Assembly (NCBI GenBank): GCA_945906965.1
Contig: CAMDRP010000022.1
Span: 1-34,303 of the forward strand
Length of the DNA: 34,303 bases
Origin: Opitutus sp. GAS368
GTDB lineage: Bacteria > Verrucomicrobiota > Verrucomicrobiia > Opitutales > Opitutaceae
Direction of reading: 5' to 3'
Under the pieces are notes generated by a model that worked only from the letters and a program-made list of their open reading frames with translations, searched no databases and was not told where the DNA came from. The translations under genes and the position numbers were made by a program. The stretch's first letter is position 1; each line of letters opens with the position of its first letter. This document shows positions 1 through 34,303 of this stretch, piece by piece.

Positions 1-536
1 TCGATGCGGTGGCAACTTTCGTAGAGCGCGAGGGTGAATTCGAAGTCGCGGTATTTTTCGAGAAACGCGGTGCGCGCGGAGGTTTTGGCGATAAGGAAAC
101 CAGCGAAGAGAAAACCGTTGGTGGGTAGGCCGCTGGCGCTCAAGACGGCCGCGACCGCGCAGGCGCCGGGGATTGGGATCACGGGCAAGCCCCGACGGCG
201 GCAGGCGCGCACCAAGCGGAAGCCGGGGTCGCTGATGGCGGGTGTGCCGGCGTCGCTCACAAGGGCAACGGATTGGCCGGCGGCGATTTTCGCGGCGATG
301 AACTCGGCGGCCTCGGTTTCGTTGTGATCGTGGTAGGATACGAGCGGACGATGCAGGCCGAAGCGCGTGAGGAGTCCGCCGGTGGTGCGGGTGTCTTCGC
401 AAGCGACCAGATCGACCGCGCCCAGAATGGCACGGGCGCGCTCGGTGAGATCAGCGAGGTTGCCGATAGGTGTGGCCACGACGTAGAGCGTGCCGGGCGA
501 GGGGATCAGCGAAGGGTTGGCGGCGGGCTCGTTCAT
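1..536 (-). CDS. rsmI: 16S rRNA 2'-O-ribose C1402 methyltransferase RsmI, 3' end beyond the window
   Basis: Reading the minus strand from the ATG at 536 gives an open frame of 178 codons that leaves the window at its left edge, so the C-terminal third is missing. The protein is recognisable from TLYVVATPIGNLADLTERA near residue 17, ACEDTR near 45, SYHDHNE near 67, ALVSDAGTPAISDPGFRLVR near 90 and a proline-rich PIPGACA stretch. These are the SAM-binding tetrapyrrole-methylase signatures of RsmI. The family methylates the ribose of C1402 in 16S rRNA, in the decoding centre, using SAM in the cytoplasm. An intrinsic terminator lies just upstream (547-572), so the gene probably has its own promoter and is separate from the pgi group. 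No Shine-Dalgarno sequence precedes the ATG. Identification is firm; only the C-terminus cannot be checked. Confidence 0.94.
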   Translation of the reverse strand, partial: MNEPAANPSLIPSPGTLYVVATPIGNLADLTERARAILGAVDLVACEDTRTTGGLLTRFGLHRPLVSYHDHNETEAAEFIAAKIAAGQSVALVSDAGTPAISDPGFRLVRACRRRGLPVIPIPGACAVAAVLSASGLPTNGFLFAGFLIAKTSARTAFLEKYRDFEFTLALYESCHRI

Positions 537-546
537 GCGCAGGCAC

Positions 547-572
547 AAAAAATCCGGCGCTAGGCCGGATTT
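547..572 (-). terminator. Rho-independent terminator
   Basis: Read on the minus strand, AAATCCGGC and GCCGGATTT form a perfect 9-bp stem around a 5-base loop (CTAGC), and the 3' arm runs straight into six Ts (547-552 on the plus strand are all A). It lies 25 bases after the stop codon of the small lipoprotein gene and just before rsmI. It therefore ends the pgi / coiled-coil / lipoprotein unit. The textbook shape gives high confidence. Confidence 0.82.
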
Positions 573-596
573 GGCGAGAGGGAAGTGAGGCGCGGC

Positions 597-761
597 TTAG
601 CGGCCGGTCTGTTGACCCATGCCGGGAATCTGGCCTTCCCAGCCGGCGGGGCGACTCCATGGAATCGCGGTGTCTTTCTGGCGGCGGGTTTCGCAGCCGC
701 TAAGGATGAGGCCAAAGGTGGCCAACAGGAGGAGCAGAAGCGGTTTTTTGAGGGAGTGCAT
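597..761 (-). CDS. Small (54-residue) predicted lipoprotein
   Basis: A short minus-strand ORF from ATG 761 to TAA 597 encodes 54 residues. It begins MHSLKKP, continues with a leucine-rich hydrophobic stretch and reaches a lipobox LSGC, with the lipidated Cys at residue 23. The mature peptide is only about 32 residues, polar, with a Trp- and Gly-rich tail (WSRPAGWEGQIPGMG). The signal peptide and lipobox argue that it is translated, exported and lipid-anchored. Its start lies 10 bases after the stop of the coiled-coil protein gene and it is followed by a strong terminator, so it is the last gene of that unit. I do not recognise a family; small lipoproteins of this kind are often left unannotated. 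Function unknown. Confidence 0.7.
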   Translation of the reverse strand: MHSLKKPLLLLLLATFGLILSGCETRRQKDTAIPWSRPAGWEGQIPGMGQQTGR

Positions 762-771
762 CGTGAGTGAG

Positions 772-1503
772 TTAAGGAGTTAGTACGGCCAAATCGCCTT
801 TGTGCAAGACGCCGCGTAGAGAATCAGGTTCCACTTGAGCGATAGAAAATTGCGAGCGTACGTCACTGATGCGGATTATGGCGAGGATTTCGGTGCCGTT
901 GCGCACCGAAAAGCGTTGGTCCACGCTCGCACCGCGGATGGAGCCATAATTGAGCACCACGAAGGAATTTTCTGGGCCGATACTCATGACATTGGCCGAG
1001 ACCCGGCCAGCGCGACTCGAGAAGACGGCGGTGGAAGCGCCGGCGGCCGTGGGCAGGGCGGCGCCGTTTTTCGACGTGGCGAGCTGGCGCTCCAGTTCGG
1101 CGATGGTGTTTTTGTAGGCTTCGACTTGGGCCGGCGGAATGGCTTGGGCGCGGGTGTCGGTGAGGTCGCGTTGCAACGAGCTGAGTTCGTCGCGGAGCGT
1201 GCGCTCGGCGACTTCACGGGCGGCGAGGGCGGCGCGCGAGGCGGCGAGGTCGGTGGTTAGCTGAGCAGTGTGGGACACCGCGGTGGCAAGTTGGGCTTTG
1301 GTGATTTCGACTTGGGCGCCGGCGGTGACGGCTTGTTTTTGAAACGACGAGGCCAACTCGCGCGAGGCCGTGAGCTGGCCGTCGAGGGCGACGGTGCGCG
1401 CGGTGAGTTCGCGGCGCGTTTCGAGGGCTTGCCAATACAGCGCGCCCAGCGAGCCGCTCACGGTGAAGGCGAGCAGGCTGAGGACGAGCAGGAGGCGATT
1501 CAT
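772..1503 (-). CDS. Membrane-anchored coiled-coil protein of unknown function
   Basis: The protein has 243 residues. Residues 1-22 form an uncleaved signal or single membrane anchor (MNRLLLVLSLLAFTVSGSLGAL). Residues of about 25-150 are a long Ala/Leu/Gln/Glu/Arg-rich helix with heptad character. A short Ala/Ser linker leads to a C-terminal beta-rich domain of about 70 residues (AGRVSANVMSIGPENSFVVL ... KGDLAVLTP). That layout, anchor plus coiled coil plus small barrel, suggests an envelope scaffold facing the periplasm. I do not recognise a named family. It starts 36 bases after pgi on the same strand and is followed at once by a small lipoprotein gene, so the two may work together at the envelope. 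Function not assigned. Confidence 0.8.
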   Translation of the reverse strand: MNRLLLVLSLLAFTVSGSLGALYWQALETRRELTARTVALDGQLTASRELASSFQKQAVTAGAQVEITKAQLATAVSHTAQLTTDLAASRAALAAREVAERTLRDELSSLQRDLTDTRAQAIPPAQVEAYKNTIAELERQLATSKNGAALPTAAGASTAVFSSRAGRVSANVMSIGPENSFVVLNYGSIRGASVDQRFSVRNGTEILAIIRISDVRSQFSIAQVEPDSLRGVLHKGDLAVLTP

Positions 1504-1539
1504 GGGAGTGGGGGTGAAAGCCGATGCAACGCAGCGCGG

Positions 1540-3123
1540 TTAAGCGGCGCGGTAAGTAGATTTAAACCACGGGGACTTGGCGCGCTTTTTCACGCCGCTG
1601 CCTTTGTTGGCGGCGAGGTGTTCGAGGATCTTGAACGCGAGTTCGGCGGCGTCGGGCTGGCCGACTTGGGCGGCGAGTTGCTCGGCGGTGAACTGGGCCT
1701 CGGGGGCGGCCTTGAGCGCGGCGGTGAGTTTGAGTTTCAACGCGATGACGCCACCGGCGGCTTTCTTGCCGGCTTCGACACCGGGTTGGTGGTAAGCGTT
1801 GATGCCGACGAGCGAGGCGTAGAGGCCGACGACGCGTTCGTAGAGCGCGATCAACATGCCGAGCGAGCGCGGCGAAACATCGGGCAACGTGATCGTGACG
1901 GAGTGGCGGTCTTTCTCGCTGAGGGCGTCGCGGGTGCCGAGGTAGAAGCCTTGGAGGAAATCGCCGGCGGTGATGCCGGGTTCGACTTCGAGGGCGGTCT
2001 TCGCATCGCGGTCTTTGAGGACTTCGATGAAGGTGACGAAGAAGTTATTCACGCCGTCGCGGAGTTGTTGGACGTAGGCGTGTTGATCGGTGGAACCTTT
2101 GTTGCCGTAGACGGCGATGCCTTGGTTGACGACGTTGCCCTTGAGGTCGTGTTCCTTGCCGAGCGACTCCATTACGAGTTGCTGGAGGTAACGGGAGAAC
2201 AAGAGCAGGCGGTCCTTGTAGGGGAGGACGACCATGTCTTTGGTGCCGCGGCCGTCGGTGGCGTAGAACCACATGAGCGCGAGGAGCGCGGCGGGGTTTT
2301 GGCCGACGGTGGTGTGGCGCGTGACGACGTCCATCGCGGCAGCGCCATCGAGCAGGGCTTGAATGTCGAGGCCTTGGAGCGCGGCGGGGAGCAAACCGAC
2401 GGCGGACAGTTCAGAGGTGCGGCCGCCGACCCAGTCCCACATGGGGAAACGGGCGAGCCAGTTTTGGGCGAGGGCGGTTTGTTCGAGCTTTGAGCCGGCG
2501 CCGGTGACGGCGACGAAGTGCTTCGTGAAATCAAGACCCGCGGCTTGGAAAGCGGCGGCTGCTTCGAGTTGGCCGTTGCGGGTTTCGGCGGTACCGCCGG
2601 ATTTGGAGATGACGACTACGAGGGTTTTGGCGAGTTGGCCGCGGAGCCCTGCGAGCACGTAGTCAATGCCGTCGGGGTCGGTGTTGTCGAAGAAGGCGAC
2701 GGCGAGTTTGTCTTTGCGCGGCGAGCCGAGGGCGTGGTGGACGAGTTGGGGGCCGAGGGCGGAGCCGCCGATACCGATCACGAGGAGGTTTTTGAATTTG
2801 CCCTTGGGGCCGGCGATGGCGCCGGAGTGGACGCGCGCGGCGAAGTCTTTGATCGCAGCGAGCGTGGCGGAAATCTCGGCGGCGAGGGCGGGCGTGGGCG
2901 CGAGCTGGGGCGCGCGGAGCCAGTAGTGGCCGACCATGCGGTTCTCATCGGGATTGGCGATGGCGCCTTTTTCCAAGGCGGCCATGTCGGCGAAGGCCTG
3001 TTGCATCGCGGCGTCTTTGGCGGCGAGAAAATCGTCGGGGAACGGGATGCGGCTGATGTCGAGCGCGAGGCCGAGATCGGCGTGGTGATAATAAAGCGAT
3101 TTAAAGCGGGACCAGGTGGACAT
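1540..3123 (-). CDS. pgi: Glucose-6-phosphate isomerase
   Basis: A 527-residue protein with the two SIS folds of phosphoglucose isomerase. Visible signatures are [20 protein letters not shown] near 112, [12 protein letters not shown] near 145, [16 protein letters not shown] near 170 (the sugar-phosphate SKSGGT loop), KEHDLKGN and [18 protein letters not shown] in the second half. It interconverts glucose 6-phosphate and fructose 6-phosphate in glycolysis and gluconeogenesis in the cytoplasm. The sequence style matches the cyanobacterial/verrucomicrobial-type enzyme rather than E. coli Pgi. The ATG at 3123 lies inside copy A of a 77-bp intergenic repeat, so the 5' leader is repeat-derived. No Shine-Dalgarno is present; the leader is pyrimidine-rich. 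Likely first gene of a three-gene unit ending at the terminator at 547-572. Confidence 0.97.
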
Positions 3124-3195
3124 GGAGAAGGAAAAGGGAAAGGCAGTTGAGGAAAGCGACTGCGGCGCGCGGGTACGAGGAGAAATCGGCGCGAC
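3119..3195. repeat. Direct repeat 1, copy A (about 77 bp), left of the PIN/Phd module
   Basis: Bases 3119-3195 match 4137-4213 in the same orientation without gaps and with only six mismatches by eye (about 92% identical). The unit is purine-rich on the plus strand at its left end (GGAGAAGGAAAAG) and ends AGGAGAAATCGGCGCGAC. It covers the pgi start codon and the pgi leader. The two copies enclose exactly the toxin-antitoxin pair and its flanks. Confidence 0.9.
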
Positions 3196-3371
3196 CCTAC
3201 CTTAATCCTGCCCATAAATCCGTTGATCACATCCAATCCCACACCCTCATCCCCTTTTTGCAGAATTTGACGGACACAGCTCGTCCTTAAGGCGACCCTT
3301 TGAGCCGCCAGAACACGAACTAAGGTGATCAACCATTTTGCCGGGTGTGGCTAAAGTCCCCGACGGATCAA
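3196..3371. other. Non-coding stretch with a long-range inverted repeat
   Basis: No convincing gene between repeat copy A and the PIN toxin. The only structure seen is GTTGATCAC at 3222-3230 and its exact reverse complement at 3325-3333, enclosing about 94 bases. This could be a remnant of inserted DNA or chance. The pgi promoter should lie here but no clear -35/-10 pair is visible. Confidence 0.5.
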
Positions 3372-3788
3372 TTAGGGAAAGATCGCAACGCCCGCCGCTT
3401 TTGCGGCCTTGGCGAGAGCGTGGTCACTGGTCGCGAGCGCCGCGCCGCGCCGCATAGCGAGCTCGAGATAACAGGCGTCATAGATCGTGAGGCCGTATTG
3501 GCGTGCGAGAGCAGTTGTGTCACTGCCGACGCGGCGGGCTGTCTCGTCGTCCTCGATAACAGGAATCGCCGCGACCAGGTTCAGCGCCTCGGTAATGTCG
3601 GCCTGGCTGGCGCGCTTGCGGCGTTCAGCCATGACAAGGCCGTTGGCTACTTCGACGCACCAATGGGCCGGAACGTACGTCGGCGTGCCGCTCTCGATAA
3701 TCGCGAGAGATTTGAGCGCATCGGGATGTTGCTCGTCTAGCATCAGGAAGCCGAGCGCGGTCGAACCGTCTATGACGAGCGCCTTCAC
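3372..3788 (-). CDS. Type II toxin, PIN-domain ribonuclease (VapC-like)
   Basis: A 138-residue single PIN domain. The four acidic residues of the Mg-dependent RNase site are all in place: D7 (ALVIDGS), E46 (CVEVANG), D104 (TIYDACYLELA) and D122 (ATSDHALA). PIN toxins of this type cleave tRNA or rRNA and are silenced by binding their antitoxin. The gene starts 3 bases after the antitoxin stop, a tight two-gene operon. Length and residues are those of an intact toxin. The antitoxin is Phd-type rather than an AbrB-type VapB, a common pairing. The whole module lies between two direct repeats, which suggests it arrived or can leave as a unit. RNA target not predictable from sequence. Confidence 0.92.
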   Translation of the reverse strand: MKALVIDGSTALGFLMLDEQHPDALKSLAIIESGTPTYVPAHWCVEVANGLVMAERRKRASQADITEALNLVAAIPVIEDDETARRVGSDTTALARQYGLTIYDACYLELAMRRGAALATSDHALAKAAKAAGVAIFP

Positions 3789-3791
3789 AGG

Positions 3792-4055
3792 TTAAATGCG
3801 GCGGCCTTCGTTGATGAGGTCCCGGGCAGACACGCCCTTGGGTAACGAAAGCTTAGCGTGGAGCGACCGGATGCGAGTAAAAACCGAGCGGTCCGCGACA
3901 GGCTCACCCGCGGGGACTAGTCGTGCGACGTTGCGGGAGTGACGAGTGATCGTGACGGTTCGGCCGCTTTCAACGAGGTCGAGAAGTTCCGAAAGTTTCG
4001 TTTTGGCTTCGTAAGCCCCGACAATTTTGGAAGGTGCAGTAGCTGTTGCGATCAT
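3792..4055 (-). CDS. Type II antitoxin, Phd/YefM family
   Basis: An 87-residue protein. Residues of about 10-50 carry the Phd/YefM DNA-binding and dimerisation core (VGAYEAKTKLSELLDLVESG, then TVTITRHSRNVARLVP). The C-terminal 35 residues, basic and helical, are the usual toxin-neutralising tail. The protein binds the PIN toxin encoded immediately downstream and represses the shared promoter. Start ATG at 4055; the leader has no Shine-Dalgarno. The operator-like repeats at 4065-4087 lie 10-32 bases upstream, as expected for autoregulation. Confidence 0.92.
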   Translation of the reverse strand: MIATATAPSKIVGAYEAKTKLSELLDLVESGRTVTITRHSRNVARLVPAGEPVADRSVFTRIRSLHAKLSLPKGVSARDLINEGRRI

Positions 4056-4064
4056 AAGGGGCAG

Positions 4065-4087
4065 TTAGACTGGTCTAAAGACTGGTC
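4065..4087 (-). promoter_or_regulatory. Candidate Phd-type operator upstream of the antitoxin
   Basis: TTAGAC-TG-GTCTAA at 4065-4078 is a 6-bp inverted repeat around two bases. The 9-mer AGACTGGTC occurs at 4067-4075 and again at 4079-4087, a 12-bp phased direct repeat. Phd/YefM antitoxins repress their own promoter from short palindromes next to the start codon, so position and form fit. AT-rich sequence beyond it (4090-4135) could hold the -10/-35, but I cannot choose a pair. Confidence 0.5.
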
Positions 4088-4136
4088 GGAATGAGATAAT
4101 GGGCAAGATATCATTTAGGCGTTAATTAAGATACCA

Positions 4137-4213
4137 GACATGGAGAAGGAAAAGGAAAAGGCAGCAGGGGAAAGCGACTGCCGCGCGTGGGTACGAGGAG
4201 AAATCGGCGCGAC
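4137..4213. repeat. Direct repeat 1, copy B, right of the PIN/Phd module
   Basis: Second copy of the unit at 3119-3195, same orientation, gap-free over about 77 bases with six mismatches. It begins about 80 bases upstream of the antitoxin start and ends three bases before the stop codon of the alpha/beta hydrolase gene. It has no reading frame that looks like a protein. Confidence 0.9.
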
Positions 4214-4216
4214 GCC

Positions 4217-5128
4217 TCAACGATCAGCGAGGACGCTGGTTTTGAGAAAGAGAGCGAACTCTTGGCGCGCGTCCGCGACTTGCGCGTGGGCGAGATCGGT
4301 GTGGATAAATACGAAGCGCTTGTCGCGGAGGGCGTCGACTTGCAGGGCTTTTTCTTCGGTGCAGAGCGTCGGCGTACCGCGGGCGGCGAGGCGGGCTTGG
4401 AGTTTTTCGGACTCTTCCTTCGTGCCGCCGTGATCGGTGTAGATGTTGAGCAGACGACCGTGCGTGCGGTCAGCCCACGCGAGGAAGGAATCGGTGCGGC
4501 CATAGAGCGCGTCGAAGAGCCAGACCTCGTCGGCGTTTTTCGCGAGGCCGCCGCGATCGAGGATGCCGGCGATCACGCGATAGCCGCCACTATGACCAGA
4601 GAGAATGATCCGGCCCACCGAGAAGTCCTGCGTTTTAAAATCCGCGCGGGTGCGGAGCGTGGCGATGACCTCGGCCATGAAGCGTTTGAAACCATCGGCG
4701 TCCTCAAGTTTGCCGCCGAAGGAATCGGGCGCATTGTACGGGCCTTCAGGGATGACGAGGATCGCGTTCTTGCCGCTGGCGACGAGTTGTTCGACGAGGT
4801 GAAACGTGCGGAGCGTGGTGGCGACGGTGTTGGTCCAGCCGTGGAAATGAATGACAAAGTCCAGCGACGCACTGGGGCGGAAACCGTGCGGGATAAAAAG
4901 CGCGACGGTGTTGTCGGCGTAGTGGTCTTTGGCCGGGAAGTGCCGGCCTTGGTAGGTGTGACCCGCCGCGCGGTCAGGGTGGGGGAAAGGCGCGGAGGCG
5001 AACGGGGCGAGGATGAGCTGGCCGTGCGCGGCGAAGGTTGCTTCGAGGCTGGGCGCAGCGTGGGCGATTGACGCTATCGCCAAGAACCCGAACCCGCGCC
5101 ACAGTCGATCGCAGATGTTAAAGTGCAT
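4217..5128 (-). CDS. Exported alpha/beta-hydrolase-fold protein
   Basis: Starting at the ATG at 5128 gives 303 residues beginning with a signal peptide (MHFNICDRLWRGFGFLAIAS, cleavage near AHA-AP). An in-frame ATG at 5188 would add 20 residues before the signal and is disfavoured. The core shows an alpha/beta hydrolase: a strand with oxyanion-type HG (FVIHFHGW), LVIPEGPY, and the nucleophile elbow SGHSGGYRVI with the catalytic Ser. A later Asp (WLFDALYG) and a His near the C-terminus (FIHTDLAH) could complete the triad. The protein is probably periplasmic or outer-membrane associated; substrate unknown, esterase or peptidase equally possible. The stop codon lies three bases from repeat copy B. 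A 55-codon antitoxin-like ORF ends 8 bases upstream of the start. Confidence 0.82.
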   Translation of the reverse strand: MHFNICDRLWRGFGFLAIASIAHAAPSLEATFAAHGQLILAPFASAPFPHPDRAAGHTYQGRHFPAKDHYADNTVALFIPHGFRPSASLDFVIHFHGWTNTVATTLRTFHLVEQLVASGKNAILVIPEGPYNAPDSFGGKLEDADGFKRFMAEVIATLRTRADFKTQDFSVGRIILSGHSGGYRVIAGILDRGGLAKNADEVWLFDALYGRTDSFLAWADRTHGRLLNIYTDHGGTKEESEKLQARLAARGTPTLCTEEKALQVDALRDKRFVFIHTDLAHAQVADARQEFALFLKTSVLADR

Positions 5129-5136
5129 ACCGCCGT

Positions 5137-5304
5137 TCAAAGGGCTTCGCGGACTGCACGGCGAGGAATCCCCGCGCCGCGATCCCATTCCGCCAGACCT
5201 GCGCGAACGGCCGCGATGAACGCGCTCTCTCGGACCACTTCATGCCGTGAAACCTCGCTCGGCCATGGGTTCAACCTGACGGGGACGGCCTCACGTGTGC
5301 TCAT
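5137..5304 (-). CDS. Small antitoxin-like ORF without a partner toxin
   Basis: Reading the minus strand from ATG 5304 to TGA 5137 gives 55 residues: MSTREAVPVRLNPWP, then HEVVRESAFIAAVRAGLAEW and DRGAGIPRRAVREAL. The second half (AAVRAGLAEWDRGAGIP plus a final helix) resembles the C-terminal tail of small ParD-like antitoxins, where an I-x-AAV-x-x-GL segment precedes a D-x-G-x-G-IP turn. An in-frame TAG just before the ATG bars extension. No toxin gene follows; the next gene, 8 bases on, is the exported hydrolase. It may be an orphan antitoxin, a decayed TA remnant, or a chance ORF. Similarity is by eye only. Confidence 0.42.
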   Translation of the reverse strand: MSTREAVPVRLNPWPSEVSRHEVVRESAFIAAVRAGLAEWDRGAGIPRRAVREAL

Positions 5305-5563
5305 GCCCAGAAGCTACCGGCGTCCAACCCCGGTTCAAGCCTGCGCATGGCATCATGCCTCGCAGCCTCGCGCTACTGTGGCCAATCGGGCCAAATCATT
5401 TCGCTCCTGCCACCCCCGCCACCTCGATCACGCGACCTTCCGCTCCGCCCACAACGACGCTCGCCTTGCGCCGTGGCTTGCTACAACCCGCCGAGGCTGA
5501 TCTGAAACCTTAACCCCAAAAAGAGTCGTTTGCCATGCCATTACCCGGCGCCAAATTCAGCGC
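5305..5563. other. Non-coding stretch before the ParD/ParE module
   Basis: About 260 bases without a believable gene. It contains copy A of direct repeat 2 (5429-5481). The rest is plain GC-rich sequence, and no promoter for the plus-strand TA pair could be picked out with confidence. Confidence 0.5.
5429..5481. repeat. Direct repeat 2, copy A (53 bp), left of the ParD/ParE module
   Basis: Bases 5429-5481 match 6062-6114 in the same orientation, gap-free with two mismatches (51/53). The shared core is CAACGACGCTCGCCTTGCGC followed by CGTGGCTTGC. It is unrelated to repeat 1. The copies bracket the whole toxin-antitoxin pair. Confidence 0.92.
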
Positions 5564-5761
5564 ATGTCGTCGGCAATCGCGAAGCGCAAAAACGTCAAAT
5601 CGTCGGCCATTAAGTTGGTGCGTGGCCTCTCTCCCTCGTCCACCTGGGATGATCTCATGTATCGCATCTACGTCCGGCAAAAAATCGACGCTGGGCTCGC
5701 CGATATCCGCGTTGGCCGCGTCCATTCGCACGCGGCGATTAGGAAGGAATTTGCGGCGTGA
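5564..5761 (+). CDS. ParD-like type II antitoxin component
   Basis: A 65-residue basic-to-amphipathic protein. The middle and C-terminus (WDDLMYRIYVRQKIDAGLAD, then IRVGRVHSHAAIRKEF) match the helical addiction-module antitoxins that precede RelE/ParE toxins: a D-D-L/I-M-Y-x-I-Y-V-R-x-K-I block followed by a GL-x-D-I-x-x-G-R-V-x-S-H tail. It should bind and inhibit the downstream toxin and repress the operon. Start ATG at 5564; no Shine-Dalgarno. Its last codon and stop overlap the toxin start by four bases (GTGA at 5758-5761), so translation is probably coupled. Confidence 0.85.
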   Translation: MSSAIAKRKNVKSSAIKLVRGLSPSSTWDDLMYRIYVRQKIDAGLADIRVGRVHSHAAIRKEFAA

Positions 5762-6057
5762 CGATTGGCTGGTCTTCCGAAGCTCGGCGCTCGCTGCGTG
5801 CGATTCTACGCTACATCGCGCAGGATTCCGAATTTTACGCCGCACGGATGGTCGCTCGCATCATCGAGCGTGTGGACCGCGCCGCGATGGCCCCCGGCCA
5901 AGGCCACTCGGTCCACGAATATCCTGAGGCTCCATTGAAGGAAGTTTACGAATCTCCGTATCGCATCATCTACCGGTTTTCGGCAGCGGAATTTTGGGTC
6001 GTGACGATTGTCCATTTTAAAGCGCCTCTCGAACGAAAGCGGCTAACCGGTCGCTAG
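5758..6057 (+). CDS. RelE/ParE-family toxin
   Basis: A 99-residue protein starting at GTG 5758, which overlaps the antitoxin stop. It has the ParE/RelE fold signature: WSSEARRSLRAILRYIAQDS (helices 1-2), ARMVARIIERVD, a GHSVHEYPEAPLKEVYESPY hairpin, then YRIIYRF and VVTIVHFKAPLE strands. ParE-type members block DNA gyrase and RelE-type members cleave mRNA on ribosomes; the sequence alone does not decide between them. Length is normal and the gene looks intact. It ends four bases before repeat 2 copy B. The module is convergent with the minus-strand gene block to its left and co-directional with the pseudouridine synthase. Confidence 0.9.
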   Translation: MTIGWSSEARRSLRAILRYIAQDSEFYAARMVARIIERVDRAAMAPGQGHSVHEYPEAPLKEVYESPYRIIYRFSAAEFWVVTIVHFKAPLERKRLTGR

Positions 6058-6061
6058 AGCC

Positions 6062-6114
6062 CACGCGACCGTCCGCTCCGCCTACAACGACGCTCGCCTT
6101 GCGCCGTGGCTTGC
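6062..6114. repeat. Direct repeat 2, copy B, right of the ParD/ParE module
   Basis: Second copy of 5429-5481, same orientation, two mismatches over 53 bases. It starts four bases after the toxin stop codon and contains an in-frame ATG (6106) that could be mistaken for the start of the next gene. Confidence 0.92.
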
Positions 6115-6204
6115 GGGATAACGCGGGCTCCTTTGGCAACACCTTCGCCCCTCCCGCCCGCTTCCTCTTCGGCCGCCCTCGCGACGGACCGCGCGCCGTT
6201 GCCC

Positions 6205-7083
6205 ATGCGCGACGGCGTGAGCCCAAGTTGCGTCGTCTTGCCCGCAGGCTCGTGGGCCACGGTGGCAGACTTTCTCGTCGCGCGGTTTCCGGGCGTCGCG
6301 CCGGCGATCTGGGCCGAGCGCCTGGCGGCGGGTGAGGTCGTGGACGAACTCGGCGCGACCGTGGACGCGCACCGTCCTTATCGGCCTGGCGCGCGCATTT
6401 ATTATTACCGCGCCCTCGCGGCGGAACCGCGGATTCCCTTCGACGAGGTCGTGCTCTTTCAAAACGAGTTTCTCGTCGTCGCCGACAAACCGCACTTCTT
6501 GCCCGTCATCCCCTCTGGCCGCTACGTGCAAGAAACCCTCCTCGTGCGCCTCAAGCGCAAGCTCGGCCTCGCCGCGCTCTCGCCGATCCACCGTATCGAC
6601 CGCGAGACGGCCGGCCTCGTCGTCTTCACCGTGCAAGCCGCCACGCGCGGGCGTTATCAAAATCTCTTTTTGGACCACGCGATTGAGAAACACTACGAAG
6701 CCATCGCGCCCGCGCGCCCCGAGCTGACGTTGCCGCTCGTGTACCGCAGCCGACTCGAAGAAAACCCCGAGCGTTTCATGCAAGTGCGCGAAGTCGCCGG
6801 CCCGCCCAATGCCGAGACGCGCCTCGCCTTGCTCGAGACGCGCGGCGCCTGGGCGCGCTACGGACTCGTGCCCGTCACGGGCCGCAAACACCAGCTCCGG
6901 GCGCACTGCGCCGCACTCGGTATCCCAATCTGCCACGACCAGATTTATCCCGTGCACCAACCGGAAAACACCGACGACTACCGCCGCCCGCTGCAACTCT
7001 TGGCCAAGTCCCTCGCCTTCACCGATCCCATCAGCGGCGAGGCGCTGCGCTTCACGAGCGCGCGGACGTTGGTGTGGCCGTGA
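6205..7083 (+). CDS. RluA-family pseudouridine synthase
   Basis: From ATG 6205 the protein has 292 residues. Motifs are RIPFDEVVLFQNEFLVVADK with PHFLPVIPSG, then PIHRIDRETAGLVVF with the catalytic Asp at about residue 132, and VPVTGRKHQLRAHCAALGIP near the C-terminus. This is the RluA class, which isomerises uridines in rRNA or tRNA. N-terminal residues resemble an S4-like segment (LAAGEVVDELGATVDAHRPY). The in-frame ATG at 6106 would add 33 residues of poor Ala/Pro-rich sequence starting inside repeat 2 copy B; homologous proteins I recall begin near MRDGVSPS, so 6205 is preferred. Which RNA position it modifies cannot be told. A weak hairpin and T-run follow the stop. Confidence 0.9.
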   Translation: MRDGVSPSCVVLPAGSWATVADFLVARFPGVAPAIWAERLAAGEVVDELGATVDAHRPYRPGARIYYYRALAAEPRIPFDEVVLFQNEFLVVADKPHFLPVIPSGRYVQETLLVRLKRKLGLAALSPIHRIDRETAGLVVFTVQAATRGRYQNLFLDHAIEKHYEAIAPARPELTLPLVYRSRLEENPERFMQVREVAGPPNAETRLALLETRGAWARYGLVPVTGRKHQLRAHCAALGIPICHDQIYPVHQPENTDDYRRPLQLLAKSLAFTDPISGEALRFTSARTLVWP

Positions 7084-7127
7084 ACCCAACAGTTGGGACA
7101 TTCCCGCCTCGTTGGATCTAAGCTCAT

Positions 7128-7145
7128 CCCCGAAATGGGGTTTTT
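7128..7145 (+). terminator. Weak intrinsic terminator after the pseudouridine synthase
   Basis: CCCC (7128-7131), loop GAAAT, GGGG (7137-7140), followed by five Ts. The stem is only 4 bp, so strength is doubtful. The T-run and position, 45 bases after the stop codon, support a role on the plus strand. Confidence 0.4.
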
Positions 7146-7196
7146 GATAACGCACGGGCTGTGGGAAAGTCTCATGCGTCTCGGTCGCAGATTGGC

Positions 7197-7496
7197 TCAG
7201 GCGGCGACGAGTGGCTTTACCTCGTGATTGAGCTGTCGACCTGACTCTTGCTCAAGTTTCCATAGATCGAAGGCCACTTGGAGGTTTAGCCAGTTGCGTG
7301 GATCGACCCGAAAATACCGGCCCAGACGAGCGGCGGTATCTGGGCTGATCGCGCGTCGTCCCGCCAAAATCTCGCTCAAACGACTCTGGGGAATGCCCGT
7401 GGCCTTGGCGGCTGCGAGTTGGGTAATGCTCATCGCCTCAAAGAACTCGGTGCGAAGGATGATGCCGGGGTGGATGCGTGAAGCGGTTTGATTCAT
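7197..7496 (-). CDS. higA: HigA-family antitoxin (helix-turn-helix)
   Basis: A 99-residue HTH_XRE protein of the HigA addiction-module family. It shows RIHPGIILRTEFFEAMSITQ, then LAAAKATGIPQSRLSEILAG with RRAISPDTAARLGRYF (the HTH and the RRAIS / DTA-RLGR signature), then W-N-L-Q-x-x-x-D-L-W-K. HigA neutralises HigB and represses the higBA promoter. In this family the toxin gene comes first, as here; higA starts 19 bases after higB stops. A partial AGAGG lies about 10 bases before the ATG, one of the few Shine-Dalgarno-like sequences in the window. The gene looks intact. Confidence 0.95.
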   Translation of the reverse strand: MNQTASRIHPGIILRTEFFEAMSITQLAAAKATGIPQSRLSEILAGRRAISPDTAARLGRYFRVDPRNWLNLQVAFDLWKLEQESGRQLNHEVKPLVAA

Positions 7497-7515
7497 GAGG
7501 ATGGCCTCTGGGTTC

Positions 7516-7797
7516 TTAATGGTAATCTGAAATCTCGACTTGCTCGGCGTCGGTGCCGGACCAACGGAAGCAGATGCGCCATTGGTCGTTGATTCTGATT
7601 GAGTGTTGTCCGCGCCGATCTCCCTTGAGTGCCTCTAGGCGATTACCTGGCGACAACTTGAGGAAAGCCAACTCAACGGCGGCATCGATTAACTGTAGTT
7701 TGACGAGCGCTCGCTGCCAGATGTCACCTGGCAGGCGTCGAGAGCGCCCGGTGAGCCACAATTTTTCGGTGTCACGGTCGGCGAAGCTTTTGAGCAC
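7516..7797 (-). CDS. higB: HigB-family toxin (RelE-fold mRNA interferase)
   Basis: A 93-residue protein starting at GTG 7797; the family N-terminus (M-I/L-K-S-F-A-D-x-x-T-E-K-L-W) begins exactly there. The ATG at 7799-7801 is out of frame. Diagnostic blocks are AFLKLSPGNRLEALKGDRRG, QHSIRINDQWRICFRW and VEISDYH. HigB cleaves mRNA on the ribosome in characterised members. The gene precedes higA in the usual toxin-first order. Two operator-like repeats lie 25-60 bases upstream (7822-7856). Length and conserved residues look intact. Confidence 0.95.
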   Translation of the reverse strand: MLKSFADRDTEKLWLTGRSRRLPGDIWQRALVKLQLIDAAVELAFLKLSPGNRLEALKGDRRGQHSIRINDQWRICFRWSGTDAEQVEISDYH

Positions 7798-7821
7798 GCA
7801 TTAAAGTCGATCCGTCACTTT

Positions 7822-7856
7822 TATTCGTCAAGCGGATACTATTCGCTAAACGGATA
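7822..7856 (-). promoter_or_regulatory. Tandem operator-like repeats upstream of higBA
   Basis: Two 17-mers, 7822-7838 (TATTCGTCAAGCGGATA) and 7840-7856 (TATTCGCTAAACGGATA), differ at three positions and are spaced 18 bp apart. Each is itself an imperfect palindrome of form TATxCG...CGxATA. Paired palindromes in this position are what autorepression by HigA requires. The AT-rich surroundings probably include the promoter, but a single -10/-35 pair is not clear. Confidence 0.6.
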
Positions 7857-7979
7857 ATGAGGCCATGGGCCGAACACCTGCGATGCCTACAGGCCAGGGG
7901 AGTTGCGAATGTCCCAGCTTTGCAAGGGATAGGTGCGAAGGAAAACCTAGCTCCCATCCCGTGAACCGAGCGCATGGCG

Positions 7980-9698
7980 CTAGAGGTTCTTGTCGGTCAC
8001 CGCGCCTTCGGAGGCGGTGCTGACGAGCTTCGCGTATTTGGCGAGGACGCCGCGGGTTTCTTTGGGTGGGAGCGGTTTATAGGCTTTCATCCTCGCGGCG
8101 TAGTCGGCTTCGGGAATGAGCAGGCTCATCGTGTTTTTCACGGCGTCGATCTCGATCAGGTCGCCGTTTTTCACGATGCCGATGGGGCCGCCTTTGGCGG
8201 CTTCGGGCGTGATGTGGCCGACGTCGAAGCCGTGCGAGCCACCGGAGAAGCGGCCGTCGGTGATGAGGGCGACGTCTTTGATGAGGCCGCGGCCGGCGAT
8301 GGCGCTGGTGGGGGAGAGCATCTCGCGCATTCCGGGGCCACCGACGGGGCCTTCGTTGCGGATGACGACGACATCGCCTTTGACCACGTCGCCGCGGAGG
8401 ACGCCCTGAAGCGCGCCTTCTTCGCTTTCGTAGACTTTGGCGGGGCCTTTGAAATAGAGACCTTCTTTGCCGGTGATCTTGCCGACGGCGCCGCCGGGGG
8501 CGAGGTTGCCCTGGAGGACGCGGAGGTGGGTATCCGCCTTGATAGGTTGGTCCCAGGGGCGGATGACGTCTTGTTGGTCGGGATAGGACGGGTAAGGCTT
8601 AACGTCCTTGAGGGACTCGGCGACGGTCTCGCCGGACACAGTTAAGCAATCGCCGTGGAGCAGGCCGCGATCGAGGAGGATCTTCATCATCGGGCGGATG
8701 CCGCCGATGCGAATGAGGTGGGCCATGCCGTATTTGCCGAAGGGTTTGACGTCGGCGAGGAGCGGGACGCGGTCGCCGATGGTCTTGAAATCTTGTAGGG
8801 TTAGTGGCACCTCGGCGCAGTGGGCGATGGCCAGGAGGTGGAGGATCAGGTTGGTCGAACCGCCGAGGGCGAGGCAGACGGTGATAGAATTCTCAAAGGC
8901 TTTCCTTGTGAGGATATCGCGGGGCTTGATGCCTTTCTGGAGCATGGCCATGACGGCGGCGCCGGCGCGTTCGCAGTCTTCGCGTTTTTCTTTGCCGACA
9001 GCGAGTTGGGCGCTGCTGTTGGGCAGGCTCATGCCGAGGGCTTCGATGGCGGTAGCCATGGTGTTGGCGGTGTACATGCCGCCGCAGGAACCGGGACCGG
9101 GGATAGCGCTGGCTTCGACATCGCGCAGGCCGGCGTCGGTGAGTTCGCCCTTGGCGTGTTTACCGACGGCTTCGAAGACGGAGACGATGTCGAGGGGCTT
9201 TTGTTTATCGCAGTCGGCTGCGGCGAAGCCGGGGAGGATGCTGCCGCCGTAGATGAAGACGGCGGGACGGTTGAGGCGGGCGATAGCCATCATGCAACCG
9301 GGCATATTTTTGTCGCATCCACCGATGGCGACGAGGCCATCGAAGCCCTCGGCGGCGACCGCGGTCTCGATGGAGTCGGCAATGACATCGCGCGACACAA
9401 GGGAGTAGCGCATGCCCTGGGTACCCATGCTGATACCGTCGGTGACGGTAATGGTGTTAAAGTAAACGGCTTTGCCGCCGGCAGCATTGATGCCTTTTTG
9501 CGCGTGCTCGCTGAGCTCGCCCAAGTGGACGTTGCACGGCGTCATGTTGCTGGCGGAGGAAGCGACGGCGATCTGGGGCTTCTTGAAATCTTCGTCGGTG
9601 AAACCGACGGCGCGCAGCATGGAGCGGGCGGGGGCGCGATCATGGCCGTCGACGACGACGGAGGAGTGCGGACGAAGGGAGTTAGCGGTTTGGCACAT
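7980..9698 (-). CDS. ilvD: Dihydroxy-acid dehydratase
   Basis: From ATG 9698 the enzyme has 572 residues, normal for IlvD; an in-frame ATG at 9749 would add 17 residues before the family start (LRPHSSVVVDGHDRAPARSM). Iron-sulfur ligands are visible at C55 (NMTPCNVH), C128 (GGCDKNMPG) and C205 (GPGSCGGMYTANTM). Other signatures are LGGSTNLILH, QGNLAPGGAVGK and LITDGRFSGGSHGFDVGHITPEA. It dehydrates 2,3-dihydroxy-isovalerate and 2,3-dihydroxy-3-methylvalerate in valine and isoleucine synthesis. The presence of all three Cys residues points to the [2Fe-2S] type. It is a paralogue of the sugar-acid dehydratase at 21.2-23.1 kb but has the branched-chain signature. No other ilv gene is in the window. 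No Shine-Dalgarno. Confidence 0.96.
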   Translation of the reverse strand: MCQTANSLRPHSSVVVDGHDRAPARSMLRAVGFTDEDFKKPQIAVASSASNMTPCNVHLGELSEHAQKGINAAGGKAVYFNTITVTDGISMGTQGMRYSLVSRDVIADSIETAVAAEGFDGLVAIGGCDKNMPGCMMAIARLNRPAVFIYGGSILPGFAAADCDKQKPLDIVSVFEAVGKHAKGELTDAGLRDVEASAIPGPGSCGGMYTANTMATAIEALGMSLPNSSAQLAVGKEKREDCERAGAAVMAMLQKGIKPRDILTRKAFENSITVCLALGGSTNLILHLLAIAHCAEVPLTLQDFKTIGDRVPLLADVKPFGKYGMAHLIRIGGIRPMMKILLDRGLLHGDCLTVSGETVAESLKDVKPYPSYPDQQDVIRPWDQPIKADTHLRVLQGNLAPGGAVGKITGKEGLYFKGPAKVYESEEGALQGVLRGDVVKGDVVVIRNEGPVGGPGMREMLSPTSAIAGRGLIKDVALITDGRFSGGSHGFDVGHITPEAAKGGPIGIVKNGDLIEIDAVKNTMSLLIPEADYAARMKAYKPLPPKETRGVLAKYAKLVSTASEGAVTDKNL

Positions 9699-9884
9699 GG
9701 AAGAAAAAGAGGGAGCAACGAGCAGACCCATACGCGGTGGAGCGAGCAAGCGCGTTTGCGGGGCGGCGCGGCGGAGGAAACGACCGGTGCGTGCCCGCCA
9801 TTTCCGAAACGATGGGATCGAAATTAGGCGATGAGATGCGTCTGGCCCAGCAGGGGAAAGGCGCTTTTACGCGAAGGATTTCTT

Positions 9885-9902
9885 GGCGGGCTTGAGCCCG
9901 CC
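9885..9902 (-). terminator. Strong hairpin after the enolase-superfamily gene
   Basis: GGCGGGC-TTGA-GCCCGCC is a perfect 7-bp GC stem with a 4-base loop, 13 bases beyond the stop codon of the minus-strand gene at 9916. No T-run follows, so it may stabilise the 3' end or be a REP-like palindrome rather than a classic terminator. Confidence 0.45.
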
Positions 9903-9915
9903 TGAATCCGTGCGA

Positions 9916-11220
9916 TCAGCCGACCGTGGGGCTGAACATGCTATCGTAGTGGGACGACGGCGCAAAGAGCTCACCGCTGCAGCCGTAGTAGTCCGCATCC
10001 AGCTCGAATACGCCGCGCTGAGTGCGCGCCCATGTTGCATGGGGCCGCGGATGGTAGCTACGCATGATCTCCCAATTGCGGTAGTTCTGATGTCCGTTCG
10101 TTTCCACTAGCCCGAGGCCGAGCCCTGGAAACGGCGCGAGCCGCGCGGCGACGCTCTTGTTCCACTCGACTAGAATCGGGTTGACCGTGAGATCGGCGCA
10201 GAAACACGGCACACCGTGCTCGTGGGCCAGCCGCGCGATTTTGAGGGACATGCTAAACGTCTTCGCGATCGGCTTGAGCGCGATCGCCGTGTAGCCCATC
10301 TGGATTCGTTTTAACGCATCGCGATCCGTATGCGCGCTTTCGTCGGCGGCGATGCGCACGGGAATATCGCGGATGTCGATCTCCAGCTCCTCCGGAAAGG
10401 GTTCCTCGATCAGCGCAATCTGTTCAAACGCCCCAATGGCCTTCGTGTGGTCGAGCAGGCGCAGCAGCGTCTCCTTGCTCTCGTAGCGGCCGTTCGCATC
10501 GAAATAGTACGGCAATTTACCACTCGCCGTGTAGGGCGTGCGGGCATCGCCGATGGCCGCATGGATGGCGCTGATGCGGGCTTTGTCCTTTTCCAGCATT
10601 TCGGCCTGCGTCCCAGGCTGGCCGATTTTGATCTTCATGAAAAAATAGCCGGCCGCGACCGCGGCCTTTAGTTCCTCGATGGAAATCCCGTAGGCCATCA
10701 GCGGAATGCTGGCGACCTGCGAGTGGCGGTGCGCTAGGGCTGCACGAAATTCTGGGGGAACCAGCTCGTCAAAATTCGTGATTTTATTTTCGAGCGCATA
10801 AAGTCGCCACGCCGCGAAATCGATTCCCACCAGCGCGTTCAACGCGAACGTCTCGCGCAGCCCGAGGTGGCCGGTAATCTTTTTTCCGTAGGCGTAAACC
10901 TCGGGCCGAATCGCCTCCATGAGCTCAATGGGATTGGCAAAGCGAGCGCCCTTGATCTGCTGGAGTGCCCATTCGCTCATCGCATACATCAGCGCGTTGC
11001 CGCCGCTTTCGGAGTGGCCGGCAAACACGTGTGCATCGCTCCAGAGCACGCCCTGCGAGCACAGCCCGACGCTGCGTTGCCCGCTGGTGCTTTCCAGCAT
11101 GGCCACGCTCTGCCAAATCTCGGACATGTAACCACCCTTGAACCCAAACGGCCGGATGAGTGGCTCGCGCTCGAAGTTCGAGCCGACGGCGCCAATCGTG
11201 ATGCAGGGCGAGGTACTCAT
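9916..11220 (-). CDS. Enolase-superfamily enzyme, muconate-lactonising / mandelate-racemase type
   Basis: ATG 11220 overlaps the previous gene's stop (ATGA) and gives 434 residues; an 84-residue in-frame extension upstream is shadow sequence. The barrel carries K196-x-K198 (MKIKIG), D241 (YYFDANGRY), E272/E273 (IEEPFPEE), D293-E294 (RIAADESAH) and K316 (ALKPIAK). Those are a lysine base pair, three metal ligands and a second lysine, the pattern of the MLE subgroup, which includes dipeptide epimerases and acid-sugar dehydratases. It should abstract a proton alpha to a carboxylate with Mg. Next to a xylose-isomerase-like protein and a sugar-acid locus, an acid-sugar substrate is likely but unproven. 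No signal peptide; cytoplasmic. Confidence 0.87.
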   Translation of the reverse strand: MSTSPCITIGAVGSNFEREPLIRPFGFKGGYMSEIWQSVAMLESTSGQRSVGLCSQGVLWSDAHVFAGHSESGGNALMYAMSEWALQQIKGARFANPIELMEAIRPEVYAYGKKITGHLGLRETFALNALVGIDFAAWRLYALENKITNFDELVPPEFRAALAHRHSQVASIPLMAYGISIEELKAAVAAGYFFMKIKIGQPGTQAEMLEKDKARISAIHAAIGDARTPYTASGKLPYYFDANGRYESKETLLRLLDHTKAIGAFEQIALIEEPFPEELEIDIRDIPVRIAADESAHTDRDALKRIQMGYTAIALKPIAKTFSMSLKIARLAHEHGVPCFCADLTVNPILVEWNKSVAARLAPFPGLGLGLVETNGHQNYRNWEIMRSYHPRPHATWARTQRGVFELDADYYGCSGELFAPSSHYDSMFSPTVG

Positions 11221-12227
11221 GCGAGCCGGTGTTTGGCCATGACGCCCTGCAGGACGGCGAGGTCCTGCTTCATTCCGGCCGCGAATTGCGCGCGTTGCTC
11301 CTCTGCCGAGAGGGGCTTGGTGGCACGTTCGAAAGGCGGATACTCGAAGTGCATCGACATGGGACCCCCCAGCTTGAGCTCCGCCGCTAGCTTGAAATAC
11401 GCGTCCAACGGCACGATGCCCTCGCCCAATGGAGTATTTACGATTGTCGCGGCGCCGGGCGTTTGCTGCCACTTAAAGTCCTTCATAACCGTGCCGCGAA
11501 TCCACGGCCGAAGCAGCTTGAGCCCCACGGACCAGGATTGGCCCCCTTCCGCGCAGGCATGGCGGATATCGTACTGCATGCCGAGCCAGCGGGGGTCGAT
11601 GTCGCGCAGGAGTTCGTAAACATCCCACACCGGTCCACCCACGCGGGTGCCTGAGTGATTTTGAATCGCCCCGTGGATGCCGAGGCTCGCGTTGAGCGCG
11701 GCGAGCTCGCTCAGCGCGGGCTTCAATTTTTCCAACGTGCCAGCGATACCCAGCTTCGGGTCGTAATCCCAGTAGCCGAGGCGGTAATATTTCACCCCGT
11801 GCTGGGCTGCGGTGCGCAGAAGTGTCTCTACGCCGGGATCGCGCGCGCTGGTGATCTCCGTAGTGATCATCTCCGCCTTGAGCCCGGCCTGGTGCGCCGC
11901 CTCGATCGCGCGGGGGAGGTCCTCCTGCACGTTTTTGGGCAGGACATGGCCTTGGGCCACGCGCACGGTGTAGTCGATCCCCTGGTACCCGGTTTCCGCC
12001 ACCAGCTTCGCCGCTGCCGCATACGACATTTTATGTAGCGGTTTGGACATGACATGGATCGAGAATGGCGAGCTCTCCGCCAAGGCCGGCGCAGCGGGCG
12101 CGCTGGGCGCCGAGGATTGGGCGCGACCTAGACTAGAGGAGAGCGGCGCCGCCGCGCCGGCGAGCGCGAGCATCGATACAAATTCGCGCCGCGAAACGGA
12201 CGGCGGGGTAAATGCGGAGGATTTCAT
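11217..12227 (-). CDS. Tat-exported xylose-isomerase-like TIM-barrel protein
   Basis: From ATG 12227 the protein has 336 residues. The start is chosen because a twin-arginine signal follows at once (SRREFVSMLALAGAAA). The mature part is a sugar phosphate isomerase/epimerase-type TIM barrel: GYQGIDYTVR, GLKAEMITTEI, YYRLGYWDYD, IHGAIQNHSGT, GMQYDIRHA and MSMHFEYPPFE supply the scattered His, Glu and Asp metal ligands of the AP_endonuc_2 fold. Such exported proteins are common in Verrucomicrobia and Planctomycetes and are thought to act on oxidised sugars in the periplasm. It overlaps the enolase-superfamily gene by four bases, so the two are translationally coupled. It lies 95 bases downstream of the AraC regulator. 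Exact reaction unknown. Confidence 0.88.
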   Translation of the reverse strand: MKSSAFTPPSVSRREFVSMLALAGAAAPLSSSLGRAQSSAPSAPAAPALAESSPFSIHVMSKPLHKMSYAAAAKLVAETGYQGIDYTVRVAQGHVLPKNVQEDLPRAIEAAHQAGLKAEMITTEITSARDPGVETLLRTAAQHGVKYYRLGYWDYDPKLGIAGTLEKLKPALSELAALNASLGIHGAIQNHSGTRVGGPVWDVYELLRDIDPRWLGMQYDIRHACAEGGQSWSVGLKLLRPWIRGTVMKDFKWQQTPGAATIVNTPLGEGIVPLDAYFKLAAELKLGGPMSMHFEYPPFERATKPLSAEEQRAQFAAGMKQDLAVLQGVMAKHRLA

Positions 12228-12322
12228 GGGACGGCAGGTTGGTTGTTTAAAACGGATTGGACCGAGGAAACGGTGCTGGCAAGAGACGGCGGGCTTGGCA
12301 GGGTCGTGCACTTTACGCGTCG

Positions 12323-13213
12323 CTAGGCTGACTCGCTTGTCCGAGCGGGCGAAACCGACTGTGATTTCGGGCGAAACTGCTGGCGGAAGGAGACAGGGGT
12401 AGTGCCGTAGCTCGCTTTGAAGGAGTGATGAAAGTGCGATAGCTCCTCGAAACCACATTCGAACGCGATGGCCGTCACGGAACGCTCGGTGGATACAAGA
12501 AGTTTTTTCGCATAGTCCATCCGGAGTTTGTTAATATGCCGGCGCCATGATTCGCCGGTGATTTCGCGGAACAGCTCGGTGAACCGGCGTCGGCCAAGCC
12601 CGACCGAGCGCGCGGCGTCGTCCAAGACTACGGCGGTGTAAAACTCAGTTTTCAACCGCGCCACATAAAGTGCCACTCGGGTGCCGCTTTCATCGAGGCG
12701 ATCAATCCGGATTGGGCCGCCGTAGTTCCTGCGCAACGAGAGCACGGCGAGATCCGTGAGCCTTGCGATCAGCAGAGCCTCCCATCCGATCCGTTGGGTT
12801 TCCTGCTCGAACATCATTTCTTGCACGATGTCGAGAATCTGCCGGACTTGATCGGCGCCGGGACCTTTGAGATCAAGCGGTAGCGTGCCGGCCGCATTCA
12901 GCTCGCGAGTGATTTCCGGGCGCAATAATTCCGGCCGATAATGAATCGTGTAAAGTGTTACGGGCTGTCCCGGTAAGTCGCGCTGGCGATGGGGCACCTG
13001 CGCGGCGATGTGGAAAAACGTGTTCGTGGCCACGGTGTACTGCTGGCCGCCACTCTCCCAAAGGGCGCGCCCGGCGATGACCAGACAGAATTTCGCATAA
13101 TCGTCCTTCAGCTCGCCGAAAAAACCTGGGGCATGGCGGGCTTCGAAGACTACGATGCCGCACGCCGGCAAGGCCACACGCTTGGGGCTTTTGTTAAAGT
13201 CATCCGGTTTCAT
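12323..13213 (-). CDS. AraC-family transcriptional regulator
   Basis: A 296-residue regulator. Residues 1-100 form a cupin-like sensor (FFHIAAQVPHRQRDLPGQP). Residues of about 185-285 hold the two AraC helix-turn-helix units: DDAARSVGLGRRRFTELFRE with ITGESWRRHIN, and VTAIAFECGFEELSHFHHSF followed by GTTPVSFRQQF. It should bind a sugar or sugar acid and control neighbouring genes. It is flanked by, and co-directional with, the epimerase/enolase pair downstream and the TonB/dehydrogenase pair upstream, so it is the best candidate for the locus regulator. The sequence just before the ATG is AT-rich (GTTGTTATAAACG), a plausible -10 region. No Shine-Dalgarno. Confidence 0.93.
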   Translation of the reverse strand: MKPDDFNKSPKRVALPACGIVVFEARHAPGFFGELKDDYAKFCLVIAGRALWESGGQQYTVATNTFFHIAAQVPHRQRDLPGQPVTLYTIHYRPELLRPEITRELNAAGTLPLDLKGPGADQVRQILDIVQEMMFEQETQRIGWEALLIARLTDLAVLSLRRNYGGPIRIDRLDESGTRVALYVARLKTEFYTAVVLDDAARSVGLGRRRFTELFREITGESWRRHINKLRMDYAKKLLVSTERSVTAIAFECGFEELSHFHHSFKASYGTTPVSFRQQFRPKSQSVSPARTSESA

Positions 13214-13277
13214 CGGCGTTTATAACAACAACAATAGGCCAGAGGGTTAAAAGCCGGAAATGCAACAAAATCGGGCT

Positions 13278-13300
13278 GCTGGGGTGGCGTGGCGCCCAGC
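13278..13300 (-). terminator. Hairpin after the dehydrogenase-cytochrome gene
   Basis: GCTGGG (13278-13283) pairs with CCCAGC (13295-13300) in the 117-base gap before the AraC gene. On the minus strand the hairpin is followed by AGCCCGATTTTGTT, a short T-rich stretch, so weak termination is possible. Confidence 0.3.
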
Positions 13301-13330
13301 TGAGCAATCGCGGAAAGAAAGGCGCCGTTA

Positions 13331-16300
13331 CTACCGGCCCACCAGAGGCTGCATGATGCGGAGGTAGGCAAAGAGGTCGCGAAGTTCGGGGTCGCTTAGG
13401 CCCGTGATAAGGCCGGCAGGCATCAATGAGGTGCCTAGGCCAGTGAGTGAAGCGATCTCGGTGCGTTCGACGCTGATGGTGATGCCGGCCATGTCGCGCA
13501 GCACGACGCGCTTGGGGTCCTGCGTCGCAAGAAAGCCCGATTGCACGGTGCCGTCTTTCTGGGTGAGCACAAAGGCTTCATAGCCCTCGCGGATCTCAGC
13601 ATTGGGGCTGACGATGGCCAGCGCTAGGCTCGCGAGGTCGTCACGGTTGAACGCGGTGAGGTCCGGACCGATCTGGCCGCCTAGGTTGTAGAGCCGATGG
13701 CAGGCCGCACAGCGTTGCTGGAAATGCGAGCGGCCCCGGTAGACGTCGCCCTCACTTGCGCGCACGGCTGCGAGCAGGCGGTCGATTTCGGTGGCATCGG
13801 TGGCGGGCGCGGCGACGACTCGGCGACCGAACACGCGCTCGATGCGGGCGGTGAGGGGAGCGTCGGCGACGAGGAGGAGTTTTTCGCGGACCTCCGTGGG
13901 CACGTCGGCCACGGAAATCGTTTTCCTTTCGATCGAATCGAGGAGAGCCGCGACGGCGGAGCGCCGGCTGCCGAGGACTGAAAGCGCGACGGCGCGCTGC
14001 TCGGTGGCGAAGCCGGGGAACCCGGCGATGATCGCGGAGGTAAGGGCCGCGTCGTCGTAGGCGGCCGCGGCGGCGAGGGCGGCGTGCACAATATCTTTTT
14101 TCGGATCAACGAGGGCCGCGCTGAGTTTCGCGGCGGCGGCGGGAACGGGGACTTCGCCGAAAGTGGTGATCGCGCGCACGCGTTCGACGGCCGGTGCGGC
14201 GGCATCGGTGACGAGAGCGAGGCCCTGCGCGAGGGCGGCGGGGTCGCGTTGCCTCATGCGGAGCGAAAGAGAGGCGCGACCAGTCCGCACGAGGGCGGTA
14301 ACCAGCGACTCGGGCAGTACGGGCAACGCACGGCCTTCGAAAGCTTGCTCGAAGCCTTTGACGAGTTCGGCCTGCGCTGCGGCGTTAGGCGCGAGCGCAA
14401 GCAGTTGCGCGCAGCTGGCCCAGTCCTCGTCACCACCAGCGGCGGCGAAGCGGCGCATGAGGCGTGACGCGAGGTGTTGCTGCACGAGCGGGCGTGACCA
14501 AATAGAATCAGCGGCGCCCGGGGTAAAAAGAGCGAGGACGGCGGCGCGATCCGTGGCGCACTTGCTCTCCACCGCCCACCAAAGCTGAAGGGGAAGATAA
14601 AGATCGGATGCGTCGACATCGTGGGTGAGCAGAGCGCCAACCATGGGTAGGCCGATGGCGGCCGGAAACCGTTTGGCAGAGGCGGCGAGCTGGCTGCGGA
14701 CCTCGACGTCGGGCTCATGGGCGGCGAGAGCGGCGAGCGCTTGAGCGGTCGCGGGCTTAGCGGCGCCGGTATCGCCGATGAGGCGCGCGGCCCAGAGGCG
14801 CACGTAGGGATCGGGGTGACGGAAAAGTTCGCACGCGAGTGGTTCGTCGAAACCGCCGCAGAGATGGAGGGCCCAGAGAGCTTCGAGGGCGAACTGGCCG
14901 GCGGTGTTACGGGCCAGTTCCGCGCGAAGCGGGGCGAGGATTGCAGGGTCGCGGCGCTCGGCGAGGACTTGGCGGGCGCTCTCGCGCCACCAGCGGTTTT
15001 CATGGCGGAGGAGTTCGACGAGGGCTAAGGAAGATTTTTGCCGGAGATCGAAAGCGGGCACGCCGGGTTTTGCGTCGGCGGCGCGGACGCGGTAAATGCG
15101 ACCGTCATCGGGGGTGATCTGGCCCTCGTGGTTGCGGTAGTGGTTGATCTGGAAATCGCGCCAGTCGGCGAGGTAGAGCGCGCCGTCGGGACCGTGCTTG
15201 AGGTCCACGGGCCGGAATTTTTTGTCCTCGGTGCGAATAATAGCGCCGAAGTCACGCGTCTCGAAGGTGGCGCCGCGCGTTTTGATTTCGGAGAGCGGGA
15301 GCCAGTTGCTCATCGGGTCGATGGCGATGAGTTTGCCGCGGTAGGGTGCGGGGAGCGCGGCGCCTTCGTAGATTACGAAGTTGTGCGAGTAGCGCATGAT
15401 CTGGTTGTGCGGCATGGCCGGGAAGTAGCCGAAGGCGTAGGGGTTTGAGAGGTCGCCATGTTTGTCGAAACCTTTGCGCAGGTAGCTGCCCTGCGCATAA
15501 TGAAAGCCGCGGGTGTCGCCGCCGTTGTGGCCGGAGTAGACGCGTCCCTTGGCGTCGATCTCGCAGCCAAAAGTGTTGCCGCCGCCTTCGGCGAAGATCT
15601 CGAAGCTGCGCGACTCGGGTTGATAGCGCCAGATGCCCTGCCCAACCATGTGCGCAATCGGTGCTGCATCGAGTCCGGGGCGCACAATATCGCTTGTGAC
15701 CGTAGAACCGACGGCACCGTAGAGCCAGCCGTCGGGACCCCAACGCAGGGAGTTCGCGATGGAATGCGAGTCTTGGATACCGAAGCCGTCGAGGACTACG
15801 GTAGGCGGGCCATCAGGGAGGTCGTCGTGGTTCACATCGGCATACCACAGCAGTTGCGGGGGCGAGAGTACCCAGACGCCGTCGCGGCCGCGGCAGACGG
15901 CGGTGGTGAGGTTCAGACCGTCGACGAAGGTGGTGACTTTGGAGAACGAGCCGTCACCTTTTACATCCTCGTGAATGGTGATGCGGTCGCGGCCTTTAAA
16001 CGCGGCTTTTTCGGGAGTGTCGTAGGGTGGCGCCGGTTTTTTCTGGTCATAGCGGATGCGCCAGATGCTGTCGCGGGCCATGAGCTTTAGACCGGCCGGC
16101 TCAGGGTATTGTCTATACTGAACGACCCACATGCGGCCGCGTTCGTCGAAGTTGAGGAAGACGGGTTGGGCGATGACGGGCTCTCGAGCGATCAGATCCA
16201 CGGCAAGGTCGACTGGGGTCACGAGCGAAGGCTCGGCGGCCGCCTGGGTTTCTTTTTGGGCGGCGGCCCAGCGGACGCCGTTGGCCAGCAGGCGGGTGAA

Positions 16301-17095
16301 GGCTGGGTTTTTGAAATCGGCGGGGAGGCCGAGCGAGGTGTAAAACGAGCGGCCCGCGTCGGCGCGTTTAAACGTCCACGCGACGGGTTCGGAACTTTGG
16401 CCGGGGATTTCGCCCATCAGCACCACGTCGGTGCCGGCTCGGAGCGGGCTGTTGCGGTAAAGCCAGGCAGAAGAATTGAAAGACTCAGGCACCTCCCGCA
16501 GTAGCGGGTGCCCGGGTTTCGTGGCGGTAATTCGTAAGAGCTGACCCTTCCCATGGTGCCCGCCATAGTTGCCTCCGAGCACCTGCGCGTCGAACTCCGG
16601 CCATTGTGCTAGGCCAGCGAGCAGGGGTTGGTTAGGTACAGGGGAAAACGCGTGACTCGCCGTGCGGATGCCTACAACCGGTTTGCCGGCCGCGACGTAA
16701 CGCCGAATCACATCGAGTTGGGCCTCTGGTAGCGGGCGCCGCCGCACGCTAATGAGCACGACATCGGCCTGCTCGACTTCCGCGAGGCTTGCGAAAGTCT
16801 GCTGCCCGGCGGCCACGGTTCCCTGCACCGTCACGACCTGAAAATCCTGGGCCAGATATTCCGCCGCAAACGCCGGCAGGGTCGTCGCCGTCTCATATTC
16901 GTCCTCGGCGATCAGTAGCACGAGTTTCTTGCGGGCCGGTTCTGGCTGCGCGGCGAAGCTGGCTGCCCCAGGCGAGGTGAGGCTGAAGCAGACCAGTAGG
17001 AAGATGGATTTAAACCGCGATGGCTTGATAGACGCAAACTGACCTAGACGGGCGGGCAACCACGTGAAACTGCCGCGTTGTGAGCGGCGAATCAC
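13331..17095 (-). CDS. ThuA domain - membrane-bound dehydrogenase - HEAT - cytochrome c fusion protein
   Basis: A 1254-residue exported protein. It starts at GTG 17095, overlapping the TonB receptor stop by four bases; no in-frame ATG exists before the mature part. A hydrophobic segment (FKSIFLLVCFSLTSPGAASF, about residues 28-47) is the signal. Residues of about 55-300 are a ThuA-like amidotransferase fold (GGNYGGHHGKG). About 300-700 is a beta-propeller sugar-dehydrogenase-like domain (FLNFDERGRMWVVQYRQYPE, WGPDGWLYGAVGS, LKHGPDGALYLADW). About 700-1090 is HEAT-like helices, and about 1105-1245 is a cytochrome c domain with the heme motif CAACH at 1129-1133. Planctomycetes-Verrucomicrobia encode many such proteins; they are thought to oxidise sugars in the periplasm and pass electrons to heme. 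Substrate unknown. Coupled to the TonB receptor. Confidence 0.9.
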   Translation of the reverse strand: MIRRSQRGSFTWLPARLGQFASIKPSRFKSIFLLVCFSLTSPGAASFAAQPEPARKKLVLLIAEDEYETATTLPAFAAEYLAQDFQVVTVQGTVAAGQQTFASLAEVEQADVVLISVRRRPLPEAQLDVIRRYVAAGKPVVGIRTASHAFSPVPNQPLLAGLAQWPEFDAQVLGGNYGGHHGKGQLLRITATKPGHPLLREVPESFNSSAWLYRNSPLRAGTDVVLMGEIPGQSSEPVAWTFKRADAGRSFYTSLGLPADFKNPAFTRLLANGVRWAAAQKETQAAAEPSLVTPVDLAVDLIAREPVIAQPVFLNFDERGRMWVVQYRQYPEPAGLKLMARDSIWRIRYDQKKPAPPYDTPEKAAFKGRDRITIHEDVKGDGSFSKVTTFVDGLNLTTAVCRGRDGVWVLSPPQLLWYADVNHDDLPDGPPTVVLDGFGIQDSHSIANSLRWGPDGWLYGAVGSTVTSDIVRPGLDAAPIAHMVGQGIWRYQPESRSFEIFAEGGGNTFGCEIDAKGRVYSGHNGGDTRGFHYAQGSYLRKGFDKHGDLSNPYAFGYFPAMPHNQIMRYSHNFVIYEGAALPAPYRGKLIAIDPMSNWLPLSEIKTRGATFETRDFGAIIRTEDKKFRPVDLKHGPDGALYLADWRDFQINHYRNHEGQITPDDGRIYRVRAADAKPGVPAFDLRQKSSLALVELLRHENRWWRESARQVLAERRDPAILAPLRAELARNTAGQFALEALWALHLCGGFDEPLACELFRHPDPYVRLWAARLIGDTGAAKPATAQALAALAAHEPDVEVRSQLAASAKRFPAAIGLPMVGALLTHDVDASDLYLPLQLWWAVESKCATDRAAVLALFTPGAADSIWSRPLVQQHLASRLMRRFAAAGGDEDWASCAQLLALAPNAAAQAELVKGFEQAFEGRALPVLPESLVTALVRTGRASLSLRMRQRDPAALAQGLALVTDAAAPAVERVRAITTFGEVPVPAAAAKLSAALVDPKKDIVHAALAAAAAYDDAALTSAIIAGFPGFATEQRAVALSVLGSRRSAVAALLDSIERKTISVADVPTEVREKLLLVADAPLTARIERVFGRRVVAAPATDATEIDRLLAAVRASEGDVYRGRSHFQQRCAACHRLYNLGGQIGPDLTAFNRDDLASLALAIVSPNAEIREGYEAFVLTQKDGTVQSGFLATQDPKRVVLRDMAGITISVERTEIASLTGLGTSLMPAGLITGLSDPELRDLFAYLRIMQPLVGR

Positions 17096-20000
17096 AGACG
17101 GAAGTTTACGCCAAGGCTAACCAGCGGGCTCATTTCCTTGATGTTACGCGGTCGATTGTTGAACCACTTTGTGCCGGAATCGGGCTCATCTAAGATATTG
17201 TTGAACTCGAGGTAGGCGTCGATCTTGTCCGTGACGCGGTACATGGTCTTCAGGTCCAAAGTGCGACGGAAAATCGTGTAGAATAGTCGGGACTGGTTCG
17301 CGTTGTACGAACTCAGGAAATCGTCGGTGTAGTTATATTGCAGCCGCACGGTGACCTTATTGCGGATGTAGGAAATGCCGGCATTGGCGGTCATCGGGTT
17401 GAAGCCCGGGACCTCACTCGTGGACTGCAGGCTGCCACCGCTTTCGTAATTACCCTCGGACTCCATGCGCGTGAAGGTAAAAAAGGCGCCGAGCCCACTC
17501 CAGAATCCAGGGAGTCGGGTGAATTGCTGGTTGTAGTTTAGCTCCACTCCACGAACGCGGGCTGATCCGCCGTTGTACTGGGTCGTGAGCTGGTAACCGG
17601 AGTAATTTCCGGCGAAGCCATTGTCAGCACCTTGAGGTAAAATGGTGCCACCGGCGGTGTAGATGAAGCGACTTATCTCTTTTAAGAAGAACCCTACGGA
17701 AACGACTCCGGCTGGCTCGAAGTAATACTCCAGACTTAAGTCGAAGTTGTTAGCCTTTTGGGCCTTGAGATTCGGGTTGCTGGTCGAGATCGTTTGGCTG
17801 TCGTCATTCACCGTGGTGAGTGGGATGAGTTGGCCGATTGAAGGCCGGCCTACGTTGGTCGCGTAGCTTAGCCGAGCGATGAGGTTCCGGTTGGGTGTGT
17901 ACTTAAAGTGCAGGCCAGGGAACACATCGCGGGTTTGACCCGTGGCGGTTTGACGGCCGCTGTACTCCGCAATGGTGCGACGTTCGATCTCGGCTAGGGT
18001 CAAGTTCCCGACCCAAGCCGCCCGGCGAGCCTTCTCGCTGGGGGAAATATACTGAAGTGCGCCGGTGCCCTCAACATCGGTGCTCTCGACTCGGACGCCG
18101 CCCATGACCGACAGCTTCCCGAGGTCTATATTGCCCATCATATAGGCAGCGGTGATGGTCTCCACGAAGTCCTGCTTGCCGGTGAACGCGACGCGCGTGT
18201 TGGTGGCGATGTCGGGGATGAAGTATTGCGGGCTTTTGGCGAAGATGGTGTCGATGCCTTCACGACTGTTACCCGGGAAGTTCGCGTAAGGCAGCGCGGC
18301 ATAGCGCGACAGCTCGGTGTTGGGCACGCTGTTACCGCGTCCAAACTGAGCCAGGTTGTCGTCATTGAGGCCCGTGACTGGGTTGCGCCCCATTACACCA
18401 TCCGGACCGACATAGGTCCCGCGGTAGGAATAATCGGTCAGATTGCGTTCCTGCTGGCGGATGCGTGCGCCCGCTTTAATCCAGGATGGAGCGATCGTAT
18501 CAAAGCGCTTCGTGGCGTTAAGCGCCGCACCACTATAGAGATCTTTACCATTGCGGATGGTGCTGCTGTAGAGGTTCTCGGTGTAAGTTTCGATTTTGCG
18601 CAGGTCCGGGCCGGCCGTCTGGGTTATATAGGGGAAGTCAGGGTTGCGCGACTTCTGCACCTCGAAGCCAATCCCACGAGCGATGAACTGAATCTCGCGG
18701 GTGCCGGGATAGTTCGTCTGGGCATACGACCGGTAAATATCGTAGTCGAGGTCAATGGTCTCATACTTGTGCACCGCGCCCAACTGCAGGTAGTTCGACT
18801 TGATTATTTTGTGAAGAAACTGAGGTATGAGTGTCACGTTGCTGGCCGTGACCGGGCGGACGCGGGTGAGGTTCTCGGTGTAGCCGGGGATGATGCCGCC
18901 CGTACCGGTATAGTTGCCGGAGGCATCGACGCCCGCGACCGACTGGTTGGTCTGCCACTGCTCGCGATATTGATCCTTCCTCTCGTCACTGTGGTCACCC
19001 GAGGCGCTGAAGTAAAAGCGGACCCTATTATCGATCTTATAGTCAACCTTGAGGTTCGCGCCTCCGCGGTAGCGCATAATGCGCGAGTCGCGCCAGTCGA
19101 TCTGATAAAGATATGCTGGGTCTTTCGAACCGTTGGGCAGTTGCTGGTAGGCCATCTGAGACTCCGAGAGAATCGAGGGCACCGCCCGGTAGCCGACGTT
19201 AAGGGCCACCCCGATCTTGTCGTTGAAGACCTCTGAATAGTTGAGGGAGTAACTGCGGGGTTTCGGGTAGCTGGAGTCACGCGGATCCCACGGCCGCCAC
19301 ATCGAGCCAATCGAACCGTTGATGCGTCGCTGTCCGGAGCTGTCGAACGCGCTCTTGGTCACCATGTTCACTGCGCCGCCGATGGAGTCAGCGTCCATGT
19401 CGGGCGTGGGGGATTTAACGACCTCCATGCGCTCGATCGCGTCAGCATTCGTATGCTCGAACTGGTATTCCCGGGTCGAGCCGGCAGAACCGGCATTGGC
19501 CGCACGGTTACCATTAATGGTGATCGTGTTGAGATTCTGGCTCATGCCGCGGATCCGGATGTAGCGTATGTCGCCATCCATCGACTGGCCCTCTACGCCG
19601 GGTAGGCGGACAAGCAGGTCGGCCGGATTGCCGGCAAGATTGCCGAAGGCATCGGCTGAGACAATGCTCTTCACCCCAGCCGACTGGCGTTGGAGAGTGA
19701 TCGCCTGCGCGTTACCCTCGCGCTCGCCAGCAACGACGAAATCGCCTAAACGATAGATAGCTGAAGTGAGTTTCACGTCATATCGGCTGCCGGCTGTGGC
19801 GCGCACCGTTATATTCGCGTTATCCAAACCTGAATAAGACACCTCCAACACCGCTTCAGTACCCAAGGGCAGGGGTAAGCGGTAGACTCCCTGCTGGTCT
19901 GCGAATACCACACGATCGCTGCCGAGCTGGGTGACCCGCGCTCCTTCCAGCGCGCGTTTGGTGCTGGCGTTCGTTACGGTGCCGGTGATTTCGATCGTCT

Positions 20001-20112
20001 GAGCCGCTGCAGCACCGGCCGGCGAGCCTTGGGCTAGGACCGACGGCGCGGTCAGACCTAATGCAAACGCAAACACGACGGAGAACAGACAAGGATACGA
20101 TGGGGATTTCAT
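17092..20112 (-). CDS. TonB-dependent outer-membrane receptor with carboxypeptidase-like N-terminal domain
   Basis: From ATG 20112 the protein has 1006 residues; an in-frame ATG at 20241 would put 43 odd residues before the signal peptide (MKSPSYPCLFSVVFAFALGL, cleavage after VLA-QG). Residues of about 38-120 are a CarboxypepD_reg-like domain (ITGTVTNASTKRALEGARVT). The plug follows (DAFGNLAGNPADLLVRLPGV, RYIRIRGMSQNLNTITINGN, IERMEVVKSPTPDMDADSIG). A 22-strand barrel runs to the C-terminal phenylalanine-containing NFRL end. It imports large ligands through the outer membrane using TonB energy. No SusD partner follows, so it is not a classical SusCD pair. It is first in a coupled pair with the dehydrogenase-cytochrome fusion. 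Its 223-base leader region holds an inverted repeat and hairpins. Confidence 0.95.
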   Translation of the reverse strand: MKSPSYPCLFSVVFAFALGLTAPSVLAQGSPAGAAAAQTIEITGTVTNASTKRALEGARVTQLGSDRVVFADQQGVYRLPLPLGTEAVLEVSYSGLDNANITVRATAGSRYDVKLTSAIYRLGDFVVAGEREGNAQAITLQRQSAGVKSIVSADAFGNLAGNPADLLVRLPGVEGQSMDGDIRYIRIRGMSQNLNTITINGNRAANAGSAGSTREYQFEHTNADAIERMEVVKSPTPDMDADSIGGAVNMVTKSAFDSSGQRRINGSIGSMWRPWDPRDSSYPKPRSYSLNYSEVFNDKIGVALNVGYRAVPSILSESQMAYQQLPNGSKDPAYLYQIDWRDSRIMRYRGGANLKVDYKIDNRVRFYFSASGDHSDERKDQYREQWQTNQSVAGVDASGNYTGTGGIIPGYTENLTRVRPVTASNVTLIPQFLHKIIKSNYLQLGAVHKYETIDLDYDIYRSYAQTNYPGTREIQFIARGIGFEVQKSRNPDFPYITQTAGPDLRKIETYTENLYSSTIRNGKDLYSGAALNATKRFDTIAPSWIKAGARIRQQERNLTDYSYRGTYVGPDGVMGRNPVTGLNDDNLAQFGRGNSVPNTELSRYAALPYANFPGNSREGIDTIFAKSPQYFIPDIATNTRVAFTGKQDFVETITAAYMMGNIDLGKLSVMGGVRVESTDVEGTGALQYISPSEKARRAAWVGNLTLAEIERRTIAEYSGRQTATGQTRDVFPGLHFKYTPNRNLIARLSYATNVGRPSIGQLIPLTTVNDDSQTISTSNPNLKAQKANNFDLSLEYYFEPAGVVSVGFFLKEISRFIYTAGGTILPQGADNGFAGNYSGYQLTTQYNGGSARVRGVELNYNQQFTRLPGFWSGLGAFFTFTRMESEGNYESGGSLQSTSEVPGFNPMTANAGISYIRNKVTVRLQYNYTDDFLSSYNANQSRLFYTIFRRTLDLKTMYRVTDKIDAYLEFNNILDEPDSGTKWFNNRPRNIKEMSPLVSLGVNFRL

Positions 20113-20139
20113 GATAAACAGGGGGTGGGGTGGGGTTGC

Positions 20140-20153
20140 GTGCCTTACGGCAC
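20140..20153 (-). promoter_or_regulatory. Small hairpin in the TonB receptor leader
   Basis: GTGCC-TTAC-GGCAC is a perfect 5-bp stem with a 4-base loop, 28 bases upstream of the receptor start codon. Role unknown; it could tune mRNA stability or be chance. Confidence 0.3.
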
Positions 20154-20209
20154 AAGCAGCTTGGACAAGCGCATTCAAGTTATCAGCTAAGTGCGATGAC
20201 GTCTTGTTC

Positions 20210-20279
20210 CAATGGGCGATAAGCATTGTGTTTTCGGGCAAAATTGTGCCGGGGTTGTGCTTGTCTTATGCGCCCATTG
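20210..20279 (-). promoter_or_regulatory. Long-range inverted repeat upstream of the TonB receptor
   Basis: CAATGGGCGATAAGCA (20210-20225) is repeated in inverted form at 20262-20279 (TGTCTTATGCGCCCATTG), matching apart from two single-base insertions. The outermost 9 bases are exact. The arms are about 36 bases apart inside the only sizeable gap of the minus-strand cluster, about 100-170 bases before the receptor ATG. That spacing suits two binding sites for a regulator, with the nearby AraC protein an obvious candidate. No -35/-10 pair is clear. Confidence 0.45.
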
Positions 20280-20290
20280 ATCCTGCTCCG

Positions 20291-20325
20291 AGCGGTGCCG
20301 CTTGGGTCGAGAAAGATGGTTCTCG
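20291..20325 (-). terminator. Tandem hairpins after the FAH-family gene
   Basis: CGAGAA-AGATGG-TTCTCG (20308-20325) and AGCGG-TG-CCGCT (20291-20302) form two adjacent stem-loops starting 11 bases after the stop codon of the FAH-family gene. There is no T-run, so they may be a weak or factor-dependent terminator separating the transporter/dehydratase unit from the TonB unit. Confidence 0.4.
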
Positions 20326-20335
20326 GGGTAGTATT

Positions 20336-21157
20336 TTAGGCGATGGTATTAATGAGCGTGCCGATGGGCGCGATCGTGATGCGGACCTCATCGCCTGAGT
20401 GCAGCGTGAAGCTGTCGGGCGGGACTACGCCGGTGCCGGTCATCAGGTAGCAGCCGTGCGGGAAGGAGTTGTCCCGGAAAAGGAATTCCGCGAGTGAGGT
20501 GAAGGTGCGCTTGATCTGGCTAAGGGTGGTGGCGCCGTTGAAAACGCCGGCGCCGGCGCGGCGGATCTCAATGGCGATTTCGGTGGTCGGCGGGAGCGGC
20601 TCGTCGGTGACGAAAAGCGCGGGGCCGAGGGCGGCGGAGCGGTCGTAGACCTTGGCCTGGGGAAGATAGAGGGGATTTTCTCCCTCGATATCGCGCGAGC
20701 TCATGTCGTTGCCGATCGTGTAGCCGAAGATTTTGCCGGACGAGTTAATCGCGAGGGTGAGCTCGGGCTCGGGTACGTTCCATTTGGAGTCGGCCCGGAT
20801 GCGCACGGGCTCGCCGGATGCGGCGACGCGGTGCGGGGTAGATTTAAAAAAAAGCTCGGGTCGGTCGGCGTGATAGACGCGGTCGTAGAACGTGCCGCCG
20901 CCGGCGTCTTTGGATTCTTCTTTTCGGGCGGTCATGCTGCGGAAGTAGGTGACGCCGGCAGCCCAAACTTCTTGGGATTGCAACGGGGCGCTCAGCTTGG
21001 CCGGCAGCGCGGCGGCCGGAGCGAGGGCGATGAGATCGCGGAGTAGGGCGGAGGGATCCTGCGCGACGAAGAGCGTATCGAGCGCGAGATCGAGGCGCAC
21101 CGTGCGCTCGCCGCAGACGGCGATGAGATGATCGGCGGAAGGATAAAGTAGAATCAT
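20336..21157 (-). CDS. Fumarylacetoacetate-hydrolase-fold enzyme, probable 2-keto-3-deoxy-sugar-acid dehydratase
   Basis: From ATG 21157, overlapping the dehydratase stop (ATGA), the protein has 273 residues; the longer in-frame reading upstream is out-of-frame shadow of the dehydratase. The FAH fold is shown by [11 protein letters not shown] near 65, the metal ligands E130 and E132 ([10 protein letters not shown]) with D151 ([20 protein letters not shown]), K169 and [20 protein letters not shown] near the end. FAH-fold enzymes that follow xylonate or arabinonate dehydratases convert 2-keto-3-deoxy-pentonate to 2-oxoglutarate semialdehyde (Weimberg-type route; KdaD and XylX are examples). Its coupling to a YjhG/YagF-type gene makes that role likely here. 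Other FAH members hydrolyse C-C bonds, so the assignment is inference. Confidence 0.87.
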
Positions 21158-23112
21158 GGGGAGGAGAGGGATGCGTTGAGGATTTCTTTGATGCGGGAGG
21201 TGTCGTAGACGCAGCCGCCCCAACTGCCGCCGCTCACGCTTTGGAGCGCAGCCCAGAGTTCGGTATCGGCGGGGAGGTCGGGGTTGGGGGTGAGTTTTTC
21301 GCTGCGCGCGCGCGCGGTGAGTTCGGCGGTGGCAGCCGTGACGGCAGCGTGGGCGCCGATAAAGTCGACGGAGCCCTCGAGCTTGCGCGTGTCGATGCGG
21401 ACGCGCAGCCGATCGCCGTCGCGGAGTTTGCCAAGCGGGCCGCCGGCCCAGGCCTCGGGGCTCATGTGGCCGATGCACGGGCCGGTCGAGACCCCGGAGA
21501 AACGACCGTCGGTGAGAAGGACCACGCCCTTGGCCTTGGGGAGATATTTCAGGGCGGAGGTGATCTGGTAGGTCTCGGGCATGCCGCTGCTGGGACCGAA
21601 ACCTGCGAGGACGACGATCTCCCCTTGTCGGAGTGCGTCGGCGCCGCGGGACTTAATGGTGGCAATGGCGGCGTTTTCGGAGCCAAAGACGCGGGCCGGG
21701 CCCTCGTGGAAGAAGACACCATCGGCGTCGAGGAGCGTGGGGTCGATGGCGGTGCTTTTCACGAGCGCGCCCTCGGGGGCGAGGTTGCCAGCGAGGAAAG
21801 AAACGGTGCTCGTCATACCGGCGGCGCGGGCGCGGGCGGGGGCGAGGATGACGCGGTCGGGATCGACGCCGTCGAGCTCGCGGAGTTTTTCGCGGAGCCT
21901 CGTGCGGCGTTCGGATTTTTCCCACCACGCGAGGTTCTCGCCGAGTGACTGACCGGTGACGGTGAGCGCGTCGAGTTTGAGCAGGCCGAGGTTGCGCAGG
22001 TGGAGCATCAGCTCAGGGACGCCGCCAGCGAGGAAGACTTGCACGGTGGCGTAATGGGTCGGGCCGTTGGGCAGGACGTCGACCAAGCGCGGAACGAGCG
22101 CGTTGATCCTAGTCCAGTCCGCCACGGTGGGGCGGCGGAGCCCGGCGGCGTGGGCGATGGCGGGCACGTGAAGGACGAGGTTGGTCGAACCACCGACGGC
22201 CGCATGGGCGACCATGGCGTTGTGTAACGAGTCCTCGGAGAGAATCGAGGCGAGCGTCAGGTTCTTGGCCTCCATCGCCATGACGGCGAGAGCGGAGCGG
22301 CGGGCCATGTCGCGCCAGATCGCGGCGCCGGACGGGCTGAGCGCGGAGTGAGGTAAGGACATACCGAGCGCTTCGCCGACCACCTGCGAGGTGGCGGCCG
22401 TGCCCATGAACTGGCAACCGCCGCCGGGCGAGCCGCAGGCGCGGCAACCCATCTCGGCGGCGTAGTCGAGGGTGATTTCCCCTTGGGCAAAACGAGCGGC
22501 GAGGGTTTGGACCTTGGCGGTGTCCTCGGCTTCTTCGGATTTAAGCGTGGTGCCGCCGGGGACGAGGACGCTCGCGAGGTGTTTCGTGCCGGCGAGGGCC
22601 ATCATCATCGCAGGAAGACCCTTGTCGCAAGTGGCGACGCCGACGACGCCGCGGCAGGTGGGCAGCGAGCGTATGAGTCGGCGGAAGACCACGGCAGCGT
22701 CATTGCGAAACGGCAGACTGTCTAGCATCGCGGGCGTGCCGTTGGAACGGCCGTCGCAAGGATCGCTCACGTAGCCGGCGAACGGGGTGGCCCCGTGGGC
22801 GGAGAACGTGCGCGCCGCTTCCTCCATGAGCAGACCGACCTCCCAGTGGCCGGTGTGGTAGCCGAGGGCGACCGGCGTACCGTCGGCGGCGCGGATGCCG
22901 CCCTGCGTGCTAAGAATGAGAAATTCTTTGCCGAGAAGTTTGCGTGGATCCCAGCCCATGCCGGCGTTCTGCGTCAGGCCGAAGACGTGTCCGCTGGTGG
23001 CGTTGCGGAGCATCTGCGCGGTGAGCGGGAGCTTGCCGGTCGGGCCAGGGGCGGTGGTGCGCAGCGTGTAGATCGCCGGATCGGAGGAATCGAGGAAGGA
23101 GGGATGGGGCAT
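21154..23112 (-). CDS. D-xylonate dehydratase, YjhG/YagF type (IlvD/EDD family)
   Basis: From ATG 23112 the protein has 652 residues, nearly the length of E. coli YjhG/YagF (about 655). Start choice rests on [20 protein letters not shown] at residues 14-33, which aligns with the YjhG N-terminus. Matching blocks run throughout: [117 protein letters not shown] and the C-terminal [17 protein letters not shown]. Fe-S cysteines include C119, C162 and the C223/C226/C233 group. It dehydrates D-xylonate, perhaps also other aldonates, to 2-keto-3-deoxy acids in the cytoplasm. It lies between an MFS importer and an FAH-fold enzyme that would take its product. Confidence 0.93.
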
Positions 23113-23137
23113 GGCTCGGGCGGGAGTGGAGGGAACG

Positions 23138-24451
23138 TCAGGTGGGGACCGGCGCGGCGAGATCGGCGAGCACGGGGCGCCGAGGATCAATGAGGCACCA
23201 GCAGCCGACGCCAACGAAGAACAGCGCGCTCATGACGTAGATGGAAATATCCCAGCTGTTAAACCACTGCAGCGAGTAGGCGACGAGCAGCGGGCAGAGC
23301 AGGCTGCCGATCTGGCCGGCGGTGTTCATGGTGGCGCTGACGACGCCGGAGTTGCCGCCGCCGATCTCGATGCATGTGCCCCACGCGGCAGACAGCGTGA
23401 AGGTGTTGGCCGCCATCGCGACGGCGATGAGCAACGCGGCGATGATGGGATCGGTGCAAGACGGCACCGCCAGCAGCGCACACGCGGCGACGGCATAAGC
23501 GACCGCGCCGAGACCGCAGCGGCCGAGACGCTCGCCCAGCCGCGCAATCAGCCGGTCCATGGTGACCCCGCCGATGATCACGGAGAAGACGCTTAGCAGC
23601 AGCGGCAGGCCGGTGAACACATCGACGGAGAGCGCGGTGAAATTGTGGCGCTCCTTCAGGTAGGTGGGCAGCCACGTGATGCAGAAATAGAATACGCAGC
23701 TGTTGGGGAAATACATCAGGCACAGCGCGAGGACGTTTCGATTGAGAATGATTTGACGCCAGAATTTACCCCCGCCCGCATGGCTCGGAGCGGCGCCCCC
23801 GCCGGCGGCGATGAGGTCGCGCTCTGCGGCGTTCACGTCGGGATGCTCAGCGGGCTCGCTGCGAAACCAGCGGTGCCAGGCTGCAGCCCAGAGCAGGCCG
23901 AGTGCCCCGAAAGTGACGAGCACCCAACGCCACGAGATGTGTTGCAGCAGCAGTGTGACGACGAAGGGCGTGAGTGCGCCGGAAAGAAAGGCGGCGCTGA
24001 AGAAAAAGCTCTGCGCGGTGCCGCGCTCGCGGCGCGGAATCCAGCTGGCGAAGACCCGGGCAGAGCACGGCCAGGCCCCGGCCTCACCCGCCCCGAAAAG
24101 AAAGCGCGCGGCCAGCAGCGAGACGTAGTTGAACGCGGCTCCGGTGAGCATAGTAAACGCGGACCACCAGATCACGATGCGCGTGAGCACGTCGCGCGTG
24201 CCCAGTCGGTCGGCGAAGCGGGCGGTCGGGATTTCAAAAATGGCGTAGGCGAGGGCGAAGGCGCTGAACACGTAGCCCATCTGGACCTTGGTGAGGACAA
24301 ACTCGGCGCTGATCCGAGGCGCGAGCGTGGCGAGGCATACGCGGTCGAGGTAGACGATCATCGCCAAGAGATAGGTGAGCCCCGCGACCCGGTAGCGCAC
24401 GCGAGTCGGTTGGGCGGGCGCGGTTGAAGACGGGACCGGGGCGGGAGTCAT
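23138..24451 (-). CDS. MFS transporter, anion:cation symporter type (sugar acid importer)
   Basis: From ATG 24451 (preferred over the in-frame ATG at 24487, which lies before a non-conserved leader) the protein has 437 residues and about 12 membrane helices. The ACS-family signature is clear: LDRVCLATLAPRISAEF in the first helix region, MGYVFSAFALAYAIFEIPTA, RFADRLGTRDVLTRIV, RFLFGAGEAGAWPCSARVFA, WIPRRERGTAQ and ITWLPTYLKERHNFT. ACS members such as ExuT, GudP and DgoT take up hexuronates, glucarate or galactonate with protons, so a sugar acid is expected. It ends 25 bases before the xylonate dehydratase start and is probably co-transcribed with it. A gap of 214 bases separates it from the oxidoreductase upstream. 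Confidence 0.92.
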   Translation of the reverse strand: MTPAPVPSSTAPAQPTRVRYRVAGLTYLLAMIVYLDRVCLATLAPRISAEFVLTKVQMGYVFSAFALAYAIFEIPTARFADRLGTRDVLTRIVIWWSAFTMLTGAAFNYVSLLAARFLFGAGEAGAWPCSARVFASWIPRRERGTAQSFFFSAAFLSGALTPFVVTLLLQHISWRWVLVTFGALGLLWAAAWHRWFRSEPAEHPDVNAAERDLIAAGGGAAPSHAGGGKFWRQIILNRNVLALCLMYFPNSCVFYFCITWLPTYLKERHNFTALSVDVFTGLPLLLSVFSVIIGGVTMDRLIARLGERLGRCGLGAVAYAVAACALLAVPSCTDPIIAALLIAVAMAANTFTLSAAWGTCIEIGGGNSGVVSATMNTAGQIGSLLCPLLVAYSLQWFNSWDISIYVMSALFFVGVGCWCLIDPRRPVLADLAAPVPT

Positions 24452-24592
24452 CGCAGGTAGGGAGGCGGCAGACGGCGGCAAGAGCAAACACCAACCTTAT
24501 ACGGAGGACGACCGACGACGGTCCACAGCGCAGCGTCGAGGCGAAGACGGGTCGGCCGAGCGGAATCATTACTTTCGATTCGGCCACGGCCT

Positions 24593-24625
24593 CAGCCGGA
24601 CCGAAGCTTTCGCTCCGGCCGGCTG
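24593..24625 (-). terminator. Stem-loop between oxidoreductase and transporter genes
   Basis: CAGCCGG (24593-24599) pairs with CCGGCTG (24619-24625), and an inner CGAA-GCT-TTCG hairpin sits in the loop, giving a two-tier structure. It lies about 40 bases after the oxidoreductase stop and 140 bases before the transporter start, with no T-run. It may end the HEAT/oxidoreductase transcript or cap its 3' end. The rest of the 214-base gap (24452-24665) shows nothing else. Confidence 0.4.
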
Positions 24626-24665
24626 ACGACGGCGATACTGCTCCCGGTGAAACCGAGGTCCGCGA

Positions 24666-25964
24666 TCAGGCCAACGACCAAGGGGAGCGCATGGCGCGGG
24701 TGCGCAGGCGGTTGGCCGCTTCGTCGCCCACGAATTCCTCTTTGGCCGCGTCCCATTGCAACTTGCGGCCGAGAACCATCGCGATCTGGCCGAGGTTGCA
24801 CACGGTCGTCGTGCGGTGGCCGAGTTCGACGTCGGCAATCGGGCGGGCGCGGGAGCGCACGCATTCAAAGAAATTGTCCTGATGATTTTTGCTGAGCGCG
24901 AGCTGGATGGGCTTGTTGGGGGCCTGCATCTCGCGGAGCAGATTGGGATCGGAGGCACTCATCTTGTCGCGCGCGATATCGAGCCAGCCGCGCTCGCCGA
25001 CGAAGCGCACGGTGCCGCCGCCTTCGTAGCGGGTGCGGCAGTGCATCGGCACGCCGTTGGCGTAGCGGACCGTGAAGTTGACGTTGGTCGCGTTGGTAAA
25101 AAGGCCGCTGCTGGGGAACTCGCCCTTGCCTTCGACGGAGACGGGGCCGCTGTCATCCATGCCGAGCGCCCATTGGCCAATGTCGAGGTAGTGGGCGCCC
25201 CAGTTGGTCACCTGACCGTAGGCGCTCTCGGCGATGAAGCGGAAATTGTAGTGGCAGCCGATGGACGAGTAGGGCCGCCACGGAGCGGGCCCGAGCCAGA
25301 GATCCCAATCGAGGTTGGCCGGCACGGCCTCGGGTTTCCAGGTGGCGTCGCAGAAGCGGTTGTTGGGTGGAATCCAGCATTCGATGCGGTCGAGTTTACC
25401 GAGACCGTTGTTGCGCACGAATTCAGCGACGTCGTGGAAACGTTTCATCGAGCGGTGTTGGGTGCCGTGCTGGGCCACGCGGCCGTATTTACGGGCGGCC
25501 TCGACGACGGCGCGGCCCTCGGCAATGGTGAGGGTCAGCGGTTTCTCGATGTAGACATCCTTGCCGTTGCGCATCGCGTCGATGGCGATCAACGCGTGCC
25601 AGTGGTCGGGCGTGCAGATGAAGACGGCGTCGATGTCGGGACGGCGGTTGAGTTCGCGGAAGTCGCCGTAGGTTTTGCAATCGGTGTTCTCGTAGGCGGT
25701 GTTGACGCGGACGGCGGCGGCTTTGACGCGGTCGCGGTCCACGTCGCAAACGGCGAGGACCTTGAGTGACTCGGGCGAACCGAGAAGCGGGCCGTAGTGG
25801 CCGTCGGCGATGTTGCCGCAGCCGATGATGCCAACGGTGATTTTCTTGCTCGGGGCGTTTTGCCCACGGAGACCCGAGGGCAAAATGAGCGGGGCGGCGG
25901 CGATGGCGGTGGCGAGGGCCGAGTGGCGAAGGAAATCGCGGCGGCTGAGGGGCGAGAAATTCAT
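24666..25964 (-). CDS. Tat-exported Gfo/Idh/MocA-family oxidoreductase
   Basis: A 432-residue protein with a twin-arginine signal at the very start (SRRDFLRHSALATAIAAAPL). The Rossmann motif GIIGCGNIADGHYG lies at 45-58, AVCDVDRDRVKAAA at 71-84, and the family signature E140-K141-P142 (DVYIEKPLTLT) is intact. The C-terminal half is the usual beta-sheet domain (WGAHYLDIGQWALGMDDSGP). Such Tat-exported members in Verrucomicrobia and Planctomycetes carry a tightly bound NAD(P) and are thought to work on sugars in the periplasm. The gene starts 6 bases after the HEAT-protein stop, so the two form one operon. Substrate not predictable; the context favours a sugar or sugar acid. Confidence 0.93.
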   Translation of the reverse strand: MNFSPLSRRDFLRHSALATAIAAAPLILPSGLRGQNAPSKKITVGIIGCGNIADGHYGPLLGSPESLKVLAVCDVDRDRVKAAAVRVNTAYENTDCKTYGDFRELNRRPDIDAVFICTPDHWHALIAIDAMRNGKDVYIEKPLTLTIAEGRAVVEAARKYGRVAQHGTQHRSMKRFHDVAEFVRNNGLGKLDRIECWIPPNNRFCDATWKPEAVPANLDWDLWLGPAPWRPYSSIGCHYNFRFIAESAYGQVTNWGAHYLDIGQWALGMDDSGPVSVEGKGEFPSSGLFTNATNVNFTVRYANGVPMHCRTRYEGGGTVRFVGERGWLDIARDKMSASDPNLLREMQAPNKPIQLALSKNHQDNFFECVRSRARPIADVELGHRTTTVCNLGQIAMVLGRKLQWDAAKEEFVGDEAANRLRTRAMRSPWSLA

Positions 25965-25970
25965 GGCGGT

Positions 25971-26555
25971 TTAGACTTTGAGGGTGGCGATGCGGGCGAG
26001 GGCGCGGTCGGCGGCTTCGCGCACGATGGCGGGCTCGGTGGCGGCGTCCTTGATGGCGGTAAGAGCGGATTTGGCCGCGGGGTTGCCGCGCACGCCGATG
26101 CTCCCGATGAGACCGGCTTTGGCGTTGCCGGTGAGGGTTCCGAGGGCGGCGAGGAAGGCGGCGTCGGCCTCGGGGCTGGTAATGTGTTGCAGGGCGTAGC
26201 GGGCGGCTTCGGTGGTCTTGGCGTCTTGGAGAAGCGCGGCTAAAGCAGGCACGCTCTTGGCCGAGCCGACCATGGCGAGCATCTGACAGATGAAAGCGAG
26301 GCCCGCTTCCGTGCGGCCGGGAGTCTCGAGGGACTTTAGGAGTTGCTGCTCGGTGCGGCCAGTCTCCGCGGCTGGGGTGTGAATCACGCGTTCGCGGACG
26401 GTCCACGCGTAGCTACGGTCGCCGCCGTATTCGATGAGAGCACATCGCTCCCACGGGTCGGGTGAAGGGCCGGCGTTGGAGTAACGATCGGCCGGATTGG
26501 CCGATACGACTTTCTTGGACTTGGCCGCGGGAGCGGCGGGAGTTTCCGCGTTCAT
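25971..26555 (-). CDS. HEAT-repeat protein
   Basis: From ATG 26555 the protein has 194 residues (an in-frame ATG at 26606 would reach back into the divergent promoter region and is disfavoured). The N-terminus is Ala/Lys-rich and disordered, followed by a stretch with PWERCALIEYGGDRSYAW. From about residue 80 there are alpha-helical HEAT units: KSVPALAALLQDAKTTEAAR, YALQHITSPEADAAFLAALG, LIGSIGVRGNPAAKSALTAI and AIVREAADRALARIATLK. HEAT arrays bind partner proteins, and similar small proteins often precede Gfo/Idh/MocA genes in Verrucomicrobia. No signal peptide is visible although its operon partner is Tat-exported. Role unknown, perhaps assembly of the oxidoreductase. Confidence 0.8.
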   Translation of the reverse strand: MNAETPAAPAAKSKKVVSANPADRYSNAGPSPDPWERCALIEYGGDRSYAWTVRERVIHTPAAETGRTEQQLLKSLETPGRTEAGLAFICQMLAMVGSAKSVPALAALLQDAKTTEAARYALQHITSPEADAAFLAALGTLTGNAKAGLIGSIGVRGNPAAKSALTAIKDAATEPAIVREAADRALARIATLKV

Positions 26556-26779
26556 AGCTTCAAAAGGACGGGTTGGGGTTGCTAGAAAATTGTATCGGAA
26601 TCGCACAGGCGAAGTCGCGGCAAGGAGAATTTGGCTGTGCGCTGATTTTTCTAGGCTTCGGGTTGCATCCTGAAGCCCCGCTTTTAGGTTTTGGGCTGTC
26701 CCATGATAGCCGTCTGACTAGTCGATTGACCTCAGCCCTCCACCCCCCAAAGCGAATCGTTCAAGGAAGCCAAATCTGC
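26556..26779. promoter_or_regulatory. Divergent promoter region between the HEAT protein and sulfatase genes
   Basis: No gene in these 224 bases. For the minus-strand gene a TACAAT -10-like sequence occurs around 26613 (read on minus), but its -35 is poor. A hairpin at 26654-26677 (GGCTTCGGG-TTGCAT-CCTGAAGCC, 9 bp with one G-T pair) and the 8-bp palindrome GACTAGTC at 26716-26723 lie in the sulfatase leader side and could be regulatory. Confidence 0.4.
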
Positions 26780-28609
26780 ATGAAATTCCGCATTCGCTTT
26801 TGCCTCTTTGTTGGGGCGGCCTGCAGCGTACTCGACGCTGCCCGTCCTGCTCGTCCGCCTAACATTGTCGTCCTTCTTGCCGACGACGCCGGCTGGGGCG
26901 ACTACTCGCGCAACGGCAACACCCAGCTGCGCACGCCCAACATTGATTCGATTGCGAGTGGAGGCGCCACGCTGGATCGCTTTTTCGTTTGCTCGGTCTG
27001 CTCGCCCACGCGCGCGGAATTTCTCACCGGCCGCTATCACCCGCGCAGTGGTGTCTATGGCGTCACAACTGGCCAGGAGCGTATGGCCCTCGACGAAAAA
27101 ACGATGGCAGATAGCTTCAAGGCCGCCGGCTACGCCACCGGCGCGTTCGGTAAATGGCACAACGGCTCGCAGTGGCCCTACCATCCGCGCGCCCGAGGCT
27201 TCGACGAATACCTCGGTTTTACAGACGGCCATTGGGGCGAGTATTTCGATCCGCCGCTTGAGCGCGACGGGGCCTACAACCGCGATGCCAAGGGCTACAT
27301 CATCGACATCCTCACGGATGCTGCACTCAGCTTTATTGAGCGCAACCGCTCACGACCATTTTTCTGCTACGTGCCGTACAACACGCCGCACTCGCCTTGG
27401 GCCGTACCCGCCGCGGATTGGGACCGCCACAAAAACGCAGCGATTACGCAACCCGCTACCAACCCCGCGCTGGAGATCGCGGATCAGACGCGCGTCGTGC
27501 ACGCCATGCTTGAGAACCAGGACACAAACATCGGTCGCATTCTGCGCCGGCTCGATCAGCTCGGCCTCACCGACAACACCATCGTGCTCTACTTCTCCGA
27601 CAACGGCCCCAACACGTGGCGCTGGACCGGGGGCATGAAGGGCAAGAAGGGCGGCACGGACGAGGGCAGCCTACGCTCACCGTTCTTCATCCGCTGGCCT
27701 GGCCACATCCCCGCTGACCGCTCGCTGCCCGAAATCGCCAGCACCATCGATCTGCTGCCGACGCTCACTGCGCTAGCTGGCATCCCGCGCGTCGGCTCAA
27801 AGCCCATCGATGGCCGCGATCTATCCGCGCGTCTCCTCGGCCAAGCCACTCAGCCTGGGCCTGAGCGGATGCTTTTTTCCACGTGGCAACGCGCTATTAC
27901 TGTGCGCACGCAACGCTTCAGGCTAGATGCTCAGGGTCAGCTCTACGACATGATCGCGGATCCCGGTCAGACCGCGAGCGTTGGCGATAAGAACAGCTCC
28001 GTGGCGGCCGAACTCACTGCTGCCGCCGCCGCTTGGCGCAAGGAAATGTTTGGCGAAGCTGCCTCGGTCTCCGGAAAAACGAAGACCGAAAAGAAAGCCA
28101 CAAATAAAGCCGGCGCAGGCAACACCGTCGATCCGCGTCCCATCCCCGTCGGCTACCGCGAATTTCCTCATACCTGGCTGCCAGCGCGTGACGCCGAGCC
28201 GCGCGGCGCGCTGCAACGTAGCTCCGGTGCGCCCAACAGCTCCTACTTCGTCAACTGGCGCTCGCGTGAGGACTCTATCGTGTGGAACATCGACGTCCAC
28301 ACCGCTGGCGACTACGCCGTCGAGATTCTCTACACCTGCCCCGAGCCTGATGCAGGAGCTACCATCGAGCTGAGCCTTGGTGAGGTCCGCCTCGCCAGTA
28401 AGGTCGCTCCCGGCTGGGACCCTCCTCTCTTCACGAATCAGGACACGATCCCGCGCCCGATAGCTGAATCGAAGATGAAGGAGTTCCGCCCGCTCAACCT
28501 CGGCACGATCCACTTACCCGCCGGCCGCGGCCCATTGACCCTTCGCGCGACCGACATCCCCGGCAAATCAGTGATGGATATGCACGCGATCACGCTGACT
28601 TTGCGCTGA
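26780..28609 (+). CDS. Sulfatase (formylglycine type) with C-terminal beta domain
   Basis: From ATG 26780 the protein has 609 residues; an in-frame ATG at 26573 would add 69 residues running through the divergent promoter and is rejected. AAGGAAG about 10 bases upstream is a possible ribosome site. A signal peptide is followed by PNIVVLLADDAGWGDYSRNG with metal ligands D35/D36, then C74-S-P-T-R78, the motif whose Cys becomes formylglycine, LTGRY, GKWHNG and YFSDNGPNTW. About residues 460-609 form an extra beta-rich domain (WNIDVHTAGDYAVEILYTCP). It removes sulfate esters, probably from a glycan, outside the cytoplasm. It is divergent from the oxidoreductase operon, so the locus may handle a sulfated sugar. 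No formylglycine-generating enzyme gene is in the window. Confidence 0.95.
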   Translation: MKFRIRFCLFVGAACSVLDAARPARPPNIVVLLADDAGWGDYSRNGNTQLRTPNIDSIASGGATLDRFFVCSVCSPTRAEFLTGRYHPRSGVYGVTTGQERMALDEKTMADSFKAAGYATGAFGKWHNGSQWPYHPRARGFDEYLGFTDGHWGEYFDPPLERDGAYNRDAKGYIIDILTDAALSFIERNRSRPFFCYVPYNTPHSPWAVPAADWDRHKNAAITQPATNPALEIADQTRVVHAMLENQDTNIGRILRRLDQLGLTDNTIVLYFSDNGPNTWRWTGGMKGKKGGTDEGSLRSPFFIRWPGHIPADRSLPEIASTIDLLPTLTALAGIPRVGSKPIDGRDLSARLLGQATQPGPERMLFSTWQRAITVRTQRFRLDAQGQLYDMIADPGQTASVGDKNSSVAAELTAAAAAWRKEMFGEAASVSGKTKTEKKATNKAGAGNTVDPRPIPVGYREFPHTWLPARDAEPRGALQRSSGAPNSSYFVNWRSREDSIVWNIDVHTAGDYAVEILYTCPEPDAGATIELSLGEVRLASKVAPGWDPPLFTNQDTIPRPIAESKMKEFRPLNLGTIHLPAGRGPLTLRATDIPGKSVMDMHAITLTLR

Positions 28610-29059
28610 ATTACGCAGACCGCAGGACTTTAAAAACTATCTAAAAAAACGTAATAAATCAGAGCGAAAATATTATGCCCGGTCGCATGACCGATGTGGG
28701 GTTTTCGCCTAGCGCGTCACTTGGGGGCGCTGTATATTTCATTTCCCTCTCTGCTTTCGAGGAAAGGCAAGACCTGGTTATTGAGATGAAGAGATGCCCT
28801 ATCCGACGGCTTAGGTTAAGCGATTAAGTCTTTTTGACTTGCTACGATCCAGCGCGATTCGGCGCCGCTTTCCTCAGTTACCCGTCACCAGGATTAACTA
28901 GGCAGTTTGCTGGGCGGGACTTTAGGGTAGGAGGGCGTTCTCGGCGTGGGCGCGGAGGCAGGGAGGAAGTAAGTTTGGAAGCGGGCGGGCGAGGGCGGGA
29001 GTTTTTCGTGGTTGCGTGAGGTAAATGCGGGCGCATTCACTCGGTGGGATTTCCTCCGC
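28610..29059. other. Intergenic region between sulfatase and scpB
   Basis: About 450 bases with no believable gene; the few short frames have no family-like sequence. It is more AT-rich than its surroundings at 28620-28680. Small hairpins are seen (CGGTC-GCAT-GACCG near 28680; AAGTC-TTTTT-GACTT near 28826), but none is a convincing terminator. A near-palindrome at 29021-29040 is listed separately. Confidence 0.5.
29021..29040 (+). promoter_or_regulatory. Near-palindrome just upstream of scpB
   Basis: GTAAATGCG-GG-CGCATTCAC: 9-base arms with one mismatch around two central bases, ending 19 bases before the scpB start. Symmetry and position suit an operator for a dimeric repressor, but no regulator can be named and chance is not excluded. 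Confidence 0.35.
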
Positions 29060-29998
29060 ATGGCGTTTAACCTAAAAAAAGTTCTCAAGGCTCTGTTGCT
29101 GTCGTCCAACCAGCCGCTCTCGGTCAAGGACATCCAAGGCGTGTTCACGCGCTTCCATGAACAGCAGACGCTGCCGTTGCCGGGGATCGTGACTGACTAC
29201 GCCGCACCCGTCGAAACCGCAGGGCCGGACGATGTGCCCGTGGCGCCGGAAGAATCAATCGAGGCGCCCTTGGCCGAAGACATCTCGGCCGTGGAAGAAC
29301 CGGTCGAAGCGATCATCGATGGCAGCGAAGATGTGGAGCTGTATCAGGACGTGCCCTCGTTGATCACGACAGCGCAGATCCGCGAGGCCATGGATGTGAT
29401 CGCGGCGGAACTGCGCGTGGCCGACGAAGGACTTTTACTCATCGAAGGCTCGAGCGGCTATCGCTTGATGACGCAGCCGCGCTTTGCGCGGTGGTTGCGG
29501 ATTTTGCGGCAGGAGCCGCCACCGGTGAAGCTGAGTCAATCGGCCCTCGAGACGCTCGCCGTCGTGTCCTACCGCCAACCCGTGACACGCACTGAGATCG
29601 AGACGATCCGAGGTGTGTCGGCCGAGGCCGGCGTGAATAAATTATTGGAGCGGGATCTGATCTACATCGTTGGCCGGGCGGATTTGCCGGGGCGGCCGTT
29701 GCAATACGGTACGACGGATCGTTTCCTGGAATTTGCGGGCATGAAGTCGATCGACGAGCTGCCGGCTTCCGATGTGTTGAGTTCGCGCCAGATTGACGAG
29801 TGGTTGAAAAACGCCACGAACGCGCCGAAGCCGACCGACGCCGACATGGGCCTGCCCGACGAGCAATTGCCCTTAGAAGCGGTCATCGCGGCCGAAGCCG
29901 AGGCCGTAGCGGCCAGCACGCCAGAGCCGGATGCGCCCGCGGCCGTGGCGGACGAGCCCGTGCCGGCTAAGGACGAAACTGAACAACCCTCTGCCTAA
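29060..29998 (+). CDS. scpB: Segregation and condensation protein B
   Basis: From ATG 29060 (MAFNLKKVLKALLLSSNQPL) the protein has 312 residues; an in-frame start 16 codons upstream is less like the family. The first winged-helix unit is interrupted after VKDIQGVFTRF by about 65 acidic, Pro/Glu-rich residues before ITTAQIREAMDVIAAELRVA. The core LIEGSSGYRLMTQPRFARWL, SALETLAVVSYRQPVTRTEI and GRPLQYGTTDRFLEFAGMKS is typical ScpB. The last 50 residues are again acidic and Ala-rich. ScpB joins ScpA and SMC in chromosome condensation. scpA is not next to it. Two bases separate it from pheA, so the pair is one operon. The inserted acidic segments make it longer than the usual 180-200 residues. Confidence 0.92.
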   Translation: MAFNLKKVLKALLLSSNQPLSVKDIQGVFTRFHEQQTLPLPGIVTDYAAPVETAGPDDVPVAPEESIEAPLAEDISAVEEPVEAIIDGSEDVELYQDVPSLITTAQIREAMDVIAAELRVADEGLLLIEGSSGYRLMTQPRFARWLRILRQEPPPVKLSQSALETLAVVSYRQPVTRTEIETIRGVSAEAGVNKLLERDLIYIVGRADLPGRPLQYGTTDRFLEFAGMKSIDELPASDVLSSRQIDEWLKNATNAPKPTDADMGLPDEQLPLEAVIAAEAEAVAASTPEPDAPAAVADEPVPAKDETEQPSA

Positions 29999-30000
29999 AC

Positions 30001-31080
30001 ATGGAACTCGGCCCGATTCGCGAAAAGATCGACGTACTCGACCGGCAGTTGGTCGAACTCATCAACCAGCGCCTCACGCTCGCGGCCGAGATCGGCAAGA
30101 TCAAGCGCAGCACCGGCGGCGAGATCTACGTGCCTGAGCGTGAAGACGCGGTGTTTCGCAAAGTTTCCGGTCAGAACAACGGCCCGATCAAGCACGACGC
30201 GTTGCGCGCGATTTATCGTGAGATTATGTCGGCGGCCATCGCGCTCGAGAAGCCGCTGATGATCGCGTATCTCGGGCCCGAAGCGAGCAACACGCACGCT
30301 GCGGCCATGAAGAAATTTGGCGCCAGCGTGGACTACCACGCGATGGCGACGATCGCGGATATTTTTACCGCGGTGGAAAAAGGCGAAGCGGATCACGCGG
30401 TCATTCCCATCGAAAATTCCACCGAAGGCAGCGTGCGCGAGACGTTGGACAGCTTCGTCGAGAGCGACCTGAAAATCGTCGGCCAAATTTATCTGGAGAT
30501 CACGCACGCGCTCGTGTCGCAGTCCCCGCTGGATAAAATCACGCACGTCTATTCCAAAGATCAGGCGCTGGCGCAGTGCCGCCTGTGGTTGAACCGGCAT
30601 TTGCCGCACGCGCAATTGGTCGAGGCTTCGAGCACGTCGCGCGCGGTGCAGATCGCTAAAGACGAGCCGACGGCCGCCGCGGTCGCGGGCGAATTAGCGG
30701 CCGCGCACTACGGCGTGCCAGTGCAGGCGAAAAACATTCAAGACAAGGCGGACAACACGACGCGGTTTTTTGTGCTCGGGCGCAAAGCGGCGGGCTCCGT
30801 GGGCGGCGGTAAAGACGTCACGAGTTTGCTCGTTTCGCTCGGCGACGAGGCGGCCTCGCACTCGGGTGCGTTGTTGAAGATGCTGATGCCGTTGGCCGAG
30901 CGCGGCGTGAATCTTTCCAAGATCGAATCGCGGCCGAGCAAAAAGCGCCCGTGGGATTATTATTTTTTCCTCGATGTGAGCGGTCACTACGAAGATGCGG
31001 CCATGAAGGCGGCGCTGGCGGAATTGCGCGCGTCGTGCCCGATGGTGAAGTGGCTGGGCAGTTATCCGGCGGCGACCTGA
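30001..31080 (+). CDS. pheA: Bifunctional chorismate mutase / prephenate dehydratase (P-protein)
   Basis: A 359-residue protein. Residues 1-85 are an AroQ-type chorismate mutase (IREKIDVLDRQLVELINQRL, EIGKIKR, YVPEREDAV). Residues of about 87-270 are prephenate dehydratase (IAYLGPEASNTHAAA, VIPIENSTEGSVRETLD, and the catalytic TRF at 264-266 in DNTTRFFVLG). Residues of about 275-355 are a regulatory ACT domain with GALLKML and the ESRP motif at 309-312, which in known members binds phenylalanine for feedback inhibition. It makes phenylpyruvate from chorismate in phenylalanine synthesis. Co-transcribed with scpB, an unrelated gene. Confidence 0.96.
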   Translation: MELGPIREKIDVLDRQLVELINQRLTLAAEIGKIKRSTGGEIYVPEREDAVFRKVSGQNNGPIKHDALRAIYREIMSAAIALEKPLMIAYLGPEASNTHAAAMKKFGASVDYHAMATIADIFTAVEKGEADHAVIPIENSTEGSVRETLDSFVESDLKIVGQIYLEITHALVSQSPLDKITHVYSKDQALAQCRLWLNRHLPHAQLVEASSTSRAVQIAKDEPTAAAVAGELAAAHYGVPVQAKNIQDKADNTTRFFVLGRKAAGSVGGGKDVTSLLVSLGDEAASHSGALLKMLMPLAERGVNLSKIESRPSKKRPWDYYFFLDVSGHYEDAAMKAALAELRASCPMVKWLGSYPAAT

Positions 31081-31286
31081 GTTTTTTTGCCCGCTCCGCT
31101 TAATGGCGGAAAAAATAAACGGGGTATGCACTTAACTGAATCAGTGCGTTCCATCACTTATGCTTACACAAGCCTTCTCCGATCCAAAAAATGGCTATCG
31201 GGCTCCTTTGGATCCCTCATTCCGCTCCTAAGATACTATCCACAGTCTGCTTAAGGACCAATATCCGGCCTCCTGGTTTGTTTGAC

Positions 31287-31322
31287 TTGTCACAGATAAG
31301 CTCACATCTGTAGATTATCTGT
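31287..31322 (+). promoter_or_regulatory. Promoter and probable AbiEi operator
   Basis: A -35-like TTGTCA (31287-31292), an 18-base spacer and a -10-like TAGATT (31311-31316) lie just before abiEi, so the transcript would start at or within a few bases of the ATG at 31324. The spacer contains ACAGAT (31292-31297) and its inverted copy ATCTGT (31306-31311), and ATCTGT recurs at 31317-31322. AbiEi antitoxins of characterised abiE systems bind inverted repeats in their own promoter, so this is the expected operator. The rest of 31081-31286 shows no gene and only a weak hairpin near 31096. Confidence 0.55.
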
Positions 31323-31323
31323 T

Positions 31324-31950
31324 ATGGAATACGCCAACATCCTTCGCCACTATGGGGCGCTCGGATTCTTTGAACTCCCGGACCTTCTCACCTTCACCGG
31401 CGAGAAAAAAAGGACCGTGCTCCAAACACTCTATCGATGGAATAAGAAGGGTTGGATCATCGCTATCCGTCGTGGCTTCTACGCGATCCCCGAGGACCTC
31501 GCAAAAAACCCGCTAACCGCAGAGCGAGCCGCCAACCATGTCAAAAAGGCGACCTACGTTACCGGATTATGGCGCCTCAACCAACTTGGGCTGATTCCAG
31601 AAGGTGTCACCGTCGTCACCAACGCGACACGAGACAATCCCGCCGAATTCGAAACACCGATCGGACGGTTTGCCTACCAACACATCCAAACACAAGGGTT
31701 CTTCGGCTACGAAGAGAAACCTGACGGCGGAGGCATCAATGTCCAGGTGGCGACACCGGAAAAGGCACTGCTCGATTTCTTCTGGTGGAAAAATGTAGAA
31801 TGGACCGACACCGAATTCGAGCGTTGGCGCATTCAGGATCCATTCCATCGCCTCAACCACAAACGGCTAAAAGAATTCGCCAAGCGCTGGGATCAGCCTC
31901 GGCTCATTCGTGCAGTCGAAAACGTCACGGCTTTTCTTAACGCCGCCTAA
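31324..31950 (+). CDS. abiEi: AbiEi-type antitoxin / transcriptional regulator
   Basis: A 208-residue protein. The N-terminal winged helix (ILRHYGALGFFELPDLLTFT, then VLQTLYRWNKKGWIIAIRRG, FYAIPED) is the AbiEi antitoxin-type DNA-binding domain. The C-terminal part (AANHVKKATYVTGLWRLNQL, VQVATPEKALLDFFWW) is the domain that in known systems is needed to oppose the toxin. AbiE is a phage-abortive-infection and type IV toxin-antitoxin system in which AbiEi represses the operon and counteracts AbiEii without binding it. Three bases separate it from abiEii. Lower GC and different codon use than the housekeeping neighbours suggest acquisition by transfer. Subfamily assignment is from motifs only. 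Confidence 0.85.
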   Translation: MEYANILRHYGALGFFELPDLLTFTGEKKRTVLQTLYRWNKKGWIIAIRRGFYAIPEDLAKNPLTAERAANHVKKATYVTGLWRLNQLGLIPEGVTVVTNATRDNPAEFETPIGRFAYQHIQTQGFFGYEEKPDGGGINVQVATPEKALLDFFWWKNVEWTDTEFERWRIQDPFHRLNHKRLKEFAKRWDQPRLIRAVENVTAFLNAA

Positions 31951-31953
31951 AAC

Positions 31954-32973
31954 GTGAACCTAGACCATATTGTTCAAGTTACAAAGGGCGTCCCGCTCAC
32001 GTCACGTATGAACGTGGCCAAAGAAGCCCTCCAGCGCTATCTCTTGGCGGCGCTGCAACGGGAAGGTCTGCTTACGCATGCGGCCTTTATCGGAGGCACG
32101 GCTCTCCGTCTCCTGCATGAACTTCCCCGTTACTCGGAGGATCTCGATTTCATCTGGACGAACAAAAACGCTGAATCGCAACTCGCCGAATGGACCAAAT
32201 ACCTGCCCAAAGCCATTAGAGCGTTGGGCGCATTACCAGAAATCGACGCCAAAAATAAGAGCAAGGATGACGCAAAAGTCCAAAAGCGAGGCCACTCGAT
32301 CGTCATCAGCGCCACCGCCCCCGCATTCACTGCGTTTGCGCCACACGGCATCCAAATCAGGTTCGACATCGATTTGGATCCGCCGGCGCAAACGCAGCCT
32401 GAATCAAAGACGATGCGACTACTAGGCGGCCAAATAGAGATACCTTCTCTCACACTGCCGTCACTCATGGCCGGCAAACTCCACATCCTGCTCACCCGGC
32501 CCGATAGAGAGAAGGGACGCGATTGGTTCGACTACACCTGGTATCGGCAAAAAAAGATTTTGCCGAACATTCCGATGCTCGAAAGCGCGATCCAGCAGAC
32601 AGCAAATGGGCCTGACGCTCATTACTGGACGTCATATCTCCGCCAACGCGCCAAAACGGTTCAATGGATCAACGTCCGAAGTGACGTAAAGCCATTCCTA
32701 GAAAATCCGGCAGACTCTGATTCACTCAACGAAGTGAAAATTGACCACGCCACTCCCTATCCCGACTTCGCGGAGATTGAGGCCGAATTCTTCAAGCAGA
32801 AGGACCAACATCCGCTCTTCTTAACAAAGAATCCGGTGATGTTAGACATCCACCAAGCCGCCCTTGAAGGAGACGTGGCGGCAATCGACCTTGAACGAGC
32901 GATCGTCGCGCTCAGACCCCAGATGCCACCTCCGCCTCCTAAAGCACAGGGGCCGTCGATGGACGACTTCTAA
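31954..32973 (+). CDS. abiEii: AbiEii-type toxin (nucleotidyltransferase fold)
   Basis: A 339-residue protein starting at GTG 31954, three bases after abiEi. The nucleotidyltransferase core is clear: FIGGTALRLLHELPRYSEDL with DFIW (G47-G48-T49, and D63/D65 as metal ligands). RFDIDLDP supplies a third acidic residue, and GKLHILLTRPDREKGRDWFD with YTWY is the conserved lysine/RD block. Characterised AbiEii proteins transfer nucleotides (GTP-dependent) and arrest growth. The tail is low-complexity (RPQMPPPPPKAQGPSMDDF) and overlaps the 3' end of the convergent IS1595-type transposase gene by 35 bases. The tail may have been altered by the insertion, but the catalytic core is complete. Confidence 0.87.
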   Translation: MNLDHIVQVTKGVPLTSRMNVAKEALQRYLLAALQREGLLTHAAFIGGTALRLLHELPRYSEDLDFIWTNKNAESQLAEWTKYLPKAIRALGALPEIDAKNKSKDDAKVQKRGHSIVISATAPAFTAFAPHGIQIRFDIDLDPPAQTQPESKTMRLLGGQIEIPSLTLPSLMAGKLHILLTRPDREKGRDWFDYTWYRQKKILPNIPMLESAIQQTANGPDAHYWTSYLRQRAKTVQWINVRSDVKPFLENPADSDSLNEVKIDHATPYPDFAEIEAEFFKQKDQHPLFLTKNPVMLDIHQAALEGDVAAIDLERAIVALRPQMPPPPPKAQGPSMDDF

Positions 32974-33829
32974 CGACCTTTTTCGGTATCGGTTTATGTT
33001 CTACCGACTGCTGAAGCAGCCGGTAGAACAATAACCCACGAGACTTGGACGACCGACGGTTAAACCGGAAGACAAATTCATCCAAGTAGGGCTGAAGGTA
33101 ATCCTTCCCCACTGAACCTTGGTGAGTCCCCATGATCCATCGCTTCAGCAACGAAGCCACGCGATGGGCCTTCGGCAAAAGATTGAGCCCCACCTCCGGC
33201 GTATGCCGGGAAACCGTGTGGTCATAGCCACACGAAGTTAGTCCTTCGTAACTCGCTAATCCGTCCGTAACGACGTTGCTGCATCGCTCGACGTTATCCG
33301 TCACGAAGTCCAACAAAGTTTCGGCCTTCGCATCCGGAATCACCGCCAAGCGTATTCGGCCGATCCGCCGCCCGCGCACCTCGGCGGCAATACCGACCAG
33401 CGTCTTGCCGGCGGCACCGCGACCTCGTTTCCCCGGCTTTACACCTCCAACAAAGGTCTCGTCTACCTCGACCTCCCCGTTGAGCTTCTCACGTCCAGGG
33501 ATCACCATGGCCCGCCGCATTCGATGGAGCCACTCCCACGCCGTGTGGTAGCTTCCAAAGCCCATCGCACGTTGGAGGCCTAAGGCACTCATCCCATTCT
33601 TCTGTTCGCACACGTGCCATGCTGCATCGAACCACGTTTTCAAAGGAAACCGTGTCCGATGCAGCAACGTCCCTTCCACCAAGCTATGCTGGTGCCAGCA
33701 CTTGGCGCACCGCCATAGGCACCGCGCCGTTACCCAATATTTTGTCCCTCCACACTTGGGACAAACAAATCCGTCCGGCCACCTCAAATTACCCAAGAAC
33801 CGCATACAATCCACGTTCGACGCAAACAT
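32939..33829 (-). CDS. IS1595-family transposase (ISXO2-like), N-terminally interrupted
   Basis: From ATG 33829 there are 296 residues. A zinc ribbon comes first (FVCPKCGGTKYW, then WRCAKC), followed by the ISXO2-like DDE domain: GEVEVDETFVGGVKPGKRGR with the first Asp, KTLVGIAAEVRGRRIGRIRL, VTDGLASYEGLTSCGYDHTV with the second Asp, and GTHQGSVGKDYLQPYLDEFV, FRFNRR. It would cut and paste its IS. The natural start is farther upstream: codons before the ATG read NRREFDA, a family-typical lead-in, until an IS605-type right end interrupts at 33857. A TGA in frame lies about 40 bases farther on, so the first few residues are missing and the gene is probably inactive or weak. It converges on abiEii. 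Confidence 0.9.
   Translation of the reverse strand: MFASNVDCMRFLGNLRWPDGFVCPKCGGTKYWVTARCLWRCAKCWHQHSLVEGTLLHRTRFPLKTWFDAAWHVCEQKNGMSALGLQRAMGFGSYHTAWEWLHRMRRAMVIPGREKLNGEVEVDETFVGGVKPGKRGRGAAGKTLVGIAAEVRGRRIGRIRLAVIPDAKAETLLDFVTDNVERCSNVVTDGLASYEGLTSCGYDHTVSRHTPEVGLNLLPKAHRVASLLKRWIMGTHQGSVGKDYLQPYLDEFVFRFNRRSSKSRGLLFYRLLQQSVEHKPIPKKVVRSRPSTAPVL
32998..33029. repeat. Long hairpin inside the transposase 3' coding region
   Basis: GTTCTACCG (32998-33006) and CGGTAGAAC (33021-33029) are exact inverted copies, and inside them CTGCT-GA-AGCAG continues the pairing, giving about 14 paired positions with one mismatch and a 2-base loop. It lies 25 bases after the abiEii stop codon, so on the plus strand it could stall transcription leaving abiEii, although no T-run follows. 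Confidence 0.7.
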
Positions 33830-33865
33830 AGCGTCGAACTCTCGCCGATTCTTCTGTTGACCTCC

Positions 33866-33922
33866 TCCCGGCCCTAAAGAGCCGGGATTCCCTCAAGCAG
33901 CCCGCCTGCGAAGCAGGCGGGC
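33866..33922 (-). ncRNA. Candidate omega-RNA (TnpB guide RNA) 3' scaffold
   Basis: Two strong stem-loops lie at the 3' end of tnpB: 33900-33922 (GCCCGCCTGC-GAA-GCAGGCGGGC, perfect 10 bp, overlapping the last tnpB codons) and the right-end hairpin at 33866-33887. In IS605-type elements the omega-RNA is transcribed across this region and ends with a guide taken from the DNA just past the element end, here from 33856 downward. Structure and position fit; expression is not shown, and the 5' limit cannot be placed. Confidence 0.45.
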
Positions 33923-34303
33923 GCGTTGAGGAGTGGTTCCCGCTTCACCGGAGCCTGAAGCTCCTCCACGGACAGTGGCGGCAAGTCCTGCCGACATTAT
34001 ATTCTGAGCGGCGATCACATCGGCATGGCCGGAGTGAGCGCATTTAACGCAGCGGAAAACAGCCCGGGAGGGGCGGTTTTCTGGGCTGATATGCCCGCAG
34101 GACGGGCAGGTCTGGGACGTATAGGCTGGGTTCACCCGCCGCACTTCCCCGCCGAGCCAACGAGCTTTGTATTCGAGTTGGCGGAGGGTTTCCGCATGAC
34201 CCTGTTCAAGCAGCGAGCGGTTGAGGCCGCGCTTTGCGGCGACGTTCTGGCCAGGGGCATCAACCGTGCCTTTGGCCGAACGCGTCATATTACGTAGCGC
34301 CAA
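33893..34303 (-). CDS. tnpB: TnpB (IS605 OrfB-type RNA-guided nuclease), C-terminal part only
   Basis: An open frame of 136 residues enters from the right edge of the window; its first codons are not a real start. It holds the C-terminal region of TnpB: GLNRSLLEQGHAETLRQLEY with KARWLGGEVRRVNPAYTSQT, the zinc ribbon C-P-S-C-G-H ... F-R-C-V-K-C, then GHADVIAAQNI, which carries the last RuvC-like Asp. TnpB is an omega-RNA-guided DNA endonuclease of IS200/IS605 elements. Zinc-ribbon cysteines and the RuvC-III Asp are present, so this half looks functional. The basic C-terminal tail (QRARLLRRRAA) is encoded by a 10-bp hairpin of the presumptive omega-RNA. N-terminal half not visible. Confidence 0.92.
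   Translation of the reverse strand: MALRNMTRSAKGTVDAPGQNVAAKRGLNRSLLEQGHAETLRQLEYKARWLGGEVRRVNPAYTSQTCPSCGHISPENRPSRAVFRCVKCAHSGHADVIAAQNIMSAGLAATVRGGASGSGEAGTTPQRARLLRRRAA

What the first reader, a model, noticed from the sequence alone, without database searches (positions are those of the whole stretch)
33830..33922. TnpB guide predicted to target uninterrupted copies of the IS1595 transposase gene
In known IS605-type elements the omega-RNA guide is the DNA just outside the right end. Here that DNA (from 33856 downward, beginning CAGAAGAATCGGCGAGAG) is the transposase 5' coding region. TnpB would then cut intact IS1595 copies and could favour spread of the IS605-type element into them, a mobile element parasitising another and limiting its host IS.
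Basis: inference. Interest (0 to 1): 0.6.

Follow-up and report, generated by a model that had tools for sequence, protein, structure and literature searches.

The report
Jumping gene nested inside another
A small IS605-type mobile element sits in the front of another mobile element's transposase gene, so its predicted guide RNA spells that gene; no second, uninterrupted copy was found for it to cut, so this looks like one ordinary chance insertion.

Summary
An IS200/IS605-type right end (…GGAGGAGGTCAA) stops at 33857, and the predicted TnpB guide (33856 downward) is the 5' coding sequence of an IS1595 transposase. Six further copies end at the same base, each with a different flank. The insertion directly follows a codon that is TAY in 72 of 81 IS1595 homologues; 4 of 5 related left ends follow TTAY.

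The wider claim fails. The assembly holds no uninterrupted copy: the only other IS1595 is 62% identical, and no second guide match lies within 2 mismatches. None of 81 homologues has fewer than 6 mismatches in 18. One of 22 sampled right ends points into IS1595. This is a single nested insertion whose guide would serve ordinary donor-site retention, if TnpB is intact; its N-terminus is off the contig.

The host element is more interesting. It appears to carry an AbiEi/AbiEii toxin-antitoxin pair. Five of seven close relatives carry another toxin-like or candidate-defence gene within paired repeats, a sixth probably does; 0 of 13 at 50-54% identity do.

The parts
33857..34303 (-). Right part of an IS200/IS605-type element: 3' part of tnpB and right end. 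The rest lies beyond the contig end.
   Evidence: 96-99% identical tnpB/RE stretches in the same genome; the six that reach the right end stop at the same base
33893..34303 (-). TnpB C-terminal 136 residues (zinc finger, RuvC-III Asp in HADVIAAQNI); upstream part not in the contig
   Evidence: Pfam PF07282 E 3.8e-23; reading; catalytic role of the residue recalled
33857..33891 (-). Right-end hairpin and terminal TCAA of the element
   Evidence: Right-end string of sister copies found once, 0 of 100 shuffles; shared by sister copies
33844..33966 (-). Predicted omega-RNA scaffold (HgcC-like) running into the guide
   Evidence: Rfam RF00062 30.8 bits, below gathering 50, E 7.3e-5; fold z -3.77
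33839..33856 (-). Predicted 18-nt guide CAGAAGAATCGGCGAGAG, which is IS1595 transposase coding sequence
   Evidence: Position by analogy with ISDra2 reRNA (PMC8612924, passages); sequence; only match within 2 mismatches in the genome
32939..33856 (-). IS1595 transposase gene, 5' end cut off by the insertion; first in-frame ATG at 33829
   Evidence: PF12762 E 6.1e-32 and PF12760 E 2e-11; N-terminal comparison
31121..31139 (+). Terminal inverted repeat at the far end of the host IS1595 transposon (GGGGTATGCACTTAACTGA)
   Evidence: The repeat of relative L055 matches here once with 2 mismatches; 1 of 100 shuffles has any match; relatives' repeats. The other end is not assembled.
31324..31950 (+). 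AbiEi-like antitoxin, cargo of the IS1595 transposon
   Evidence: PADLOC AbiEi E 2.7e-38; Pfam AbiEi_4 only below its cut-off (17.6 vs 25 bits)
31954..32973 (+). AbiEii-like toxin (nucleotidyltransferase), cargo of the IS1595 transposon
   Evidence: PF08843 E 3e-26; PADLOC AbiEii E 3.6e-54

Best explanation
An IS200/IS605-type element inserted once, by single-strand peel-and-paste at a TTAY target, into the 5' coding end of the transposase gene of a single-copy IS1595-family transposon that appears to carry an AbiEi/AbiEii pair. As at every insertion of this kind, the omega-RNA guide is then the adjacent host DNA, here the transposase gene. If TnpB is intact, its target is the empty site re-formed when the element is excised, so that the element is copied back. 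The IS1595 transposase has lost its own start and promoter region and is probably crippled. Shown: the boundary, the reading frame, the target codon position, no second site within 2 mismatches in the assembly. Inferred: the TTAY at this very site (the left end is off the contig), guide production, TnpB activity, transposase inactivation.
For: Right end shared with six sister copies that have different flanks. Related left ends in this genome and genus: 4 of 5 follow TTAY (TTTAC, TTTAT, CTTAT, TTTAT), one does not (C107). The insertion lies exactly after a codon that is TAY in 72 of 81 IS1595 homologues. For the sister element split between C119 and C36, joining the flanks restores an open host frame with TTTAC kept and no duplication. 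PMC8612924 (passages): TAM equals the insertion target, the guide is about 16 nt of flanking DNA, the proposed target is the donor joint, and IS608 uses TTAC. No other guide match within 2 mismatches. 22 distinct flanks, 1 in IS1595; Pfam names no transposase among ORFs from 19 of the 21 others.
Against: The left end of this copy and the TnpB N-terminus are not in the assembly, so the target motif at this insertion and the activity of this TnpB are untested. A sister copy (C136) has a 5'-truncated tnpB whose reading frame breaks at its start, so this one may be defective too. One of 5 related left ends lacks TTAY. Only 12 of 81 homologues carry the whole TTAY; the other TAY sites have another base in front. 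A second flank of the 22 (L192) adjoins a mobile-element fragment, an inverted piece of tnpB, which the Pfam scan did not name.
Confidence: 0.85

Rival explanations
1. One reading: the IS605-type element exploits IS1595, its TnpB cutting uninterrupted IS1595 copies and driving its own spread into them.
For: The guide is IS1595 coding DNA and the only copy of this IS1595 found in the genome is occupied. TnpB gene drive between identical plasmid copies has been reported (PMC11870625, passages including part of the abstract).
Against: No second target within 2 mismatches in the genome; homologues at least 6 of 18 mismatches away; 1 of 22 right-end flanks in IS1595; no right end of this type found by pattern in the 80 IS1595 loci (scanned).
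Confidence: 0.04
2. The insertion is a relic: this tnpB copy is truncated or frameshifted, or no omega-RNA is made, and nothing is targeted. (This can be true together with the best explanation of how the insertion arose.)
For: The C136 copy is broken; no assembled copy of this subtype in the genome shows a TnpB N-terminus; the TnpA hits are C36/C119, which belong to a sister element, a C13 frame with two stops, and C112.
Against: The window part of tnpB is open and keeps the zinc finger and RuvC-III Asp; C29 and a copy in G002 keep an open frame with GLDVGV and AEDLAL motifs; the RNA scaffold folds well. Missing N-termini may only reflect contigs breaking in the repeat.
Confidence: 0.35
3. 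The insertion re-wires IS1595: tnpB read-through drives a shortened transposase from ATG 33829, keeping or raising its expression.
For: tnpB and tnp read in the same direction; the frame is open from the element end into tnp and an ATG lies 27 nt inside. The zinc ribbon is matched from profile position 4.
Against: The right end offers no ATG, GTG or TTG in this frame before 33829, and the N-terminal EFDAMF stretch seen in relatives would be lost in part. Guide processing would cut this transcript. No expression data.
Confidence: 0.1
4. Assembly artefact: the repeat was joined to IS1595 by the assembler.
For: The contig ends 447 bases beyond the junction, inside a repeat with several copies.
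Against: The junction is at the exact element end and at the position of a TAY codon; the element stretch is not identical to any other copy compared.
Confidence: 0.04

Closest known systems
IS200/IS605 family with TnpB and omega/reRNA (ISDra2; IS608 for the TTAC target)
   Same: TnpB C-terminus with zinc finger and RuvC-III Asp, structured right end, no target duplication at the sister insertion, TTAY left-flank motif in 4 of 5 related left ends, guide by position
   Different: TnpB N-terminus, tnpA and left end of this copy not seen; target is TTAY, not the TTGAT of ISDra2 (PMC8612924, passages)
TnpB donor-joint retention and gene drive (PMC8612924, PMC11870625; passages)
   Same: The guide would match the empty version of the same site
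   Different: No multi-copy target was found here, so there is nothing for a drive to act on
IS1595-family elements with passenger genes ('transporter IS')
   Same: IS1595 transposase (PF12762, PF12760), IS1595-type repeat, extra genes between transposase and repeat
   Different: Cargo here is AbiEi/AbiEii. ISsaga (PMC3129680, passages) cites Siguier 2009 for IS with passenger genes, a paper I did not look up and know only from that citation
Transposons with toxin-antitoxin or defence cargo (Tn3 family, PMC7157771; Tn7-like, PMC8649781; search listings and abstract starts only)
   Same: Toxin-antitoxin or defence genes carried by a transposon
   Different: Those are Tn3 and Tn7-like elements, not IS1595

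Membership tests
IS200/IS605-type element with TnpB | TnpB-like protein | tested here: met
   PF07282 E 3.8e-23 on the visible part; N-terminal part not in the contig
IS200/IS605-type element with TnpB | Fixed right end with hairpin, recurring at different sites | tested here: met
   Six further copies end at the same base
IS200/IS605-type element with TnpB | Insertion 3' of a short fixed target, no target duplication | tested here: inconclusive
   Met for the sister element C119/C36 and TTAY in 4 of 5 related left ends; the left end of this copy is not assembled
IS200/IS605-type element with TnpB | Y1 transposase TnpA or mobilisation in trans | tested here: inconclusive
   TnpA in the genome at C36/C119 belongs to a sister element; none linked to this copy
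Omega-RNA-guided nuclease | Omega-RNA covering the right end plus guide | tested here: inconclusive
   HgcC model full length but below threshold, fold z -3.77; transcription not testable
Omega-RNA-guided nuclease | RuvC triad intact | tested here: inconclusive
   Only the third acidic residue lies in the window; sister C29 shows all three motifs (motif roles recalled)
IS1595 family transposon | IS1595 transposase domain and zinc ribbon | tested here: met
   PF12762 and PF12760
IS1595 family transposon | Paired terminal inverted repeats | tested here: inconclusive
   One repeat at 31121-31139; the other is beyond the contig, and the only other match in the assembly within 3 mismatches is C107 at 3
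TnpB system dedicated to targeting IS1595 | Guides or insertions enriched in IS1595 genes | tested here: not met
   1 of 22 flanks
TnpB system dedicated to targeting IS1595 | Other IS1595 copies with matching target and TAM | tested here: not met
   None within 2 mismatches in the genome; 0 of 81 homologues with fewer than 6 mismatches

The most novel reading that the evidence does not exclude
A clade of IS1595 transposons in Opitutae-type bacteria moves exchangeable toxin-antitoxin and defence-type genes. Here an IS605-type element has grounded the AbiE-bearing one, and its TnpB, programmed by that insertion, acts as a locus-made guard that destroys any incoming uninterrupted copy of the same transposon.
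Probability: 0.08. Interest if true: 0.6.

Novelty: new member of a known kind. Interest (0 to 1): 0.25.

Why it matters
It is a clean case of a guide that spells another mobile element's transposase only because the insertion landed there, and a reminder that guide equal to flank needs a base rate before it is read as targeting. The host element points to something less ordinary: a narrow IS1595 clade whose members carry different toxin-like or candidate-defence genes in one slot, which would be a small, countable system for asking how simple transposons swap defence cargo.

Tried and rejected
Looked for an uninterrupted copy of this IS1595: own genome by protein and DNA, 188 other genomes by DNA (partial matches at 66-69% identity plus shorter stretches), plasmids (none), GTDB genomes and IMG/VR by protein (best about 70% and 52%; one search kept the best 80 of 291, and both say that records very near the window's genome may be left out). 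Rejected as targets. Phage and E. coli records were not searched.

Searched related genomes for the guide with up to 3 mismatches: 165 of 189 genomes match; by eye the counts per genome are like those of the reversed-pattern control, but I did not total them. The listing was cut, so exact matches in unlisted rows are not excluded. An exact TTAY + 14-nt match in IMG/VR (L206) lies in a contig stretch with no IS1595 similarity.

Tried to find the missing left half of the insertion through the IS1595 repeat (only C107, 3 mismatches) and through tnpB and tnpA: not found in the assembly.

One search lists 7 of 84 IS1595 loci with more than 400 bp between transposase and repeat; L114 rests on a 12-base chance-like pair and is not counted as cargo. 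In 11 of the 84 no repeat pair was found. In one search, 81 of 84 loci were used; L082, L127 and L135 were dropped because they lie too near a contig end, and some rows are near-copies from one genome. In one search, ORFs came from 19 of 21 flanks; L189 and L183 gave none of the set length. The right-end pattern allowed 5 mismatches, so the 22 ends include diverged relatives. The identity row for L094 is not used, because its transposase is frameshifted. Short IS1595 fragments (such as G032:C78, G391 and G393) were not examined for cargo.

Structure prediction was not run: the window holds only part of TnpB. PMC11656645 was opened (passages) and not used.

Full report
What was claimed.

The observation. 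The window is one whole contig of a draft genome (3.26 Mb, 190 contigs, 96.8% complete) and ends inside the element. On the minus strand the TnpB C-terminus (33893-34303; PF07282) is followed by a hairpin and GGAGGAGGTCAA ending at 33857. Six other copies in the genome, 95-99% identical over 133-135 nt, end at the same base and continue into different DNA. The sequence from 33856 downward is in frame with the IS1595 transposase (PF12762 and PF12760). Rfam's HgcC model covers 33844-33966, running 13 bases into the flank, at 30.8 bits, below its gathering score of 50; the stretch folds better than all 200 shuffles (z -3.77).

The target site. The left end of this copy is not assembled. Related left ends in this genome and genus follow TTTAC (C36), TTTAT (G006:C46), CTTAT (C19) and TTTAT (C72); a fifth (C107) follows CTG. 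The G006:C46 copy is an internal-deletion form whose right 220 bases are 88% identical to the window element, so it is the nearest left end available. For the sister element split between C119 and C36, joining the flanks restores an open host frame with TTTAC kept and nothing duplicated. In 72 of 81 IS1595 homologues the codon just before the guide-equivalent position is TAC or TAT; 12 of 81 have the full TTAY. The insertion therefore lies where a TTAY-specific element could have landed in this gene. PMC8612924 (passages) reports that the TAM equals the insertion target, that about 16 nt of flanking DNA form the guide, that the donor joint is the proposed target, and that IS608 uses TTAC.

Are there copies to cut? 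In this genome the only other IS1595 found (C74) is 62% identical and differs at the site and at the base before TAC. Apart from the window's own site no match to the 18-nt guide lies within 2 mismatches; four more lie at 3, against three within 3 for the reversed control. A DNA search of 188 other genomes gave partial matches at 66-69% identity plus shorter stretches. Among 81 IS1595 homologues the best guide match at the aligned place has 6 mismatches of 18, and no match within 3 mismatches lies anywhere in the loci then held except the window's own site. The single exact TTAY + 14-nt match in IMG/VR shows no IS1595 similarity. Up to 3 mismatches, 165 of 189 genomes have some match, by eye much as the control does; that listing was cut.

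Is IS1595 a preferred home? Twenty-two distinct right-end flanks were collected, 11 from this genome and 11 from its genus and family; one, the window's, lies in IS1595. ORFs from 19 of the 21 others gave 25 listed Pfam families, among them amidase, GlgC, BipA, Tex, sulphate permease and glyoxalase, and no transposase. A direct comparison shows that one of the 21 (L192, G012:C410) runs into an inverted fragment of tnpB of the same element type (about 80% identical over 176-182 nt), so 2 of 22 adjoin mobile-element sequence. In the 80 IS1595 loci fetched from GTDB genomes no right end of this type was found (loci, pattern scan).

How it most likely works. One insertion at a TTAY site gave TnpB, if intact, a guide that matches the empty version of the same site, which serves retention after excision. 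TnpB can also act as a gene drive among identical plasmid copies (PMC11870625, passages including part of the abstract), but that needs several copies and none were found. The transposase has lost its own start; where a start is visible in relatives it lies about 13-19 codons upstream of the ATG at 33829. It is probably crippled. Whether this TnpB is intact cannot be tested here: one sister copy (C136) is broken and two others (C29, G002:C25) are open as far as they run.

The host element. A relative's IS1595 repeat matches the window once, at 31121-31139, with 2 mismatches (1 of 100 shuffles has any match). Between it and the transposase lie AbiEi-like and AbiEii-like genes (PADLOC E 2.7e-38 and 3.6e-54). 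Their G+C is 54% against 62% for the window. Eight elements with near-full-length transposases at least 62% identical were examined, this one included. With both repeats mapped: YhcG/DUF1016 (C74), a PIN domain (L052), an AAA/DUF234 ATPase (L054), KilA-N (L055) and HipA (L094, whose transposase is frameshifted); the window has AbiE with one repeat seen; L053 has a type IIG restriction gene next to the transposase but no second repeat found; L057 has no cargo. Toxin or defence here rests on Pfam names (PIN, HipA, YhcG) and on PADLOC candidate models (YhcG, KilA-N, ATPase), not on tests. Thirteen loci at 50-54% identity have 10-79 bp between transposase and repeat, so no cargo, though several of their repeat pairs are weak. 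Of 84 loci scanned, 73 had a repeat pair and 66 of these have at most 132 bp there. Two betaproteobacterial loci also carry extra genes (L104 DUF3800; L125 DUF29 and smaller ORFs). IS with passenger genes are known (PMC3129680, passages, citing a 2009 paper that I did not look up). Searches for IS1595 or IS together with passenger, antitoxin, Abi, cargo, defence or restriction terms listed no paper whose title or shown abstract start describes such an IS1595 cargo clade. Toxin-antitoxin pairs in Tn3 transposons (PMC7157771) and defence cargo of Tn7-like transposons (PMC8649781) appear in those listings. Apart from PMC11092175 (passages) and PMC3129680 the listed papers on this point were not opened.

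Verdict. The finding is a correct reading of a nested insertion with an over-extended conclusion. The guide story is the default for this kind of element. The cargo-bearing IS1595 clade deserves its own look.

Noticed in passing
31121-33856: Host IS1595 transposon appears to carry an AbiEi/AbiEii pair between its repeat and its transposase; cargo and transposase genes converge and overlap by 35 bases (32939-32973).
   Followed up: partly
L002, L052, L054, L055, L094, L053: Close IS1595 relatives carry a different toxin-like or candidate-defence gene each in the same slot: YhcG/DUF1016, PIN, AAA/DUF234 ATPase, KilA-N, HipA, and probably a type IIG restriction gene.
   Followed up: partly
L193 (G000:C107) 1902-3024: A degenerate IS1595-like repeat (3 mismatches) beside a Fic gene, followed by a truncated IS605-type left end that lacks TTAY.
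   Followed up: no
L011 (G000:C19) about 1230-1583; L190 (G006:C46): Short internally deleted derivatives that keep both ends of the IS605-type element; they look like non-autonomous copies.
   Followed up: partly
L192 (G012:C410) about 1526-1710: A diverged right end of this element type directly followed by an inverted fragment of tnpB, so a rearranged or doubly hit copy.
   Followed up: partly
L034/L035 (G000:C119 and C36): Sister IS605-type element with tnpA and tnpB split over two contigs; joining its flanks restores an open reading frame in the host gene.
   Followed up: yes
32990-33040: A strong palindrome inside the 3' end of the transposase gene; Rfam reports only sub-threshold miRNA models there on both strands.
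   Followed up: no
L104, L125: Betaproteobacterial IS1595 copies with extra genes (DUF3800; DUF29 and smaller ORFs) before the far repeat.
   Followed up: partly
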